A DNA stretch of 64,000 nt from Clostridia bacterium (GTDB lineage Bacteria > Bacillota > Clostridia > Oscillospirales > Acutalibacteraceae): contig JAFXCQ010000018.1 of the NCBI GenBank assembly GCA_017521425.1, forward strand, positions 1 through 64,000, written 5' to 3'. The notes under the pieces were generated by a model, which was not told the DNA's origin, made no database searches, and was given only the letters and a program-made list of their open reading frames with translations. Each line of letters begins with the position of its first letter. Within the stretch, counting starts at the first letter, position 1. This document shows, in pieces, positions 1 through 64,000 of this stretch. The position numbers were made by a program, and so were the translations under genes.

Positions 1-64
1 CGCTACAGCACTTAAAAACTGTTTAGAAAAAGCAAAAATTGTAGAGAATACAGTTATCAGATAA
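1..64 (+). CDS. 3' end of an unidentified protein
   Basis: An open frame from base 2 encodes 20 residues, ending in KAKIVENTVIR, and stops with TAA at 62-64. It enters from outside the window. A strong intrinsic terminator follows three bases later, which supports a real gene end. The tail is too short to assign a family. Confidence 0.6.
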   Translation, partial: ATALKNCLEKAKIVENTVIR

Positions 65-66
65 TA

Positions 67-113
67 AAAGAACCCGTAATTGCAGTAAATCACTGTAATT
101 ACGGGTTCTTTTT
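67..113 (+). terminator. intrinsic terminator after the first gene
   Basis: The arms AAGAACCCGTAATTGCAGT and ACTGTAATTACGGGTTCTT form a 19-bp stem with one G-T wobble and a 5-nt loop, followed by a T run. It directly follows the stop codon of the partial upstream gene. Confidence 0.85.
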
Positions 114-166
114 AAATTAAACTTTAAATAACGCTAAAACCGTTGATAATCAAGGCTTTTTGGTGT

Positions 167-191
167 CAATCATAGAACCGTCCCCTGATTG
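167..191. repeat. REP-like hairpin with AGAACCGTCCCC loop (copy 1)
   Basis: CAATCA and TGATTG form a 6-bp stem around TAGAACCGTCCCC. The same loop core, AGAACCGTCCCC, recurs in the hairpin at 361-387 with a different but still complementary stem. From memory, GGGGACGGTTCT-containing palindromes are scattered through many Firmicutes genomes and are often linked to REP-associated (Y1) transposases. No such transposase gene is visible in this window. Confidence 0.7.
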
Positions 192-272
192 TCTATATAC
201 CAAATTTTTCAAATTAAATCAAGCAATTTTGAAATCTTCTACAAAATTAGTCAAAAGTGTTAAATATAACTA

Positions 273-359
273 AACAACTCAGATAGTTGACCGAAATCAA
301 TTACCTGAGTTGTTGTTAATTTTACTTGTAACTTGCACACTTGCTACTTGCAACTGAGA
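273..359. repeat. hairpin plus heptad array (element A)
   Basis: AACAACTCAG (273-282) pairs with CTGAGTTGTT (305-314). The stem continues inward after one mismatch through TAGTTGA/TCAATTA to a CCGAAA loop. Ten bases later a 7-bp periodic array runs from 324 to 359: ACTTGTA, ACTTGCA, one extra base, ACTTGCT, ACTTGCA, ACTGAGA. This is the hairpin-plus-heptads layout of the elements at 18, 21, 22, 39, 44 and 58 kb, but the TTTCGG/ATTATAA boxes are not evident, so this is the least certain member. The rest of 118-343 holds only the REP hairpin at 167-191. Confidence 0.55.
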
Positions 360-718
360 CTAAGACACAGAACCGTCCCCTGTCTTACATTGTTTCTTAT
401 ATCATAGGTTACTTCTGTTGAACCAACGTGACTGAATGTGTCATTGGTCTGAATTTCCTGACGAATTAAACGACCTAATGAGTCGTAGTCATATAAATAC
501 TTAAGGTTGTTTTCAGCATCTCTGTGATAAACTATACCACCAGCAGCATTGTAGCCCCAACTATAGCTTGTTTTACTTGTTCCGTCATTTACAGTTGTTA
601 TTTTTGAAACAAGACCTAAATTGTTATAAGTGTTTGTTTTTTTGTCATTATTACCATAGGTAGTTGTAAGTAAAGCCCCATTTTTTGCGGCATAAGTGTA
701 TTTTGTTGAAATTACCAT
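344..718 (-). pseudogene. RHS/YD-repeat protein remnant
   Basis: The 124-residue frame contains YD-repeat signatures: YDYDSLGRLIRQE, TYDIRNNV, and N-terminal YTYAAKNGALLTTTYGN. These are typical of RHS/wall-associated repeat proteins, which are normally far longer secreted or toxin-delivery proteins. No ribosome binding site precedes the ATG at 718, and no signal peptide is present. The C-terminal residues RQGTVLCLSLSCK are translated from the REP-like hairpin at 361-387 and the adjoining heptads, so the natural C-terminus has been lost. I read it as a broken fragment left after repeat insertion. It could also be a displaced RHS tip cassette. Confidence 0.7.
361..387. repeat. REP-like hairpin with AGAACCGTCCCC loop (copy 2)
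   Basis: TAAGACA and TGTCTTA form a perfect 7-bp stem around CAGAACCGTCCCC. The loop core is identical to copy 1 at 167-191, while the stem bases differ and still pair. It lies inside the RHS remnant and supplies that frame's last codons. Confidence 0.75.
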
Positions 719-788
719 TTAATAATATCAAACAGCAAATAGATATTTATTTCTGATATATAGTAAGCCTCACTATCAATATATAGAA

Positions 789-819
789 CAAATCACCCTT
801 GAAATTCAAGGGTGATTTG
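789..819 (-). terminator. terminator of the two-component operon
   Basis: CAAATCACCCTTGAA and TTCAAGGGTGATTTG form a 15-bp stem with a single-base loop, two bases past the histidine kinase stop. A T-rich stretch follows on both sides, so it may work in both directions. Confidence 0.8.
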
Positions 820-821
820 TT

Positions 822-2150
822 TTATATATTTACAATTATTGTAAATACCTCATTCTCATATTTAATAAGCATATCGCCTTTGTGTTTGTCAACAGTTCTT
901 TTAATACTCTTTAAACCGAGACCGTGATTTTCTTTATCGGTTTTTGAAGAAATGTAATTCCCCGCCCTTTTCTTCGGTGCTTCAGGTGACGGATTTTTTA
1001 TAGAAATAAAAATACCGCTTTCATCATTTGTTATTTTTGTTTCTATATATCTGTCACTCATTTTTTCTACTTTGACATTTGCTTCAATGGCGTTATCGAG
1101 TGCGTTACTTAAAATTGTACAGATATCCATACTCGGCACATTGATTTGTTCAAGTGACTCAACCTGAAAATGCGTTGCAATACCACTTTTTTGCGCCAAA
1201 AGCATTTTTTCATTTATAACCGCATCAATAGCAGAATTTTTGCTCATTGAAATATATGTAGCCTCTTCAACTGCATCAGTCATTTTTTCAAGATATTCTA
1301 AAAGCTCTTCTTTTGTACCGTTTTCAGCTATACCCTTTAATGAAAAAATATGATTTTTCAAATCGTGTCTTAATTCTCTTGTTCTGTTGTAGCTTTCTTC
1401 TATTCTTAAAAATGACTCTTTTTCAAGACGCATCTGCGTATTTAAAAGGTCTTGTCGTCTTTGCATTTCTAACTGATTGTGAAGTCGTGAGAAAAGCATA
1501 AACACAAGTATATTTATAAAAAGAATACCGATTGTTGAAATAATTATATAAGCATTTATTTCTTCACCAGGTGCTAAACGGTCTATATAATATTGATAAA
1601 CTGTAAGTGTACCGAGTGTAGTAACCGGTACAGTAAGAAGTAAAAGCCAATATCTTAAAGGTACGTTTTTGTTTTTGGATTTTGTGAAAAGACCTAAAAG
1701 AATAATTATTAAAAGCATAATTATATTAGGCATTTCAATTGATAAAATTCTGTAAAAGAAACTTTCGGTATCCATATAAGGAATTTTTGTTATGTATTCA
1801 TCTATAAAAAATGAAAACGCAAAATAAGATACCAACTTTGAAAGTGCTACAAACAATGAATAAATGACTACAAAAACTGCTTTCAGACGCTTTTGCCCGT
1901 CGTAAATTATAAAGACTATGGCAATCATTAAAAGCATCTGAATAACTGTTTTAATATTACCGCTCTGACCTGTTTCCTGAAGTGCCAAAAGAATTCCCGC
2001 ACTTATTACAAACGCAATTCTTTTCGGATTTTTACTTTTGAATTTTTCTTCAAAAAATACATTCATAAGTAAAAAAGCAAGAAGAATTTCTAATGTTGAA
2101 GAAAAAAGCCTTATTAAATAGAATAGTGATGTTTCTAAAAATTCTAACAT
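822..2150 (-). CDS. AgrC-like sensor histidine kinase (GHKL family)
   Basis: This 442-residue protein has about six hydrophobic segments over residues 1-215, then a dimerisation helix with phospho-acceptor His in RELRHDLKNH. A GHKL ATPase domain follows, with N box NALDNAIEAN and a final GLGLKS glycine box. This is the layout of AgrC/ComD-type peptide sensors and of LytTR-partner kinases. It starts four bases after the response regulator stop, with AGAGG upstream of the ATG, so the two are co-transcribed. No AgrB or AgrD pheromone gene is visible nearby, so the signal is unknown. The kinase presumably phosphorylates the adjacent LytTR regulator. Confidence 0.9.
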   Translation of the reverse strand: MLEFLETSLFYLIRLFSSTLEILLAFLLMNVFFEEKFKSKNPKRIAFVISAGILLALQETGQSGNIKTVIQMLLMIAIVFIIYDGQKRLKAVFVVIYSLFVALSKLVSYFAFSFFIDEYITKIPYMDTESFFYRILSIEMPNIIMLLIIILLGLFTKSKNKNVPLRYWLLLLTVPVTTLGTLTVYQYYIDRLAPGEEINAYIIISTIGILFINILVFMLFSRLHNQLEMQRRQDLLNTQMRLEKESFLRIEESYNRTRELRHDLKNHIFSLKGIAENGTKEELLEYLEKMTDAVEEATYISMSKNSAIDAVINEKMLLAQKSGIATHFQVESLEQINVPSMDICTILSNALDNAIEANVKVEKMSDRYIETKITNDESGIFISIKNPSPEAPKKRAGNYISSKTDKENHGLGLKSIKRTVDKHKGDMLIKYENEVFTIIVNI

Positions 2151-2154
2151 TTAA

Positions 2155-2865
2155 CTACCTCTTTGACCATAAATAAGCGTCTTTTACTTTAGAAGCCTTA
2201 CTTTTACTTACAGGCAAACTGAATCCATTCACAAGCAAGGCTGAATCTTTTGACACACTTTTAATTTTTTGTGCATTAACAAGATAACTCTGGTGTGTTC
2301 TTATAAAATCTTTTTCTTTTAGTTCATTTTCTACATTATCAAGTTTCTCGTAAAAGGAAATAACCTCGTTTTTTGTGTGTATATTTAAAAGTCGTTTGTT
2401 GCTTTCAAAATATAAAATATCCGAAAGCGGAATATTTTTCACACTTGAAGATGTTTTAACCGTAAAGAAACTTGTGTTAAGTTTTTTAAGTTCCGTAAGA
2501 CACTCACCAAAAACGCGCGAAAACGCATTGACTAAATCAGTTTTTAAAATGTAACGGAACGCCTTTACCTCATACCCTGAAAAAACATACTCGGCAGAAG
2601 ATGTGATAAACACTATAAGAGAATTTACGCCAATATCTCTTAAAAGTTTTGCACACTCTACACCGTTTAATGTTTTCATTTTTATATCAAGAAAAATGAT
2701 ATCAAAATTTTGATTATTTGATTCACATTTTTTTAGAAGTTCACTACCATCATAGAACACAGAAACTTCTGCTTCCAAATCATTTTTTGCTAAAAATTCA
2801 GTTGTACGATTTTCTATATAATCGCATATTTTCTTTTCATCATCACAAATTGCGATTGTAAGCAT
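2155..2865 (-). CDS. LytTR-family response regulator (AgrA type)
   Basis: The 236-residue protein opens with receiver motif ICDDEKKICDYIE, has phospho-acceptor Asp in FDIIFLDIKM and Lys in YILKTD. It ends in a LytTR DNA-binding domain from about residue 140 (FFTVKTSSSVKNIPLSDILYF, then RTHQSYLVN). I chose ATG 2865, which has AGGTGG five bases upstream, over GTG 2874, which lies inside that ribosome binding site. Such regulators bind direct repeats at promoters and often control secreted or surface functions. Two small membrane proteins lie just upstream on the same strand and are candidate targets or partners. Confidence 0.9.
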   Translation of the reverse strand: MLTIAICDDEKKICDYIENRTTEFLAKNDLEAEVSVFYDGSELLKKCESNNQNFDIIFLDIKMKTLNGVECAKLLRDIGVNSLIVFITSSAEYVFSGYEVKAFRYILKTDLVNAFSRVFGECLTELKKLNTSFFTVKTSSSVKNIPLSDILYFESNKRLLNIHTKNEVISFYEKLDNVENELKEKDFIRTHQSYLVNAQKIKSVSKDSALLVNGFSLPVSKSKASKVKDAYLWSKR

Positions 2866-2886
2866 TATAACCACCTACCCCAATTA

Positions 2887-2921
2887 TTTATACTATATCA
2901 TATATGGTAGTAAATTACTAC
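2887..2921 (-). promoter_or_regulatory. promoter with palindrome for the LytTR operon
   Basis: On the minus strand TTTACT (2909-2914) and TATAAA (2887-2892) are 16 bases apart, upstream of the regulator. A 15-base palindrome, GTAGTAA-A-TTACTAC (2907-2921), covers the -35 box and could be an operator. The operator role is inference. Confidence 0.5.
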
Positions 2922-2932
2922 TGTTTTATATT

Positions 2933-3313
2933 TTAAAATGAATTTTCAATAAGATTTACATATAGCAATGTACCTGCGATGGATGTTGTAATTGAAGAAA
3001 GTATTAACGGGTGAATACATATTAACGAGTTGCCTTTCACCCTAACTTCACTAAATATTACACCTATTAAAAATATTACAATAACAAAAGGTGTAACATA
3101 AAGTATCATAGTATAATGTAACACGATATATAAACCAAGTAAAACTGTAAATATAGTTCCGCTTAAATCAATATTTTCTAACACTCCATTTGATGAGCAG
3201 TATATTGCTAAATACACTAAACCAATAAGAGTGATTATTACTCCGTAAAATATAGTTGTAGCTAAACAAACTTTTTTTACTATTGGCTCTAATTTCCACT
3301 TTTCCTTTTTCAT
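2933..3313 (-). CDS. small four-helix membrane protein, paralog 1
   Basis: This 126-residue protein starts KKEKWKLEPIVKKVC, has four predicted membrane helices and ends NLIENSF. The neighbour at 3344-3757 has the same plan (EKWKLEEITKSIC at the start, HPLVLSSICTS near the end, NLIKNSF at the C-terminus), so the two are a tandem duplication. ATG 3313 is preceded by GAGGGG; an in-frame GTG at 3340 has no such site. I do not recognise the family. The place just upstream of a LytTR two-component pair, with 67 bases between, suggests regulation by that pair or a shared membrane role. Confidence 0.75.
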   Translation of the reverse strand: MKKEKWKLEPIVKKVCLATTIFYGVIITLIGLVYLAIYCSSNGVLENIDLSGTIFTVLLGLYIVLHYTMILYVTPFVIVIFLIGVIFSEVRVKGNSLICIHPLILSSITTSIAGTLLYVNLIENSF

Positions 3314-3343
3314 AATAACGCCCCTCAATAATGTAAACACATA

Positions 3344-3757
3344 CTAAAAAGAATTTTTAATAAGGTTATCAACAACAAAGCCCCAGACAAATGACGTACA
3401 TATTGAAGAAAGCACTAACGGATGAACAAAAACTCTTGGATTTTTTCTTTTTACTAATTCTGTAAAAGCAACTGAGATTAAAAATATAGTTATAATTATC
3501 GGAAAGATATAAATAATTTTACCAATATAGAGCAACAGGTGAAAAAACATAAAAATGGAAAACAAAACGTTTATAAAGCCCTCTGAAAACTCTTCAAAGC
3601 CAACAGGCAAAATAGCCTCAAAAATGACGGACACTTCCATAAGCGCATACATAAAACCAACTATAAAAATTGTAACACTACAATAAATAGTTGTAAAAAC
3701 ACAGATGCTTTTCGTTATTTCTTCCAATTTCCACTTTTCATTTTTCAACAACTTCAT
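3344..3757 (-). CDS. small four-helix membrane protein, paralog 2
   Basis: This 137-residue protein is predicted to cross the membrane four times and is a diverged duplicate of the next gene (shared EKWKLE start, HPLVLSS motif and NLI-NSF end). ATG 3757 follows GGGTGAT at good spacing. The upstream in-frame ATG at 3802 lies inside a terminator hairpin and is rejected. Thirty bases separate it from paralog 1, so they are probably co-transcribed. No enzymatic motif is visible and the function is unknown. Confidence 0.75.
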   Translation of the reverse strand: MKLLKNEKWKLEEITKSICVFTTIYCSVTIFIVGFMYALMEVSVIFEAILPVGFEEFSEGFINVLFSIFMFFHLLLYIGKIIYIFPIIITIFLISVAFTELVKRKNPRVFVHPLVLSSICTSFVWGFVVDNLIKNSF

Positions 3758-3775
3758 AATATCACCCACAAAATA

Positions 3776-3808
3776 AAAATACAGACGAAGCTTTAACTTC
3801 ATCTGTAT
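3776..3808 (-). terminator. terminator after the FN3 gene
   Basis: ACAGATGAAG and CTTCGTCTGT flank a 6-base loop, and a T-rich run follows on the minus strand. It separates the blaI-blaR1-FN3 transcript from the paired membrane proteins. Confidence 0.75.
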
Positions 3809-3874
3809 TTTATTCTTTTTAATTTAAAATTTACTATAAATGTAACTTTTGGGTGTGTTTTTGTAATTTTTGGA

Positions 3875-6034
3875 TTATTTTATACTTTCATCTATTACAA
3901 AACCATCAACTGGTGTTGAGCCATTTTCATCTGAAACAACACAGCTGAATTTTAAATTAGCTAAATTATATGTCCAATCATAAAATTCCCACGACTCTGT
4001 TGAACTGAATTCTGCCCAACCAGTAACGTCACCACCTAAAGACGCGTTATCACTCCAATCATACATTCCGTAGATTTTCACATCAAAATCTTTTGCTACA
4101 TCCTTCAATTTATAGTCAAAGTTGAAAACATAGTTACCGTTTACTTTTTCAGGAATTGCATCAAATGCTTCTATATACTTTTCAGGACTGTATTTTGTAA
4201 CATTTATTGTCTGAATATTTGAAGTTTGTTCTTTGCCCCAATATGTCATTCTTACCTGATAAACATAAGGTGTATCGTACAAGACCTCTGTTTCATCTGT
4301 CAAAGTAACCCAGCTACCTGCAGAGCTTGAATAATATGTAGAGATAAGCTCATACTCTGAATCCGGCTCGCTTGCAAGCTTTTTATATAATTTATAAGTT
4401 GTGTCATAACGACCGCCATCTTTAAAATAAATTATATCATCGTAGATTTCGTATTCTGCGGTTGCAGTAGCCCAATACTCAATTTTTTCTACATCTTCTT
4501 TATAAGTTGATGTTTTATCGCCTCTGTATGCCTGAACAGTTAATTCATATTCCGCATGTGTAGTTGAGATATAAATATCAGACTCATTGCCTACAGTTAT
4601 ATTCTGGTAAACACTCCAGTTGCCACTACCATCTTTAATGAGTATATAATAGCCCTCTGCATTTTCTACAGGCTCCCACTCTATATGAACAACGTGTTCA
4701 TTTAAAGTAGTTGTAAATTCAGGTTGAGAAAGTGTGAAGTATTCAACACCCTTACTTGAATAACTACCTCTTGAAGTTTTACCCTCTGAACGAACTGTGT
4801 AAATAAATGCACTTTCTTCGTTTGCAGTTGTGTCTGTAAATTCTGTTACATCACCTGACACCTTACTTAAAACTACCCATGAAGCACCCTTTTCAAGAGT
4901 CTTTTTGTAAACTGTGTAAGCATTAGCACCTGTTACCTTATTCCAGGTTATTTTAAGTCCGTTTTCTGCAACCTCTACAGGATTGATTTTGGGTTGTGCT
5001 ACAAAATCAACCTTCTTGTTTACATTGTAATAAGCACTTATTGCATTACCGTCTGCTGTAGGAATAACTGCTCTTACTGTATATTTATAATTTTTACCGT
5101 TTTTAGCTGTAGTGTCGTAATATGTTGTACCCTTGAATTTGTTATTCAAAAGCTTCCAACCACCACCGTTTTCGCTTCTGTAAACTCTGTAATAAGCAGA
5201 GCCTGAGGTATTGTTCCACTTAACCTGAATTCTGTTATCACTTGTAGTAGCAACTGAGCTTACTGTTGGTGCTTTTGCAAAAAGACAATAAAGTCCGTTG
5301 TAAAGGTATCTTGAAGCAGTACCGTTTTTATTAAGTGCTTTAACTGTGTAAATATATTTACCGTTTTTATTTTTAATAGATTTATCTGTAAATGAAAGAG
5401 TTGAACCTTTTACTGTACCTACCTTAGTCCATTTTGTGCCTGACATACTTCTACGGTAAATTACATATTTTGTAGCATCACTTGAAAGCTTATTCCACTT
5501 AATTGTCGGTCCGTTTACTGTATTTGTAACACTTTTTAAAATAACCATTTTCTGATTAAATTTAGGTTCTCTGTTTACCGATAATTTAAAGGTTTGAAGA
5601 GAAGCTTCTGAAATAGTAGCATTACCTGAATCGTCAATTCTTGCAGCATAGGTTACACCATAGAATGTACCTGTTTTAAAAACACCTTTTAATTTCAATA
5701 ATGGTGACCACGAATATGTGCCGCTGTTATCACAGTATGTATAATCGCTCGCTAAAAGCTTTGTCATTTTCTTATCTGAATATATTTCATAAAAGAAATA
5801 CATATCATCATAATAAGAATTTATATAGAAATTAAGGTAATCGTGAGTATTGTAAACCTTTACAGTACCTACCGCTTTACTGATTTTAGCATCAGTTGCA
5901 AGCATATAGCCATAATCACTTGATGTTGAAGAAATACTTGCAGCATTTGCCACAATTGATACAACACCGAAAAGCATAATTATTGCTAAAAGAGTTGATA
6001 ATAATTTTTTAGTTTTTTTCATTGTTTTTCTCAT
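3875..6034 (-). CDS. secreted multi-domain fibronectin type III protein
   Basis: The 719-residue protein has a signal peptide (residues 1-32, KKTKKLLSTLLAIIMLFG, cleavage near ANAA). An N-terminal beta-rich region of about 125 residues is followed by four to five FN3-like modules between residues 160 and 600. Each module has the pattern W-N-K, then a Y-V-I/V-Y-R strand, then Y-I/K-Y-T-V-K/R. There is no sortase motif or surface-layer domain, so it may be released. It begins 26 bases after the M56 protease gene with no terminator and only a weak ribosome site, so it probably belongs to the blaI-blaR1 operon. The modules resemble those of the two large FN3 proteins at 44-50 kb. Confidence 0.8.
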   Translation of the reverse strand: MRKTMKKTKKLLSTLLAIIMLFGVVSIVANAASISSTSSDYGYMLATDAKISKAVGTVKVYNTHDYLNFYINSYYDDMYFFYEIYSDKKMTKLLASDYTYCDNSGTYSWSPLLKLKGVFKTGTFYGVTYAARIDDSGNATISEASLQTFKLSVNREPKFNQKMVILKSVTNTVNGPTIKWNKLSSDATKYVIYRRSMSGTKWTKVGTVKGSTLSFTDKSIKNKNGKYIYTVKALNKNGTASRYLYNGLYCLFAKAPTVSSVATTSDNRIQVKWNNTSGSAYYRVYRSENGGGWKLLNNKFKGTTYYDTTAKNGKNYKYTVRAVIPTADGNAISAYYNVNKKVDFVAQPKINPVEVAENGLKITWNKVTGANAYTVYKKTLEKGASWVVLSKVSGDVTEFTDTTANEESAFIYTVRSEGKTSRGSYSSKGVEYFTLSQPEFTTTLNEHVVHIEWEPVENAEGYYILIKDGSGNWSVYQNITVGNESDIYISTTHAEYELTVQAYRGDKTSTYKEDVEKIEYWATATAEYEIYDDIIYFKDGGRYDTTYKLYKKLASEPDSEYELISTYYSSSAGSWVTLTDETEVLYDTPYVYQVRMTYWGKEQTSNIQTINVTKYSPEKYIEAFDAIPEKVNGNYVFNFDYKLKDVAKDFDVKIYGMYDWSDNASLGGDVTGWAEFSSTESWEFYDWTYNLANLKFSCVVSDENGSTPVDGFVIDESIK

Positions 6035-6060
6035 TTGATTTTATATTTTATTTAATACCA

Positions 6061-7410
6061 TTATGGTATTGAATATGCTGTTAAACCGGGAATTCTTTGA
6101 ACCCCTGGTTTTGAAGAACCTAATTCAGGAGCACCCGGCGTTTTTCCCGAACTCGCATCGGGGAAAATTTCAATAACCTCTGGCGGTTCCCAATACGCAG
6201 GATAGTTTTCTTCAGACCTTGTAAGATAATCGTCGTCGTTGTTGTTATCCTGATCATAGGTTGTCAACATTCCCTCTCTAAGCATTATTTCAAGAACATG
6301 TTTATTTTCCTCTATTGCCATCGAAAAAACTTCTCTATACTCTGGATCAACATCATCAAGATTAAATACTGGTTGGGTTTCATAGTAAATATATTCTTCA
6401 GTTACTTCCTGTTCTGTTGTAACCTCCGTCACCGGCTCTGTTGTAGTTTCTTCTTTGTAAACCTCGGTTGTTGGTTCTTCTGTAACCACTTCTTCAACAA
6501 CAGGTTTTTTCTCTACTTCGTTTTTTGCAGAAACTTTTGGTACTGTTGCAAAGAATACAAAAGAACAAGCAGCAACACCCAAAAACAAAACTAAAACTGC
6601 CTTCAAAGTCTTTTTATAAGACACGACCGCTTTTATTCTTTCTTTTATACTTACTTCGCCAAAGCCTAACGGGTAAATAAGACCTCTGCCCTCATTTACC
6701 GCACAGCTTAAAAGTGCTTCTGCGTAAGATTTTCTTTTTTCCAATGTGTAATTTTTCACAACGCGTTCATCACAAGCAAGTTCAATATCTACTGTAAGAA
6801 GTTTAAAACAAACCCATACTAATGGATTATACCAATGAACTGCAAGCAATATAAATGCCACAAGCTTTGTTATATTATCAAAGCTTTTAATGTGTGATTT
6901 TTCGTGCGAAACAATATAAGAAAGTGTTTCATCATCTAAATTAAACGGTATAAGTATTTTAGGTTTTATAACACCTAAAACAAATGGTGAAACAACCTTT
7001 TCACTCTGGAAGATGTTACCTTCCATTTTTATTGCATCGCTTGAATTTTTATGTAATCTCCAAAAACTAACTGCGCCATAAATCAAGATAATTAAAGCAA
7101 CTGTTGCCCACACTCCGTAGAATAAAATTTCTGTGTTTACTGAATTACCCACACTTTCTACCTGTGGCAAAACAACATCAGTAGCGACACTCCCCAGTTC
7201 ACTTGTTGTTTTTGCAACTGACTCCGGAATAAGACTGAATTTACTTTCTATATTAAATGGTAATATCAGTTTTATTGCTACAAGAAGCCATAAAAATAAT
7301 CTTGAATTTTTTGACGAGTTTTTAAACAAGAAACGAATTAAAAGTATTGCTATTATAAAAACATTGGTTGACAACGTTACAGAAAACAGCAATTCAAACA
7401 TTTCTTTCAT
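6061..7410 (-). CDS. BlaR1/MecR1-like membrane metalloprotease (M56)
   Basis: This 449-residue protein has N-terminal membrane helices and the M56 zinc-protease motif HEKSH within YIVSHEKSHIKSFDN, followed by HWYNPLVWV and ELACDERV. Another helix lies near residue 270. The extracellular tail, from about residue 295, is a Thr/Glu-rich linker plus an acidic, Pro-rich end. It has no beta-lactam-sensing penicillin-binding domain, so the input is not obviously a beta-lactam. In the family, activation of the protease inactivates the BlaI-type repressor encoded just upstream (three bases apart). Its own stop codon lies in a short hairpin shared with the FN3 leader. Confidence 0.9.
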   Translation of the reverse strand: MKEMFELLFSVTLSTNVFIIAILLIRFLFKNSSKNSRLFLWLLVAIKLILPFNIESKFSLIPESVAKTTSELGSVATDVVLPQVESVGNSVNTEILFYGVWATVALIILIYGAVSFWRLHKNSSDAIKMEGNIFQSEKVVSPFVLGVIKPKILIPFNLDDETLSYIVSHEKSHIKSFDNITKLVAFILLAVHWYNPLVWVCFKLLTVDIELACDERVVKNYTLEKRKSYAEALLSCAVNEGRGLIYPLGFGEVSIKERIKAVVSYKKTLKAVLVLFLGVAACSFVFFATVPKVSAKNEVEKKPVVEEVVTEEPTTEVYKEETTTEPVTEVTTEQEVTEEYIYYETQPVFNLDDVDPEYREVFSMAIEENKHVLEIMLREGMLTTYDQDNNNDDDYLTRSEENYPAYWEPPEVIEIFPDASSGKTPGAPELGSSKPGVQRIPGLTAYSIP

Positions 7411-7413
7411 AAA

Positions 7414-7773
7414 TTACTCTCCTGCGTTTTCAATAATCTTTTTTATTTCATCAATATCTGTTTTACTTAACTTTTTGCTTTTTGAAAAAGCTGCAATAAA
7501 TGCAGGTAAGTTGTTTTCAAATTTCTTCTCAATAAGTTCACTAACTTCAGAAACCTGAATTTCTTCTTTGGTGTAAACAGGTATTACTGTTGAACCTTCT
7601 TTTCTTAAAATCCCACGTTCTTCAAGTCTTTTAATTACCGTGTATGTAGTAGTTCTTGACCAACCAATTTTCTCTTTGCAAACCTTTGCAAGATTTGACA
7701 TAGTCATCGGTTCGTTTTCCCACATAATAAGGCAAAAACGATATTCGCTTTCAAATACTTTTGGTATTTCCAT
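7414..7773 (-). CDS. BlaI/MecI/CopY-family transcriptional repressor
   Basis: The 119-residue protein has the family winged helix (EYRFCLIMWENEPMT, then WSRTTTYTVIKRLEERGI-R) and a C-terminal dimerisation part. Such repressors bind their own operon promoter and are cleaved through the partner M56 protease. It is the first gene of a probable three-gene operon with the protease and the secreted FN3 protein. A consensus promoter lies about 60 bases upstream, and AAAGGAAG precedes the ATG. Confidence 0.9.
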   Translation of the reverse strand: MEIPKVFESEYRFCLIMWENEPMTMSNLAKVCKEKIGWSRTTTYTVIKRLEERGILRKEGSTVIPVYTKEEIQVSEVSELIEKKFENNLPAFIAAFSKSKKLSKTDIDEIKKIIENAGE

Positions 7774-7831
7774 TTTACAAAACTTCCTTTCATATAACCC
7801 GAATCAAACAAAAGTTTAACTCAATAGACAA

Positions 7832-7860
7832 ATAATACTATTTTTATAAAATAATGTCAA
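7832..7860 (-). promoter_or_regulatory. sigma-A promoter of the blaI-blaR1-FN3 operon
   Basis: TTGACA (7855-7860) and TATTAT (7832-7837) on the minus strand are 17 bases apart. I do not see a clear TACA/TGTA-type BlaI operator, so autorepression is inferred from the family only. Confidence 0.75.
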
Positions 7861-7862
7861 TA

Positions 7863-7905
7863 GAAAAAACAGTTAATCGACAAAAAATCGATTAACTGTT
7901 GGTTT
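7863..7905 (-). terminator. terminator of the mscL-murT-gatD operon
   Basis: AACAGTTAATCGA and TCGATTAACTGTT (7868-7900) make a 13-bp stem flanked by T runs on both strands, just after the gatD stop. Confidence 0.85.
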
Positions 7906-7906
7906 T

Positions 7907-8614
7907 TTAATTAAATATTATATCATCATTCAACTCTTCGAGTCGTACATTATACGCTTCCATAATATCTTCTTCAAATGGAAGCACAGGATTTTCTACA
8001 CCCAACTTCTTCATAAGTTCTTTTGTGAAAAGTGGGTTTGAAATAAGAAACGGACCTAAAAGATAAGTGCCGAAGAAATTATTTCGTTTTACACCCTCTA
8101 CCTTTGCCTCTTTTGAAGCACCGTAACCTTTTTCTACCTTTATAAACACATCATTTTCATCTATGTTATAAGTGTGAGTAAATCTGCTGGTATATCCTAC
8201 TATATCAATATTTTCATACTTACCTAAAACAAGTGAATTGTGTCTTGCAGGAATAGTTCTTACAGAATTAAAAGAGAAAATGTTAAGTCCGTCTATTTTT
8301 GTGCCATCTGCATTTTCAATATATTTACCGAAAATCTCAAACGCGTTACCTGTCATTAAGAAAACTACACCTTTTTCTATAAGTGCATTTATTCTTTCTT
8401 CATAGCCTTTTAAACGAGAAAGAATTTTTTCCTGATTTGATTCACTACAAGAACCGATATAAACCATATCTACATCTTCTGTAAGAAACCTTGGTTGGTC
8501 TTTTATAGGTGTTTCTATAAATTCTGCATCAGGTAAGCACAACTTGAAATAACGCATATTTGCTTTATCACCAAAAAGGCAACAAACTTCAGGGTAAAGA
8601 ACTTCTATTTTCAT
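7907..8614 (-). CDS. gatD: GatD-like glutamine amidotransferase subunit, catalytic residues lost
   Basis: The 235 residues align throughout with GatD, the glutaminase partner of MurT that amidates D-Glu of lipid II. Landmarks include YIGSCSESNQ, GKYIENADGTKIDGLNIF and FFGTYLLGPFLISNP. Two residues essential in Staphylococcus aureus GatD are changed. The nucleophile Cys of ICGGYQ is Thr88 here (MTGNAF), and the His of GTYLHGP is Leu186 (GTYLLGP). As written it should not hydrolyse glutamine. It overlaps murT by four bases and keeps an intact, unfragmented frame, so it is probably functional in another way: structural, ammonia-dependent, or a non-amidating paralog. A canonical pair may exist elsewhere in the genome. 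Confidence 0.85.
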   Translation of the reverse strand: MKIEVLYPEVCCLFGDKANMRYFKLCLPDAEFIETPIKDQPRFLTEDVDMVYIGSCSESNQEKILSRLKGYEERINALIEKGVVFLMTGNAFEIFGKYIENADGTKIDGLNIFSFNSVRTIPARHNSLVLGKYENIDIVGYTSRFTHTYNIDENDVFIKVEKGYGASKEAKVEGVKRNNFFGTYLLGPFLISNPLFTKELMKKLGVENPVLPFEEDIMEAYNVRLEELNDDIIFN

Positions 8615-9999
8615 TCTTCTGTGCCACCTTTCTTTTGTGAATTATTAAATATTTCTGCTATTTCTTTTTCTAAATCAATTGCGTATTCAATGTTATAAGC
8701 ATCGTGAAGAAGATAAAACTTTTCAACATCAGTATCAATATACTTTAATGCGTCGCGTTCCTCAAATTCGCAAGAAAGTTTTTCTGCCGGAAGTCCTGCA
8801 ATAAGAAGTCTTAATTTTAAATCGTAACATCTTGGACCTGCAATAATAATCTGCTTGGTATCAGGGTTATTTAAAAATTCAAAATCGACATCATAAAGCC
8901 AACCGCTGAATTCAGAAGAATTCTTTTTGTCAGATGAGTCATCAATCATAATCATAATACCTTTTACACCCGGCTCATTACCAACAAAATCAACAGTTCT
9001 TGAGCAAGAAACAGAGTTTTGTCCTTTTGCCATTGTACGTATTATTGATGTTCCGCCTGCAACCTGCTCATTATAACGGGTTTGTGTAACGCTGATTTTT
9101 TTAAGATATGCTTTTACTTTTTCTTTATCAACATTAAACTCACTCATAAGTGAAATACAAGCAAGTTCATTGTAAATATTATAAAGCGCTCTGTTTACTA
9201 TAGGGTAAGTATCAGTTTTACCATCAATACTTACAGTAATTTCCTGTTTATCATAATCAATATTTGTAAGTCTGTATTTTGCTTCGTCAGATTTAAAATC
9301 ACAGTTAGGGCAATAAGCATTACCTATGTGGTGATATCTGAGATAATTAAACACAAGCTTTTCATTACAAACAGGACAGAATGAAAAGTCATTTATTAAG
9401 TTTACACATTCAGTAATATCTGTAGGAAGTTTATCAATAGCAAAAAATACTTTATCATTCTCTTTTAAAAGTTGGGAAGTCATTAAACAGTCAGCATTAA
9501 GAATGAGTTTTGTATTTTTGGGTACATAAGTATCTAAAATACTGAAAATGTATTCCGGATGAGCATTTCTTTTGAGTGAGTCTCTGAAAAGATTTGTAAC
9601 CACGAGATAATCAGGCTTAATAAAAGGTAATATAAGTCTTGAATAACGTTCATCTACTTCAAGAGATAAAACTTCTGCAGTTGGTTTACCAAAAATATTA
9701 ACGCTGTGTGTAAGCGCAGTTGCAACACCTGTGTTGATATTTGAACCATATCTGTTAGAAACTACCTTGTAACCGCTTTCTGCTAAAATATCTGCTACCA
9801 TATTTGTAGTAGTTGTTTTACCGTTTGTACCGGTTATACAGAGTACATTCGGGCATTTTTTTGTTTGTGCTAAATAATCAGGACAAATTTTAAGAGCAAC
9901 TCTTCCCGGAAACATAGTTGCGTTTCTTTTTAATAATTTTAAAAGAATATAGGCAGACTTTGATGCCCAAAGTGCAATAAAATATCTTAATCTGCTCAT
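8611..9999 (-). CDS. murT: MurT-like Mur ligase subunit
   Basis: The 462-residue protein has the Mur-ligase P-loop GTNGKTTTT (residues 57-65), acidic box LEVDERYSRL, a four-cysteine zinc ribbon (Cys208, 211, 230, 233) inserted in the central domain as in MurT, and the C-terminal DUF1727 region (WLYDVDFEFL, AGPRCYDLKLRL). MurT activates the D-Glu carboxylate of lipid II for amidation with ammonia from GatD. The usual motif before WDVDFE, which I recall as D-G-R-D-V-S-W, reads KNSSEFSGW here, so the Asp said to complete GatD's triad seems absent. ATG 9999 has AGAAGGAG upstream and overlaps the mscL stop (ATGA). Confidence 0.85.
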   Translation of the reverse strand: MSRLRYFIALWASKSAYILLKLLKRNATMFPGRVALKICPDYLAQTKKCPNVLCITGTNGKTTTTNMVADILAESGYKVVSNRYGSNINTGVATALTHSVNIFGKPTAEVLSLEVDERYSRLILPFIKPDYLVVTNLFRDSLKRNAHPEYIFSILDTYVPKNTKLILNADCLMTSQLLKENDKVFFAIDKLPTDITECVNLINDFSFCPVCNEKLVFNYLRYHHIGNAYCPNCDFKSDEAKYRLTNIDYDKQEITVSIDGKTDTYPIVNRALYNIYNELACISLMSEFNVDKEKVKAYLKKISVTQTRYNEQVAGGTSIIRTMAKGQNSVSCSRTVDFVGNEPGVKGIMIMIDDSSDKKNSSEFSGWLYDVDFEFLNNPDTKQIIIAGPRCYDLKLRLLIAGLPAEKLSCEFEERDALKYIDTDVEKFYLLHDAYNIEYAIDLEKEIAEIFNNSQKKGGTEE

Positions 10000-10556
10000 T
10001 TGTTTTCTCCTTCTAACTGAGAAGTACAATTAGGGCAACGAGTTGCCTCAATATTGATATCACTCTTACAAAATGGGCAAACTTTTGTAGTTGGAGTTTC
10101 TTCAACAACCTCTTCAGGTTTTTTACCAATATCTCTTAATTTGTTAATACCTTTAACCATAAGAAAAATTACGAATGCAATTATAATAAAATCAATAATT
10201 GCCTGAAGGAAAAGACCATAACCGAGAGTGGCAACACCCGCCTCTGTTGCCGCTTCTAATGATTCATACTCTTTACCGTCAAGTGCAACAAAAAGTTCTT
10301 TTACAGAAACTTTACCTGTTATCAAAGTAATAAGTGGTGTAATAATATTATTTACAAGTGAATTAACAATTGCAGTAAATGAACTACCTATGATAACACC
10401 GACTGCAAGGTCAATTACATTACCTCTTGATATAAAATCTTTGAATTCTTTCATAAAACCTGTGCCTTTCTTCATTTCTTTTTGCAATCCTTTCTTAATT
10501 TTATTTTCCATATCTTTTTTCAAAGCAGTTTCAACATTCATCTGAATATCTGCCAT
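9996..10556 (-). CDS. mscL: large-conductance mechanosensitive channel MscL with C-terminal zinc ribbon
   Basis: The protein is 186 residues. After a charged N-terminal extension of about 30 residues comes the MscL core: FKDFISRGNVIDLAVGVIIG in the first helix, VNNIITPLI, and a second helix over LQAIIDFIIIAFVIFLMVKG. The C-terminus adds a treble-clef or ribbon motif CPFCKSDINIEATRCPNC, absent from E. coli MscL (136 residues). MscL opens under membrane tension to release solutes during osmotic downshock. ATG 10556 follows GAGGAG; the in-frame TTG at 10565 abuts that site and is rejected. It heads the operon with murT and gatD. Confidence 0.92.
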   Translation of the reverse strand: MADIQMNVETALKKDMENKIKKGLQKEMKKGTGFMKEFKDFISRGNVIDLAVGVIIGSSFTAIVNSLVNNIITPLITLITGKVSVKELFVALDGKEYESLEAATEAGVATLGYGLFLQAIIDFIIIAFVIFLMVKGINKLRDIGKKPEEVVEETPTTKVCPFCKSDINIEATRCPNCTSQLEGENK

Positions 10557-10586
10557 AATTAACAACTCCTCACATAAATTACCAAT

Positions 10587-10615
10587 ATTATAACATATTG
10601 CACAATAAAATTAAA
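10587..10615 (-). promoter_or_regulatory. probable promoter of mscL-murT-gatD
   Basis: A consensus TATAAT box (10587-10592) lies 17 bases from a weak -35, TTTAAT (10610-10615), on the minus strand. Confidence 0.5.
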
Positions 10616-10668
10616 GTATTTTATTTCAAATTCAATAATTTTTTTGTTATTTTGCCCACCAAATCTGC

Positions 10669-10697
10669 TTGATAATTTACTTTTTCGGGTGTATAAT
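10669..10697 (+). promoter_or_regulatory. sigma-A promoter of coaX
   Basis: TTGATA (10669-10674), a 17-base spacer and TATAAT (10692-10697) lie just upstream of coaX. Their position inside the longer open frame rules out start codons upstream of 10726. Confidence 0.8.
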
Positions 10698-10725
10698 TAT
10701 TAAAAAAGTCAAGGTGGTGTTTCTT

Positions 10726-11493
10726 TTGGTATTAGTTGCTGACATAGGTAACACAAACATAACACTTGGTATATATAAAAATGATGAATTGATTTTCGTT
10801 TCAAGACTTGCTACACAGCGCCACAGAACAAGTGAGCAATATGCAATTGAACTTAATGCAGTTTTCAATTTAGAAAACATACGTGGTGAATTCCGTGGTG
10901 CAGTTATAAGTTCTGTTGTACCTGAACTTACACGTGCTTTTAAAGAAGCAATTGAAAAAGTTGCAAAAGTAAATGCACTCGTTGTTGCCGCAGGAATAAA
11001 AAACGGTCTTAAAATTTCAACAGATAACCCAAAAGAAGTCGGTGCAGATTTAGTTGCAGGTGCAGTCGGTGCTATTTCACAATACGAATTACCTTGTCTT
11101 GTTATGGATTTAGGTACTGCAACAAAAATCTCTGTTATAGATGAAGGTAATGTATTTTTAGGTTGCACCATAGCACCAGGTATAAGTATTTCCTTAGATG
11201 CATTATCCTTAAGAACTTCACAATTACCAGCAATTGATTTAAGCGCTCCTGAAAAAGCAATCGGCACTAACACAATTGAGTGTATTAAATCCGGTACAGT
11301 TTTAGGTAACGCGGCTATGCTTGACGGAATGGCTACCCGTCTTGAAAAAGAGTTAGGCAAAAAAATTAAAACTACTGTTGCAACAGGCGGTCTTGCAAAG
11401 GAAATAGTTAATTGCTGCGACAGAGAAATAATTTATAATAAAAATCTCGTTTTAGAAGGGCTTTTAGTTATTTACAAGAAAAACAGGCAATAA
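10726..11493 (+). CDS. coaX: type III pantothenate kinase
   Basis: The protein is 255 residues, the normal CoaX length, when started at TTG 10726. That codon follows AAGGTGGTG and lies downstream of the promoter. It has the ASKHA-fold phosphate loop ADIGNTNITLG, catalytic-site VMDLGTATKI, GCTIAPGISISLDALSLRTS and a C-terminal ATGGLAKEI. CoaX phosphorylates pantothenate at the first step of coenzyme A synthesis and is not feedback-inhibited by CoA. The next gene is an ECF vitamin transporter component, consistent with a pantothenate salvage unit. Confidence 0.95.
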   Translation: MVLVADIGNTNITLGIYKNDELIFVSRLATQRHRTSEQYAIELNAVFNLENIRGEFRGAVISSVVPELTRAFKEAIEKVAKVNALVVAAGIKNGLKISTDNPKEVGADLVAGAVGAISQYELPCLVMDLGTATKISVIDEGNVFLGCTIAPGISISLDALSLRTSQLPAIDLSAPEKAIGTNTIECIKSGTVLGNAAMLDGMATRLEKELGKKIKTTVATGGLAKEIVNCCDREIIYNKNLVLEGLLVIYKKNRQ

Positions 11494-11560
11494 AACAAAA
11501 GTATTCTGACAAAACACGCATTGTATCTCAATCGAGAACAGTAGCAAAGGAGAAAATTTT

Positions 11561-12139
11561 ATGAACAAAAAGAAAAAACTCAATCGTCTTGTAATCTGCG
11601 CATTTTTCGTGGCATTGACAGTCGTAATGACATTCACACCACTCGGCTACATACCGGTAGGCGCAATTTCAATCACAACAATTCACATTGCAACCATTTT
11701 AGGTGCTTGTATTTTAGGTGTAAAATACGGTGCATTTCTTGGTGGTGCATGGGGTGTGCTTTGTATAATCAAAGCATTTCAGGAACCAATTCCTGGCAAT
11801 ATTCCATTCCAGAACCCTATGATTTCATTAGTACCAAGAATTATTGTAGGTATTGTTGCAGGTCTTGTTTTTTATGCACTTGCAAAAACAAAACTTCAAA
11901 AGCCGATTTCTTTAGCAATTGCTTCAGTTGCAGCAACACTTACAAACACAGTTTTAGTACTCACCGCCTTAACACTTTTCAACGGTTTCGAAACTATCAC
12001 CGCAGGTGTTACAACTGCACTTGAAACAATCTTTTCAGTATTGATTTCAGTAAATGGTGTTATTGAAATTATAGCGGCGGTTATTTTAGTACCAACACTT
12101 TATATGGCAACTGAAAAGCTTTTAAAAGATAAGATATAA
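11561..12139 (+). CDS. ECF transporter substrate-binding (S) component, probably for pantothenate
   Basis: The 192-residue membrane protein has about six helices and the S-component pattern: Arg/Lys-rich start, LVICAFFVALTVVMTFTPLGY, then ILGACILGVKYGAFLGGAWG. It would bind a vitamin and dock onto a shared energising module (EcfA, A', T) encoded elsewhere. It lies 67 bases after coaX with no terminator between and has its own AAAGGAG site. That linkage points to pantothenate (PanT), but the substrate is inferred from context only. Confidence 0.82.
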   Translation: MNKKKKLNRLVICAFFVALTVVMTFTPLGYIPVGAISITTIHIATILGACILGVKYGAFLGGAWGVLCIIKAFQEPIPGNIPFQNPMISLVPRIIVGIVAGLVFYALAKTKLQKPISLAIASVAATLTNTVLVLTALTLFNGFETITAGVTTALETIFSVLISVNGVIEIIAAVILVPTLYMATEKLLKDKI

Positions 12140-12191
12140 TTAAATTTGATTCCTGTTTTTCTTAATAAATATAAAAATGAATAAAAAATTT

Positions 12192-12226
12192 CATCCCGAA
12201 GAAATTTTTCTTCGGGATGTTTTATT
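12192..12226. terminator. bidirectional terminator between convergent genes
   Basis: CATCCCGAAGAAA and TTTCTTCGGGATG form a 13-bp stem with T-rich flanks on both strands. It ends both the coaX transcript and the lipoprotein gene on the other strand. Confidence 0.9.
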
Positions 12227-12961
12227 TTACTCTGCTTTTTCAGTATCTTTTACAGGTGAATCTGTTAACCCCTCATAATATGTATATGGTTTGAATTTGA
12301 AACCATCAAAAATCTTGAGCATTTCTGCTTTTACATCCTCAAAATCAAGAGTAGCATCGCCTTCAATTCTTAAAATATACAAATTATTGTTACTGCTGAA
12401 GAACATTGTTACCGATGCAAAATCACCTGTTTTAAAAGATAACATATATGCCTTTGTATCAATATTATCGTACTCATATTCATTCCAGTATGCTTCTGCA
12501 TCTTCACCTTTTGCAGCAAACTCAGAAGTAGCATCAAAAACTGCTTTTGATTTTTTATAGCAATCGTCAAAGGTTTCGTCCTGTATATCAACAGAAAGTT
12601 CGTAGCCCTTACTTTTGTTTTCGAAATTACCTTGCTTATCAACAGATTTCCAACCATCCGGTAATGTTAAATAATAAGCATAATCTTCAATCACACCATT
12701 ATTTTCTATCTGACCTATAAAGCCGTGAATTTCTGTAACATAATTACCTTCATCATCTTTAATCTTTTTACCGTCCTCATCAGTTGCGTAAACTAATAAC
12801 TCGCCATCTTCACTCAAAACCTTGTTACCGTTTTCATCTGTTACAAGTATGTACTCTTCACCTGTTACCGGATTTGTATATTTATCTTTATTACACGCAG
12901 TAAAAATAAAAGTACAGCACATAATAACTACAATTAGAAGTGCTACAGATTTTTTGCCCAT
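12227..12961 (-). CDS. lipoprotein of unknown function
   Basis: The protein is 244 residues with a lipoprotein signal (KKSVALLIVVIMCCTFIFTAC, lipid-modified Cys after FTA). An acidic region with DENGN/EDGE/DEDGK repeats follows over residues 30-75, then a globular domain containing YYLTLPDGWKSVD and a final KIFDGFKFKP. The acidic repeat resembles calcium-binding or linker segments of other clostridial lipoproteins. ATG 12961 follows GGAGGT. It lies downstream of a second lipoprotein gene and is probably co-transcribed. No enzyme motif is visible. Confidence 0.78.
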   Translation of the reverse strand: MGKKSVALLIVVIMCCTFIFTACNKDKYTNPVTGEEYILVTDENGNKVLSEDGELLVYATDEDGKKIKDDEGNYVTEIHGFIGQIENNGVIEDYAYYLTLPDGWKSVDKQGNFENKSKGYELSVDIQDETFDDCYKKSKAVFDATSEFAAKGEDAEAYWNEYEYDNIDTKAYMLSFKTGDFASVTMFFSSNNNLYILRIEGDATLDFEDVKAEMLKIFDGFKFKPYTYYEGLTDSPVKDTEKAE

Positions 12962-12987
12962 AAAAATACCTCCGTATTTATAAACAT

Positions 12988-13008
12988 AGGGGCGGTTACC
13001 CACCCCCT
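12988..13008. repeat. short GC-rich palindrome between lipoprotein genes
   Basis: AGGGG and CCCCT arms enclose the self-complementary GGTTACC. It stands out in an AT-rich spacer and may be a REP-type palindrome or an RNA-stabilising hairpin. Confidence 0.45.
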
Positions 13009-13021
13009 AACATATTGCTTA

Positions 13022-13969
13022 TTATTGCTCGTAAGCTTTTGAAACCTTAGGAATAGCATCTGTCATAACTTCTGTTATAACCTCAGTAGCAACCTCTGTT
13101 GTTTCTAATGGACTTGTAGGATCTTCATTTTCCCAGTTTAATTCATAATATGATTTATCCTCAAGAGTGAACAAAACTGAAAGATCACTGTGAGACTCAA
13201 ATGTACCCTTACCTAAAGCTGATGCAGTAACATTTGCAGCTTTGAAGTAATTAACTGTTTCAATTTTATTTGTAAGACGATTTACTGTTGCAGTAATTTT
13301 GCAACCTGTGTAATTAACTGAATAATCTTTTAATTCAAGGTATGCTTTTGTCTTTGCAAATTCTTCTGAATTAAGAATATCTGCTTTATCACGAAGATTG
13401 AATGCCTTTGAAAGAATACTTTTTGCTTCTGCTTCGCCGATATCGTTAAACTCAATTGTGATATAGTATTTGTCGCCAACCTCTGTCATTGTTGCGTATT
13501 TAACATCATCAACAGAAAGCTTTGAAGCAAAGCTCTCGCCCTGAACGAGCATAACATCTGTATTATCGCCACCGAATGGAATATCGCCTGATGTTTCTTT
13601 AATATTTTCCAACATAAGGTCTTTAACTGCTTTTGCCGCATCATTAATAGCAGAAAGTGAAGAGTCGATTTCCTCTGCTTCCTCCTGACCTGCTTTTGTA
13701 ACCTTAAGGCTATCGTTTGGAACATTTTTCTCGAATCTGTAATACATAGCAGGTTTTTCTGTTTTGATGCTATTAAGAAGTGAATTGAAATAATTAAGAA
13801 TTTCTTCACTTGATTTTTCTACAGGAACTGCACTCTCTGTGTAAACTGCCGCAAGAGTTGTCTGCACTTCAACCTCTTCATCACCTGAAGATGATGAGCA
13901 AGCTGTAAGTGAAAGTAAACCAGCACTTACAACTAAAAGTGCTAAACTTAAACTTAAAATTCTTTTCAT
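13022..13969 (-). CDS. lipoprotein of unknown function with Thr/Glu-rich tail
   Basis: The protein is 315 residues with a type II signal (KRILSLSLALLVVSAG, then SLTAC). The body reads mostly as helix plus beta strands (EILNYFNSLLNSIKTEKPAMYYRFEKN) and ends in a Thr/Glu-rich tail, ETTEVATEVITEVMTD. ATG 13969 is preceded by AAGGGG; the TTG at 13990 overlaps that site. A TATAAT box at 14015-14020 on the minus strand is a likely -10. The family is not recognised. It is the upstream partner of the lipoprotein at 12227-12961. Confidence 0.75.
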   Translation of the reverse strand: MKRILSLSLALLVVSAGLLSLTACSSSSGDEEVEVQTTLAAVYTESAVPVEKSSEEILNYFNSLLNSIKTEKPAMYYRFEKNVPNDSLKVTKAGQEEAEEIDSSLSAINDAAKAVKDLMLENIKETSGDIPFGGDNTDVMLVQGESFASKLSVDDVKYATMTEVGDKYYITIEFNDIGEAEAKSILSKAFNLRDKADILNSEEFAKTKAYLELKDYSVNYTGCKITATVNRLTNKIETVNYFKAANVTASALGKGTFESHSDLSVLFTLEDKSYYELNWENEDPTSPLETTEVATEVITEVMTDAIPKVSKAYEQ

Positions 13970-14134
13970 AAAGGATTTACCCCTTTTCAAAATAATTTAT
14001 TATACAACAGAGTAATTATAGCACAAAAAGTAATTTAAAAAAACAATATTTTCATATTTTTTCATCTTTGTAAAAATAGCACAAATTACACACATATATT
14101 TTGTCATTTAGTGCTAATTACAAATTATTGTAGA

Positions 14135-14163
14135 TTGACATAACATATTAAAAATACTATAAT
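14135..14163 (+). promoter_or_regulatory. full-consensus sigma-A promoter of the vanY-like gene
   Basis: TTGACA (14135-14140) and TATAAT (14158-14163) are separated by exactly 17 bases, 33 bases upstream of the ATG. No operator-like repeat is seen. Confidence 0.88.
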
Positions 14164-14196
14164 GTATACAAATAATATTACAGGAGTTAAAAAGAA

Positions 14197-15069
14197 ATGA
14201 ATCTCACAAAAGACAAAAACGCACGAAAATTTCTTTATTTAATGCTTTCAATTGTTGTGATTTTTGTTACTGTTGTTTGTCTTGTAATAAACAATAGAAA
14301 CAACCAGATAATAAGCGGTGCTACTATAGGCGAAACCGACAAGGTACAAGAAGAACAACAGGTTACAGAAAAGCACACAGAAAAAGAAACTGAAAATGTT
14401 ACTGAGAAAAAAGAAGATAAAAAGCCAGAAACAACAATTACACCACAGACAACAAAGCAACAGGTTACTGCTGTTGCCTCTGGCACAATTGACAACCCCA
14501 CACTAATTACAATTGATGAAAACAACTGGCATTTAACACTTGTAAATTCAGGCTACAGAATCCCCGAAGACTATAAGCCAGATTTAGTTTATGTCTGTGG
14601 CTCATCTGAACGACTTGACAAAAAGGTCGCTGAGCATTACGAAGCAATGTTTGATGCCGCAAGTAAAGATGGTGTTTACTTAACACCTTGTTCGGGATAT
14701 CGTGATTATGAGTTACAAAAGCGAAACTATAACAACAAAATAGCTTATTACGAAAGTCTTGGCTATTCAAAGAAGGATGCAGCAGTTAAAGCGGCAACAA
14801 TAATCATGCCACCCGGCAGCAGTGAGCATAATTTAGGGTATGCTATGGATATTGTTTGCGTTGACGAATGGTTTGAAGATACTGACGAATTTCAATGGTT
14901 AATGGCTAACGCGGCAGATTACGGATTTATTCTACGTTACCCGAAAGACAAACAAGACATTACAAAGGTTACCTACGAACCATGGCATTGGCGTTATGTT
15001 GGTGTTGAAGCCGCAAAAGAAATGAAGGCTTCAGGACAAGTTATGGAAGAATATTTAGGAGCAAATTAA
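14197..15069 (+). CDS. membrane-anchored D,D-carboxypeptidase (VanY, peptidase M15B)
   Basis: The protein is 290 residues with one N-terminal membrane anchor (residues 12-30), a Lys/Glu/Thr-rich linker to about residue 90, and an M15B domain. Zinc-site motifs are SSEHNLGYAMDIV (His and Asp ligands) and the final PWHWRYVG (His). SGYRDYELQ is the substrate-groove signature. The enzyme trims the terminal D-Ala from peptidoglycan stem peptides outside the membrane. No VanHAX genes accompany it, so a housekeeping cell-wall role is more likely than vancomycin resistance. Confidence 0.92.
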   Translation: MNLTKDKNARKFLYLMLSIVVIFVTVVCLVINNRNNQIISGATIGETDKVQEEQQVTEKHTEKETENVTEKKEDKKPETTITPQTTKQQVTAVASGTIDNPTLITIDENNWHLTLVNSGYRIPEDYKPDLVYVCGSSERLDKKVAEHYEAMFDAASKDGVYLTPCSGYRDYELQKRNYNNKIAYYESLGYSKKDAAVKAATIIMPPGSSEHNLGYAMDIVCVDEWFEDTDEFQWLMANAADYGFILRYPKDKQDITKVTYEPWHWRYVGVEAAKEMKASGQVMEEYLGAN

Positions 15070-15070
15070 A

Positions 15071-15607
15071 ATGTATAAATTAAAGGTTGAAAAAGCATTT
15101 GGCGATTACGATTATGGAACAAGTAAATTTTTAGGTGCACCGACAATGCCGGAAGCCTGGCTTTCTGATGGTACACTTTCTGATGATGATTTTTTCTTTT
15201 GCCAGATTAAACTTTCAGAATTAAGAGAGCACACAGATTGTAAATTACTCCCTGAAAAAGGATTTTTGTACATCTTTCTCACAATCACAGAAGATGGTAC
15301 ATTCAAACCGAATGTGCAATTAACAAACGAAGAGTCTGACGCATTGATAGATGATTTCAATTTAGGTTTTGACTTCTTAGGCAATACAGATGACGAATTT
15401 TCAATTGATTACAGCGGTGAAAGCGAAACTTCTGAAACTGCACTTTTCATCGATGATGGTGACAATTACATTCTTCTTCAGTATGACCCTCTCGACGATA
15501 ATATGCCTGAATTTTTACAAGAAACAGAAAAACAAGCAATTTTCAGAATTACTAAAAAAGATTTAGAAAACCTTGATTTTTCAAATGTGACATTTGAATT
15601 GAAATAA
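15071..15607 (+). CDS. DUF1963/YwqG-like protein
   Basis: The 178-residue acidic cytosolic protein matches the YwqG pattern: FLGAPTMPEAW, FFFCQIKLSEL, LLPEKGFLYIFL, then NYILLQYDP and a final FRITKKDLENLDFSNVTFEL. The biochemical function of this family is unknown. It starts one base after the carboxypeptidase stop with GGAG upstream, so the two are translated from one message, and a terminator follows. Confidence 0.75.
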   Translation: MYKLKVEKAFGDYDYGTSKFLGAPTMPEAWLSDGTLSDDDFFFCQIKLSELREHTDCKLLPEKGFLYIFLTITEDGTFKPNVQLTNEESDALIDDFNLGFDFLGNTDDEFSIDYSGESETSETALFIDDGDNYILLQYDPLDDNMPEFLQETEKQAIFRITKKDLENLDFSNVTFELK

Positions 15608-15647
15608 AAGAAAACCTGATTGAGCAAAAACTCAATCAGGTTATTTT
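15608..15647. terminator. bidirectional terminator
   Basis: AACCTGATTGAG and CTCAATCAGGTT form a 12-bp stem with A- and T-rich flanks between convergent genes. Confidence 0.88.
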
Positions 15648-16354
15648 CATACTTTTACATACATTTTTTCAGTTGTATCAAACTTATAAACTGTTTCACC
15701 ATCAATTGCACAGGTGTAATTTGTTGATGTGCCATCTGTTTCGTACATTTTCACAGGATAAACTGTTTTACCATCTTTAGCTTTTACAGTTGAGCCTAAA
15801 ACAACCATTATATATTCACTCGGATTTTTCTGGAAACCTAATTCATCGGCAGAGTATTTATCTATTACTTTATGAAGCTTGGTATTATTCTCTTCATCGT
15901 AAAAGAGTGTTTCCTCAGGTTCTGTTGTTTCTTTTGTTTCAACCGAAAATGCACCATTTAAGGTAAGTAAAAGATATTCATTTTTAGTTACATCAAACAC
16001 GAAGCATTCATAACCGGAAATTGCAAAAATCGCTTCTGGTATTTCTGCTTTTTCTGTTAAAAATAGCTCTACCTTACAAGCACGATTGTTAAGTGCATTG
16101 GTTTCACTAAGTTTCATAATATACTCGTCGAGCGGCTTTTCTATACCAAGAACTTCTAATGGATACTGACCGAGCATTTGTCGTGCAACACCTTCGTTTA
16201 CTGTTACACTACCTATATTATCTGACATTTCGTAAACTGTATCTGCAGTTGCTAATGCGTTGTTTTCCTTGTACTTTTTAATAGCAAAAGTAATAGCAAA
16301 AAGAATTGCCGATACTGCAATAACTGCAACTAACACAGTAATTATTTTCTTCAT
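15647..16354 (-). CDS. membrane-anchored protein with two similar extracellular domains
   Basis: The 235-residue protein has one N-terminal helix (KKIITVLVAVIAVSAILFAI). Two halves then look alike: LEVLGIEKPLDEYIMKL with AISGYECFVFDVTKNEYLLL, and DELGFQKNPSEYIMVVLG with AIDGETVYKFDTTEKMYVKV. This suggests an internal duplication of about 100 residues. I do not recognise the family. ATG 16354 has AGGAGAGTG upstream and a strong promoter behind it. The gene lies downstream of spoIIID but is transcribed from its own promoter. Confidence 0.7.
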   Translation of the reverse strand: MKKIITVLVAVIAVSAILFAITFAIKKYKENNALATADTVYEMSDNIGSVTVNEGVARQMLGQYPLEVLGIEKPLDEYIMKLSETNALNNRACKVELFLTEKAEIPEAIFAISGYECFVFDVTKNEYLLLTLNGAFSVETKETTEPEETLFYDEENNTKLHKVIDKYSADELGFQKNPSEYIMVVLGSTVKAKDGKTVYPVKMYETDGTSTNYTCAIDGETVYKFDTTEKMYVKV

Positions 16355-16380
16355 AATAATCACTCTCCTGTATAGAGTTT

Positions 16381-16409
16381 ACTATACAATCAACGAGCGT
16401 TTTTGTCAA
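16381..16409 (-). promoter_or_regulatory. sigma-A promoter
   Basis: TTGACA (16404-16409), a 17-base spacer and TATAGT (16381-16386) on the minus strand, 26 bases upstream of the anchored-protein ATG. Confidence 0.8.
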
Positions 16410-16428
16410 GTTACAAGAATTTTCCAAT

Positions 16429-16710
16429 TTATTTAGAAACCTTATTAAGATACTTTGCTTTAGTTGCTATTCCCCCACGAATATGCCTTTCCTCCTTATT
16501 CTTTTCAAGCACCGCCCTGACCTCATTATATAACGCAGGGTTAATTTTCCGAAGTCTTACAGTCACATCGGTATGCACAGTAGATTTTGAGACACCAAAT
16601 TTTTTGCCGGTTGCTCGTACTGTTGAATTAGTTTCTGCTATGTATCTGCCAAGCAGGACTGCTCTTTCATCATATTGTCCTGTAAATTTCTCATTATAAT
16701 TATATGCCAT
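16429..16710 (-). CDS. spoIIID: sporulation transcription factor SpoIIID
   Basis: The 93-residue protein, the same length as the Bacillus one, contains the diagnostic helix-turn-helix FGVSKSTVHTDVTVRL, followed by INPALYNEVRAVL, RHIRGGIATKAKYL. SpoIIID acts in the mother cell during sporulation, switching genes from the sigma-E to the sigma-K stage. ATG 16710 follows GGGGGTG; an upstream in-frame ATG at 16728 lies before that site. A sigma-E promoter is expected upstream, but I could not identify a convincing one. Confidence 0.95.
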   Translation of the reverse strand: MAYNYNEKFTGQYDERAVLLGRYIAETNSTVRATGKKFGVSKSTVHTDVTVRLRKINPALYNEVRAVLEKNKEERHIRGGIATKAKYLNKVSK

Positions 16711-16783
16711 AACGCACCCCCGAAACATTATGTTTAATTTTATGAATTTTATAAAAAAGTTATTACATAAAAAGAAAAAAATC

Positions 16784-16812
16784 TTTACATAAAATTCCGG
16801 CTATGGTATTAT
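16784..16812 (+). promoter_or_regulatory. sigma-A promoter of the phosphohexomutase gene
   Basis: TTTACA (16784-16789), a 17-base spacer and TATTAT (16807-16812). Confidence 0.7.
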
Positions 16813-16843
16813 TAGTGTATAATTTTTTAAAAGTGGTGGTATT

Positions 16844-18253
16844 ATGATTAAATTTGGTACAGGTGGCTGGCGTGCTATAATAGGTGATGATTTCACACGC
16901 GAAAACGTTCAGTTAGTAGCAAATGGTATTTTAGAATATGCGAGAGAAACCAACAAAACGGACAAGCCGATTATTATTGGTTACGACAGACGCTTTTTAT
17001 CTGAAAGCGCTGCAAAATGGATTGCTGAGGTTTTGGCAAGTGGCGGTATTGATGTATGGTTTTTAAATCGTTCTGCACCTACACCACTTATAATGCACAC
17101 AGTAAAAGACAGCGAACTTTACTTTGGTGTTGAGGTTACCGCGAGTCACAACCCTGCTCGTTACAACGGAATTAAAGTTATAGTTGATGAAGGCAGAGAT
17201 GCAAGTCAGGAAATTACAGGCAGAATTGAAGAATTGATTGAAGCGACCAAAGAAGTTAAAACTATTGATTTTGACGAAGCAGTTGCTTCAGGTAAGGTTT
17301 TATATCTCCGTAACCCTTTCAACAAATTCCTTGACGACATATTAGCACTTCTTGACACAGACGCATTAAGAGAGCGCGGACTTCGTGTTCTTTTCGATAC
17401 AATGCACGGTTCAGGTGCTTATCCGTTACAGGTAATTTTCCACACAACACGTTGCACTGTTGATACTATAAACCTTAATAAAGATGCTTATTTCGGTGGC
17501 ATTATGCCTGCACCTACCGAGCAGACACTTTCACCTTTAAGCGATATGGTTGTAAAAGGTGGTTATGACCTCGGTATTGCTATGGACGGTGACGGCGACC
17601 GACTTGGTATCATTGATAAAGATGGTACATATATAAACGCAAACCAGATTCTTTGTATGCTTTACTACTATCTTGTAAAACACAAAGGTTGGAAAGGCGG
17701 AGTTGTAAGAAACCTTGCTACAACACACATGCTCGACAAAATCGCTGAACATTTTGGAGAGCAATGTTATGAAGTACCTGTTGGTTTCAAATATATCTCC
17801 TCTAAAATTGACGAAGTTGATGCAGTTTTAGGCGGCGAATCTTCAGGCGGTCTTACAGTTCGTGGCCATATTCACGGTAAAGACTCTGTTTATGCGGCAT
17901 CACTCTTTGCTGAAATGATAAGTGTTACAGGTATGTCCCCTGTTGAAATTATAAAAGAGTTAGAAAAACAATTCGGTGTATTTACAATGGTTGAAGACAA
18001 CCTCGTATTTGCACCTGAGTATAAGGAAACTGTTAACGATATTATTATGGTTCAGAAAAAGCTTCCTGAATTTAAAAATAAAGTGACACGCGTTAATTAT
18101 GAAGATGGTTGTAAAGTGTATTTTGAAAATGGCGATTTTGTAATTTGTCGTTTTTCAGGCACAGAGCCTCTCCTTCGTATATTTGCTGAAAGCGGCAAAA
18201 AGTCTGTTGCAAGAGAATATGTTGATGCGTTCAGAGTGTTCCTTAAGCTTTAA
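16844..18253 (+). CDS. alpha-D-phosphohexomutase (phosphoglucomutase/phosphomannomutase family)
   Basis: The 469 residues carry all four active-site loops of the family: catalytic phosphoserine TASHNP (about residue 100), metal-binding DGDGDR (about 248), sugar-specificity GGESSGG (about 328), and phosphate-binding FSGTEPLLR near the C-terminus. The reaction moves phosphate between C6 and C1 of glucose or mannose. The N-terminal FGTGGWRAIIGDDFT is typical of the bacterial glucose-type group, but the substrate cannot be settled from motifs. The gene is monocistronic, and its TAA stop abuts a large repeat element. Confidence 0.9.
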   Translation: MIKFGTGGWRAIIGDDFTRENVQLVANGILEYARETNKTDKPIIIGYDRRFLSESAAKWIAEVLASGGIDVWFLNRSAPTPLIMHTVKDSELYFGVEVTASHNPARYNGIKVIVDEGRDASQEITGRIEELIEATKEVKTIDFDEAVASGKVLYLRNPFNKFLDDILALLDTDALRERGLRVLFDTMHGSGAYPLQVIFHTTRCTVDTINLNKDAYFGGIMPAPTEQTLSPLSDMVVKGGYDLGIAMDGDGDRLGIIDKDGTYINANQILCMLYYYLVKHKGWKGGVVRNLATTHMLDKIAEHFGEQCYEVPVGFKYISSKIDEVDAVLGGESSGGLTVRGHIHGKDSVYAASLFAEMISVTGMSPVEIIKELEKQFGVFTMVEDNLVFAPEYKETVNDIIMVQKKLPEFKNKVTRVNYEDGCKVYFENGDFVICRFSGTEPLLRIFAESGKKSVAREYVDAFRVFLKL

Positions 18254-18655
18254 TTGAGAATTGAAAGTTGAAAATTTCGGAAGTCCTACGGACTTGATTA
18301 TAACGATTATAGTTAGTCGAAACAGTGTAAATTTACACTGTTTCGATACCAAATCATATATTTGGTATCGAATTTTCTTTGAAAATTCGACTATAATCCT
18401 TTCATTGACTGTAATGCAAAATTGTATTTACGAAAAACAATTTTGCTAAAAGCCGATAAAATCGGCTTTTTCGAAACGCAACTGCGTTTCGACTAATTAC
18501 AATCATTATAATTATTGCTGAATAAAATAAAAAAAGTTCTATCATTTTTAGTAACGAATTACTTTAAATGATAGAACTTATCTTTTTGTTATTCAATTAT
18601 AATAGCCGACCGCAGGTCCCTTAACTATTCACTAAACTGAATGTTCGCATTCAGT
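18254..18655. repeat. composite heptad/hairpin element B
   Basis: Directly after a stop codon come three heptads (TTGAGAA, TTGAAAG, TTGAAAA, 18254-18274). A TTTCGG box and a mini-hairpin AAGTCC-TAC-GGACTT (18281-18295) follow, then TTGATTATAA. After an inserted block (18305-18504) the element resumes with ATTATAATTATTGCTGAATA and a core hairpin, AAGTTCTATCATTT/AAATGATAGAACTT (18534-18579). The right end has TTATAAT and a mini-hairpin whose minus-strand form is GACC-TGC-GGTC. A hairpin with a TTCG loop (AAACTGAATG/CATTCAGTTT, 18634-18657) covers the stop of the next gene. Nothing here codes for protein. Confidence 0.8.
18305..18504. mobile_element. palindrome-chain insertion inside element B
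   Basis: The block is bounded by inverted repeats GATTATAGTTAGTCGAAAC (18305-18323) and its near complement at 18486-18504 (17 of 19 match). It interrupts the sequence that is continuous in the 58-kb copy (TTGATTATAATTATTATTGA). Inside are six palindromes in a row: a perfect 30-base palindrome at 18317-18346, then 18344-18370, 18368-18390, 18416-18446, 18448-18470 and 18471-18492. Several are joined through TCGA. It has no coding capacity, so if mobile it is non-autonomous. Confidence 0.6.
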
Positions 18656-19675
18656 TTATTCGCCTTTCATACCAAGAAGTTTTGCTTTACCGTCAAATAC
18701 TGCTTGTGAAACCTTGATTGAGTCGAAAATTGCAGATTTAATGTCATCATCAGTTGCGCCAAGTTCTCTTGAGTAACTGTCAGGAATAAAGAGATTTACA
18801 GCCATAATATCTGCAAGTCCGTCAACATCAATACCACTTTCGATACCTTTAGCGGCATATTCTTTCTTAACACCGCCGAGACCCATTCGCATCATCCAAG
18901 GTGCAACAGAAATAATCTTTCTGTCACTACCCATTCCACGAGCATCGTAAACGATTTTAAGGAATTCTTTCCATGTTAAGTTGTACATAGAAATAGGCCA
19001 TGCTTTTGCACCCTTTGATTTTTCAGCAGCACCAACAATAACTTCGCCAACCTGACGAACTGTAAGCATTGCAGTACCACCGCCCGGATACATTGTGAAT
19101 GGAAGTTTATCCATTCTCTTGATTTGTTCAATGAGAATAACCCAAACCGGTTTTCTGCCTGGTTGTGTACCAAAAATGTATGGAAGCTCAAGAACTGAAA
19201 CATCGAAATTATCATCTGCAAATGAGAAAGCAACTTCTTCCTGGTCAATTCTGCTTCTTATGTATGGGTGTTTCTCTGTAAGCTTCATATCTGGTCTTTC
19301 TTTTGCAAGGAATGCAAAGTAAGAACCTAAAATAACTGCACTCTTCATACCAACCTCTTTACAGAGTGGAAGAATTCTCTTAAGTGGTGCAATGTTATAT
19401 TTATAGTAAGCATCGTAAACAGGTGCAGGGAATTCAACTCTTTCGTCAATACCAGCAGCGAAAACGAAACAATCGTGACCTCTTAAAAGTTCGCGGATTT
19501 CGTCGTCTGTTTTTTCGTAGATGTTACACATTTCAAGCTTCATTTCCTGTGGAATTGGCGCTCCTTCAGGAAGTGGAGGAAGAGCAACAGATGTTACTTC
19601 GTGACCGCGTTCAATAAAAATTCTTGCAGCTTCACAGCCTAAAAGACCTGTACCGCCAATCATAAATACTTTCAT
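18656..19675 (-). CDS. NAD(P)-dependent epimerase/dehydratase-like protein (extended SDR)
   Basis: The 339-residue protein starts KVFMIGGTGLLGCEAARIFI, a Rossmann GxxGxxG nucleotide-binding loop. It has FVFAAGIDE, an IRSRIDQEEVAFSF helix and the substrate-domain phrase GGGTAMLTVRQVGEVIVGA. The usual catalytic Tyr-x-x-x-Lys is not obvious (HPYIRSRIDQEE lies where it is expected), so it may be an atypical SDR or a binding protein. Its ATG overlaps the stop of the upstream SDR by four bases, implying a coupled pair and probably one pathway. The substrate is unknown. Confidence 0.8.
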   Translation of the reverse strand: MKVFMIGGTGLLGCEAARIFIERGHEVTSVALPPLPEGAPIPQEMKLEMCNIYEKTDDEIRELLRGHDCFVFAAGIDERVEFPAPVYDAYYKYNIAPLKRILPLCKEVGMKSAVILGSYFAFLAKERPDMKLTEKHPYIRSRIDQEEVAFSFADDNFDVSVLELPYIFGTQPGRKPVWVILIEQIKRMDKLPFTMYPGGGTAMLTVRQVGEVIVGAAEKSKGAKAWPISMYNLTWKEFLKIVYDARGMGSDRKIISVAPWMMRMGLGGVKKEYAAKGIESGIDVDGLADIMAVNLFIPDSYSRELGATDDDIKSAIFDSIKVSQAVFDGKAKLLGMKGE

Positions 19676-21183
19676 TCTGTCACCTTCTCTTTAAAGTTGT
19701 CAAAGATTTCAGGACCATATACATTATCTTCACCTTCACGGTCCCAAACCTGTGCAAAGAATGGGTTAATTCTTGCTTCTTCGTCATATTTCCAAGGCCA
19801 TGGAAGTTCTGCAGGACACCAGTGACCGCCTTTGAGAACAAGGTTTGGTGACATTTCAAATTCGTTACCTCTTGCACTTACCCATTTAACAGGTGTGTAC
19901 ATATCAACTATTTCAGTTGCAAGGCATTTACCGCCACGGAATTCTGCCGCTTTCTGGAGGTCCTCGAGAGTAAGAGAATCAAATGGTTTTGTTTCATCAT
20001 AACCATGGTCAAGAACTTTAACATCAGGAGCAGTTGTCTGTTTTGCAGGAATGATAATCTCAAAATCATCCCAGCTTCTTGGAAGTTTTTCATATTCTTC
20101 CATACTGCCATAGTATGCTTTCATTCTTACATCAACTTTATTTGCTGCCCACCAGAGTGTGCCATATTCAGGAGTTTCTGCAATCTTTTTCATCCAGAGT
20201 TTCTTGAGAATTGGTGCAAATGGTTTTGCAAGGAAAGCAAGTTTATAATAACCCTCTACCTTATCCATCATACTCTTAAAATACTCTTTAACAGGAATAT
20301 TAGCACGGAAGTGACAATATTTTTCAAGTTCGTCACCATCATAGTACCATTGACCGTGGAAATTACGTGTTGTAAACCAGTGTGGGTCAAAGAGTTTTTT
20401 AGGTGAGCCAAGACCTAATGTACCAAGAAGAAGGTCTTCGAACTCATAGTTTGTAATTCTGTATTGTTCACCGGAACCGATGTTATAGAATCTTCTCCAG
20501 AATTCTTCAGGGATATCATCACCGCAAACATTTGCAAGAAGACGACCTGAATCTTCAACAGTTGCCCACTCAAGCATACCATTGATTGGAACGTGATACA
20601 TAATAGGTTCAAGATTTTTAAGAATTGCCGGATAAAGAATACCTGATTGACGGAGAGATACCCAGTGTTTGAGACCTGATTCTGCAAAAACTGCTTCTGC
20701 TTTGATTTTACTGATAGCATAGTGGTCGTAAACACTTACTTTGAGGGGGTCACCTGTTCTACCCCAATGAATAGGTGCATTTCTGTCACCTGTTTCTGCA
20801 ACAGTACCTATGTAAACAACCTTAATATCATCTGCATTCGGTTGTGCTTTAACAGCATTTACAATATTCTGTGCTGCAGTAACATTTGTTTTTTGTGTTT
20901 TTACAGGGTAATAGTCTGCCGCCGGTGACACCATACCACCAACATGAAGAACATAGTCTGAACCTGTAACACATTTTAAAACATCTTCGTAATTTGTAAG
21001 GTCACCCCAAACAAGCTTAACAGATGGGTCATTTTCGTAAGGTTTAAATTTATCCTTATTTTTCTGACTACCTCTGTTAAGAACAACGATATCGTACTTG
21101 TCTTTTTTTGCATAAAGCTCTTTAAAGCCTGCCCAGCCCATTGTACCTGATGAGCCTGTTAAGAATACGGTTTTTTTAGCCAT
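19672..21183 (-). CDS. NAD(P)-dependent epimerase/dehydratase with long C-terminal extension
   Basis: The protein is 503 residues. The N-terminal Rossmann domain has the loop FLTGSSGTMGWAGF, DLTNYEDVLKCV and the catalytic motif YDHYAISKIKAE (Tyr and Lys spaced as in SDRs). Residues from about 330 form an extension not found in ordinary sugar epimerases, rich in Trp and Pro (ELPWPWKYDEEARINPFFAQ). ATG 21183 follows GGAGG. It is the first gene of a two-gene operon with another SDR. The pair could act on a sugar nucleotide, steroid or polyketide-like substrate; nothing in the sequence decides this. Confidence 0.82.
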   Translation of the reverse strand: MAKKTVFLTGSSGTMGWAGFKELYAKKDKYDIVVLNRGSQKNKDKFKPYENDPSVKLVWGDLTNYEDVLKCVTGSDYVLHVGGMVSPAADYYPVKTQKTNVTAAQNIVNAVKAQPNADDIKVVYIGTVAETGDRNAPIHWGRTGDPLKVSVYDHYAISKIKAEAVFAESGLKHWVSLRQSGILYPAILKNLEPIMYHVPINGMLEWATVEDSGRLLANVCGDDIPEEFWRRFYNIGSGEQYRITNYEFEDLLLGTLGLGSPKKLFDPHWFTTRNFHGQWYYDGDELEKYCHFRANIPVKEYFKSMMDKVEGYYKLAFLAKPFAPILKKLWMKKIAETPEYGTLWWAANKVDVRMKAYYGSMEEYEKLPRSWDDFEIIIPAKQTTAPDVKVLDHGYDETKPFDSLTLEDLQKAAEFRGGKCLATEIVDMYTPVKWVSARGNEFEMSPNLVLKGGHWCPAELPWPWKYDEEARINPFFAQVWDREGEDNVYGPEIFDNFKEKVTE

Positions 21184-21233
21184 AACCAATTCCTCCGAAA
21201 TCACATATTTTTCGTTATAAATTTAACATTTTA

Positions 21234-21263
21234 ATTATACTATTTTTTTACAATGATTGTCAA
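21234..21263 (-). promoter_or_regulatory. promoter of the SDR pair
   Basis: TTGACA (21258-21263), an 18-base spacer and TATAAT (21234-21239) on the minus strand. Confidence 0.75.
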
Positions 21264-21316
21264 TAAACAATATGTAGGTTTTTATACAATTATATTGTGC
21301 AAAATGGTTAGAAAGT

Positions 21317-21506
21317 GGTCAGTAAGTCAGTGGTCAGTAAGTCAGTGGTCAGTAGTCAGTGGTCAGTGGTCAGTATTTTAATATTATAAAAACTACATTC
21401 TGTCATTCGAGTCTAAACTAAGATGAAAGAATGTAGTTGTTTTTATTGATATTTAATTATAATTACAAGTCCGTGAATTTCTGTATTCTGTGCTCTGCAT
21501 TCTGCA
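21317..21506. repeat. heptad/hairpin element C
   Basis: A left array of GGTCAGT heptads, some lengthened by one base, runs 21317-21374. The core hairpin AACTACATTCTGTCAT/ATGAAAGAATGTAGTT (21391-21438) has one mismatch and a following T run. The right array is four exact heptads TTCTGTA, TTCTGTG, CTCTGCA, TTCTGCA (21479-21506), five bases from the pilin stop. The core stem shares CTACATTCT-TCAT with element E at 39 kb. The sequence before the right array (ATTATAATTACAAGTCCGTG) looks like a partial form of the mini-hairpin end seen in element B. Confidence 0.75.
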
Positions 21507-21510
21507 TTTA

Positions 21511-21960
21511 TCAATCTTCTTCAGCAACAAAAACGTGGTCCTCGCCACCGTTTACACAAATTGTACGTGCAGTTGAAAAACCGTCGTCATTAAGTTCAAA
21601 AATTATCTGAATTTCACCAGATGCACTTACAGGGCAACATGGAACTGTTTTGAAAAGTGATTTTGTTGCATTGTACAGTTTTTCACTTACACCTGTGTAA
21701 GAAGCGAATTTCGGGTGTCCCTCTGCGTCAGTTGTAATTGATATTGTACCCTCTTCGCCTAAAACTTGATTAACGGTTAAGTAGTTATTTACTGAACCAT
21801 AAATTTGGCGCTGATTACTTATGCAGGTCTTCGCTCTAAATCCCTCAGAAACCGCATTATACACAGGCACAGCAATAGCCACAAGAATAGCCATTATAAC
21901 AACAACTATCATAAGCTCAACAAGTGAGAAGCCTTTTTTAGTTTTCATAAAACGAAACAT
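21511..21960 (-). CDS. type IV prepilin-like protein
   Basis: The 149-residue protein has a class III prepilin leader KTKKG cut before FSLVELMIVVVIMAILVAIA, the hydrophobic assembly helix with the conserved Glu at +5. The globular part has cysteines in AKTCISNQR, VPCCPV and ARTICVNGG, likely forming disulfides. It closely resembles the pilin at 22147 over the first 60 residues. No peptidase, ATPase or platform protein is nearby, so assembly must use machinery encoded elsewhere. It has its own promoter. Confidence 0.9.
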   Translation of the reverse strand: MFRFMKTKKGFSLVELMIVVVIMAILVAIAVPVYNAVSEGFRAKTCISNQRQIYGSVNNYLTVNQVLGEEGTISITTDAEGHPKFASYTGVSEKLYNATKSLFKTVPCCPVSASGEIQIIFELNDDGFSTARTICVNGGEDHVFVAEED

Positions 21961-22011
21961 TTTAAATCATCTCCCAAAACGAGAAAATTCCGAAACTTTT
22001 CCTTTTACCTA

Positions 22012-22040
22012 ATAATAGCACATCTGTAAAAATTTGTAAA
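22012..22040 (-). promoter_or_regulatory. promoter of the downstream prepilin gene
   Basis: TTTACA (22035-22040), a 17-base spacer and TATTAT (22012-22017) on the minus strand, 51 bases before the ATG. Confidence 0.75.
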
Positions 22041-22097
22041 TAGTTTTTTCTTCTTTTAAATAAATTTACAGTTATTTAATAAATATATATAACCGCA

Positions 22098-22129
22098 CAA
22101 AAATACACCCTACTCGAAAGAGTAGGGTG
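22098..22129 (-). terminator. terminator of the upstream prepilin gene
   Basis: CACCCTACTC and GAGTAGGGTG (22106-22129) form a 10-bp stem with a 4-base loop, and a T run follows on the minus strand. The two prepilin genes are thus separate transcripts. Confidence 0.85.
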
Positions 22130-22146
22130 CGAGGTTAATATTCAAA

Positions 22147-22608
22147 TTATGAATTTAATGTGTCAAGTTTATGACCATCCTGGTCGCAGCTAACTTCAGC
22201 AGTAGCTGAACCACCATTTACGCCATCTACGATTTTAACTGTAATTGTACCGCCTTCTTGACCGCAGCAAGGAACAGTTTTGAATGAACCTTTGATTGTA
22301 TCCCAGTCAGCACCAGTAGCTGTGATATTGTATGAACCTTTAACCATTTCTGGCTCGTCGTCGCCTTCAGGATTTGTAACAGTAAATTGCGTATTGTCTG
22401 CAACATCTGTAACGCCACCCATCATAAGTGCGTTACCAACTGTTGACATAATTTGTCTTTGGTTGTCGATACAAGTCTTTTGTCTTGCATTACCTGTAAC
22501 TGAATTGTAGATCGGCACTGCAACAGCAACGAGGATTGCCATGATAACAACAACGATCATAAGTTCAACGAGTGAGAAACCTTTTTTGCTCTTCATAAAT
22601 TTAAACAT
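22147..22608 (-). CDS. type IV prepilin-like protein
   Basis: The 153-residue protein has prepilin leader KSKKG and assembly helix FSLVELMIVVVIMAILVAVA. TCIDNQRQIMSTV follows, with later VPCCGQ and VSCDQDG cysteines. It is paralogous to the prepilin 186 bases downstream: the N-terminal third and the NQRQI and KTVPCC motifs match, while the middle diverges. Such pairs can be major and minor pilins, or pseudopilins of a competence or secretion system. Translation starts at ATG 22608 after GGAG, behind a structured leader. Confidence 0.9.
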   Translation of the reverse strand: MFKFMKSKKGFSLVELMIVVVIMAILVAVAVPIYNSVTGNARQKTCIDNQRQIMSTVGNALMMGGVTDVADNTQFTVTNPEGDDEPEMVKGSYNITATGADWDTIKGSFKTVPCCGQEGGTITVKIVDGVNGGSATAEVSCDQDGHKLDTLNS

Positions 22609-22684
22609 TTACGAACAACTCCTTTTCTAAATAAAATATTTTGTGTTTTCATTATATGTAAGGCAGTGCCTTGCACACTCTGAA

Positions 22685-22729
22685 TACGGGGTTTTTCCCC
22701 TACTTTCAAGAAAGTGGGAATATTCCGTA
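22685..22729 (-). promoter_or_regulatory. long hairpin in the 5' leader of the prepilin mRNA
   Basis: On the minus strand, TACGG pairs with CCGTA, then TTCCC with GGGAA, then ACTTTC with GAAAGT around a two-base loop. This makes one long interrupted hairpin between the promoter and the start codon, about 75 bases before the ATG. It does not match a riboswitch class that I can recognise, including the c-di-GMP classes. Confidence 0.55.
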
Positions 22730-22744
22730 ACTTTCTTTAACTGT

Positions 22745-22773
22745 ATAGTAACACATTATTTTCCATTTGTAAA
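22745..22773 (-). promoter_or_regulatory. promoter of the upstream prepilin gene
   Basis: TTTACA (22768-22773), a 17-base spacer and TACTAT (22745-22750) on the minus strand. Confidence 0.65.
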
Positions 22774-22810
22774 GGTTTTTTTTGAATTTTTTTCAAAAAT
22801 TCAAAAAAAC

Positions 22811-23053
22811 AGGAATTAGGAATCAGAAATCAGGAACTAAAACCACTTTAACTTGTTATAAAAACAAAATCATTTCCCTAAATAAACAAAACAAGTTAAA
22901 AACAACTTATCATTTTAACTAATTTTAACTTTAAACAATAAGTCAACATTTCAATTGATTTACCATTTTTATCAGCAATAAGGGAGAAACTATTTCTTAT
23001 TTCCTATTTCCTATTTCCTATTTCCTATCTCCTGCTTCCTGACCACTGACAAC
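22811..23053. repeat. heptad-bordered element D
   Basis: The left array is AGGAATT, AGGAATC, AGAAATC, AGGAACT (22811-22838). The right array runs 22991-23053 as nine exact heptads: TATTTCT, TATTTCC four times, TATCTCC, TGCTTCC, TGACCAC, TGACAAC. It is the inverse of the left array (AGGAAAT read on the other strand). The interior pairs TTTAACTTGTT with AACAAGTTAAA. The right array reaches into the TAG stop codon of mutS2. No coding sequence lies inside. Confidence 0.75.
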
Positions 23054-25443
23054 TACTTAATCTCCGCAATCGTAACTCCGTTTTCCCCTTCACCGAAAGT
23101 ACCGAGGCGAGAGAAGCGTACTCTTGGGTCTGATTTTAAGAATTTAGTAACGGCAGTTCTTAAAGCACCCGTACCTTTACCGTGAATTATAGTACACTCG
23201 TTAAGTCCTGACATAATTATATCGTCTATAAATCTGTCAAGAACCAAAAGTGCTTCGTCAACCATAAGTCCACGCAAATCGCAACGATTATTGATTTCTT
23301 TACTTGCCCTGCTTTCAATGGAATTTCTCTTGGTATTACTTTTTGGTTTTTCCTTTTTCTTTTCTAAAAGTTTTAAAGAGTTTTCATTGACACGCATTTT
23401 AAGCATACCTGCGGCGATTTCTATATTACCTTTTTTATCTTTAAGTGCAGTAACAACTGCATTTTTGCCTATTGTTTTGCAGAAAACATTGTCCCCGATT
23501 TCTAATTCTCTCGGTAAAACATAATTTTCGTCATCGTCAATATCTGAAAGAACAGGATTCACTGCATTGTCAATTGCATTAAGGTGACTATTGACTGTTG
23601 AACGCGCTTTTCTTAAAAGTTCAGAAGCATCTTTGGTAGATTTAGTTTCTTTTTTGAGCTTCTCTATTTCTGCTAAAAGGGAATTTGCTTCTCTTCTTGC
23701 CTGCTCAACAATTCTTAAAGATTCGCCTTTTGCATTTTCAATTTCTTTGTCGCGTCTTTCTTTTGCTTCATTAAGAATTATTCTTGCCTTTTCGCGTTCT
23801 TCTTCTGCCTGCGCCTTAATTCTTTCGGCTTCTTTCTTTTCTTTTTCCATTTCGAGTCTGCTTGCTTCTAACTTATCAACAACATTCTCAAAACGCACAC
23901 TTTCAGAAGAAACAAGATTTTTCGCTCTTTCTATTATATTAGTTGCAACACCTAATCTTTCAGAAATAGCAAAAGCATTTGAGCGACCCGGAACACCAAT
24001 TAAAAGACGGTAAGTAGGTCTTAACGAATTAACATCAAATTCACAGGAACCATTTTCAACTCTGTCAGTTTCCAAAGCATACGCTTTTAATTCTGCATAG
24101 TGGGTTGTTGCGGCAATCTTTGCACCTTGTAAATGCAATTGTTCTAAAATAGCCATAGCAAGTGCCGCACCCTCAACAGGGTCAGTACCCGCACCTAATT
24201 CGTCTATTAAAACGAGTGAATTCTCATTTGCTGTTTTCAGAATATTCACAATATTCACCATATGAGATGAAAATGTGGAAAGTGATTGTTCAATACTTTG
24301 CTCGTCGCCTATATCTGCTAAAATTTCATTGAATACAGAAATTTCGCTTTCATCACCACAAGGGAGCATAAGTCCACACATTGCCATTGCTGAAAGAAGT
24401 CCAAGCGTTTTAATTGCAACTGTCTTACCACCAGTATTAGGACCAGTAATAACGAGTGTGTCAAACTCTTTACCTAAGCGGATATCTGTCGCAACTACAC
24501 TTTTAGGGTCAATTAACGGGTGTCTTGCCTTATTCAAGCTTATAACACCCTTCGCGTTAAGCTTTGGCATTGTTGCATTCATTTTATAGGCAAGCTGTGC
24601 TTTACTGAAAATAACATTTATTTCAATTGCACACTCGTAGCTACCTTTTATTTCGTCAAAGAAGCTACCCGCAAGAGAAGAAAGCTCGTAAAGTATTCTT
24701 TCAATCTCCCCAGTTTCTTTACCCTTTAAAACCCTTATTTCGTTGTTGGCTTCAACTACGCCCGCAGGTTCAACAAACACCGTAGCCCCCGTTGAAGAAG
24801 TGTCGTGAACAAGACCTGAAACTGTCGCTCTGTGTTCACTTTTAACAGGTACTACATATCGTCCGTTTCGTTGGGTAATAATTGCATCCTGTAAAACATT
24901 CTTTAAATTCTGTGAGCGAATAATTTTTTCTAACTTTTCTCTTACTGCATTTTCCTGATTTTTTATTTTTCTTCTTATAGAAGCAAGCTCTGATGACGCA
25001 TTGTCACTCATCTCGTCTTCGCTTAAAATTGCAGAAAATATTTTTTCTTCCAAAAACTTATTTGGCATAAGTGAAGAAAAATAAATATCAATACTCAAGG
25101 GCTCTTGTCCACTACCGTCACGCCAGTCGCGTAAATTTCTTACTGCTCTTACTGTGCTACCAATATCGAGTAATTCCTTCATAGTGAGCATAGCACCTGC
25201 CTTGGCACGAGCAAGGGCATTGCTTACATTTTTAAGTCCGCCAAAAGACGGACCACCGAATTTTGCTAACAATATGTAAGCATCTTCTGTCTTTTTTAAT
25301 AAATCGGCTACCAATTGCAGATTACTTTCTGGTCTTAAATTCAAAATAGCTTCTTTAGCATCATCGTTACACGCTCTTTCTGCCACCATTGAAAGAACCT
25401 TATCTAATTCAATAGCCTTTAAGTGTCTGTTCATTTCGTTCAT
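23053..25443 (-). CDS. mutS2: MutS2 family ATPase with Smr domain
   Basis: This 796-residue protein has a MutS-type core: lever region, then Walker A GPNTGGKTVAIKTLG at about residue 330, Walker B LVLIDELGAGTDP and ATTHYAELK. A coiled-coil Glu/Lys-rich stretch covers roughly 515-640. The C-terminal Smr domain (residue 719 on) holds CDLRGLMVDEAL and IHGKGTGALR. MutS2 lacks the mismatch-recognition domain. In Firmicutes it has been linked to recombination control and to splitting collided ribosomes. It lies ten bases after recO in the conserved cluster. Confidence 0.96.
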   Translation of the reverse strand: MNEMNRHLKAIELDKVLSMVAERACNDDAKEAILNLRPESNLQLVADLLKKTEDAYILLAKFGGPSFGGLKNVSNALARAKAGAMLTMKELLDIGSTVRAVRNLRDWRDGSGQEPLSIDIYFSSLMPNKFLEEKIFSAILSEDEMSDNASSELASIRRKIKNQENAVREKLEKIIRSQNLKNVLQDAIITQRNGRYVVPVKSEHRATVSGLVHDTSSTGATVFVEPAGVVEANNEIRVLKGKETGEIERILYELSSLAGSFFDEIKGSYECAIEINVIFSKAQLAYKMNATMPKLNAKGVISLNKARHPLIDPKSVVATDIRLGKEFDTLVITGPNTGGKTVAIKTLGLLSAMAMCGLMLPCGDESEISVFNEILADIGDEQSIEQSLSTFSSHMVNIVNILKTANENSLVLIDELGAGTDPVEGAALAMAILEQLHLQGAKIAATTHYAELKAYALETDRVENGSCEFDVNSLRPTYRLLIGVPGRSNAFAISERLGVATNIIERAKNLVSSESVRFENVVDKLEASRLEMEKEKKEAERIKAQAEEEREKARIILNEAKERRDKEIENAKGESLRIVEQARREANSLLAEIEKLKKETKSTKDASELLRKARSTVNSHLNAIDNAVNPVLSDIDDDENYVLPRELEIGDNVFCKTIGKNAVVTALKDKKGNIEIAAGMLKMRVNENSLKLLEKKKEKPKSNTKRNSIESRASKEINNRCDLRGLMVDEALLVLDRFIDDIIMSGLNECTIIHGKGTGALRTAVTKFLKSDPRVRFSRLGTFGEGENGVTIAEIK

Positions 25444-25452
25444 TTTTATAAT

Positions 25453-26193
25453 TTAATCCTTTATAGTGTTATAAAAATCAAGTGTCTTAAACTTTCTTTG
25501 TGTTTTATTAAGAAGATAATCTTCTGTAAGATTTTCAAAAATTTTTATATTATCATCTGAAACTGTGAATGAGAAAATTTTCTCAAAATCTGAAAGTGCT
25601 ACAAACCGCATAGCCTTTATTACAGATGAAGGAACTTTTAAAGAATATTGCGGAACACAATTCTCACAATAAATTTTACCACTTTCCTTGTCAAAGCCCA
25701 TAACTGCAGTTTCGTACTCACCACACTTATCACAGCCTATAAGCTGTGGCATATAGCCTGAAAGTGTCATAAGTCTGAACTCTGTAACCGCCTTTATAAA
25801 AGATGGCATTTTTTTATCTGTTTTTAAAAGATACAATGAATTGAGAAAAAGTCGGAGAATTTCCTCCGACTCGTAATCCTCTTCACAAAATTCGTAGGCT
25901 AATTCGCACAAATATTGCGCTAATGCCATTTTAATTACATCGTTACGAAGTTCAAAAAACACCTCTTTTACTTCTGCTTCCTGAACTGAAAACGCGTCTT
26001 TTGTTTTAGTAAATGTAAATTCGGAATATGTAAGAAGTGCTGTTGCCGAAAGTTTTTTACTACTCGACTTTTTAGCACCTCTGCAAAATGCTTTTACCAA
26101 GCCATTTTTTGCTGTGAGAACAGTTATTAAACGGTCATATTCACCCACGCTCTGTTCCCTTATTACTAACCCCGAAGCGCTGATTTTTGTCAA
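25453..26193 (-). CDS. recO: DNA repair protein RecO
   Basis: The 246-residue protein starts with the OB fold typical of RecO (ISASGLVIREQSVGEYDRLITVLT). It contains a helical domain with the zinc motif C-x2-C...C-x2-C (CDKCGEYE, YCENCVPQ). RecO loads RecA onto SSB-coated DNA with RecR. The best start is TTG 26193, with GGAG ten bases upstream. It begins inside the end of the yqzL frame, so expression is probably coupled. Confidence 0.94.
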   Translation of the reverse strand: MTKISASGLVIREQSVGEYDRLITVLTAKNGLVKAFCRGAKKSSSKKLSATALLTYSEFTFTKTKDAFSVQEAEVKEVFFELRNDVIKMALAQYLCELAYEFCEEDYESEEILRLFLNSLYLLKTDKKMPSFIKAVTEFRLMTLSGYMPQLIGCDKCGEYETAVMGFDKESGKIYCENCVPQYSLKVPSSVIKAMRFVALSDFEKIFSFTVSDDNIKIFENLTEDYLLNKTQRKFKTLDFYNTIKD

Positions 26194-26326
26194 TTTCAGT
26201 CAACTCCATACAGTCATCAATTACTGACACTTCTGCTTCCGTACCATTTATATATTTACGATACGCTAAATAGTCAGATACCTTGCCATTTTTCATGAAT
26301 TTATCCCAAAGCATTTTACCTTCCAT
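26141..26326 (-). CDS. yqzL: YqzL-like small protein
   Basis: The 61-residue protein carries LWDKFMKNGKVSDYLAYRKY, which matches the YqzL pattern (W-x2-F-x2-T/N-G-x-I/V-x2-Y-L-x-Y/F-K/R) between era and recO in Bacillus and many Clostridia. ATG 26326 is preceded by AAGGGAT. Its last 53 bases overlap recO in another frame. The function of YqzL is unknown; position and motif make the assignment fairly secure. Confidence 0.8.
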   Translation of the reverse strand: MEGKMLWDKFMKNGKVSDYLAYRKYINGTEAEVSVIDDCMELTEIDKNQRFGVSNKGTERG

Positions 26327-26407
26327 AAAAACATATCCCTTCAAAAATCTATGATAATAGTTTATTCACCTGATATATTTTTATGTGTTTTAATGATTTG
26401 GTATTTT

Positions 26408-27304
26408 TTACTGGTCAAGCCCGAAGTTGTGTATTAAGCCCTCTCTGTTGCGCCAACCCTCTTTAACCTTTACCCAGCATTGAAGATTTACTTTACAATC
26501 AAAAAATTCTTCTAAATCTTTTCTTGCACTTGTAGAAACTGCTTTAAGCATCGAGCCACCTTTACCTATAATTATACCCTTGTGGCTATCTCTTTCACAA
26601 TAAATTACCGCTTCAATATCCATAATATCGCCTGTTTCACGTTCTTTCATACTTTCAATTGAAACCGCAATACCGTGTGGAATTTCTTCATTTAATCTGT
26701 AAAGCAATTTTTCTCTTATCATTTCTGACGCTAAAACGCGTTCCGGCTGGTCGGTTAAAGTATCTTCAGGAAAGAAAAATTCTGATTCAACTGCTAACTT
26801 ATTGAGTTCTTCCTTCAACTCTTCTAATCCATCGCCATTTTGTGCAGATACAGGTACAACTGCTGTAAAATCACAGAGCTTTGAAAGTTCTAATATTCTT
26901 TCCATAAGTTCTTCTTTTTTAGAAAGCATATCTATTTTATTTATTGCGAGTATTACAGGGATTTTTTCTCTTTTAAGTCTTTCTAAAAGTTCAATTTCAG
27001 TAGGTCTTATTTCGCCTTTACTTTCAGTAACAAAAAGACAGGAATCAACACCTGAAATTGCATCATCAACAGACTTAATCATTTTTTCACCTAATTTTGT
27101 TTTAGGCTTGTGAAAGCCTGGTGTGTCAGTAAAAACCAACTGAATATCATTTTCGGTTAAAACACCCATAATTTTTGTTCTTGTTGTCTGCGGTCTTGAT
27201 GATACTATAGCAATCTTCTGACCTAATAATCTGTTTAAAATTGAAGATTTACCAACATTTGGTCTGCCGACAATGGCAATAAACGAAGTTTTTCTGTTTC
27301 CCAT
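26408..27304 (-). CDS. era: GTPase Era
   Basis: The 298-residue protein has G1 GRPNVGKSS, G3 DTPGFH, G4 NKID and G5 VSAQNGDG in the first 170 residues. A C-terminal KH domain has GKGGSMLKAVSTSARKDLE. Era binds the 3' end of 16S rRNA and guides small-subunit maturation. Its ATG overlaps the last base of the dgkA stop. Confidence 0.98.
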   Translation of the reverse strand: MGNRKTSFIAIVGRPNVGKSSILNRLLGQKIAIVSSRPQTTRTKIMGVLTENDIQLVFTDTPGFHKPKTKLGEKMIKSVDDAISGVDSCLFVTESKGEIRPTEIELLERLKREKIPVILAINKIDMLSKKEELMERILELSKLCDFTAVVPVSAQNGDGLEELKEELNKLAVESEFFFPEDTLTDQPERVLASEMIREKLLYRLNEEIPHGIAVSIESMKERETGDIMDIEAVIYCERDSHKGIIIGKGGSMLKAVSTSARKDLEEFFDCKVNLQCWVKVKEGWRNREGLIHNFGLDQ

Positions 27305-27801
27305 TATTTTTTCTTTCCTTTTAAAACTTTTACTAAACCGTCAAATTTAAAAATAAACAACAATGCTACTATTAAGCTCAATACAAGATACAAAATGTAT
27401 ACAGGCTCTGTTGCATAGTGATTAAATAGTTGCTGAAATGCGTCATTCTGGAACATTATTACTATTCCTATAGCAACTGAAAAAATTGCAAATATTAAAA
27501 CTGCACCCGCTGCCGCATCCTTTGAAATTTCGATTGTTGTTTTACGCTCTTTTGACACAGCATCATCTGCTTTTTCGACACCTGTGTTAATAAGCTCGCC
27601 ACCAAGCACCAAAGCACACGATAACAATAAAATACAAAATTCTGTTTTTGAAACTACAAAGAAATCATACCTTAACAAGTAGTAAAACATATAGCACATA
27701 CAGGTGATATGAATTCTGAAGTTCCTTTCGTTACAAACAACCCACAAAATGCCTTTTATGGCATAAACGAAACTTTTTGCGAGATTTTTTATATCACTCA
27801 T
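27304..27801 (-). CDS. dgkA: DgkA-type lipid kinase (undecaprenol/diacylglycerol kinase)
   Basis: The 165-residue protein has the small lipid kinase signature: SFVYAIKGI, RNFRIH, GGELINTGVEKADD, then ISKDAAAGAVLI. A fourth C-terminal helix (EPVYILYLVLSLIVALLFIF) extends it beyond the usual 120-130 residues. In Gram-positives this family mostly phosphorylates undecaprenol, feeding the cell-wall lipid carrier. It lies between ybeY and era as in Bacillus. Confidence 0.93.
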   Translation of the reverse strand: MSDIKNLAKSFVYAIKGILWVVCNERNFRIHITCMCYMFYYLLRYDFFVVSKTEFCILLLSCALVLGGELINTGVEKADDAVSKERKTTIEISKDAAAGAVLIFAIFSVAIGIVIMFQNDAFQQLFNHYATEPVYILYLVLSLIVALLFIFKFDGLVKVLKGKKK

Positions 27802-27807
27802 AAAAAA

Positions 27808-28311
27808 TTATTCCTCATTCTCATCCATATAATAAGAATTATTGCGCTTTAAACCAAGCTCTGTTAATACGCGTTCCTCTTTTTCACGCATACGCACTTC
27901 CTCCATACCACCATTTACATGGTCGTAGCCTAATAAATGAAGCATTGAGTGTACTGTTAAAAATCCGATTTCTCTCTGCAAGGAATGTCCATAAGTTTTT
28001 GCCTGACGAACTGCAGTTGGTATTGAAATTACTATATCGCCTAAAAGGAGTGCCCCTGTGTCATTGTTTTTATCGTAAACACCATTTTCACCTAAAGGAA
28101 ATGATAAAACATCTGTGCTACTGTCAACATCACGATATTCTTTATTGAGACTATGTATTCTTTCGTCATCAACGAAAGTTACTGATACTTCTGCTGCTTC
28201 TTTAAAATCCTCATAAAGAAGAACAGCATTACAGCATCTTCTGACTAAAAGTCTTACACCTGTTGGAATTTTAACTTCTTTTTGTTCATTTGTTATGATT
28301 ACCTTTGTCAT
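27808..28311 (-). CDS. ybeY: endoribonuclease YbeY
   Basis: The 167-residue protein has the metal-binding motif HSMLHLLGYDH (three His) and the upstream STDVLSFPLG signature. YbeY takes part in rRNA 3' end maturation and ribosome quality control. Its ATG lies 26 bases inside the phoH frame, a longer overlap than usual. Confidence 0.97.
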   Translation of the reverse strand: MTKVIITNEQKEVKIPTGVRLLVRRCCNAVLLYEDFKEAAEVSVTFVDDERIHSLNKEYRDVDSSTDVLSFPLGENGVYDKNNDTGALLLGDIVISIPTAVRQAKTYGHSLQREIGFLTVHSMLHLLGYDHVNGGMEEVRMREKEERVLTELGLKRNNSYYMDENEE

Positions 28312-29272
28312 TTCGCTTCTTTGCCTCCTCGTATTTTTCGTAAGCCTTTATAATATCCTGAACTAATTTATGACGCACAACATCTTTTTCAGAAAATCGT
28401 ACAATGTCAATCTGTTCAATATTCTTTAAAACCTTTGTAACCTCTACAAGACCTGAACGCTTACCATCAGGCAAGTCAATCTGTGTTACGTCACCAGTTA
28501 CTACAACTTTAGAATTAAAGCCCATTCTTGTTAAAAACATTTTCATCTGTTCTGGGGTTGTGTTCTGCGCTTCATCTAAAATTATAAAGCTGTCATCTAA
28601 AGTTCTGCCACGCATATAAGCAAGTGGTGCGACCTCTATATTGCCACGTTCTAAATATTTCTGAAAATTTTCTGCTCCGAGCATATCAAAAAGTGCGTCG
28701 TAAAGTGGTCTTAAATAAGGGTCAACTTTACTTTGCAGGTCACCTGGTAAAAAGCCTAACTTTTCGCCCGCTTCAACTGCAGGTCTTGTTAAAATAATTC
28801 TGTTTACCTCTTTTGCTCTGAACGCATTTACCGCCATAGCAACCGCAAGGTAAGTTTTACCTGTACCCGCAGGACCCACACCTAACACAATAGTATTCTC
28901 TTTAATTGATTCAACATATTTTTTCTGACCTAAGGTTTTAGGCTTGATTGGTTTACCCTTACTTGTTATGCAGATACAGTCATTAGACATAGTGATTAGC
29001 TTGTCCTCATTGCCATCACCTACAAGTGAAATTACATAACGCACATTCTGCTCATTAAGAACCTCACCACGATTTATAAGCATTAAAAGACCATTTATAG
29101 CTTTAACACCCTTAGCAACATCCTCTGCTTCACCTGTGACTTTTATATCTGAGCCACGACTATGAATTTTAACACCGAAAGTCTTTTCAATAAGTGTGAT
29201 ATTTTCATCAAAGCTACCGAAAAGACTTACCGCCTGTTCCATTCTGTCAACGTTTATAATCTGTTCAAACAT
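28286..29272 (-). CDS. phoH: PhoH-like ATPase
   Basis: The 328-residue protein has an N-terminal KH-like part (VKIHSRGSDIKVTGEAEDV) and an ATPase core with Walker A VGPAGTGKTYLAVAMA, RPAVEAGEKLGFLPGDLQ, Walker B FIILDEAQNTTP and TGDVTQIDLP. It is often paired with YbeY and thought to be an RNA helicase or accessory ATPase. GGAG precedes the ATG, and a promoter lies at 29317-29344. Confidence 0.95.
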   Translation of the reverse strand: MFEQIINVDRMEQAVSLFGSFDENITLIEKTFGVKIHSRGSDIKVTGEAEDVAKGVKAINGLLMLINRGEVLNEQNVRYVISLVGDGNEDKLITMSNDCICITSKGKPIKPKTLGQKKYVESIKENTIVLGVGPAGTGKTYLAVAMAVNAFRAKEVNRIILTRPAVEAGEKLGFLPGDLQSKVDPYLRPLYDALFDMLGAENFQKYLERGNIEVAPLAYMRGRTLDDSFIILDEAQNTTPEQMKMFLTRMGFNSKVVVTGDVTQIDLPDGKRSGLVEVTKVLKNIEQIDIVRFSEKDVVRHKLVQDIIKAYEKYEEAKKRNDKGNHNK

Positions 29273-29316
29273 CTTTTACTCCACTAAATATATAATACCA
29301 TAATTACACGAGTATC

Positions 29317-29344
29317 ATTATACCACATTTTTTGTAAATGTCTA
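29317..29344 (-). promoter_or_regulatory. promoter for the phoH-ybeY-dgkA-era-yqzL-recO-mutS2 genes
   Basis: TAGACA (29339-29344), a 16-base spacer and TATAAT (29317-29322) on the minus strand. It lets the housekeeping genes run independently of the sporulation genes yqfC-yqfD upstream. Confidence 0.7.
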
Positions 29345-29399
29345 CTAAAATTTTCAAAAAATTTTGTGAAAAGGTATTAGTTTTTTCGTTCAATTCTAC

Positions 29400-30566
29400 T
29401 TATTCTACAAAAATCTCTTTTTCCTCTGCAATATTCTCTTTTGCACTGACTTTACATTTAACTTGGGTTTTATCATCTGTAAATTTTTTAATATAACTGA
29501 TTTTAAGAACTTCACATTCGTCCTTAAATTTTTCGCGTTTTTCTTTAACACAATCAAATAACGCTAAAAGTGCTGTCTGATTTTCTGTGAGCTCTATTTC
29601 TGTTTCCTGAAATTCACCGAGATACTCCCATTTCACACCAAATGGCAATTCACCCGAAGTGCTTTTTAACAAGTTTTCACCCTTGTAAAGTTTTTCACCT
29701 TTACACTTCAAAAACAGCGGTATTTCGCCACCTAACGCATATAAATAGTATTTATTCCCCGAAGTTTTTAAAACATTCCCGATTACTTCAACTCCACACT
29801 CACCATTTATATTTGTAAGAGTATTTGCAAAAACCTTACCTGTCGCGTGAATCGTTTTTTCGCTACCATCACCATTCAATGTAACACCCGAAATGAGCAA
29901 ATCACCTTTTACTACAACATCACCCTCTTTTACTACATTAGTTCCTTTGTGGGCTTCAACAAGTACAATCTGCCCGTCTTTTTTTGCAATAATATTCATT
30001 GGTATTTTGTCATCTGCCATTTTTGGTTTTTCGCTATTTTCCTTAACCTCTAAAACTGCTTTTGTACCAAAAATATTTATAGATGCCCACGATAAATCTT
30101 TATATTCATCAAGCAATTCATTCTGTATTGCTATTGTGTCAATTTTTGATTTAAAAACACCTATTCTCACACCATTATTACTAAGACTTTCCATTAAAAC
30201 CTCGCTTTTGATTTTCTCGTTACCTATAACCTCTATATTCCAGAGCATACAAGACGACAACGCAAGAAAAAACACAACAAGCGAAAGACCTACTAAAACC
30301 CCTGCCCTTGCACGGTTGTTTTTTATAAAAAATGGTAGTCCACGTTTTCTTACTATTTTAACCTTCATACCCGAATTTCTTGCAGATTTCTTTATATTTT
30401 TATACGCTTTTACAGATGTACAGGCTTTAACCTTTACACCATCGTTCTGCACTTGCCAAAGTGTGATACCATTGACTGTACAAAGGTTTAAAAAACGTTC
30501 AGGAAATCCACCTTTTGCTTCAAATTCAACAAAGCCGAGTATAAGTCTTAAAAAGTTTATTATCAT
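29400..30566 (-). CDS. yqfD: sporulation protein YqfD
   Basis: The 388-residue protein has N-terminal GFVEFEAKGGFPERFLNLC, a single membrane helix near residue 95 (AGVLVGLSLVVFFLALSSCM), and the conserved extracellular part GTKAVLEVKE, PMNIIAKKDGQIV, ATGKVFANTL. YqfD is a sigma-E-regulated mother-cell protein needed for normal spores in Bacillus. ATG 30566 has AGGTGAT upstream; the GTG at 30575 lies in that site. The yqfC stop is ten bases before the ATG. Confidence 0.95.
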   Translation of the reverse strand: MIINFLRLILGFVEFEAKGGFPERFLNLCTVNGITLWQVQNDGVKVKACTSVKAYKNIKKSARNSGMKVKIVRKRGLPFFIKNNRARAGVLVGLSLVVFFLALSSCMLWNIEVIGNEKIKSEVLMESLSNNGVRIGVFKSKIDTIAIQNELLDEYKDLSWASINIFGTKAVLEVKENSEKPKMADDKIPMNIIAKKDGQIVLVEAHKGTNVVKEGDVVVKGDLLISGVTLNGDGSEKTIHATGKVFANTLTNINGECGVEVIGNVLKTSGNKYYLYALGGEIPLFLKCKGEKLYKGENLLKSTSGELPFGVKWEYLGEFQETEIELTENQTALLALFDCVKEKREKFKDECEVLKISYIKKFTDDKTQVKCKVSAKENIAEEKEIFVE

Positions 30567-30575
30567 ATCAATCAC

Positions 30576-30812
30576 CTAATTCATAAACTCAACTGAAACA
30601 ATTTCACCTTTTAAATCTACCTGTTCATAAATATATGAGTCAATAACAAGATTCCGACCGGTTACCTTCAAAATTATTTTGCCTAAATCAAGCTTTAAAT
30701 AATCCTCGTTGTAGTCTATAACACCCTTGCAACCATCAACAATTATCTGCTTATTCCCGTAAAGCTCTATATTTCCTTTTACAATTTCTTCTTTTGTCGG
30801 CTTTAATTTCAT
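30576..30812 (-). CDS. yqfC: YqfC-family sporulation protein
   Basis: The 78-residue protein has the YqfC signature GNKQIIVDGCKGVIDYNEDYLKL (quoted in part: IIVDGCKGVIDYNE), then ILKVTGRNLVID and a final GEIVSVEFMN. ATG 30812 follows GGTAGGTG; the GTG at 30827 lies within the ribosome site. It is co-transcribed with yqfD as in all spore formers I know. Confidence 0.93.
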   Translation of the reverse strand: MKLKPTKEEIVKGNIELYGNKQIIVDGCKGVIDYNEDYLKLDLGKIILKVTGRNLVIDSYIYEQVDLKGEIVSVEFMN

Positions 30813-30879
30813 ATCTGCACCTACCACAATATTTTTGTTATATTTTTATGCAATTCATTCATAAAATATATTAGATTGC

Positions 30880-31953
30880 GTGGTGATTATCCTGAAAATC
30901 AGTTTCAAAAAAATAGTTTCACATCTACCCAAAATATTATGCACCTTGTTTTTGATTACTTTTATTCTCTTAAATCCGAAAAGTGCAAGCGACGGAATAA
31001 AAAATGGAATTACCCTTTTACTTTCAACTGTTATTCCATCATTATTTCCATTTTTAGTTATTGCCTCTTACATAGCATCCGCCGACTCATTTAAAATTCT
31101 TTCAAAATTCTTTGAGAGAACAACATTTTTAATTTTTAAAATAAGTCCCGATGGATTTATTCCTATTCTTATGGGTCTCCTCGGAGGTTACCCTGTCGGT
31201 GCTAAAATAACCTCCGATTTATATAAATCAGGAAGGCTAACGCAAAACGAAGCAGAAAGACTTATGTATTTCACGGTAAATTCAGGACCCGCTTTTACAA
31301 TAACCGCAGTAGGACTTTCAATGCTTAACAATTATTATTCCGGCTTAATTTTGTATTTTTCAAATATTTTAACTGCTGTTACTCTTGGCTTCCTTTGCAG
31401 ATTTTTAAGTGATAACACTCATCCAAATACTCAGGAAATTAAACTTAAAGATAAAGCTTACGCCTTTATAAATTCTGTTTCATCGGGTTCAAATGCTATA
31501 ATAAATATTTCTGCATGGGTGCTTACCTTTGCTTGTCTTTCGGGGATTATAGAAAGCTTTAATTTAGAGAGGGATATTAACCTTTTCTTAAACGCAATTT
31601 TTGAAGTAACTAATGGTTGCAAAATTTGTTGTGGTAATACCTCCTTGCCTGTAATTTCTGCAATTTTAGGCTTTGGCGGACTTTCTGTAATCTGTCAGGT
31701 TTCACCATATTTTACTTGTTGTAAGGTGAAATTCCGAAACTTTTTGGTATCAAGAATTCTGAATGCATCACTTTGTGCTTTTTATACTTACGGACTTCTT
31801 AAAATTTTCCCCCAAGCAGAAGAAACGGCTATTATTTATTCTAATAAAACAACTGCTTTTGGCATTACCTATACTATGGGTGCGGCTTTAATTTTAATAA
31901 TTATGTGCATCTTTTTCATTTTACAGGTTGATAACCGTAAAAAAGTATGTTAA
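30880..31953 (+). CDS. ylbJ: YlbJ-type sporulation integral membrane protein
   Basis: About 357 residues with eight to ten membrane helices and the nucleoside-recognition (Gate) signature LLGGYPVGAKITSDLYKSG, plus FTVNSGPAFTITAVG. YlbJ (SpoVV) is proposed to move dipicolinic acid toward the forespore during spore maturation. The start is uncertain: GTG 30880 or GTG 30883, both within GTGGTGAT, which could itself be the ribosome site for a rarer start a few codons on. It is transcribed divergently from yqfC. Confidence 0.9.
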   Translation: MVIILKISFKKIVSHLPKILCTLFLITFILLNPKSASDGIKNGITLLLSTVIPSLFPFLVIASYIASADSFKILSKFFERTTFLIFKISPDGFIPILMGLLGGYPVGAKITSDLYKSGRLTQNEAERLMYFTVNSGPAFTITAVGLSMLNNYYSGLILYFSNILTAVTLGFLCRFLSDNTHPNTQEIKLKDKAYAFINSVSSGSNAIINISAWVLTFACLSGIIESFNLERDINLFLNAIFEVTNGCKICCGNTSLPVISAILGFGGLSVICQVSPYFTCCKVKFRNFLVSRILNASLCAFYTYGLLKIFPQAEETAIIYSNKTTAFGITYTMGAALILIIMCIFFILQVDNRKKVC

Positions 31954-31990
31954 TATGTATTTATATTGATTCGGAGTGAGTGTGTTTAAA

Positions 31991-32206
31991 ATGAAAAGCA
32001 TTTTCAGAAAAGATATTGACCCACAATGTGCATATTGTGAACACGGTACTGTTACTGCAAATAAAGATACTGTTATTTGCAAAAAACAAGGTGCTGTTAT
32101 GCAGTCATTTTCAAAATGCAAAAAGTTTAAATATGACCCACTCAAGAGGGAGCCTAAGATTATTTCATTAACCAGCACCTTCTCAAAAGAAGATTTTTCA
32201 TTGTGA
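31991..32206 (+). CDS. small cysteine-rich protein of unknown function
   Basis: The 71-residue protein contains CAYCEHG, VICKKQG and SFSKCKKFKYDPLKR, giving four Cys as C-x2-C...C-x(n)-C, a plausible metal site. I have a general memory of similar small proteins in Clostridia ending in KFKYDPLKR, but no function. GGAGTGAG precedes either ATG 31991 or an in-frame GTG at 31982, and the ATG is preferred. It follows ylbJ by 37 bases and ends at a terminator. Confidence 0.72.
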   Translation: MKSIFRKDIDPQCAYCEHGTVTANKDTVICKKQGAVMQSFSKCKKFKYDPLKREPKIISLTSTFSKEDFSL

Positions 32207-32209
32207 TTT

Positions 32210-32243
32210 AAAGACCGTTTTTAATGCGGTCTTTTTTCTTTTT
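32210..32243 (+). terminator. terminator after ylbJ and the small Cys protein
   Basis: AAAGACCG and CGGTCTTT form an 8-bp stem, followed by a T-rich run to 32243. Confidence 0.85.
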
Positions 32244-32320
32244 GAGAATTTTTGTAACTTCTTACAAAATATGTCGATTATTGTTAGAGAAATTCTAATA
32301 CAGAAATTTCAAAAACACAC

Positions 32321-32349
32321 TTGAAAAGATTTCATTTTATAGTTAGAAT
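32321..32349 (+). promoter_or_regulatory. promoter of prs
   Basis: TTGAAA (32321-32326), a 17-base spacer and TAGAAT (32344-32349). Transcription would begin near 32357, leaving a leader of about 100 bases before the GTG start and excluding the upstream ATG at 32321. Confidence 0.75.
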
Positions 32350-32356
32350 AATATAT

Positions 32357-32437
32357 AGTGATTGTTCACTCACTTTTGAGTGTGTCACTACGGAAAAGAA
32401 AATGCGTTTTATTTTGCGGTGTTTTCGCGAAACAAAA
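32357..32437 (+). promoter_or_regulatory. structured 5' leader of prs (two hairpins)
   Basis: Hairpin 1: AGTGA (32357-32361) pairs with TCACT (32385-32389), and inside it CACTCA pairs with TGAGTG (32367-32382). Hairpin 2: TTTTATTTTGCG (32407-32418) pairs with CGCGAAACAAAA (32426-32437), allowing one G-U and one mismatch, and it ends just before the ribosome site TTGGAGG. The placement suggests control of translation of PRPP synthetase, but it does not fit the PRPP or purine riboswitch consensus as far as I can tell. Confidence 0.5.
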
Positions 32438-32455
32438 TTTTGGAGGTTTTTTATC

Positions 32456-33664
32456 GTGTCAGAAGCATTTGGTGTACTTAATACAATTCCTGTTGGTCCT
32501 TTAGGAATCATTGCCCTTCCGGGTTGCGAAGAGCTCGCACAAAAAATTGACGGTTACATTGCTAATTGGCGTGAAGAAAGAGATAGTGAACACAAAAGCA
32601 CAATCGCTTTCTACGGTTACCAGAGAGAAAGCTATATTATTAAAACTGCTTTTAACCGTTTCGGTTCAGGTGAAGGTAAATGTGTTATTCAAGAAACTGT
32701 AAGAGGTTACGACATTTATATTATTTGTGACTGCTTCAACCACGGTGTTACTTATAAAATGTACGGTAAAGAGGTTCCGTATTCACCAGACGACCACTTT
32801 GCAAATCTTAAAAGAGCTATTGCTGCTGTTGAAGGTAAAGCAAGAAGAGTTAATGTTATTATGCCTATGCTTTATGAAGGCAGACAACACAAACGCTCAA
32901 GTCGTGAATCACTCGACTGTGCTCTCGCTTTACAAGAGCTTTGTCTTAATATGAATGTCGAAAACATCATTACCTTTGATGCTCACGACCCAAGAGTTCA
33001 GAATGCTATTCCTCTTAAAGGCTTTGAAGATGTTGCTCCTACATATCAGATGATTAAAGCATTAACAAAGAATTTTAAGGACATTAAAATTGACCCTGAA
33101 AGCCTTATGGTTATCTCACCTGACGAAGGTGGTATGGGTAGATGTATTTACTACTCAACAGTTTTAGGTGTTGACCTTGGTATGTTCTACAAACGTCGTG
33201 ACTACTCAAGAATTGTTGATGGCAGAAACCCTATTTTAGCTCACGAATTTTTAGGTGACAATGTTGAAGGTAAAGATTGCCTTATCATTGACGATATGAT
33301 TTCTTCAGGTGACTCAATGATTGAGGTTGCTACAAAATTAAAAGAATTAAAAGCAAACAGAATTTTCGTTTCAACTTGCTTTGGTCTTTTCTGCAACGGT
33401 CTTGAGAACTTTGATGAAGCTTATGAAAAAGGTCTTATTGATGGCGTATTCACAACAAACCTTGTTTACAGAATGCCTGAATTATTAGAAAGAAAATGGT
33501 ACTTTGAGGTTGATATGAGTAAATATTGCTCACTTATTATTGATACATTGAACCACGACCGTTCTGTAAGCGTTCTTCTTAACCCTGTTGACAAAATCCA
33601 AAAACGTCTTAAAGAGCATAAAGAAGAACAAGAAAAGGACGAGCTTACACTCTTTTCTAAATAA
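32456..33664 (+). CDS. prs: ribose-phosphate pyrophosphokinase (PRPP synthetase), long form
   Basis: The 402 residues from GTG 32456 (TTGGAGG upstream) hold the two phosphoribosyltransferase-fold halves: RVNVIMPMLYEGRQHKRSSRES, ITFDAHDPRVQN, MVISPDEGGMG and the PRPP loop CLIIDDMISSGDSMIEVA. Usual bacterial Prs is about 315 residues. This one has an N-terminal addition and longer inserts, a variant I associate with Clostridia. It makes PRPP from ribose 5-phosphate and ATP for nucleotide, His and Trp synthesis. Confidence 0.9.
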   Translation: MSEAFGVLNTIPVGPLGIIALPGCEELAQKIDGYIANWREERDSEHKSTIAFYGYQRESYIIKTAFNRFGSGEGKCVIQETVRGYDIYIICDCFNHGVTYKMYGKEVPYSPDDHFANLKRAIAAVEGKARRVNVIMPMLYEGRQHKRSSRESLDCALALQELCLNMNVENIITFDAHDPRVQNAIPLKGFEDVAPTYQMIKALTKNFKDIKIDPESLMVISPDEGGMGRCIYYSTVLGVDLGMFYKRRDYSRIVDGRNPILAHEFLGDNVEGKDCLIIDDMISSGDSMIEVATKLKELKANRIFVSTCFGLFCNGLENFDEAYEKGLIDGVFTTNLVYRMPELLERKWYFEVDMSKYCSLIIDTLNHDRSVSVLLNPVDKIQKRLKEHKEEQEKDELTLFSK

Positions 33665-33680
33665 TAAAAATATTGTTTCA

Positions 33681-33730
33681 AGTCAGTAGTTATAATGTTT
33701 AAAAAGCATTATAACTATTGACTTTTTTTT
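33681..33730 (+). terminator. terminator of prs
   Basis: AGTCAGTAGTTATAATG pairs with CATTATAACTATTGACT (17 bp with one mismatch), followed by a run of eight T. Confidence 0.88.
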
Positions 33731-33804
33731 GTTAATATAGTATTATTTTATTTGGTATCTAATACTTTATTTAGTAATAAATCTTTTTATGGGGGTCTTA
33801 ACCT

Positions 33805-35193
33805 ATGATTAAACAAAGAAAAATTGCAAAATATGTGCTTTTGCAAATCGTAACATTGGGCATTTATGGTCTTTTCTTCTGGTCTGACTGGACTGAAGAC
33901 CTTAACAAAATGTGCGAAGATGATGACAAAGAAAGTGCAAACTACATACTTGTATTTCTTCTTGATATATTCAGTTTCGGCATTTACTCTTTTGTCTGGA
34001 ACTATGGACAATCAGAAAGAATGTACAGAATTGCTCCTAAATACGGAATCCAGTTAAACCACGGCGGCTCTTACATCCTTCTTTTAAGAACAATTCTTTT
34101 CTTCTTACCTGTTGTAGGTTCGGTTGAAAAAATCAAATTATTCAACACTCTTGCAGTTGCTTACAATGCTTCACTCAGCGAAGAAGAAATTCTTGCAGCC
34201 GAAGCAGCAGAACAAGAACAAAAGAAATCTAAAAAAGAAATCAAAGCAGAAAAGAAGCAAGCTAAAAAAGAAGCTAAGTTAAATAGCAAAAACGAAAAGA
34301 AAGAGAAAAAATCTAAAAAAGCTCCTGTAGAAGATATTATTGTTCCAACAGAAGCAGGCATTTTACCTGGTATTACAGAAGACAAACTTCCTGATATCAC
34401 AACTATTCAAGTTCCAGTTGAAGCTCCTGTTGAAATTGTAGAAGAAGTAAAAGAAGAAACTCCTGTTGAAAGTTTTACTGCTCCTGTTTTTGAAACAGTA
34501 GAGCCAGCAACTTATGAACCCGTGAAAGAAGAAGCTATAGAAGAACCAGTCATTGAAGTTCCTGTAGTTGAAGAAGTTGTTGAAGCTCCTGTTGTTGAAG
34601 AAACAGAAATTGAATTTACTGAACCAGTTTACGAAATTGCAGACATTGAGCTTCCAAATTTTGATTTTGCAGAAAATGTTGCAGCAGAAGAACCTGCTAA
34701 AGCAGAGGTAATTGAAGAAGTAACATTCACAGAGCCTGCAGCTTATGAAGTTTCAACAGAAATTGCAGATATTACTTTCATTGACGATGAAAATTTAGTA
34801 CCCCCTGCAAAAGAAGATGTTTTAAAGCAAGCGGCTAAAACAGTTGGCACAAAAAGAACCGTTAAAGAAAAGGTTACTAAAGAAGCAACAGAAAATGAGC
34901 CTGTTGCTAAAAAGGCTACAAAAACTGCGAGCGATAAGGCTACTAAATCAACTAAAGAAAAGAAAGAGACTGCTAAAAAGGCTACAAAGTCAACAGCAGA
35001 TAAAGCAACAAAATCTACTACTAAAAAAGAAACAAAACCAAAAACAACAAAAGCAAAAAAAGAGGCTCCCGAAACAGTAGTTGAAGAAGTTAAGCTTGAT
35101 GATTTAACCTTCGGTGAAATTACATTTGAAGAAGTTGACCTTGGTGCAGATATTTTAAGCGAGATTGAAGAAATCAGCAAATCAAAGAAATAA
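33805..35193 (+). CDS. DUF4234-like membrane protein with long charged low-complexity tail
   Basis: The 462-residue protein starts with a membrane domain of four helices or so: IAKYVLLQIVTLGIYGLFFW, DIFSFGIYSFVWNY, LLRTILFFLPVVG. This is the repeated LGIYG-W pattern of DUF4234. From residue 130 the sequence is low-complexity: Lys/Glu-rich to 175, Pro/Val/Glu-rich to about 330, then Lys/Ala/Thr repeats (KKATKTASDK, KKATKSTADK) and an acidic end. The Lys/Ala/Thr part resembles histone-H1-like or nucleic-acid-binding tails; that is speculative. GGGGG lies upstream of the ATG. Confidence 0.75.
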   Translation: MIKQRKIAKYVLLQIVTLGIYGLFFWSDWTEDLNKMCEDDDKESANYILVFLLDIFSFGIYSFVWNYGQSERMYRIAPKYGIQLNHGGSYILLLRTILFFLPVVGSVEKIKLFNTLAVAYNASLSEEEILAAEAAEQEQKKSKKEIKAEKKQAKKEAKLNSKNEKKEKKSKKAPVEDIIVPTEAGILPGITEDKLPDITTIQVPVEAPVEIVEEVKEETPVESFTAPVFETVEPATYEPVKEEAIEEPVIEVPVVEEVVEAPVVEETEIEFTEPVYEIADIELPNFDFAENVAAEEPAKAEVIEEVTFTEPAAYEVSTEIADITFIDDENLVPPAKEDVLKQAAKTVGTKRTVKEKVTKEATENEPVAKKATKTASDKATKSTKEKKETAKKATKSTADKATKSTTKKETKPKTTKAKKEAPETVVEEVKLDDLTFGEITFEEVDLGADILSEIEEISKSKK

Positions 35194-35204
35194 GCATTTT
35201 ACAT

Positions 35205-35241
35205 AAGCCTTCCCATTTCTCATTTTGGGAAGGCTTTATAA
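35205..35241 (+). terminator. terminator-like hairpin after the DUF4234 gene
   Basis: AAGCCTTCCCA and TGGGAAGGCTT form an 11-bp stem. The following T run is short, so termination may be partial. Confidence 0.7.
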
Positions 35242-35259
35242 AAAGAAGGTATTTTTCCT

Positions 35260-36396
35260 ATGCAAAAACAACTCAAATTTAAAGATGGTAAATTCAAAAT
35301 AATGGTACTCGGCGATATTCACGAAAGACTCATAATAGAAACTAAAGAAGACGAATTAAAACAAAAAGATGCTCACAAACTTTTCGAGATGGGGGTTAAG
35401 GCATTCCAACCTGATTTAATTGTTCTTTTAGGTGATACCTGCAGTGAATATCAGGAATGTGAAAACTACACACTTCTTCACAAAGAAGCTCTTGAGAGAA
35501 TTTTAAAACCGATTTTAAAAACAGATATTCCTATATGTTACTGTCTCGGCAATCACGAACATGATGCTGGTCACGAAAAAGAAATTGTTGACGCATACAG
35601 CATGATAGATAACTTTATTGGTATCAATGATGAAACTGCACCTGGTGACTTTAACTGCAATCTTTTAGTTAAAGATTCAAATGGTAAAGAAGATATTTTA
35701 AACCTCTGGTTTATTGACTCAAACAATTTAGCAGAAGACCAGAGCATTTCTAAATATGACTGGGTACACGAAGACCAGATTGAATGGTATGAAAAGAAAG
35801 CGCAGGAAATTAAAGACAATCATAATGGCAGAACAATTCCTGCTATTCTCTTTCAGCATATGCCTGTTATTCAGGAATATGACCTTATGAGAGAGGCAAA
35901 GCTTCACGAATATTTATGGTCCGTGCCAGGTTTTATAGGTCCATTAGAGAAAAAAAGATTTGTAAAAAAAGATGGTGTAGAGGGTTATTTGGGCGAAGGT
36001 CCTTGCTCCCCTGCTATTGACAAAGGTCAATTCGCAAGTTGGAAAAAAGTTGGTGACATTAAAGCCGCTTTCTTTGGTCACGACCATCTTAACGATTTTA
36101 CAGGTGTGGTTGATGATATTATTTTAGGACAGAATAAAACATCAGGCTTCCACGCATATACAGATGGTTGTAAAGCTACAATAAGAATGATTACAGTTGA
36201 TGAAAACGAGCCAGATAAAATCAACACAAAAATCTACCACTTTAAAGATTTAGGTTTAAAAAGTGAAAGTTTAGATTTTATACAGAGAAACTTCAGCGAC
36301 AGAACACTTATAAATACAAATAAAATTATTGGTGCAACTCTTGCAGTCGGTGGAATTGTCGGAATTGGCGCTTTAATAAAACATTTTATGGGGTGA
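35260..36396 (+). CDS. metallophosphoesterase with C-terminal membrane segment
   Basis: The 378-residue protein has the calcineurin-like metal motifs: KIMVLGDIHE (Asp, His), IVLLGDTCSE (Asp), YCLGNHEHD (Asn, His), LFQHMPV (His) and FFGHDHLNDF (His pair). The C-terminus IIGATLAVGGIVGIGALIKH looks like a membrane anchor. The substrate is unknown. The next gene, an alpha-galactosidase, starts four bases after the stop and has a matching N-terminal anchor-like segment, so the two enzymes may sit at the same membrane. Confidence 0.85.
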   Translation: MQKQLKFKDGKFKIMVLGDIHERLIIETKEDELKQKDAHKLFEMGVKAFQPDLIVLLGDTCSEYQECENYTLLHKEALERILKPILKTDIPICYCLGNHEHDAGHEKEIVDAYSMIDNFIGINDETAPGDFNCNLLVKDSNGKEDILNLWFIDSNNLAEDQSISKYDWVHEDQIEWYEKKAQEIKDNHNGRTIPAILFQHMPVIQEYDLMREAKLHEYLWSVPGFIGPLEKKRFVKKDGVEGYLGEGPCSPAIDKGQFASWKKVGDIKAAFFGHDHLNDFTGVVDDIILGQNKTSGFHAYTDGCKATIRMITVDENEPDKINTKIYHFKDLGLKSESLDFIQRNFSDRTLINTNKIIGATLAVGGIVGIGALIKHFMG

Positions 36397-36400
36397 AACT

Positions 36401-38125
36401 ATGAGCATTAAAAAATTTGTTGCTTTAGCGGGTGGTGCTGCATTAGGTTATGTGGCAAGTAAAAAGTTATTTAAACAGGATTTCTGCCCAAAATGTGCAG
36501 TAAACAAGGTTATTTCTGCAACAAAGGTACAACCACTTGAAAAAGAGCTTTATAACAACGGTGTTGCTCTTACTCCACCTATGGGTTGGAGTAGTTGGAA
36601 CACATTCCGTCACACTATTGACGAAAATTTAATTAAAGAAATTGCAGATGCAATGAAAAAGACCGGTCTTTTAGATGCAGGTTATCAATACATCAATTTA
36701 GACGACTGTTGGCAAAGTTCGCTTCGTACTGCTGACGGAAAATTACAAGGTGACTTAACTCGTTTTCCAAAAGGAATAAAACCACTTGTTGAAGATTTGA
36801 ACAAAGATGGTTTTAAAGTAGGTCTTTACACTTCAAACGGTACTTTAACCTGTGAAGATTTACCTGCAAGTCTTTACCACGAAAAAGAAGACGCTGACAC
36901 TCTTGCAGAATGGGGCGTTGAATATTTTAAATATGACTTCTGCCACAACGAAATCATACCATCAGTTGCACCAAGTGTTGATAAAATTTTTATAGGTACA
37001 AATGACGGTGAAGATTTTATTGAACTCCAGGCAGAACACGGAACACTTTTAGGTGGTGCAAAAGTATTTAAAGACGAAAAATTCGAAAGTGGCTTTGTAG
37101 TTGGCGCACTTTGTGCAAATAATGGTGCTTTAGTGTTTGATACTATTGATGCACCTGAAACAGGTGAATATATTTTAACAATTGTATTCAAAAAAGGTGG
37201 TCTTCAAAAAAAATTCCTTGTTTGTACAGTTAACGATACCGACGAATATGATTGTTACTTCCCATCATCAAAAGGTTTTACACCTGACGGCAGACTTCAG
37301 GTTAAAATCAAACTTAACCAAGGTCTTAATACAATTAAACTTTCTAACCCTGTTGGCTCACGTATGGACTCTGCTGCAAGACAATACACAAATATGGGTC
37401 AGGAGTTAAAAAGAGCAACAAGAGAGTATGCTGAAAAAAATGGCACAGAAGAAAAACCAATTTGCTACTCAATTTGTGAATGGGGACTTAACCAACCTTG
37501 GAAATGGGGCGCTAAAGCTGGTAATCTCTGGCGTACTACAATGGACATTAAGCCTAACTACCCATCACTTTTATATTGCTACGAAATAAATGTAAGACTT
37601 TACAAGAGCGCAGTGCCTGGTGGTTGGAATGACCCTGATATGCTCGAAGTTGGTGTTGGCTCACTCACAATGGAAGAAAACAAATCTCACTTCAGTTTGT
37701 GGTGTATGATGGCTGCTCCGCTTATTTTAGGTAATGATGTAAGAAAATTCTTAAAAGAAGACGGTTCAGTTGACACCGATAACAAAGTATTAGAAATTTT
37801 AACAAATAAAAATCTTATTGCAATTGACCAGGATAAATTGGGCAAACAAGCAAAAAGAATTTTCACAGATGGTATTTCAGACATACTTGTAAAACCATTA
37901 GAAAATGGAGAAATAGCACTTTGCTTCTTCAATAAAGGTAACACTCAGAGGGAGATGAGTATTACTTTTAATAAACTTCATAATGACATTTATGTAAACT
38001 TACCAATAGTTGACGAGTATATTGCCTGTGATCTCTGGACAGAAGAAACTGAAGAACTTACAAATTCAATTTCTGCAAATGTTGCACCACACGGTGTAAT
38101 GGTTTACAGAATTAAAGCGAAATAA
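36401..38125 (+). CDS. GH27 alpha-galactosidase with inserted carbohydrate-binding-like domain
   Basis: The 574-residue protein has the GH27 start LTPPMGWSSWNTFRHTIDE, YINLDDCWQ, nucleophile motif EYFKYDFCHN (Asp at about residue 178), and SICEWGLNQPW and PGGWNDPDMLEVG further on. Residues of about 190-330 between these motifs form an insertion with a beta-sandwich look (APETGEYILTIVFKKG, LNQGLNTIKLSNP), like a CBM35-type module. The N-terminus has a hydrophobic segment FVALAGGAALGYVASKKLF followed by FCPKC. The enzyme would release terminal alpha-galactose. It is in an operon with a metallophosphoesterase and a DUF975 protein. Confidence 0.88.
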   Translation: MSIKKFVALAGGAALGYVASKKLFKQDFCPKCAVNKVISATKVQPLEKELYNNGVALTPPMGWSSWNTFRHTIDENLIKEIADAMKKTGLLDAGYQYINLDDCWQSSLRTADGKLQGDLTRFPKGIKPLVEDLNKDGFKVGLYTSNGTLTCEDLPASLYHEKEDADTLAEWGVEYFKYDFCHNEIIPSVAPSVDKIFIGTNDGEDFIELQAEHGTLLGGAKVFKDEKFESGFVVGALCANNGALVFDTIDAPETGEYILTIVFKKGGLQKKFLVCTVNDTDEYDCYFPSSKGFTPDGRLQVKIKLNQGLNTIKLSNPVGSRMDSAARQYTNMGQELKRATREYAEKNGTEEKPICYSICEWGLNQPWKWGAKAGNLWRTTMDIKPNYPSLLYCYEINVRLYKSAVPGGWNDPDMLEVGVGSLTMEENKSHFSLWCMMAAPLILGNDVRKFLKEDGSVDTDNKVLEILTNKNLIAIDQDKLGKQAKRIFTDGISDILVKPLENGEIALCFFNKGNTQREMSITFNKLHNDIYVNLPIVDEYIACDLWTEETEELTNSISANVAPHGVMVYRIKAK

Positions 38126-38145
38126 AATTATTTAGGAGAATGAAT

Positions 38146-39102
38146 ATGGATAGAGCTTTATTAAAAAGAAATGCAAAAATCAATTTTAAAAAACAATGGG
38201 GTGACGCTATCGTTATCACACTCATTATGTATGGTGTGGGTTTTGTTGCTTCGCTTTTGATGATTCCCGCACAAATGGCTTCCCCTACTGATACAGCAAT
38301 TATGTTAAGTATGGTTTCCCCGTTTATTTTACTCGTATTTTCAATTTTAGTTCTCCCTGTATTCCAGGTAGGTGCTATAAGATTTTTTCAGAAATTGAGA
38401 ATGAATGTACCAACAGGAATAAGTGAAGTAATGGGCAACTTTAAAGACGGTAATTTAAAAAACATTGTTTTAACCAACTTAATAATGTATATAAAAATCT
38501 ATCTTTGGACTTTACTCTTTATTATCCCCGGTATAATAAAAACTTACGAATATCGTCTTATACCTTACATTCTTGCTGTTCGCCCTGATATTGACAGAAA
38601 AGAAGCATTCAGATTAAGCAAATTACTTATGAACGGTAACAAAATGGAATCTTTTGTTCTTGACCTTTCTTTCTGGGGTTGGAATATTTTAGCTGCCTAC
38701 TCTATGGGCATTTTAGGTATCATTTATGTTTACCCATACATGAATGCAACTTATGTTGAATTCTATGCTTATGTTAGAGCATTAGCACTTCAGAAAGGTC
38801 TAATAACACCAATGGATTTACCTGACTATGAACCACCTTTTGATAATGGTTTTGGTTACAATCCACAACAAGCTTTCAATGGTGCTTTCCAGAATCCATA
38901 TCAGCAACCATTCAATGCCGGATTCCAACAACCTGATAACAACCCTTACGGTTATCAGCAACAACCACAAGAATCTGCGCAAACACCATTTTGGCAAGAG
39001 TCTAACCAACCTGTTGGTAATGTAGAAACTATGCCAAACGAAGAACCTGTTAGCGAAGATGATGCTAAAGAGGTTGAGTTCAAGCCGATGGACGAAGAAT
39101 AA
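38146..39102 (+). CDS. DUF975 integral membrane protein
   Basis: The 318-residue protein starts RALLKRNAKINFKKQWGDAI and has five to six helices with the DUF975 core WTLLFIIPGIIKTYEYRLIPYILAV and ILGIIYVYPYMNATYVEFY. The tail after residue 230 is Gln/Asn/Pro-rich (QQAFNGAFQNPYQQPFNAGF) and ends acidic. ATG 38146 is seven bases from AGGAG; the ATG at 38140 is too close. The function of DUF975 is unknown. It closes the metallophosphoesterase-galactosidase operon. Confidence 0.82.
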   Translation: MDRALLKRNAKINFKKQWGDAIVITLIMYGVGFVASLLMIPAQMASPTDTAIMLSMVSPFILLVFSILVLPVFQVGAIRFFQKLRMNVPTGISEVMGNFKDGNLKNIVLTNLIMYIKIYLWTLLFIIPGIIKTYEYRLIPYILAVRPDIDRKEAFRLSKLLMNGNKMESFVLDLSFWGWNILAAYSMGILGIIYVYPYMNATYVEFYAYVRALALQKGLITPMDLPDYEPPFDNGFGYNPQQAFNGAFQNPYQQPFNAGFQQPDNNPYGYQQQPQESAQTPFWQESNQPVGNVETMPNEEPVSEDDAKEVEFKPMDEE

Positions 39103-39116
39103 ACGCACTTCAATAA

Positions 39117-39298
39117 TTGAGAATTGAAAATTGAAAGTTGAAAATTAAGGAAACGCTTTGCGTTTGATTAAAATTAAATATTTATAAAAAAAGACTACAT
39201 TCTATCATTTTAAGTTAAAGCTTTAAATGATAGAGTGTAGTTTTATTATAATGCCAACGCAGTTCCGAAATTTTCAATTTTCCATTCTCAATATTCAA
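39117..39298. repeat. complete heptad/hairpin element E
   Basis: This is the clearest copy. Left array: TTGAGAA, TTGAAAA, TTGAAAG, TTGAAAA (39117-39144). Left mini-hairpin: AAACGC-TTT-GCGTTT (39151-39165), then GATTAAAA. Core hairpin: ACTACA...TGTAGT, containing TTCTATCATTT/AAATGATAGA (39194-39241), then a T run. Right: TTATAAT, mini-hairpin AAC-GCA-GTT (39256-39264), CCGAAA, and right array TTTTCAA, TTTTCCA, TTCTCAA, TATTCAA (39271-39298), the inverse of the left array. The whole is an imperfect terminal-inverted-repeat structure of about 182 bp without coding capacity. Confidence 0.82.
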
Positions 39299-39301
39299 TT
39301 C

Positions 39302-39333
39302 AAAAAACCCCGACAGTCTTTTGACTATCGGGG
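39302..39333 (-). terminator. terminator of the GH38 gene
   Basis: CCCCGACAGTC and GACTATCGGGG form an 11-bp stem with one mismatch, and a run of six T follows on the minus strand. Confidence 0.85.
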
Positions 39334-39342
39334 AGTTCTTTA

Positions 39343-42300
39343 TTATAACTTAACTTTATAGCACTTAATCTCAAATGGATTTATTGTAAATGAAAGCTTG
39401 TTGCCGTTTGCAATAGAGACTGCTACGTCATTTCTTTCAAGCAAGTCACATTCTGCAACAGATTTAACATCAGCAAAGAGCTCTGCTGTTACATCTGTTC
39501 TTGCGCCTGCTTTTTCAACAAAACGGATGATGTAAGCATCTTCATCTTCACATTTCTTAACTGCTTCAAGAGTAACATTTTTACCGTCAACCTTAATGAA
39601 TGAACCTGATGTTTCGCCCTTTGAGTCTGCTTTAACATCAACTGCAACTGCAGGGTTATTCATTTCAAGACTGCGTACTAATGTTTCTGCATTCTTCCAG
39701 TTACCCTTGTGTGGATAAATTGAATATGTGAAGTAGTGGTCACCACGGTCAGACATTGGGTCTGGATTCATTGGTGCTTTAAGAAGTGTAATAATCATTC
39801 TTTGCTTATCTACTTCGTAACCATATTTACAATCGTTAAGAATTGTAACACCGTAATTGTCTTCTGACATATCAATGAAGTTGTGAGCAGAAACCTCGAA
39901 TTTAGCCTTATCATAAGGATTATGACGATAATTTGAACTTTCAATTGTTGCATAAGCAATATCTCTTGTGAACTTCTGTGCTTTAACATCAACATCGAAG
40001 CCAACTTTAAGAAGCTTTTCTTGCTCGTGCCAACTGATGAATGTATCAAAATCAATCTTGTCAAGTTCATTATAAAGAATAATGTTCTGTTTAAGAAGTG
40101 ATTTATTGATATTCTTTTCGATAGAAACTACTGTGAATACATCACCTGTTGTGATTCCAGTAACTTTACCTGCTTCTGTGTCAAATTCTCTGTCAACATA
40201 AGAAGCAACAATATCCCAAGCGTCATATTTACCTGGAAGGTCTTCATAAAGACGGAATACGTTACCTTTACCATCGAGAACTTCACGGTTGTTTTTCTTA
40301 TCGAAGATAGAAACGAGTTCTGCTGATTCATCAAGTGTGAGTTTAAAGTTATCGTTTTCAACTGTGTTGCCAACAAGCGCAGTCGCAGTTGCTTCACCTA
40401 CAGTAGCATTTTTAGTATAGAATACTTTGTAGCCTACTGCTGGAATATCCTTTGCGATGAATACAAGTACCTTTGTACCGTCAAGCTTTGTGTAAGCCTG
40501 TGTTGGAACCTTGTTACCATCTGCATCATAAATTTCAACATCTTTATATGGAAGTTCGATTTTACTTGTTGCAACAGTACCAAGTGAATTGAAGAGTGCG
40601 AATGGCTTACCGTATTTTTCGCTACCATCAACATTACCTGCGAGTACATCTAATGCTTCGCTTCTTACGCTTTCACCGATTTTAATAATATCTTCATAAA
40701 TAGCGCAAAGGTCTGCGAATACTTCTGTAATATGTGAACCAGGAAGTGAGTCGTGGAACTGATTTGTTAAAATCATCTGCCAGCCTTCGTTGAGCTTCTC
40801 AAGTGGATACTTGTAGCCGTATTTCATTGCAATACTTGCGAACATTTCTGCTTGTCTGTAAAGGTTTTCGCAGTATCTGTTATATTTTTTAAGAAGTGCT
40901 TTAGTTGTATGAACACCACGATGCTCTTCAAGATAAAGTTCATCTTTCCATGTAGGAATATTGGTTTCTGTTGCATTTGCTTTCATACGTGCTAAAGAAT
41001 CTTCAATTTTACTTGTCTGTGTCTTTGGAAGACCAGGGAAGTTCTTATAACGTTTTACATATTCAAGCATTTCGGTGTCAACACCGCCACCGCCGTCACC
41101 CCAACCGTAGCAGTACATTGATTCACCAATTGTTTCTTTATCTGTATATTTTTTCCAGTTAACTTTAAGTGAGTCTGCTTCAACAGTACCAATAAAGTGT
41201 GTTGGTGGAACGATTGAGAATACTTTTGAACCATCAGGACCTTCCCACCAGAATGTGTTGTACTGCCATGGGTTTGTATCATTCCAGATACCCATTTTAT
41301 GAGTAACGAAATATTCAACACCTGCTTTTTTAAGAATCTGTGGCATAGCATAACCGTTACCGAATACATCAGGAACCCAACAGGTTTTTGGTGTAATACC
41401 GAATTCTTTTTCTGCAAAGCGAACACCATGAAGAAGTTGGCGAACAAAAGATTCACCTGAAACTAAGTTACAGTCAGGTTCAACCCACATAGCACCGATG
41501 TATTCCCATCTACCCTCTTTGATTCTACTTTGAACTTGTTTATAAAGAGATGGGTATCTCTTTGCCATTTCAATATATGTAGGTGCAGTACTTTGTGAGA
41601 AAATAAAGTCAGGGTACTGCTCCATAAGACGAAGCATTGTAGCATGAGTTCTGCCTAATTTTCTTACATATTCTTTATAAGCCCACATAAATACAATATC
41701 AAGGTGAGAGTTACCAACTAAAGCTAAGTTACCCTCTGATTTGTAGTTAGGGTTATTATAAACTTTATCTTTAAGAACTTTTTGAGCTTTTAAAAGACCT
41801 GCTTTGAATTCTTCACCATCAAGGTCGAAGTTCACATAAGTAAATGCTTCTTTTAAAATTGCTCTTATAAGTTCTTGTAAACCTGTGTCGTGAACAGGCA
41901 TAAAGAGTGCATTGAACACTGCTTTGAAATCCCAGTAGATTTCTTCAATAACAGGGTCAACAACACCAATAAATGAGCAAGAAAGTGTTTTAACTGTTGA
42001 TTCGTTTGAGTGCCATACATAGTAAGACTCAATATCAACATCGTAGTGCTCGTCACCCTTTGCACAGTCTGTAAGTAAAACAGAGTTTCTGAATGGGTCA
42101 AGACCCTGGTATGGCTCACCATTAAGAGTTAAAAGTGAGTCACCGCCGAAATATACATTAAGGGTAACTTTTTTACCCTTGAAACGAGCAGGCATATCGA
42201 ATGAATTTTTAAAGAAAGCACTCCAACCGTTATTACCCCAACGGTCACCAACGTTTAATTCTTTCCATTCATCGTAAAGATATTCGTAATCGTCAACTCC

Positions 42301-42510
42301 CTTGTAGATACATTCTTTCATTTTCCAAGCAGGAATTGACTCGATATCTGTATAAATTCTCTTTTTAAGATTTTTAATTTTGAGTGCCGCAACATCATCA
42401 AATGAGAAAATACCTCTTTGCTTACCTTTTGTAGCATCACGCCAGTCATCAACGTGAGCATCCATAGCATCGAGTGCTGCAACAGCATCCATATTTTTGA
42501 TTTCTGCCAC
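39343..42510 (-). CDS. GH38 alpha-mannosidase
   Basis: The 1055-residue protein has an N-terminal beta-rich domain, then the GH38 zinc-site motif GNSHLDIVFMW (His-x-Asp), nucleophile region GAMWVEPDCNLVSGES, CWVPDVFGNGYAMPQIL, a three-helix bundle with QFHDSLPGSHI, and C-terminal beta-sandwich domains. This is the class II (cytosolic Ams1-like) arrangement. No signal peptide is present, so it acts on imported mannosides. The other GH38 in this window is of the MngB-like type, so the two probably have different linkages or substrates. A divergent sugar transporter gene lies next to its promoter. Confidence 0.92.
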   Translation of the reverse strand: MAEIKNMDAVAALDAMDAHVDDWRDATKGKQRGIFSFDDVAALKIKNLKKRIYTDIESIPAWKMKECIYKGVDDYEYLYDEWKELNVGDRWGNNGWSAFFKNSFDMPARFKGKKVTLNVYFGGDSLLTLNGEPYQGLDPFRNSVLLTDCAKGDEHYDVDIESYYVWHSNESTVKTLSCSFIGVVDPVIEEIYWDFKAVFNALFMPVHDTGLQELIRAILKEAFTYVNFDLDGEEFKAGLLKAQKVLKDKVYNNPNYKSEGNLALVGNSHLDIVFMWAYKEYVRKLGRTHATMLRLMEQYPDFIFSQSTAPTYIEMAKRYPSLYKQVQSRIKEGRWEYIGAMWVEPDCNLVSGESFVRQLLHGVRFAEKEFGITPKTCWVPDVFGNGYAMPQILKKAGVEYFVTHKMGIWNDTNPWQYNTFWWEGPDGSKVFSIVPPTHFIGTVEADSLKVNWKKYTDKETIGESMYCYGWGDGGGGVDTEMLEYVKRYKNFPGLPKTQTSKIEDSLARMKANATETNIPTWKDELYLEEHRGVHTTKALLKKYNRYCENLYRQAEMFASIAMKYGYKYPLEKLNEGWQMILTNQFHDSLPGSHITEVFADLCAIYEDIIKIGESVRSEALDVLAGNVDGSEKYGKPFALFNSLGTVATSKIELPYKDVEIYDADGNKVPTQAYTKLDGTKVLVFIAKDIPAVGYKVFYTKNATVGEATATALVGNTVENDNFKLTLDESAELVSIFDKKNNREVLDGKGNVFRLYEDLPGKYDAWDIVASYVDREFDTEAGKVTGITTGDVFTVVSIEKNINKSLLKQNIILYNELDKIDFDTFISWHEQEKLLKVGFDVDVKAQKFTRDIAYATIESSNYRHNPYDKAKFEVSAHNFIDMSEDNYGVTILNDCKYGYEVDKQRMIITLLKAPMNPDPMSDRGDHYFTYSIYPHKGNWKNAETLVRSLEMNNPAVAVDVKADSKGETSGSFIKVDGKNVTLEAVKKCEDEDAYIIRFVEKAGARTDVTAELFADVKSVAECDLLERNDVAVSIANGNKLSFTINPFEIKCYKVKL

Positions 42511-42561
42511 AAAAATCTTCCTTCCTTAAACTGTAAAACAGTTTTATTTTCATACCATTTC

Positions 42562-42590
42562 AGTATAGCATTATTGGTTATTATTTTCAA
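42562..42590 (-). promoter_or_regulatory. promoter of the GH38 gene
   Basis: TTGAAA (42585-42590), a 17-base spacer and TATACT (42562-42567) on the minus strand. Confidence 0.75.
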
Positions 42591-42624
42591 TAAGTAAATG
42601 GTTTATTTTTGAAATATTTTATAG

Positions 42625-42654
42625 TTGATTTTCCAACTGCAAATACTGTATAAT
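42625..42654 (+). promoter_or_regulatory. promoter of the GPH transporter gene
   Basis: TTGATT (42625-42630), an 18-base spacer and TATAAT (42649-42654). Its -35 box is 34 bases from that of the divergent GH38 promoter, so one regulator could serve both. Confidence 0.7.
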
Positions 42655-42687
42655 TGAATTATAATAAATATAAAAGGCGGTGCATTT

Positions 42688-44112
42688 ATGAAGTATGTTT
42701 CTAAAAAAGAGCAGGTAAACTATTTAGCAGGTCTTTCAGGGCAGAATTTAGTTTATTCACTCATTGGTGGCTCATTTTTTACATATTTTATGACAGATAT
42801 TGCTATGTTCCCTGCAGCAGTAGTTTCAATAATTCTCATAGCAATGAAAGTCTGGGATGGTATAAACGACCCTATTGTTGGTTCTTTCGTTGACAGACAC
42901 AGTTTCAAAAACGGTGAAAAATTAAGACCATTTTTACGCTATACTCCTCTGCCCGTTGGTGTATTTACAGTTTTAATCTTCCTTGTATTTTCAACAGAAG
43001 AAAGTCTTTTGTGGCTCAGGGTTTCGTACTTTATAATTATGTACATCGCGTGGGATATAGCCTATACTTTGCAGGATGTTTCAATATAGGGTATTACCGC
43101 ATCTGTTTCGCCTGACAGTAACGAACGTGATAATTTCATTAAATGGGCAAGAACAATAGGTTCATTGGTTTATGGTATTTTCAATATGTTAATACCAATG
43201 TTTATTGAAATGATTGCTTTAAGAACACAAAACAAAATGTCTTTAGTAACTCTTGTTTTTGCAGTTATTTTTGGTCTTGGTGGTGGTATGTTAAGCTACC
43301 GTTCTTATAAAGCACAAGAAAGAATTAAAATAAATCCACAAACACAACAAAACTCATTAAAAGAAAGTTTTTCTCTTCTTTTCAAAAATAAAATGATGCT
43401 TCTTGTAACACTTGCAAATCTCTTTGGTTCTTTAGGCTTTGGCACACAATTAGTTACTTATTTCTTCAAGTATAAATTACCGGTAGATTTCCCGGGTGCA
43501 GACGGATTTATTGGTGCATTAGGTCTTACAACAATTTACTTTGCAATTACAAATGTGCCACAGTTTATTGGTATGATTTTCGCCGATAAATTCAAGAAAT
43601 TCTTCAAAGGATATGTTAATGTTCTTATATTCATTCAGGCAACAAATGCGGTTGTGAGAACTGTTGCCTTCTTAATCGGATTTGAAGGTACAAACTTCTG
43701 GATTGGTATGGGACTTTTGGCATTAGGCTCAATTCCTATGGGTGCATTAAGCATTGCACAGACTTCTGTTTTCTGCGATAGTGTTGACTATATGGAATGG
43801 GAAACAGGAAAAAGGACAGAAGGTGTTACATTCTCAATGCAAACATTCTTCACAAAAGTTTCAAGTGGTATAACAGGCGGTCTTGCTACTCTTTCATTAT
43901 CACTTTTAGGCTACAAAGCTATTGACGACACTGCAACATCTTTTATTGGCACACAAACAGAAGCTTTTGACTCATGGATCTGGCCACTTGTTATGCTAAC
44001 TCCTGTTATTGCAAGTATTCTTTATATAATTCCATTGTTATTTATAAAATACCCTCCAGAAAAAAGAGAACAGGTTGAGAGAGAGTTAGCCCAGAGAAGA
44101 AACCCCATTTAG
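42688..44112 (+). pseudogene. GPH-family sugar:cation symporter interrupted by an in-frame amber codon
   Basis: The frame of 475 codons is continuous except for one TAG at 43087-43089 (codon 134). Before it are YLAGLSGQNLVYSLIGGSF, WDGINDPIVGSFVDRH and YTLQDVSI; after it GITASVSPDSNERDNF and eight or so helices. In this family a Trp normally occupies that position (D-V-P-x-W-G), so a single TGG to TAG change explains the stop. Everything else, including the AGGCGGTG ribosome site and the promoter, looks intact. It is either a very recent pseudogene, a sequencing error or a rare read-through case. The intact protein would import sugars for the nearby mannosidases. Confidence 0.88.
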
Positions 44113-44120
44113 TAATGAGT

Positions 44121-44228
44121 TTCGGGTCTGCGACGCAATTATAATATTATAAAAATAGGTATGTAAAAAACGTTAAGTTTTTTACATACCATTCTTTTTT
44201 ACTTATGACTGACAACTAATAGCTAACT
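44121..44228. repeat. heptad/hairpin element F (acts as terminator)
   Basis: From 44121: TTCGG, mini-hairpin GTC-TGC-GAC (44126-44134), GCAATTATAATATTATAAAA, then core hairpin GGTATGTAAAAAAC/GTTTTTTACATACC (44158-44190) and a T run. The array is ACTTATG, ACTGACA, ACTAATA, GCTAACT (44201-44228), touching the TAG stop of the FN3 gene. The core with its T run is a good terminator for the transporter gene. There is only one mini-hairpin end and one heptad array, so the copy is asymmetrical. Confidence 0.78.
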
Positions 44229-44229
44229 G

Positions 44230-47025
44230 CTAAGACCTGACTATAGAACCACTCGCAATATACCCGCTTTTAACTTCACCATTTATGGCTTTGACTGTAT
44301 ATCGGTAGTTTTTTCCAACAACTGCAGTTTCATCACTATAAGTTAATGTATCGGCTTTTACCTTGGAAGAAAGCACCTGCCACGAAGACCATTTTTTAGT
44401 GGTGTCATTATATTCTGCACGATACACTATATAATTCGTTGTACCTTTGCACTCATTCCATTTTACAGTAACACCTTTTTCTGCATTTTCAACTGTTACT
44501 GTCGGTGGTAATAAACACAATAAACTATCAGAATTTTTATATACACTCAATGAAGTCCCGTTACACGCTTTTACTGTATATTTATATGTAACACCGCTTG
44601 TTGCAGTACTATCAATATATAAATTTACATTTCCAGTTTTCCCAAGATTTTTCCAACTTGACCGCTTACCATTTACTGTTTCAGCACGATAAATGTAGTA
44701 GTTTGTTGCACCCCGAACTTTATTCCATGTAACTTTTACACCGGTAGTATCATTCGCAATTTTTACTGTTGGTGCCGAAAGTCTTATAAGGCTATTAGTT
44801 GCAGTAAATGTACTTCTCATCTTACCATTTATAGCACGTACTGTATATTTGTATTGTACACCATCTTTTACACTTTTATCTACCCAACGGAATTTATCTG
44901 GTTTCGCTGTTCCCATTTTTTTCCAGACTGACCATTTACCGTTTTCATATTGTGAACGATAAACTGTGTAACCTGTTACACCATCTGACTTTGACCACGA
45001 AACCTTAATTCCGTCAGATGCATTTGCGATTGTTACTGTCGGCTCTGCTACATATAACAATGAATTTGAAGCCTTATAAGTGCTTAAAGATTTTCTGTTT
45101 TTAGCTCGTACTGTATATTTATAAGTTTTTCCGGAAACAGCTGTTTTGTCTATATAACCTGTTACTTCACCTACATTTGCAATAATTTTCCAACTTGACC
45201 TCTTGCCATTAACGATTTCTGCTCTGTAAACCGAGTAACCTATTGCACCACTCACTTTTGACCAATTAACATTAACACCGGTTGAAAAGTTTGCTATTTT
45301 AACAATAGGTGCAGTAAGATACACCAATTCATCTGTTCCTACAAAACCGCTTTTAACTTTATTGTTTATTGCTCTTACAGTATATTTATAAGTTCCACCT
45401 ATAACCACTTTAGTATCTACCCAAACTGATTTTGAGGAATTTTGCGTACACAACTCCTTCCAACCGGTCCATTTACCACCGACTGTTTGTGCACGATAAA
45501 TTATGTAACCTGTAGCACCAGATACTTTATTCCAGCTAACTTTTACCCCGTTGGTTGAATTAGAAATCGCAGGAGTCGGTGCTGACACATAAGTAACACT
45601 TACACCATTACTGTCAAAATTACCAAGACCCAACACATTTTCTGCTCTGACTGTGTATTTGTAAAACGCACCACTTGTTGCTTTTTTATCGAGATAATCA
45701 GTTGTTGTTACCTTACTCAACTGTGTCCATTTCGACCATTTGTTATTAACAAATTGTGCTCTGTAAACTCTGTAACATTCTGTGTCATTCGTTGCATTCC
45801 ACGAAATTTTCACACCACCGTAAGAATTAACCGCACTTTTTAATTTAACCTTTGCCGGCACTGTTTTAGGTACATTATTTACTGTAACAGAATCAGAAGT
45901 ATTGGTGTGATTATATTCTGTTATGCTTTTAACCTTCTTTAGTTCCTTATAAGTCTTTTTAGGGTTATAAAGAAGTGCCATTTTACCGTATTTGCTGTGC
46001 TCAAGAATTTCATAAACTTCAATATCGCTTTCAGGTTTAACGGAATCAGAATAATCAACAAACACACATTTTTTACCGTTTTCATCAATGCACACATCCA
46101 TATTTACTGCGTAATTATCAATCACAATTACATCTTCAGGGTATTTGTCTTCTGCTAATGATGTGTAACCATTTGCTTCAAGTAAAATATTTTTATTATT
46201 TTCACTTACAGGAAGAACTATGTGTTTTTTTAATTCATTGTCGTAAACCATTTCTGACACATTATAAGTATTTTTACTCTCGTCAACAATTTCTGCAATA
46301 AAAATTTTATTTTCGTTACCCTCACCTGTTTTGCCACAGAAAATGCCTGTACCATCATAATGCTCAGCTAATTTAACCTTTTCTTGCTCGTATATATTTC
46401 TCACATATTTGTAAGATGTAGTCTGCCCTGCATTTACAGTACCCTCTAAAATAATTGTTTTACCTGCTTCAGCTTCGGCTACACCGTAAATACCGATTGC
46501 ATTATCTTCACCTTTATAAAGCTTTACACCAACATTTTTTTCAACCTTAAAGAATGCTTTACCTGTACCACTACCATCAACAAATACGGCATCTGTATAA
46601 AGCTTGTTTTCGTTTATTATAAGTACACCCTTACCTGTAACAGTAATTGAACTGCCCCAGCTTAAATCTGACGAAATAATGCTCCCCAACTCGTTGTAGC
46701 CTGAAAGCTTGATTTTAAAATCATCGCCCATAGCCGTAATAACCATAATATCATCAGTTTTAAAATTATAAAGGGTAAGTGTATTTGTTTTTACATCATA
46801 GCTTATATTTTTCGAGTTTTCATATTTACCGCCCTTACACAATTCTACAGGATAAACATAGCTTACCTCACCGTCACCATAAACATCAACAAAACTGATA
46901 ATTGCCATATCAAAATCGTTTTCACCTTTGTTCTGATAAGGTCCGTTACCTGCCAATACACTCAAAGGCATCAATATAGTTATAAAAAGAATTGTAGTCA
47001 GAATTATTGATATTGATTTTTTCAT
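44230..47025 (-). CDS. secreted protein with beta-helix-like N-terminal region and six FN3-like repeats
   Basis: The 931-residue protein has signal peptide KKSISIILTTILFITILM (cleavage near VLA-GN). An N-terminal region to about residue 390 contains LTLYNFKTDD, ITVTGKGVLIINEN and GKTIILEGTV, resembling repetitive beta-solenoid carbohydrate-binding proteins. Six FN3-like modules of 85-90 residues follow, each with G-V/I-K-V-S/T-W, Y-x-V/I-Y-R-A/S, W-x-x-W and Y-K-Y-T-V-R. No sortase or anchor motif is present. It is a paralog of the next protein upstream. A role in surface adhesion or polysaccharide binding is inference. Confidence 0.82.
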   Translation of the reverse strand: MKKSISIILTTILFITILMPLSVLAGNGPYQNKGENDFDMAIISFVDVYGDGEVSYVYPVELCKGGKYENSKNISYDVKTNTLTLYNFKTDDIMVITAMGDDFKIKLSGYNELGSIISSDLSWGSSITVTGKGVLIINENKLYTDAVFVDGSGTGKAFFKVEKNVGVKLYKGEDNAIGIYGVAEAEAGKTIILEGTVNAGQTTSYKYVRNIYEQEKVKLAEHYDGTGIFCGKTGEGNENKIFIAEIVDESKNTYNVSEMVYDNELKKHIVLPVSENNKNILLEANGYTSLAEDKYPEDVIVIDNYAVNMDVCIDENGKKCVFVDYSDSVKPESDIEVYEILEHSKYGKMALLYNPKKTYKELKKVKSITEYNHTNTSDSVTVNNVPKTVPAKVKLKSAVNSYGGVKISWNATNDTECYRVYRAQFVNNKWSKWTQLSKVTTTDYLDKKATSGAFYKYTVRAENVLGLGNFDSNGVSVTYVSAPTPAISNSTNGVKVSWNKVSGATGYIIYRAQTVGGKWTGWKELCTQNSSKSVWVDTKVVIGGTYKYTVRAINNKVKSGFVGTDELVYLTAPIVKIANFSTGVNVNWSKVSGAIGYSVYRAEIVNGKRSSWKIIANVGEVTGYIDKTAVSGKTYKYTVRAKNRKSLSTYKASNSLLYVAEPTVTIANASDGIKVSWSKSDGVTGYTVYRSQYENGKWSVWKKMGTAKPDKFRWVDKSVKDGVQYKYTVRAINGKMRSTFTATNSLIRLSAPTVKIANDTTGVKVTWNKVRGATNYYIYRAETVNGKRSSWKNLGKTGNVNLYIDSTATSGVTYKYTVKACNGTSLSVYKNSDSLLCLLPPTVTVENAEKGVTVKWNECKGTTNYIVYRAEYNDTTKKWSSWQVLSSKVKADTLTYSDETAVVGKNYRYTVKAINGEVKSGYIASGSIVRS

Positions 47026-47044
47026 ACAACACCCCTCCGAACAA

Positions 47045-47092
47045 GATTCGAATCAATGGTATTATGATACACTATTTATACAAATTCGTCAA
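47045..47092 (-). promoter_or_regulatory. promoter plus GATTCGAATC palindrome of the FN3 gene
   Basis: TTGACG (47087-47092), a 17-base spacer and TATCAT (47064-47069) on the minus strand. The perfect 10-base palindrome GATTCGAATC (47045-47054) lies just downstream of the -10 box and could be an operator. Confidence 0.6.
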
Positions 47093-47095
47093 ATT

Positions 47096-47130
47096 ACAAT
47101 AAAAACCACAGTGATTTCTCACTGTGGTTT
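47096..47130 (-). terminator. terminator of the larger FN3 gene
   Basis: AAACCACAGTGA and TCACTGTGGTTT (47103-47130) form a 12-bp stem with a 4-base loop, followed by a T-rich run on the minus strand. Confidence 0.85.
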
Positions 47131-47138
47131 CGTCTTAA

Positions 47139-50100
47139 TTACGCTACATTTTCTGCTACATCTTCTTGTGTCGCAGGAATTATTACATTTGCACTTGCAA
47201 CGAAAGAACTTAATGATTTACCATTTACTGCTCTTACTGTGTAACGATAGGTAGCACCCTCTGTTACTGCACTGTCTGTAAATGAAAGTGCAGTCTGTGA
47301 AGAAACAATTGCCCATGATGTCCATTTACCATCAACTAATTCTGAACGATAAACTGTGTAGCTTTTTGCTCCTGAAATTTTATTCCAGCTTACTTTTATG
47401 CTATTTTCGTTAAGAGTTGCTTTTACTGCCGGTTGTGCGAGTCTTATAAGACCACTGGTTGCAGTATATGTGCTCTTAACATTACCATTTATAGCACGAA
47501 CTGTGTATTTGTACTGAACGCCTGCTTTTGCACTCTTGTCAACCCAAGAAGTTTTTGTTGCTGCTGCAGTACCCATTGTTTTCCAGCTTGACCATTTACC
47601 ATTTTTTAATTCTGAACGATAAATTGTGTAGCCTTTTGAACCTGTAGATTTTGTCCATGAAACCTTAATACCGTTAGATGCGTTTGTAATTTTTGTGGTA
47701 GGTTGTGCTAAATAGAGTAATTGTGAAGATGCTTTATATGCACCAGTTGAACTACCATTTACTGCTTTTACTGTATATTTATAATAAACACCTGATTTTG
47801 CAGTTTTATCTACTGTGCTTGTTACTGCACCCACCTTGCTTATTTGTTTCCAGCCTGACCATTTACCATTTGATAATTCAGAACGGTAAACAATATAGTT
47901 TTTAGCACCTGCAACTTTACCCCAGGTAACCTTTACACCTGTAGAAGCATTTGCAATTTTTACAGTAGGTGTTGAAAGGTAAACTAAACCGCTTGTTGCT
48001 TTAAAGCTACTTACTGACTTACCACTTACTGTACGAACTGTGTAACGATACTGAACACCGCTTTTTACAGATTTATCAGTCCAAGAAGATTTATCTGCCT
48101 TTGCAGTACCCATATTTTTCCAGCCTGACCATTTACCGCCTGAATATTGTGAACGATAAACTGTGTAGCCTGTTGCACCGCTTACTTTTGACCAAGAAAC
48201 CTTGATACCATTAGAAGCATTTGCAATTTTTACTGTTGGTGCTGCAATATAAATCATTTCTTGTGATTCTTTATATGTACTTACTGAATCTCCATTTACA
48301 GCAAGAACTGTATAAACATATTTGGTGTTTGTTTTAGCAGTCTTATCAACATAACTGTTTACTTCACCGACAACATTTACTGCACCCAAATCACTCCACG
48401 CACCATTTCTGTATTCAGCACGATAGATTACATAGTTTTTAGCTCCTGCTACCTTTGACCAACTAACCTTTACACCAGTAGCAGCATTTGCTATTTTTAC
48501 TGTTGGAGCTTTAAGGAATACTACTCCTGATGTTGCTTTAAAACCGCTTTTAATATTAGCGTCAAGGACATTCCTTACAGTATATCTGTAAGTTGTACCT
48601 GGTTTTATTTTTGTATCCGTATACGTACTTTTGTTTGAAGTAATAGTAGCAATTTTAGTCCAACCAGACCATTTTCCATTTACATACTCTGAACGATAAA
48701 CTTCATAACCAGTTGAAAGCGGTTTTTTAGCCCAATTGACTTTAATACCATTTTCAGCAACACTCGCTTTAACACTCGGAGCCTGAATATAAGTATCACC
48801 CATACCAGTTTTATTATAACCACCTAAGCCAAGTGTGTTTTCAGCTCTTACCGTATAAAGATATCGGTTACCTTCTCCAACTGACTGGTCTAACCAACTT
48901 GTTTCTGTAGTAGTTTTTAATTGTTCCCAACCAAAACCAGCTTCTATATCTTTTCTATAAACTCTGTACTGAACTGCGTTCGCAACAGGCTCCCATGACA
49001 CCTTTATACCACCATAAGCATTAGCAGCACTTTTTAATTTTACAGTTGCAGGAAGTTCTGTATCAAAGTGAACCTTAATTGGGTTGCTATAATTCACATG
49101 ATTATATGCAATTTTTGTAGAAACTATCTTCAATTCTTTATATGTATTTTTAGAGTTATAAAGAAGTGCTAAAGTACCATAAGTTTCATGTTCAATAACT
49201 TCATAAACTTCTATTTTTGAACAATCATTTGAAAAATCACGAAATACACATTCCTTATCATTTTCATCAATGCAAACATCCATTGAAATTGGCTCTTCAC
49301 TAATGCTTAAAATAGTTTCAGGAATTTTATCTTCATCCAAAGGCCAAAACTCATAATTCCCTATATTTTGATTTTCGGGTTTTACAGGAAGAAGAACATA
49401 ATTATTCAACGCCTGATCAAAAACTACTTCAGCAACATCAAAAGTATCAAAAGACACCTGTGTACCTACATAAATTTCCCCATCCTTCTCCCATATATGC
49501 TCCTTTATGTAATCACGAACATTAGTTACAGGGTAAACCATTGCTGTTTCGTAGGTATTTGCATTATATTCTTTTGCAACAGATTTTTCACCCTCTACTT
49601 TACCTTCAAAAATAATTGTTTTTGAAGTATCTGTTTCTGCCGAGCCATAAACCGCAATTGCTGGTTCTTTTTCTTTCGTTTCAGCTTCTGTGTAACCATA
49701 CGCTTCTAAAGAAGCATTTTTTCCAACTTTGAAAAAACCTTTACCAGTACCAGAAACATCTAATTCAACTGCAACAGGATGTTCAAAATTTTCATTCAAT
49801 GTAAGATGACCATTACCTGTAACTGTTACAGAACCGCCCCAAGACATATCTGAGGAAGCAATACAACCTAATTTGTTTTTTCCAACGAGCTTAATCTTAA
49901 AATCATCACCCATACCTGCCATAAATAATATGCTACGTGATTTCCATTGGTTGAGTGTTAAAGTATTTGTTTTCTCATTATAAGTTATCCATGTTGATAT
50001 TTCTTTTGTATAGTCAGTTGCTGGATAAATAATTCCAACTTCCCCTGTAAAGTAATCAATCATTGCAATACAAGACATATTTTCCAAATTGTTTATTTCT

Positions 50101-50219
50101 TCCGCAGTAATATTATCCCAATCTGTAGGATAAGGACCATTTTCTGCAAATACGCTTAATGGCATAAGTAATGTTAAAAACATTAAAGTTGCCAAAAGCA
50201 CGGATAAAACTTTTTTCAT
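47139..50219 (-). CDS. secreted protein with seven FN3-like repeats, paralog of the 931-residue protein
   Basis: The 1026-residue protein has signal peptide KKVLSVLLATLMFLTLLM (cleavage near VFA-EN). Its N-terminal domain shares MDVCIDEN-KECVFRDFS, IEVYEVIEHETYGTLALLYN and VTVTGNGHLTLNEN with the neighbour, followed by seven FN3-like modules. Modules three to six are close copies of one another (TVKIANAS-GIKVSWSKV, GKWSGWK, YRYTVR), also at DNA level, a substrate for repeat-number change. ATG 50219 follows GGGAGG. Alternating modules carry YRSQ/YRSE and YRAE forms, hinting at a two-module duplication unit. Confidence 0.82.
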   Translation of the reverse strand: MKKVLSVLLATLMFLTLLMPLSVFAENGPYPTDWDNITAEEINNLENMSCIAMIDYFTGEVGIIYPATDYTKEISTWITYNEKTNTLTLNQWKSRSILFMAGMGDDFKIKLVGKNKLGCIASSDMSWGGSVTVTGNGHLTLNENFEHPVAVELDVSGTGKGFFKVGKNASLEAYGYTEAETKEKEPAIAVYGSAETDTSKTIIFEGKVEGEKSVAKEYNANTYETAMVYPVTNVRDYIKEHIWEKDGEIYVGTQVSFDTFDVAEVVFDQALNNYVLLPVKPENQNIGNYEFWPLDEDKIPETILSISEEPISMDVCIDENDKECVFRDFSNDCSKIEVYEVIEHETYGTLALLYNSKNTYKELKIVSTKIAYNHVNYSNPIKVHFDTELPATVKLKSAANAYGGIKVSWEPVANAVQYRVYRKDIEAGFGWEQLKTTTETSWLDQSVGEGNRYLYTVRAENTLGLGGYNKTGMGDTYIQAPSVKASVAENGIKVNWAKKPLSTGYEVYRSEYVNGKWSGWTKIATITSNKSTYTDTKIKPGTTYRYTVRNVLDANIKSGFKATSGVVFLKAPTVKIANAATGVKVSWSKVAGAKNYVIYRAEYRNGAWSDLGAVNVVGEVNSYVDKTAKTNTKYVYTVLAVNGDSVSTYKESQEMIYIAAPTVKIANASNGIKVSWSKVSGATGYTVYRSQYSGGKWSGWKNMGTAKADKSSWTDKSVKSGVQYRYTVRTVSGKSVSSFKATSGLVYLSTPTVKIANASTGVKVTWGKVAGAKNYIVYRSELSNGKWSGWKQISKVGAVTSTVDKTAKSGVYYKYTVKAVNGSSTGAYKASSQLLYLAQPTTKITNASNGIKVSWTKSTGSKGYTIYRSELKNGKWSSWKTMGTAAATKTSWVDKSAKAGVQYKYTVRAINGNVKSTYTATSGLIRLAQPAVKATLNENSIKVSWNKISGAKSYTVYRSELVDGKWTSWAIVSSQTALSFTDSAVTEGATYRYTVRAVNGKSLSSFVASANVIIPATQEDVAENVA

Positions 50220-50268
50220 TTTTATTCCTCCCAAAATAACATTTTATCTACCAGAGTAGACTATTTCA

Positions 50269-50297
50269 AATATACTACCAGCACCATATTTTGTCAA
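50269..50297 (-). promoter_or_regulatory. promoter of the 1026-residue FN3 gene
   Basis: TTGACA (50292-50297), a 17-base spacer and TATATT (50269-50274) on the minus strand. Confidence 0.8.
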
Positions 50298-50352
50298 TAA
50301 CATATAAGAAAATATATTTTTAAAAATCACGAGAAAAATTTGGTAAATAAAG

Positions 50353-50381
50353 TTTACATATCAAAAGTATTATGATAAAAT
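50353..50381 (+). promoter_or_regulatory. promoter of the HAD-mannosidase operon
   Basis: TTTACA (50353-50358), a 17-base spacer and TAAAAT (50376-50381). Confidence 0.6.
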
Positions 50382-50413
50382 AAATTTATCTATGTTGAAA
50401 GGAAAATTTTATT

Positions 50414-51409
50414 ATGTTACTCGACAAAAAACTTTATATTCCCGACCTTGGTGAAGTTGATGCAACAAGCGGTTTTCATCTTCTTCCCGCTACTGAAGAC
50501 GGTAAATTTGTTGCAGGCAAAAACGGTGTAGAATTTGTTGTTGCAACAGGCGACCAGAAGGTTGAATTTGTTTCATTCGGAACACATTCACTCGCTTGTG
50601 TAAAATCTGCTATTGCTTACCCTGTTTACTACCCTGTTTACCCTGTAAAAACAGAGTACCCGTTAAACGCAGTTTTAATGGATTTAGACGGCACTACTGT
50701 AAGAAGTGAAGAGTTCTGGATTTGGATTATTGAAATGACTACTGCAAGTATGTTAGGCAACCCAAAATTCCAGCTTGAAGAAAGTGATATTCCATTCGTT
50801 TCAGGTCATAGTGTATCTGAACACTTACAATATTGCATTGATAAATATTGCCCTGGTGAATCACTCGAAAAAGCAAGAAACTTCTATTTCGAACACACTC
50901 ACAGAGAAATGGAAGAAATTATGCAGGGCAGAGGTAAAGACGGTGCTTTCACACCAACCGAGGGTGTTAAAGATTTCTTACTCGAATTAAAGGATATGGG
51001 TATAAAAATCGGTCTTGTAACGTCTGGTCTTTACGAAAAAGCATGGCCAGAAATTCTTTCTGCATTCAAGACTCTTGGTATGGGCGACCCTAAAGATTTT
51101 TATGATGCAATTATCTCCGCTGGCTTCCCACTCAGAAAAGGCTCTGTTGGTACATTAGGTGAGCTTTCCCCTAAGCCACACCCATGGCTCTACTCTGAAA
51201 CATCTATTGTAGGCTTAGGTGAAGCATTCGCTGACAGAAGCAAGGTTATAGGCATTGAAGACAGCGGTGCCGGTGCTTGCTCTGTAAGACTTGCGGGCTA
51301 CACCACAATTGGTATTGCCGGTGGCAACATTGAATCAAGCGGTACTAAAGCAGTTTGTACACACTACTGTGATACATTCGCTGATATTATGAAAATTATT
51401 AAAGGATAA
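50414..51409 (+). CDS. HAD-superfamily phosphatase or phosphomutase with N-terminal extension
   Basis: The 331-residue protein has all HAD motifs: I, LMDLDGTTV (nucleophile Asp at about residue 95); II, LVTSGLYEKA; III, LSPKPHPWLYS; IV, VIGIEDSGAGACS. A cap domain lies between I and II, as in beta-phosphoglucomutase relatives. The first 85 residues are an unrecognised beta-rich extension. It ends ten bases before a GH38 gene, so it may dephosphorylate a sugar phosphate released by that mannosidase or prepare one. This link is inferred from the operon. Confidence 0.85.
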   Translation: MLLDKKLYIPDLGEVDATSGFHLLPATEDGKFVAGKNGVEFVVATGDQKVEFVSFGTHSLACVKSAIAYPVYYPVYPVKTEYPLNAVLMDLDGTTVRSEEFWIWIIEMTTASMLGNPKFQLEESDIPFVSGHSVSEHLQYCIDKYCPGESLEKARNFYFEHTHREMEEIMQGRGKDGAFTPTEGVKDFLLELKDMGIKIGLVTSGLYEKAWPEILSAFKTLGMGDPKDFYDAIISAGFPLRKGSVGTLGELSPKPHPWLYSETSIVGLGEAFADRSKVIGIEDSGAGACSVRLAGYTTIGIAGGNIESSGTKAVCTHYCDTFADIMKIIKG

Positions 51410-51419
51410 GGTGTGTATT

Positions 51420-54281
51420 ATGGATAACAAGAAAAACGAACAAGTACAATGCCATTTTATATCTAACACCCATTGGGACAGAGAATGGCGTTTTAGTGCA
51501 AGAAGAACACAGTATATGCTCGGTTATATGCTCGATATGCTTCTTGACATTTTAGATAAAAACCCTGACTACAAGCATTTCCATTTAGATTCACAGACAA
51601 TGCCTGTTCAGGATTACCTTGAAGTGTACCCTGAAAAGAAGGAAAAACTTCAGAAATACATAAAAGAAGGAAGAATTGCAGTTGGCCCTTGGTTCTGTCT
51701 TCCTGATGAATTCACAGTTGGTAGCGAAGCACTTATCAGAAACCTTCTTTTAGGTCACAAAATCGGTAAAGAAATGGGCGGTATCAGTAAAACTGGTTAC
51801 TCACCATTCGGTTGGGGTCAGATTTCTCAGCTTCCACAGATTTATTCAGGCTTCGGAATTAACTTCGCTTCATTCTATCGTGGTATAAATGAGTACAAAG
51901 CACCTAAATCAGAATTTTTCTGGGAAAGTCCTGACGGAACACGCATTTATGCTTCACGTCTCGCAAAAAGACCACGTTATAATATCTGGTATGTTGTTCA
52001 GAGACCTGTTTACTTCAATCAGACAGACGAAAACAACAGAGATATGGTCTGGAATGACAACAACGGTGTATTCAAATTCATTGATGGTGACTGGAAACTT
52101 GACTACCAGTACACTCACCCATTCTATGAATACCATAAAGAAAATGTTAAGGCTCGCGCAGAACAGGCTATGAAAGAACAAGACAACGACTGGACAACAA
52201 ATCATCGTTTTTGGTCAATCGGCCACGACTCATCTTGCCCAGACGAAAGAGAAGTTCAACTTGTTAAAGACCTTAATGATGCACTTCCGGACGCAAATGT
52301 ATTCCACAGTACATTAAAAGAAATGGAACAAGGCATTATTGATAACTTTAAAGAAGACTGCCCTGTATTAAAAGGCGAAATGCGTGACCCATATACAAAG
52401 GGTAGCGTTAGTGAACTTTGCGGTTGGATTCTTTCTGCAAGAACTTACATCAAACAAGAAAACTTTGACACAGAAAGAAGACTTATTAACTACGCAGAAC
52501 CATTAGCAGTATTCTCTGCTCTTTGCGGTGCACCTTACCAACAAAACTTTATTGACCTTTCATATAACTATCTTCTTCAGAACCACGGTCACGACAGCAT
52601 CGGTGCTTGTGGTAGAGATGTTGTTTACGAAGATGTTATGTCCCGTTACAGACAATCACGCGAACTTTCAATGTGTGTTTATGAAAGAGCATTTATGGAT
52701 GTTGCAGGTGACATTGACCTTTCAAAATGGGACAGAAACGACGTTGCAGTTGTTCTCTTTAACCCTGCACCATTCAAACGTAATGAAACAGTTAACTTAA
52801 GAGTTGAAATTCCTGCAGAATGGAAAGCAGACTCTTTCGAAATTCTTGATGATGAAAACAATGTTCTCAAATATCAGGTTATTTCTACAAATAAAGCTAA
52901 TGCACAAATCATTCAGAACCCTAACGATACTGCAAATGTGCTTCACACAGAACAATATTATATTGCTGTTGAAGTTAAAAATGTTCCAGGTATGGGTTAC
53001 ACAACACTTAAAATCCGCCCACTTTACAATGTTCGTGCTACAACTCCTGTAACACTTGTTAAAACAACAAATGTTATGGAAAATGAATTCTTAAAGGTTT
53101 CATTTAACCACAACGGTACTTACAATGTAATTGACAAAGAAACAGGCAAAGAATACAAAAATTTAGGTTACTTTAAAGATAGCGGTGAAATCGGCAACCC
53201 ATGGCAACACATTGCTCCTGAAATTGATGAAGTATTCACAACTCTCGGCGAACAAGCAACTGTTTCTCGTATTTATGAAGGCGAATTTGAAACAAGCTAC
53301 AGAATTAAAATGCGTTGGCTTCTTCCTGAAAAGAAAGCAGACGATGAAAAAACAAGAAGCGAACACAAGCTTCCTGTTGATATTGAATCAATTGTTACAT
53401 TAAGAAAAGGTTCAAGATATTTAGAAATTGAAACAACAATCAACAACCGTTGCGAAGACCACTACTTACAGGTTGCATTCCCAACAGGAATTAAAGCAAC
53501 TCACGCTGATTCACAAGGTCAGTTTGATGTTGTTAGTAGACCAATCGCTGCTCCTGACTACTCACTTTATGACGAGCCACCAATGACAGAGCATCCAATG
53601 AATTCATTTGTAAGCATTACAGATGGCAAAAACGGTGTTGCACTTCTTAACACAGGTCTTAAAGCTTATGAAGCAGCAGACGATGAAGAAAACACAGTAT
53701 TCCTTTCACTTCTTCGTGCTTACCCACTTCGTATCTGCGTTACTAAAGATATGCAGAACTACAACGATTGGGATAAAGGCTCACAATGCATTGGTAAAAA
53801 TACATTCCGTTATGCATTTATGCCACACAAAGGTAACTGGGAAGAAGGCAACGTATGGCAAGAAAGCGAACGCTTTAACCTTTACCTTGCAGCAGGTCAG
53901 ATTGCTCCTACTGCTCACGGTAAAAATGCTACAACTCACTCATTCATTGAATTAAAAACAGAAAACCTTAACATTTCTGCAGTTAAGAAGAGTGAAGACG
54001 GTGAGGGTTACATTGTTCGTCTCTTTAACCCATCTGATAAGACTGTTAAAAACTCAATTCGTCTTAACAGTGGTATTGCACCAATTACAGAGGTTCAGTC
54101 CCCTGTAGAAAGACAAAAAGCAGAATTCGAGTTACCACAGTATTCAGGTAAAAAATGGTCACAAGTTAAACTTGTTACACTTGAAGAGCTTGACGAAAAA
54201 GAACTCACAATTGAAGAAAACGGCTTTGTTGATTTTGAAATCACAGGCAAGAAAATTCTCACACTTAAATTTATTGGTTAA
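51420..54281 (+). CDS. GH38 alpha-mannosidase, MngB-like
   Basis: The 953-residue protein starts with CHFISNTHWDREWRFSARRT, the His-Trp-Asp-x-Glu-Trp zinc-site motif of the MngB type. Nucleophile region GPWFCLPDEFTVGSEALIRN follows, then FGWGQISQLPQIYSG, a helix bundle with LLQNHGHDSIGACG, and long C-terminal beta domains. MngB itself cleaves 2-O-(6-phospho-mannosyl)-glycerate, but relatives act on plain mannosides. ATG 51420 follows AAGGTG; the GTG at 51411 is within the ribosome site. It is cytosolic and co-transcribed with a HAD phosphatase. Confidence 0.92.
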   Translation: MDNKKNEQVQCHFISNTHWDREWRFSARRTQYMLGYMLDMLLDILDKNPDYKHFHLDSQTMPVQDYLEVYPEKKEKLQKYIKEGRIAVGPWFCLPDEFTVGSEALIRNLLLGHKIGKEMGGISKTGYSPFGWGQISQLPQIYSGFGINFASFYRGINEYKAPKSEFFWESPDGTRIYASRLAKRPRYNIWYVVQRPVYFNQTDENNRDMVWNDNNGVFKFIDGDWKLDYQYTHPFYEYHKENVKARAEQAMKEQDNDWTTNHRFWSIGHDSSCPDEREVQLVKDLNDALPDANVFHSTLKEMEQGIIDNFKEDCPVLKGEMRDPYTKGSVSELCGWILSARTYIKQENFDTERRLINYAEPLAVFSALCGAPYQQNFIDLSYNYLLQNHGHDSIGACGRDVVYEDVMSRYRQSRELSMCVYERAFMDVAGDIDLSKWDRNDVAVVLFNPAPFKRNETVNLRVEIPAEWKADSFEILDDENNVLKYQVISTNKANAQIIQNPNDTANVLHTEQYYIAVEVKNVPGMGYTTLKIRPLYNVRATTPVTLVKTTNVMENEFLKVSFNHNGTYNVIDKETGKEYKNLGYFKDSGEIGNPWQHIAPEIDEVFTTLGEQATVSRIYEGEFETSYRIKMRWLLPEKKADDEKTRSEHKLPVDIESIVTLRKGSRYLEIETTINNRCEDHYLQVAFPTGIKATHADSQGQFDVVSRPIAAPDYSLYDEPPMTEHPMNSFVSITDGKNGVALLNTGLKAYEAADDEENTVFLSLLRAYPLRICVTKDMQNYNDWDKGSQCIGKNTFRYAFMPHKGNWEEGNVWQESERFNLYLAAGQIAPTAHGKNATTHSFIELKTENLNISAVKKSEDGEGYIVRLFNPSDKTVKNSIRLNSGIAPITEVQSPVERQKAEFELPQYSGKKWSQVKLVTLEELDEKELTIEENGFVDFEITGKKILTLKFIG

Positions 54282-54286
54282 TTTAA

Positions 54287-54329
54287 GTTTCCCCCACAAC
54301 ATTCAAAAAATGTTGTGGGGGAAACTGTT
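54287..54329. terminator. strong bidirectional terminator
   Basis: GTTTCCCCCACAACATT and its complement (54309-54325) form a perfect 17-bp stem around CAAAA. A- and T-rich flanks serve both the mannosidase operon and the anti-sigma gene. Confidence 0.92.
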
Positions 54330-55319
54330 TTATTTTATTACTGCGTATTTAAAAATCTCTTGTGCTTCTTCTTTTGTAAAGCCTACCGTTATTAATATTT
54401 TTTCCTTTCCATATTCACCTTTAGGCTGAAAGCTCATTGCATACCTGTTAACATCTTCACCTATCATCGACCAACCCCAAGCAATTGTATTTTCTGTTTC
54501 ATTTATTATGTAATACGAATCGTCTCCACCGCTTGGCATCATTACCATATACATTCCGTAATATGCGCAAGCATCATAGTATTCATCTAAAGAGCAGAAA
54601 AATTTAACCCAAGGTATCTCACGAGTAATTAGTGTATGATAAAAATTCACATTAGCCCCTGGTGTTATACTCGTATCAATCTCCATATTCTCTAAACCTT
54701 TTTTTATAAAAGGTAACAAAATAGGATACTCAACATTGGAATAATAATCATGTTCGAATTCATCATCAAAACTTGGAACAGCATCAGTGGCAAATGAATT
54801 ATCTAATATTGATATTTTTTTATCTTCCCCAAAACTCAATGTTGCTCCATCATCCCAAATTGTTTCTGTGTAATCGCCATATTTCTCGTCAATATACAAT
54901 TTAACAAATTCGTTTTCGTAGTTACTCTTTTCAGTGTTGTGTGTTTCCCATTCTTCATAGTTGCAAGCCATTGAAAAAAAGTTTTCATTAACGAAATAGT
55001 TTTGTGCCAAATATAACGGCACTTTTAAAAATGCGACTATTGAAATAAGTATAATTACTACAAGAATAATTGAAACTGTTTTAATTACTGCCCATTTTTT
55101 ATCCTTACCGAATTTCTTATTCACCTTTTTAATTAACTCCTGTGAATTATCCTGTTGCGGTTTTACTTTCGGCTCGGTTTTAAGCGTTTCATATTCTTTG
55201 TTACAATCCTCGCAGATTTCAAGGTGGTTGCTTACAATTTCTGTGGTTTCCTTACTGCAAAGGTCATCAATATAAAGTGGTAATAAATCTTTAATTAAAG
55301 AACAATTTATTTTACTCAT
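54330..55319 (-). CDS. anti-sigma factor with zinc-finger (zf-HC2) domain
   Basis: The 329-residue protein has the anti-sigma zinc motif in residues 6-45 (CSLIKDLLPLYIDDLCS, NHLEICEDC). A basic linker and one membrane helix (VIKTVSIILVVIILISIVAF) come next, then an extracellular domain of about 220 residues of unknown fold. It would hold the sigma factor encoded just upstream until a signal is sensed outside. ATG 55319 overlaps the sigma gene's stop region, and AAAGGATGAGT supplies the ribosome site. Confidence 0.88.
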   Translation of the reverse strand: MSKINCSLIKDLLPLYIDDLCSKETTEIVSNHLEICEDCNKEYETLKTEPKVKPQQDNSQELIKKVNKKFGKDKKWAVIKTVSIILVVIILISIVAFLKVPLYLAQNYFVNENFFSMACNYEEWETHNTEKSNYENEFVKLYIDEKYGDYTETIWDDGATLSFGEDKKISILDNSFATDAVPSFDDEFEHDYYSNVEYPILLPFIKKGLENMEIDTSITPGANVNFYHTLITREIPWVKFFCSLDEYYDACAYYGMYMVMMPSGGDDSYYIINETENTIAWGWSMIGEDVNRYAMSFQPKGEYGKEKILITVGFTKEEAQEIFKYAVIK

Positions 55320-55794
55320 CACTACTCATCCTTTCTTCTATTTGTTTTTTTGCTCTGAAGTAAGTAACTCTCGCCCAGTTTTCTGTTTTTCCAAACACAT
55401 CTGCAATAGTCGAGTATGGCATATCGCCTAAAGACTTCATATAAAAAACTTCCTTATAGGGTGTCTCTAATTTAACGGCTTCGGTTAAAATTCTTCTTAC
55501 ATTTTCGTCTTTAATAACATTTTCTTCTATGTTACTGTCTGCAACTAAATTGGGGTAATCTAAAATGTTTTCCGTGGTCTTTTTCCGTTTTAAATTCAGG
55601 AAAATATTTTTAGCTATACTGCAAAGCCACGTTTCAATTTTGCAATCGTTTTTAAACGTGTCTATCTTCTTAATTGCATTATAAAACGTTTCCTGAGTTA
55701 TATCTTCTGCTAACGTTTCATTAAGGCACAAAGACAGAGCGTAGCTCTTTACATATTTGTAATGCAGATTACACATTTTTTCCAAGTCATCCAA
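55312..55794 (-). CDS. ECF-type RNA polymerase sigma factor
   Basis: About 160 residues with region 2 (YALSLCLNETLAEDITQETFYNAI, KIETWLCSIAKNIFLNLKRK) and region 4 helix-turn-helix (MPYSTIADVFGKTENWARVTYFRAKKQIEE; key turn DVFGKTENWARV). ATG 55815 has no ribosome site, but AAAGGGGTG stands six bases before TTG 55794, which I take as the start. It is co-transcribed with its anti-sigma gene. ECF operons usually autoregulate; a G-rich stretch (55840-55855 region) lies upstream, but I cannot define an ECF promoter. Confidence 0.88.
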   Translation of the reverse strand: MDDLEKMCNLHYKYVKSYALSLCLNETLAEDITQETFYNAIKKIDTFKNDCKIETWLCSIAKNIFLNLKRKKTTENILDYPNLVADSNIEENVIKDENVRRILTEAVKLETPYKEVFYMKSLGDMPYSTIADVFGKTENWARVTYFRAKKQIEERMSSDE

Positions 55795-55925
55795 AGCCGT
55801 CACCCCTTTCGTCATTTATTTTATATTTCACATTCGCCCGCCCCCCTTTTTGTGCTTTCAACTATTAGATACACAAAAATGGGATTTATTACAAAAAATA
55901 TTATAACATATTTTCTTGTTTCATA

Positions 55926-55954
55926 TTGTATTTTTATAAAAAAAAGAGTATATT
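55926..55954 (+). promoter_or_regulatory. possible promoter of nth
   Basis: TTGTAT (55926-55931), a 17-base spacer and TATATT (55949-55954). The match is moderate in very AT-rich DNA. Confidence 0.4.
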
Positions 55955-55996
55955 TATTAGGTATATGATATTTTCTTGTAAATTGGTGGTGACGAA

Positions 55997-56644
55997 ATGA
56001 CTAAAAAGGAAAAAGCTGTAGAAATCTGTAAACTTTTAAAGGTAGATTACCCGGATGCTATTTGTCAGTTAAATGCCGAAACACCTTTTCAGTTACTCGT
56101 TGCAACCAGACTTTCTGCACAATGTACTGATGCAAGAGTTAATTTGGTTACTCCTGCTCTTTTCAAAAAATACCCGACAGAAAATGAACTGTCAGAAGCA
56201 GATATTAAAGATATTGAAAATTTAATTCATTCCTGTGGATTTTACAGAGCAAAAGCAAAAGATTTAGTCGGTATGGCAGAAATGGTTAAAACAAAATACA
56301 ATGGAAATTTACCTGACACTATTGAAGAATTAACTTTGCTCCCTGGTGTTGGCAGAAAAACTGCAAATTTAATTGTTGGTGATGTTTACAAAAAACCAGC
56401 AGTAGTAGCAGATACACACGTAATAAGAATTACAAATCTTTTAGGACTTGTAAACAGTAAAGACCCAAAAACTGTAGAATTGGAACTTAAAAAAATTCTT
56501 CCACCCGAAGAAAGCAACGATTTTTGTCACAGAATCGTTTTGCACGGAAGAAAAGTGTGCATAGCACGAAGACCTAAATGTGATGATTGTATATTAAGTA
56601 ATATTTGTAACTATAACAAACAAAACAAGAAGGATAAAAAATGA
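55997..56644 (+). CDS. nth: endonuclease III (DNA glycosylase/AP lyase)
   Basis: The 215-residue protein has the helix-hairpin-helix LTLLPGVGRKTANLIVGD with catalytic Lys, catalytic Asp in VVADTHVIRITN, and the 4Fe-4S cluster ligands in CIARRPKCDDCILSNIC with C-x6-C-x2-C-x5-C spacing. It removes oxidised pyrimidines in base excision repair. The TGA stop overlaps the ATG of the next gene. Confidence 0.97.
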   Translation: MTKKEKAVEICKLLKVDYPDAICQLNAETPFQLLVATRLSAQCTDARVNLVTPALFKKYPTENELSEADIKDIENLIHSCGFYRAKAKDLVGMAEMVKTKYNGNLPDTIEELTLLPGVGRKTANLIVGDVYKKPAVVADTHVIRITNLLGLVNSKDPKTVELELKKILPPEESNDFCHRIVLHGRKVCIARRPKCDDCILSNICNYNKQNKKDKK

Positions 56645-58245
56645 TAAAAAAATTTATAGCACTCTCACTTTCTTTAATAATGGTAGTAACACTTTTTTCT
56701 GGTTGCTCACTTTTTAAAAATGCAGAGTTTCATATAGGATATATTGATGAAATAGAATCTTTAGACCCACTTAAAGCCACAGGCGACGCAGAAATTATTT
56801 CTGCAGTAAACTGCTTTGAAGGTCTTTTAAAATTTAATCAGAATGGTGAAATTGTACTTTCCGGTGCTACTAAATATTCCATTAGCGGTGACGGTTTGAC
56901 TTACACATTCTCTTTAAATCCTAAAGCAATTTGGTATATTGCAGAACTTAATGAAGGTATTTTAGGTGAAACCGATTTTGACAACAGAGTTACTGCACAC
57001 GATTATGTTTATTCTATAAAAAAGGTAATTGCAGAAAAATTACCCGGTTACGAAAACTACTCTTATATAAGAGGTGCAAGAGAATACTATAACGGTGAAG
57101 GCGATTTAGACTCAATTTTAGTCACCGCTCTTGATGATTTAACATTAGAAATTGTTTTAGTCGAGCCACACTCTGAAATTTTAAGCACATTAGCAGAAAG
57201 CTCTGGTGCTCCGTCAAGCGAAAAATTTGCTTCGCTCGTTGAGGGTGTTTATGGCACAACTGCGTCTTCTGTTATCTGTAATGGTCCTTACTACATTGCA
57301 GAAATCAACAAAGGTAAATCTCTTGTTCTTAAAAGAAACCCTAAATATAAAGGCAGAACTAAGGCAAACAATGCTCAGATAAACTTAAATTTACAAAAGA
57401 AACAAAAAAACATTGTAGAAAAATATGCAAGCAACTCTTTTGACGTTCTTTTAACAGACAGTGCAAACAGAATTGAAAACCCTAACGGTAAAATTACACC
57501 TGTAACAAATACTGTATGGGGGATTGTTTCTAACTGTTCAAAAGAAATAATGAAAAATGAAAACTTAAGAAAGGCTCTACTTTCTGCTATTGATTACTCT
57601 GTTATTTCCACCCCTAAATTTGCAACAGGTATTGCAACCAACGTTGTAGCACCTGACTATTTAGTTACTGAAAGACATTACAGTAAATACGCAGTAGATT
57701 CTGTCGGATTTGATTCAAGTGTTGACAAAGCAGAAGAATATATGATTTTAGCATCTACCCAGATAAAAGAATCAATAAATCTTAACATTTATGTACCAAT
57801 ATCGCTCGAAAACTCAATGAACATTATCTGCAATGGTTGGAAAGATTTATTTGGCGATGATGTAAGAACCAATATTGTTACCTTTGACATTGATGAATAT
57901 GAAACAGTTATTGAAGAAAATGACTATCACATTGCAATTTTGCCTATTTATTCAGACTCTTCAACTGCAGTTTCTGTTTTAAGAAGTATTTCTTCTGCGC
58001 CTTGTAATTTCACCGATAATTCTTACGAGTCACTTTTGAGGGCTGCAGAAATCTCTATAAAAGAACAACCAAAAGCAACAGCTATAAATGAATGTGAAAA
58101 GTACATAGTTTCAAGTGGTGTTGTTGTGCCGCTTTATTTATCTTCAACCGACCTTTACTTGAATGATGGTGTTACAGGCATTTACAACACAACAACAAAG
58201 AATGCAATCTATTTTAATCTTGGAGACAAAAAGAGTGAAAAATAA
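56641..58245 (+). CDS. peptide/oligopeptide ABC transporter substrate-binding lipoprotein (SBP family 5)
   Basis: The 534-residue protein has lipoprotein signal KKFIALSLSLIMVVTLFSGC. The OppA-like body contains IGYIDEIESLDPLKATGDAE, YTFSLNPKAIWY, TAHDYVYSIKKV, LKRNPKYKG and LRKALLSAIDYSVI. No permease or ATPase gene adjoins it; the next gene is VanZ-like. It may bind peptides for a transporter encoded elsewhere or act as a solitary sensor protein. Its ATG overlaps nth (ATGA). Confidence 0.9.
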   Translation: MIKKFIALSLSLIMVVTLFSGCSLFKNAEFHIGYIDEIESLDPLKATGDAEIISAVNCFEGLLKFNQNGEIVLSGATKYSISGDGLTYTFSLNPKAIWYIAELNEGILGETDFDNRVTAHDYVYSIKKVIAEKLPGYENYSYIRGAREYYNGEGDLDSILVTALDDLTLEIVLVEPHSEILSTLAESSGAPSSEKFASLVEGVYGTTASSVICNGPYYIAEINKGKSLVLKRNPKYKGRTKANNAQINLNLQKKQKNIVEKYASNSFDVLLTDSANRIENPNGKITPVTNTVWGIVSNCSKEIMKNENLRKALLSAIDYSVISTPKFATGIATNVVAPDYLVTERHYSKYAVDSVGFDSSVDKAEEYMILASTQIKESINLNIYVPISLENSMNIICNGWKDLFGDDVRTNIVTFDIDEYETVIEENDYHIAILPIYSDSSTAVSVLRSISSAPCNFTDNSYESLLRAAEISIKEQPKATAINECEKYIVSSGVVVPLYLSSTDLYLNDGVTGIYNTTTKNAIYFNLGDKKSEK

Positions 58246-58693
58246 ATCAACTTTCAAAAAAATCTATTTTGCAATTTCACTTGTAATAGTCATATTTCTT
58301 TTAATATTGATTTTTTGCCTTTCTCACGAAACAGGGGAAAAATCAACTGAAACAAGTGGCTTTTTCACAAAGCTTATAAATTTCTTATTACCATTTCCGG
58401 TTACTGAAGATGTTATAAGAACTTTAGCACATTTTTCAGAGTTTGCTTGTCTTTCGTTTTTTATGAACAACTTATTTGTTGCTTATAAAGACAAGCTTTC
58501 ACCCATCATTGCGTGTGCTTTATCCTTTTTCTATGCAATCACAGACGAAATTCACCAGATATTTGTACCTGACAGAGCCTGTCAGCTTCAGGATATGCTT
58601 ATAGATTTAGCGGGAATAGTTTCGGGAATGGCAGTGTATGTAGTGATTTACGCGTTAGTTAAAAAAGTGGCAACTTTAAGAATTGAAAATTGA
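58235..58693 (+). CDS. VanZ-family membrane protein
   Basis: The 152-residue protein has four helices or so and the VanZ signature AHFSEFACLSFFMNN, FFYAITDEIHQIFVPDRACQLQDMLIDLAG. GTG 58235 follows GGAG at nine bases; the earlier ATG at 58163 lies deep in the preceding gene and is rejected. The last codons (LRIEN, stop TGA 58691-58693) are made of heptad repeat sequence from element G, so the original C-terminus was replaced. VanZ is linked to low-level teicoplanin resistance, but most family members have unknown roles. Confidence 0.88.
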   Translation: MKNKSTFKKIYFAISLVIVIFLLILIFCLSHETGEKSTETSGFFTKLINFLLPFPVTEDVIRTLAHFSEFACLSFFMNNLFVAYKDKLSPIIACALSFFYAITDEIHQIFVPDRACQLQDMLIDLAGIVSGMAVYVVIYALVKKVATLRIEN

Positions 58694-58866
58694 AAATTGA
58701 AAGTTGAAAATTTCGGAAACGCTTCGCGTTTGATTATAATTATTATTGAATAAAAGCAACAAAAGTTCTATCATTTTCATTTATCGAAAATGATAGAACT
58801 TTTTTTCTAATATCTAACACCTAAAACCTAATACCTGTTTGCAACTATTATAATAGCGTCGCAGAC
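58683..58866. repeat. heptad/hairpin element G
   Basis: Left array TTGAAAA, TTGAAAA, TTGAAAG, TTGAAAA (58683-58710). TTTCGG and mini-hairpin AAACGC-TTC-GCGTTT (58717-58731), then TTGATTATAA. An 18-bp perfect core stem AAAAGTTCTATCATTTTC with its complement (58761-58803) and a T run form a strong terminator. Right array: TATCTAA, CACCTAA, AACCTAA, TACCTGT (58811-58838), then TTATAAT and mini-hairpin GTC-GCA-GAC (58858-58866). The right array sits between core and mini-hairpin here, unlike element E. Confidence 0.82.
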
Positions 58867-58886
58867 CCTTCAACTCCGAATTATAT

Positions 58887-59681
58887 TTATCTTCCCAGCA
58901 AAGTATTTATCTCTTTCTCTGTACTCTTCGCCCAGTCGTATTGTTCCATATAGTTGCCGAAGTATTTACTACCATCCTTTGTATTCAAAAAGTCGTAGTA
59001 ATCACAGACAAAAGTTGTTTTGTCAATACTTCTCTGGTTTCTGCTATCAAGTAAAATTTCTGAAATTCCCGCTTCTTCAAGTGTAGTTCTTAAAGATTTT
59101 AACACCTTTCTGAAAAGTGACTGAACAGTTTCGTTATACTCTCTGCCTTCCCACAGAACACTTACTGCTTGCTCTGTGCTTACAGTACCACCGTTTCTGT
59201 CAACTAAAAGTGCCAAAAGCTCTTTAGATTTTGCACTTGAGAATGAAACAGATTTACCATCAACAAAAACATCAAAGTAACCAAAGGTTTTAACAAAAAT
59301 ATGACTTTTAACCTCAACATCTTTAACAAGCAATGCCTTATCGTAAGCCTGTCGGATTCTGTCTGCTTCATAAGGCTTTAACACATAGTCAACTGCATCT
59401 GCCTTAAAAGCATCAAGTGCATATTCAGAATAACCTGTAGCAAAAATAATTCTTGTATTTTTAGAGGTTTCTTTGATTCTTCTTGCAAGCTCAATTCCTT
59501 TGATAACAGGCATTTCAATATCCAAAAATGCAATATCAACCTTATTACAAGCAACAAAGCCTAATGCTTCAATAGGATTATTGAATTTTACAATTTCGTC
59601 AGTTATACCAACTTCTCTACAAGTATCCTCAAAATCTTCAAGTGCGAGAAATTCATCATCTACTGCCATTATTAACATCAT
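58887..59681 (-). CDS. response regulator with OmpR-like winged helix and C-terminal extension
   Basis: The 264-residue protein has receiver motifs [12 protein letters not shown] and AFLDIEMP (phospho-Asp) and switch Lys in DYVLKPYE. Its DNA-binding domain starts at about residue 127 ([40 protein letters not shown]). A helical part after it recalls SARP/BTAD regulators. Receiver plus SARP-like output is less common than LytTR output for partners of LytS-type kinases. Its ATG overlaps the kinase stop, so they form one operon. Confidence 0.88.
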
Positions 59682-61609
59682 TGTACCCTCGTTTCATCAT
59701 TTTTAGGAATTTTAATTAAAACCTTTGTGCCGACACCTACCGTACTTTCTACATCGACAGTAGCCTGGAGCATTTCTTTAAGTCTTACTTTTATATTATT
59801 TATACCAACGTGAGAGCGTTCATCGTTCTCATCTGGTTGTTTATTTATGTCATAGCCTACACCATCATCAGAAATATCAACATAATAGAATGCTTCATCG
59901 TCATAAGTTCTGACAGTAACAGTACCACCCTCAGGCTTTTGGTTTATACCGTGTTTAATTGCATTTTCAACAATTGGTTGAATTGTGAGCGGTAATATAA
60001 CAAAATCGTTACATTCAATATTGTAAACAACATTAAGCCTGTCACCAAAACGATGCTTTTCAATATCAGTATAATTTGCAACGTGGTCTAATTCTTTTTC
60101 AACAGGAAGAGGTGTTTTCTGTGTTAAAGAATCCATATTTGCTCTTAAATATTTAGAGAATTTAACAACAACCTGTTCTGCTGTTTTCGGGTCTTTTTTT
60201 ATTAAATATTTGATTGTATTAAGTGCATTATAAAGGAAATGCGGTTTAATCTGACTCAACATAAGCCTCATATTTATATCCGCAAGTTCTTCTTTTAACT
60301 CTGCCTCGCGTAACTCGGCAACATACGCTTCACCAATTCTTATAACCTGAATAAGCAAAAGCATTATAATAAATACAGTACCAGCTATCGGGAAAACGAA
60401 TTCAACATTCTTTGAAATATAACCATTAATATAGTAGTTGTCTATAACTATACTTGCAATAAGAACACAGGATGCAATTAAGAAAGGTATTGAGAAACGT
60501 TTTTTCTTTGCAACCTCTACCGATATTTTATAAATTAAATACAAGTCGAGAATATAAGAAACTGCTTGTAAAAACATATAGTTTGCAGAGTCGTAGATAA
60601 TTTCTGTTACAAATTGCGGAATGAATACACAAAGCAAAAATGCACCTGAAATCACAACCATAAAGTTGTCAGATATTTTGAAATTTAAAGACCTTGCGAT
60701 GTGCATAAACAGTGCAAGCTTTATTATATAAGTTGTTGCATATATAAGCGACAGGACAATTTCGTAATTAAGCCCAAAGAAAAACGTACTGGAAATTCCA
60801 TAGCCGTTACCACTAATCATTATCCTGAACAAAAATGCAACACAAAGAACAATAAGCCAGAAAAATCTGTTATCCTTAAAGGCTACTGCGCTTATTGCTA
60901 TTATTGATATAAGAAACATCACAACCATACCAATAATAAAATACCTGAATACTAAAAGAGCTTGCATATTCGACTGGTAATGAGCACTATCAACTAAAAT
61001 TGGTAAAACTGTTATACCGCTTGAAAACTCACACGAAACTTCAATAATAATTTCGTAGGTGCCTTTTTCTGAATAATCAAGCTTTAAAGGATAATTATAT
61101 GTATCGGCATTTGAAAGCGATGCTTCTCTTATATCCGTATTACTCTGACAGTTGGTTGAAACCAAGACGCCGTCAACATAAACTCTGTAAGCACCCGGTA
61201 AATTGGGCAAAGTAATTATTACGGGTTCAGGTGAATAAACCTCATTTAAAACCTTTCTGTATGTAGCATACCCACCACTTGTAAGTCTCTCACCATCAAG
61301 CTGGTAGGTTGTCCAGGCAGATGGTAAACTCACTATTAAATCAGGCTCAAATCCTTTGAGCTGTTCTGTAATAATAAGCTTATTCCAATAAAACTCCCAA
61401 TCATCAGTAATATATACCGCCTTGTCAGAAAATATACTGTAGGTCGGTTCTGTTTCTTTTTCGTATTCAATACCCATGCTTTCTGCTGCTGCAGGTAGGA
61501 AATATGAAACCATAGGAAGCCAAAAAGCTAATAAAGCAGTAATTATAACACTAACCAAAAATACTATTATAGATATAGTTTTAGTTTTTTTACTCATAAC
61601 TTTCTTCAC
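59678..61609 (-). CDS. LytS/YehU-type sensor kinase with extracellular 7TMR-DISM-like sensor
   Basis: The 643-residue protein has an N-terminal helix and an extracellular beta-sandwich of about 150 residues ([33 protein letters not shown]). Seven membrane helices span residues 215-410, then a coiled coil follows. The His-kinase box is [19 protein letters not shown] (about residue 455), with ATPase boxes [19 protein letters not shown] and [15 protein letters not shown] sensors often detect carbohydrates or other small ligands. GTG 61609 has GGGGGTG six bases upstream; ATG 61597 is the alternative start. Confidence 0.88.
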
Positions 61610-61632
61610 TACCTACACCCCCATTTTCTTTA

Positions 61633-61680
61633 ATTATATAATATTTCGTTACTGAAATCAATATAAAATTCACGAAATAT
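61633..61680 (-). promoter_or_regulatory. promoter of the kinase operon with an inverted repeat
   Basis: TTGATT (61656-61661), a 17-base spacer and TATAAT (61633-61638) on the minus strand. ATATTTCGT and ACGAAATAT, a perfect 9-bp inverted repeat (61641-61680), bracket the -35 box. More TTTTCG/CGAAAA halves lie just upstream. This could be an operator for the operon's own regulator. Confidence 0.6.
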
Positions 61681-61715
61681 TTTCGTTTTATTCTCGAAAA
61701 TATAAATCTGAATTC

Positions 61716-61744
61716 TTGAAAATTCTTGAAAATTATGTTATATT
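61716..61744 (+). promoter_or_regulatory. promoter of the glmU-like/pth/mfd genes
   Basis: TTGAAA (61716-61721), a 17-base spacer and TATATT (61739-61744), about 60 bases before the ATG. Confidence 0.65.
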
Positions 61745-61802
61745 AAAGGGTAGTTTTGAAATAATAAATTATAGTAGAATTTTTTCGAAAGTGTGATTTA
61801 TT

Positions 61803-62495
61803 ATGATAAACTTTAAAAACTGCGAAAATGTTGTAGAAAACTTAATAAAGAGTGGCATTGTTATCCCCTGCCCACATACTGTTATAATTGAAGCCTCTGT
61901 CAAAATTTCAAAGGGTACTTTAATTATGCCAAATACTGTAATTCTTGGTAACACAGAAATAGGCGAAGGCTGTGTGATTGGGCCTAACTCTTACATTAAA
62001 AACAGTAAAATAAAAAACAACACTACGCTCAACAACACACAATGCTTTGAGTCAGAAATAGGCGCTTTTGTTTCGGCAGGACCGTTTGTGCATATAAGAC
62101 CTGACAGTAAAATTGCTGATAATGTTCACATTGGTAATTTTGTTGAGGTTAAAAATTCAACTGTTGACGAGGGTAGTAAATTGCCACACCTTTTATATGT
62201 CGGTGACAGTACGGTCGGTAAAAATGTAAACTTCGGTTGCGGATGTGTTACTGTTAATTATGACGGTAGAAACAAATCAAGAACTATTGTTAAAGACGGT
62301 GCTTTTATTGGTTGCAACACAAATTTAATTGCACCCGTTACAATTGGCGAAAATGCTTTTACTGCTGCGGGTAGCACAATTACAGAAAATGTTCCCGATA
62401 ACTCCCTTTCAGTAGCAAGGGCAAGACAGTTGAATAAAGAAAATTGGGTTAACATAAAAAAACCATATAAAAGACAACATCAGGAGATAAAATAA
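61803..62495 (+). CDS. stand-alone GlmU-type left-handed beta-helix acetyltransferase domain
   Basis: The 230 residues correspond to the C-terminal half of GlmU only. Hexapeptide repeats from residue 25 (ISKGTLIMPNTVILGNTEIG) lead to AGPFVHIRPDSKIADNVHIG, HIGNFVEVKNSTVDEG, the catalytic His in KLPHLLYVGD, VTVNYDGRNKSRTIV and GAFIGCNTNLIAPVTIG. The N-terminal uridyltransferase domain of about 230 residues is missing, and the promoter at 61716-61744 leaves no room for it. The protein could acetylate glucosamine 1-phosphate, with the uridylyl step done by another enzyme. Position before pth and mfd matches glmU/gcaD in Bacillus. Confidence 0.88.
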   Translation: MINFKNCENVVENLIKSGIVIPCPHTVIIEASVKISKGTLIMPNTVILGNTEIGEGCVIGPNSYIKNSKIKNNTTLNNTQCFESEIGAFVSAGPFVHIRPDSKIADNVHIGNFVEVKNSTVDEGSKLPHLLYVGDSTVGKNVNFGCGCVTVNYDGRNKSRTIVKDGAFIGCNTNLIAPVTIGENAFTAAGSTITENVPDNSLSVARARQLNKENWVNIKKPYKRQHQEIK

Positions 62496-63098
62496 ATGTT
62501 CAATTTCAGGAAAGAAAAATCAGCAGGAAATGTAGAGTTTTTAATTGTGGGACTCGGTAATCCCGGCAAAAAATATGAAACCACAAGGCACAACGCGGGT
62601 TTTATGTGCATTGATAAATTGTCACAGGAAGAAAATGTTGATGTCAAAAAAGTTAAATTCCACGCACTCATTGGCGAGTGCTACATAGACTCACACAAAG
62701 CAATTGTTATGAAACCACAGACTATGATGAACAACAGTGGTCAGGCAATTAAAGAATGTGCAACATTTTACAAAATACCACCAGAGAATATAATTGTTAT
62801 TTATGACGATATTTCATTAGAACCTGGTAAATTAAGAATCAGAAGAAAAGGTTCTGCAGGTGGTCATAATGGAATTAAAAGCATTATTGCTCATTTAGGC
62901 AGCGAAAACTTCCCAAGAGTAAAAATCGGCGTTGGTGCAAAACCACACCCCGATTACGATTTAGTTGACTGGGTTTTAGGCTCATTCCCCAAGAATGAGT
63001 TAAAACTGATTGATGAAGCGTGTACTAACGCTTACAACGCAATAAAAATAATGATGACTGGCGATATTGATGCCGCTATGTCAAAATTCAACAGTTGA
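62496..63098 (+). CDS. pth: peptidyl-tRNA hydrolase
   Basis: The 200-residue protein has the active-site signature FLIVGLGNPGKKYETTRHNAG (catalytic His within TRHNAGF), KPQTMMNNSGQAI, VIYDDISLEPGKLRIR and GSAGGHNGIKSII. It frees tRNA from dropped-off peptides. The first 13 residues precede the usual start. The start follows directly after the preceding stop with AGGAGAT upstream, so it is in one operon with the GlmU-like gene and mfd. Confidence 0.97.
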   Translation: MFNFRKEKSAGNVEFLIVGLGNPGKKYETTRHNAGFMCIDKLSQEENVDVKKVKFHALIGECYIDSHKAIVMKPQTMMNNSGQAIKECATFYKIPPENIIVIYDDISLEPGKLRIRRKGSAGGHNGIKSIIAHLGSENFPRVKIGVGAKPHPDYDLVDWVLGSFPKNELKLIDEACTNAYNAIKIMMTGDIDAAMSKFNS

Positions 63099-63117
63099 TA
63101 TATAAAATGAGGTAAAT

Positions 63118-64000
63118 ATGTCCTGTTATTCAAAACTCTTAAAAAATTCAACTGAATACAATGAGCTTTTAAAGGCGATAAATGCAGATTTGCTGCCATC
63201 AGGTGTTACGGGACTTCCGCCATCACCTAAAGCTCATTTAATACATTCGCTTTGCGAGGATACCTCTCGCAGAGCCATTGTCGTTTTACCAAATGAAGCA
63301 ATTGCATCACGACTTGTAAGTGATATAAATGAATTTGTAGGAACAGGCAAAAAGGCATATTTATACCCAGCAAGAGATTACTCCTTTAATTCCGCCGAGG
63401 GTCAATCGAGAGAATTTGAACAGGCAAGAATTAAAACTCTTTGCAAAATTATAAATAATGATTACTCTGTTATTGCTTGCTCTGCTGAAGCGGCGTTACA
63501 GCTTACAATTCCACCTGAAGAATTAAAGAAAAGAACAAAATTTATTGATCTTAATACAACCATTGAACCTGAAGAACTTATTTCTGTGTTAGTTTCTGCA
63601 GGATTTAAAAGAGCAGATATTGTTGAAGGTCCGGGTCAATTTGCTCACCGTGGTGGAATTGTTGATTTCTTCCCCGTAAATTCCGAGAAACCTGTAAGAA
63701 TTGAGCTTTGGGGTGACTCCATTGATAACATTTCTGAATTTGATGCTTCAACTCAAAGAAGAACTGATATTTTAAAATTCACAGAAATAACACCCGCAAC
63801 AGAAATTCTTTTTGATAGTGATTTTGACTTAAAAGAAAAGTTAGAAGAATTTTACGAGTCGGTTTCTGGTAAAGGCAGCGTAAAGGTAAAGCAAAATCTT
63901 TTAAAGGATATTGATGCTTTAAGCAGTGGTGTGAGAATTGCATCATTAGATAAATATCTTAATTTAGCATACAAAGATCCTGCTTCCATCTTTGATTTTT
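63118..64000 (+). CDS. mfd: transcription-repair coupling factor Mfd (5' part)
   Basis: The frame from ATG 63118 (GAGG upstream) stays open to the window end, giving 294 residues. It shows the Mfd/UvrB-like N-terminal domain: GLPPSPKAHLIHSL, YLYPARDYSFNSAEGQSREF, the UvrB-homology phrase GPGQFAHRGGIVDFFPVNSE and PVRIELWGDSIDNISEFDAST. Mfd removes RNA polymerase stalled at lesions and recruits UvrA; the full protein is about 1150 residues. The pth-mfd order is as in Bacillus. Confidence 0.95.
   Translation, partial: MSCYSKLLKNSTEYNELLKAINADLLPSGVTGLPPSPKAHLIHSLCEDTSRRAIVVLPNEAIASRLVSDINEFVGTGKKAYLYPARDYSFNSAEGQSREFEQARIKTLCKIINNDYSVIACSAEAALQLTIPPEELKKRTKFIDLNTTIEPEELISVLVSAGFKRADIVEGPGQFAHRGGIVDFFPVNSEKPVRIELWGDSIDNISEFDASTQRRTDILKFTEITPATEILFDSDFDLKEKLEEFYESVSGKGSVKVKQNLLKDIDALSSGVRIASLDKYLNLAYKDPASIFDF

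Follow-up and report, generated by a model that had tools for sequence, protein, structure and literature searches.

Heptamer arrays of changing sequence border intergenic elements

What are the short arrays that recur between genes in this Clostridia contig, always with a period of seven bases but with units that differ from place to place? The window (the whole stretch of DNA analysed, 64,000 nucleotides) had been described from its letters alone, in an initial annotation, as holding eleven such tracts around intergenic elements in which the unit changes while period and length hold. This description stands, and all eleven tracts lie where they had been placed (Table 1). By tandem-repeat or lag-7 scoring, six are strong (21314-21374, 22810-22838, 22990-23040, 39115-39146, 39269-39300 and 58681-58712), four are weaker (324-359, 18254-18274, 21479-21506 and 58806-58838; the first has 80% matches and overlaps the end of the ORF at 344-718), and that at 44201-44228 is marginal, under both the tandem-repeat and the lag-7 threshold.

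Table 1. Arrays, hairpins and modules of the window elements
Feature	Position	Strand	Basis or remark
Left period-7 array, five AATT cores, unit TTGAAAA	39115..39146	+	Repeat scoring
Left subterminal hairpin module GGAAACGC-TTT-GCGTTTGATTAAAAT	39147..39175	+	Sequence; module class recurs in other elements
Central hairpin ACTACATTCTATCATTT...AAATGATAGAGTGTAGT	39193..39242	.	Arms differ among copies yet remain complementary
Right subterminal module ATTATAATGCCAACGCAGTTCCGA	39245..39268	-	
Right array, unit TTTTCAA	39269..39300	-	Inverted copy of left array
Left array TTGAAAA, second element	58681..58712	+	Provides stop codon region of ORF 58163-58693
Subterminal hairpin GGAAACGCTTCGCGTTTGATTATAAT and central hairpin AAAAGTTCTATCATTTTC...GAAAATGATAGAACTTTT	58713..58805	.	
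Right array, different unit ACCTAAT	58806..58838	-	Looks chimeric with left array 58681..58712
Left array AGGAATT/AGGAATC	22810..22838	+	
Right array TATTTCC	22990..23040	-	Inverted partner of 22810-22838
Array GGTCAGT	21314..21374	+	
Array TTCTGCA	21479..21506	-	Across hairpin core from 21314-21374; unit unmatched to it
Left array TTGAAAA	18254..18284	+	Element core 18285-18620 with nested hairpins
Weak array ACTGACA/ACTAATA	44201..44228	-	After hairpin 44158-44191
Weak array ACTTGCA	324..359	-	Adjoins REP-like GAACCGTCCCCTG motif

We scanned 1.09 Mb of this genome, a rumen Oscillospiraceae assembly of 2.35 Mb (under half of it, with simple ORFs as genes). Period 7 gave 86 intergenic tracts, whereas the other periods between 3 and 21 gave 0-4 each; coding sequence held three period-7 tracts and second-order Markov control sequence none. 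Period 7 is therefore specific and the arrays are far above chance, bearing out the expected excess over shuffled or control sequence. Inverted pairing is general as well. With a partner defined by a match of 75% or more over 24 nt no further than 600 bp away, 45 of the 86 tracts have one in inverted orientation; the figure drops to 9 when units are permuted, and 7 tracts have such a partner in direct orientation. In the elements, inverted pairs of about 32 nt each flank small hairpins and a core, and the pairs noted initially at 39117/39271 and 22811/22991 are indeed inverted copies (39115-39146/39269-39300 and 22810-22838/22990-23040). Because their paired arrays differ in unit, the elements at 58681/58806 and 21314/21479 look chimeric, and no right array was found for the element starting at 18254. 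Units drift along individual arrays, and 102 of 121 arrays are purine-rich reading inward. Array length was initially given as mostly four units; five cores at 7-nt spacing (mode 32 nt) describe it better. The peak is at 29-35 nt, in 44 of 81 distinct unit classes, and some arrays are far longer, up to about 154 nt.

The left array of the 39115-39300 element reads AATTGAG AATTGAA AATTGAA AGTTGAA AATT and is mirrored by 39269-39300; between them lie the central hairpin and a pair of small ones, both of which end at or close to ATTATAAT. As RNA, the whole element folds into a single stem at -62.1 kcal/mol, against -25.1 for shuffled sequence (z -10.8). Small hairpins differ among copies with both sides changed (GGAAGTCC/GGACTT, GGAAACGC/GCGTTT, GGAAGGC/GCCTT, GGGACC/GGTC), and in the central hairpin the pairing between arms is 97.4% over 19 distinct arm pairs, against 89% after shuffling. 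Further near-perfect palindromes (e.g., CGAAACAGTGTAAATTTACACTGTTTCG) are nested in one element at 18285-18620, which folds at -122 kcal/mol. An Rfam search of the window gave no match. Elsewhere in the window, a 66-bp tandem repeat at 34905-35061 lies in the ORF at 33805-35193 and apparently encodes a lysine-rich repetitive tail.

Palindromic, intergenic elements in a genome with one Y1 (RAYT-type) transposase gene (C32:1340-1675) could be REP/RAYT-type mobile palindromes moved by that enzyme. We regard this as extremely improbable: the motif on either side of the gene, GAACCGTCCCCTG, is its own, neither period-7 arrays nor element modules flank it, and we set the enzyme aside as the mover. 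The same REP-like motif occurs at 360-395, where it adjoins the array at 324-359; since it also flanks the only Y1 transposase gene (locus L049 on contig C32 of this genome, G000), a second palindrome family is present.

Full-length elements carry an S23 gene between matched ends

At the site near 22.8 kb, the window has AGGAATT/TATTTCC arrays, the relative SIG595 (locus L100) has ACTTGCA-type arrays around a gene, SIG596 (L101) has yet other arrays, and SIG561 (L102) has no element. The SIG595 gene encodes a 116-aa four-helix-bundle protein (PF05635/TIGR02436; S23 or 23S_rRNA_IVP), namely S23, known mainly from the intervening sequences (IVS) of 23S rRNA; a single-sequence AlphaFold model of it was set aside at pLDDT 49. 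The full element consists of an array, a small hairpin, the gene for the S23 four-helix-bundle protein (PF05635, TIGR02436), a second small hairpin and the inverted array. The window copies are intergenic and without the S23 gene, with the central hairpin in its place.

Three of the five PF05635 genes in this genome lie between period-7 arrays. Among 86 S23 loci from this genus and from plasmids, the genus loci being related and not independent, arrays are found on at least one side at 50 and on both sides at 33, and more than half are without detectable arrays on both sides. Other periods from 4 to 14 gave both-sided arrays at these loci twice for period 8 and never for the rest. Period-8-like arrays were also seen by eye at an S23 gene of Gemmatirosa (L260), and at another (L280) the period that best fits arrays on both sides is 8. 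Across the pairs within elements, the left array agrees with the reverse complement of the right at 0.90, against 0.585 for shuffled pairs (maximum 0.658 of 200).

Of the 903 genes in the fetched sequence, 8 have period-7 arrays on both sides. Only the S23 gene at C7:106110-106472 has matched inverted ends (0.95); the other seven (0.39-0.69) stand between the ends of neighbouring, unlike elements, and no other gene was found as cargo between matched arrays among the 903. Unit similarity falls with S23 identity, from 6/7 at 80-90% to 4.2 at 50-60% and a background of 3.45 below 30%. The S23 genes, with dN/dS of about 0.01-0.2, are under purifying selection. Four S23 genes stand in a row within 5 kb at G342:C150:4002-8790, as if elements had inserted side by side. 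Phages gave no S23 match.

S23 elements at the genus sites share their subterminal modules with the gene-less window copies, and 10 of the 21 unit classes among gene-less elements are identical to S23-linked units from other genus genomes (expected 2.9, maximum 7 in 200 shuffles). The best reading of the window copies is therefore as gene-less, MITE-like members of the S23/IVS elements. The TTGAAAA group probably descends from the AATTAAG-type S23 element at C7:106110-106472.

Elements are present or absent as whole units

The proposed comparison of strains for whole-element presence or absence gave a positive answer: whole elements are present in some species and absent from others, with element-less sites in relatives. 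At three genus sites the element is absent from this genome and present in relatives, and at Nostoc plasmid sites H, R and T versions without the element exist, which are also without arrays. Site H is the cleanest: the version without the element reads ...GGTTCTAGGTTATGC..., and that with it ...GGTTCTA[AATCAGGAGTCAG...S23...CTTCTG]GATTCTAGTTATGC.... A candidate target-site duplication, also anticipated, is seen at this site alone, as a repeated TTCTA (perhaps 7 bp, GATTCTA), the other sites being too diverged.

Taken together, the period-7 arrays are very probably the inverted termini of widespread, very small S23/IVS mobile elements, judging from sequence comparison. If the arrays were instead passive microsatellites, made by slippage with an S23 gene merely inserting nearby, one would expect the drift of units along arrays and the variation in copy number seen among Coxiella strains (PMC4990558) and between Nostoc copies. 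This reading does not account for the enrichment of no period other than 7, ends that match as inverted copies, a five-unit mode over 81 unit classes, element-less sites without arrays, or matched ends at the S23 gene only among 903 genes; it is already disfavoured, and we consider it very improbable. Slippage or templated synthesis alone, as first suggested, likewise fails on the matched inverted ends, the five-unit length and the tie to one gene family. The earlier interpretation is thus partly supported; out of its sight were element-by-element end matching, the S23 gene in full-length members and the same structure in 23S rRNA genes.

Spread across phyla and into rRNA genes

S23 genes with arrays occur in six phyla. 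In Bacillota outside the genus, 12 of 31 S23 loci have period-7 arrays on both sides and 21 of 31 on at least one. In cyanobacterial plasmids, S23 splits cas6/cas4, cas10/cmr3 or ribonucleotide reductase genes, with arrays present; three such elements (L255, L257 and L261) lie inside CRISPR-Cas operons, twice between cas6 and cas4 and once between cas10 and cmr3. The initial parallel with cyanobacterial STRRs is a true one, except that their unit is not constant: arrays beside cyanobacterial S23 genes vary in unit. Arrays at S23 are also found in Treponema (Spirochaetota), Chlorohelix (Chloroflexota) and Monoglobus (hsdS/hsdR), and in Bernardetia (Bacteroidota) the S23-linked array is clear on one side. 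Three S23 loci (L265, L291 and L301) lie inside 23S (LSU) rRNA genes with period-7 arrays, on one side only at L301. For the Coxiella IVS, GACAGAT heptamers before the S23 start and excision by RNase III have been published (PMC4990558).

Arrays that often stand directly before the S23 start codon, as the Coxiella heptamers do (PMC4990558), and that are purine-rich on the sense arm could be TRAP-like regulatory sites, that is, RNA operators bound by S23 (or S1/Csp/CsrA) for translation control, with autoregulation at the adjacent S23 gene and the gene-less copies as a regulon; a translational role has been proposed for the TAACTGA repeats of Beggiatoaceae (PMC4679880). Operators of this kind would not be expected to form matched inverted pairs, to appear and vanish as whole units, or to lie also between convergent genes and in rRNA genes, and we think this reading unlikely. 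Since matched ends and whole-unit presence or absence are left unexplained, a purely regulatory role is insufficient, as is plain slippage.

A proposed mechanism

S23 has been reported as a homopentameric toroid (PMC4990558), and the homologous structure entries 2gsc and 2rld have five chains each. Under the S23/IVS mobile-element reading, the S23 homopentamer would bind the purine-rich array with one 7-nt unit per subunit, and the period would therefore be fixed, the length set at five units and the unit sequence free. Such reading by the ring, unit by subunit, is possible, at odds somewhat short of even, and the match of five units with five subunits may be no more than a numerical coincidence. 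The unit sequence would drift together with the cognate S23 protein, and either selection on the stem or intrastrand copying from arm to arm may maintain the complementarity of the ends. Pairing of the two arrays would fold a transcript or single strand into one long stem, much as in rRNA intervening sequences, and an element inserted beside or within a transcript would then do little damage. Gene-less copies would depend on S23 protein in trans. No transposase or reverse transcriptase was found travelling with the element, and the breaking and joining chemistry is probably supplied by the host.

An RNA-based retroelement would provide another route, in which S23 acts like the Avd protein of diversity-generating retroelements (DGRs) and the folded RNA is copied into new sites with the help of a reverse transcriptase supplied in trans. 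One S23 protein shows weak similarity to Avd (NF033474, E 1e-13, under the cut-off of that profile), and S23 has the orientation of its neighbours at 78 of 83 tandem sites, as it does in the three rRNA copies that we examined. The codirectionality is near that of ordinary genes (88.7%), so that it proves nothing alone about an RNA step and suggests read-through expression at most. RVT_1 is absent from this genome and from 18 of 22 genus genomes, including several with about ten S23 genes, and we set reverse transcriptase aside as partner or mover; the retroelement is an improbable reading. Taken as one statement, the S23/IVS identity of the elements with the mechanism proposed above has, in our estimate, a probability of roughly 0.6.

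More tentatively, and with doubts that outweigh our confidence, the elements may form a class whose ends are defined not by a fixed sequence but by period (seven bases), number of units (five) and complementarity to each other, and are read by an element-encoded five-subunit ring protein; such a class, in at least six phyla, would unify rRNA intervening sequences, STRRs and gene-less intergenic hairpins. Already known are the heptamer excess in some genomes, the inverted GGGAATC pairs of Xanthomonas, the TAACTGA repeats and the Coxiella heptamers; in the open-licence literature we found no paper that links heptamer arrays to S23 in general. For decades, heptamer repeats have been described from cyanobacteria, Xanthomonas and elsewhere with no origin assigned, and many phyla have annotated S23/four-helix-bundle genes to which no function is given; the tie between the two offers an explanation for both and a direct test. 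One unit per ring subunit, if true, would be a mode of recognition in which period and copy number outweigh base sequence.

Comparison with known systems

In REP/RAYT systems a Y1 transposase bears the same palindrome as the repeats, whereas the RAYT locus here has a different motif. DGR Avd belongs to a homologous four-helix-bundle family (by a profile match below cut-off), but the present elements have no reverse transcriptase, template repeat or variable repeat.

Cyanobacterial STRRs, the GGGAATC heptamers of Xanthomonas, for which inverted pairs were noted (PMC4692102), and the TAACTGA repeats reported from Beggiatoaceae (PMC4679880) are, like the window arrays, intergenic tandem heptamers; those papers treat them as stand-alone repeats, unlinked to S23 or to element ends.

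The 23S rRNA IVS with an S23p ORF (Coxiella burnetii, Leptospira) likewise have an S23/PF05635 gene between complementary ends that form a single stem, and in Coxiella heptamers were reported in the 5' part of the IVS (PMC4990558). L265, L291 and L301 are rRNA copies with period-7 arrays. The IVS are known almost only in 23S rRNA, whereas the present elements are common both inside operons and between them, many copies have no gene, and the matched arrays are specific to each element. The window copies share the stem-forming complementary ends of the IVS, without the S23 gene and outside 23S rRNA.

MITEs resemble the window copies in being short and gene-less, with inverted ends, presence or absence at orthologous sites and a likely gene-bearing parent (here C7:106110-106472). 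They differ in that MITE ends are one transposase-recognised sequence, whereas those of the present elements vary freely yet remain paired.
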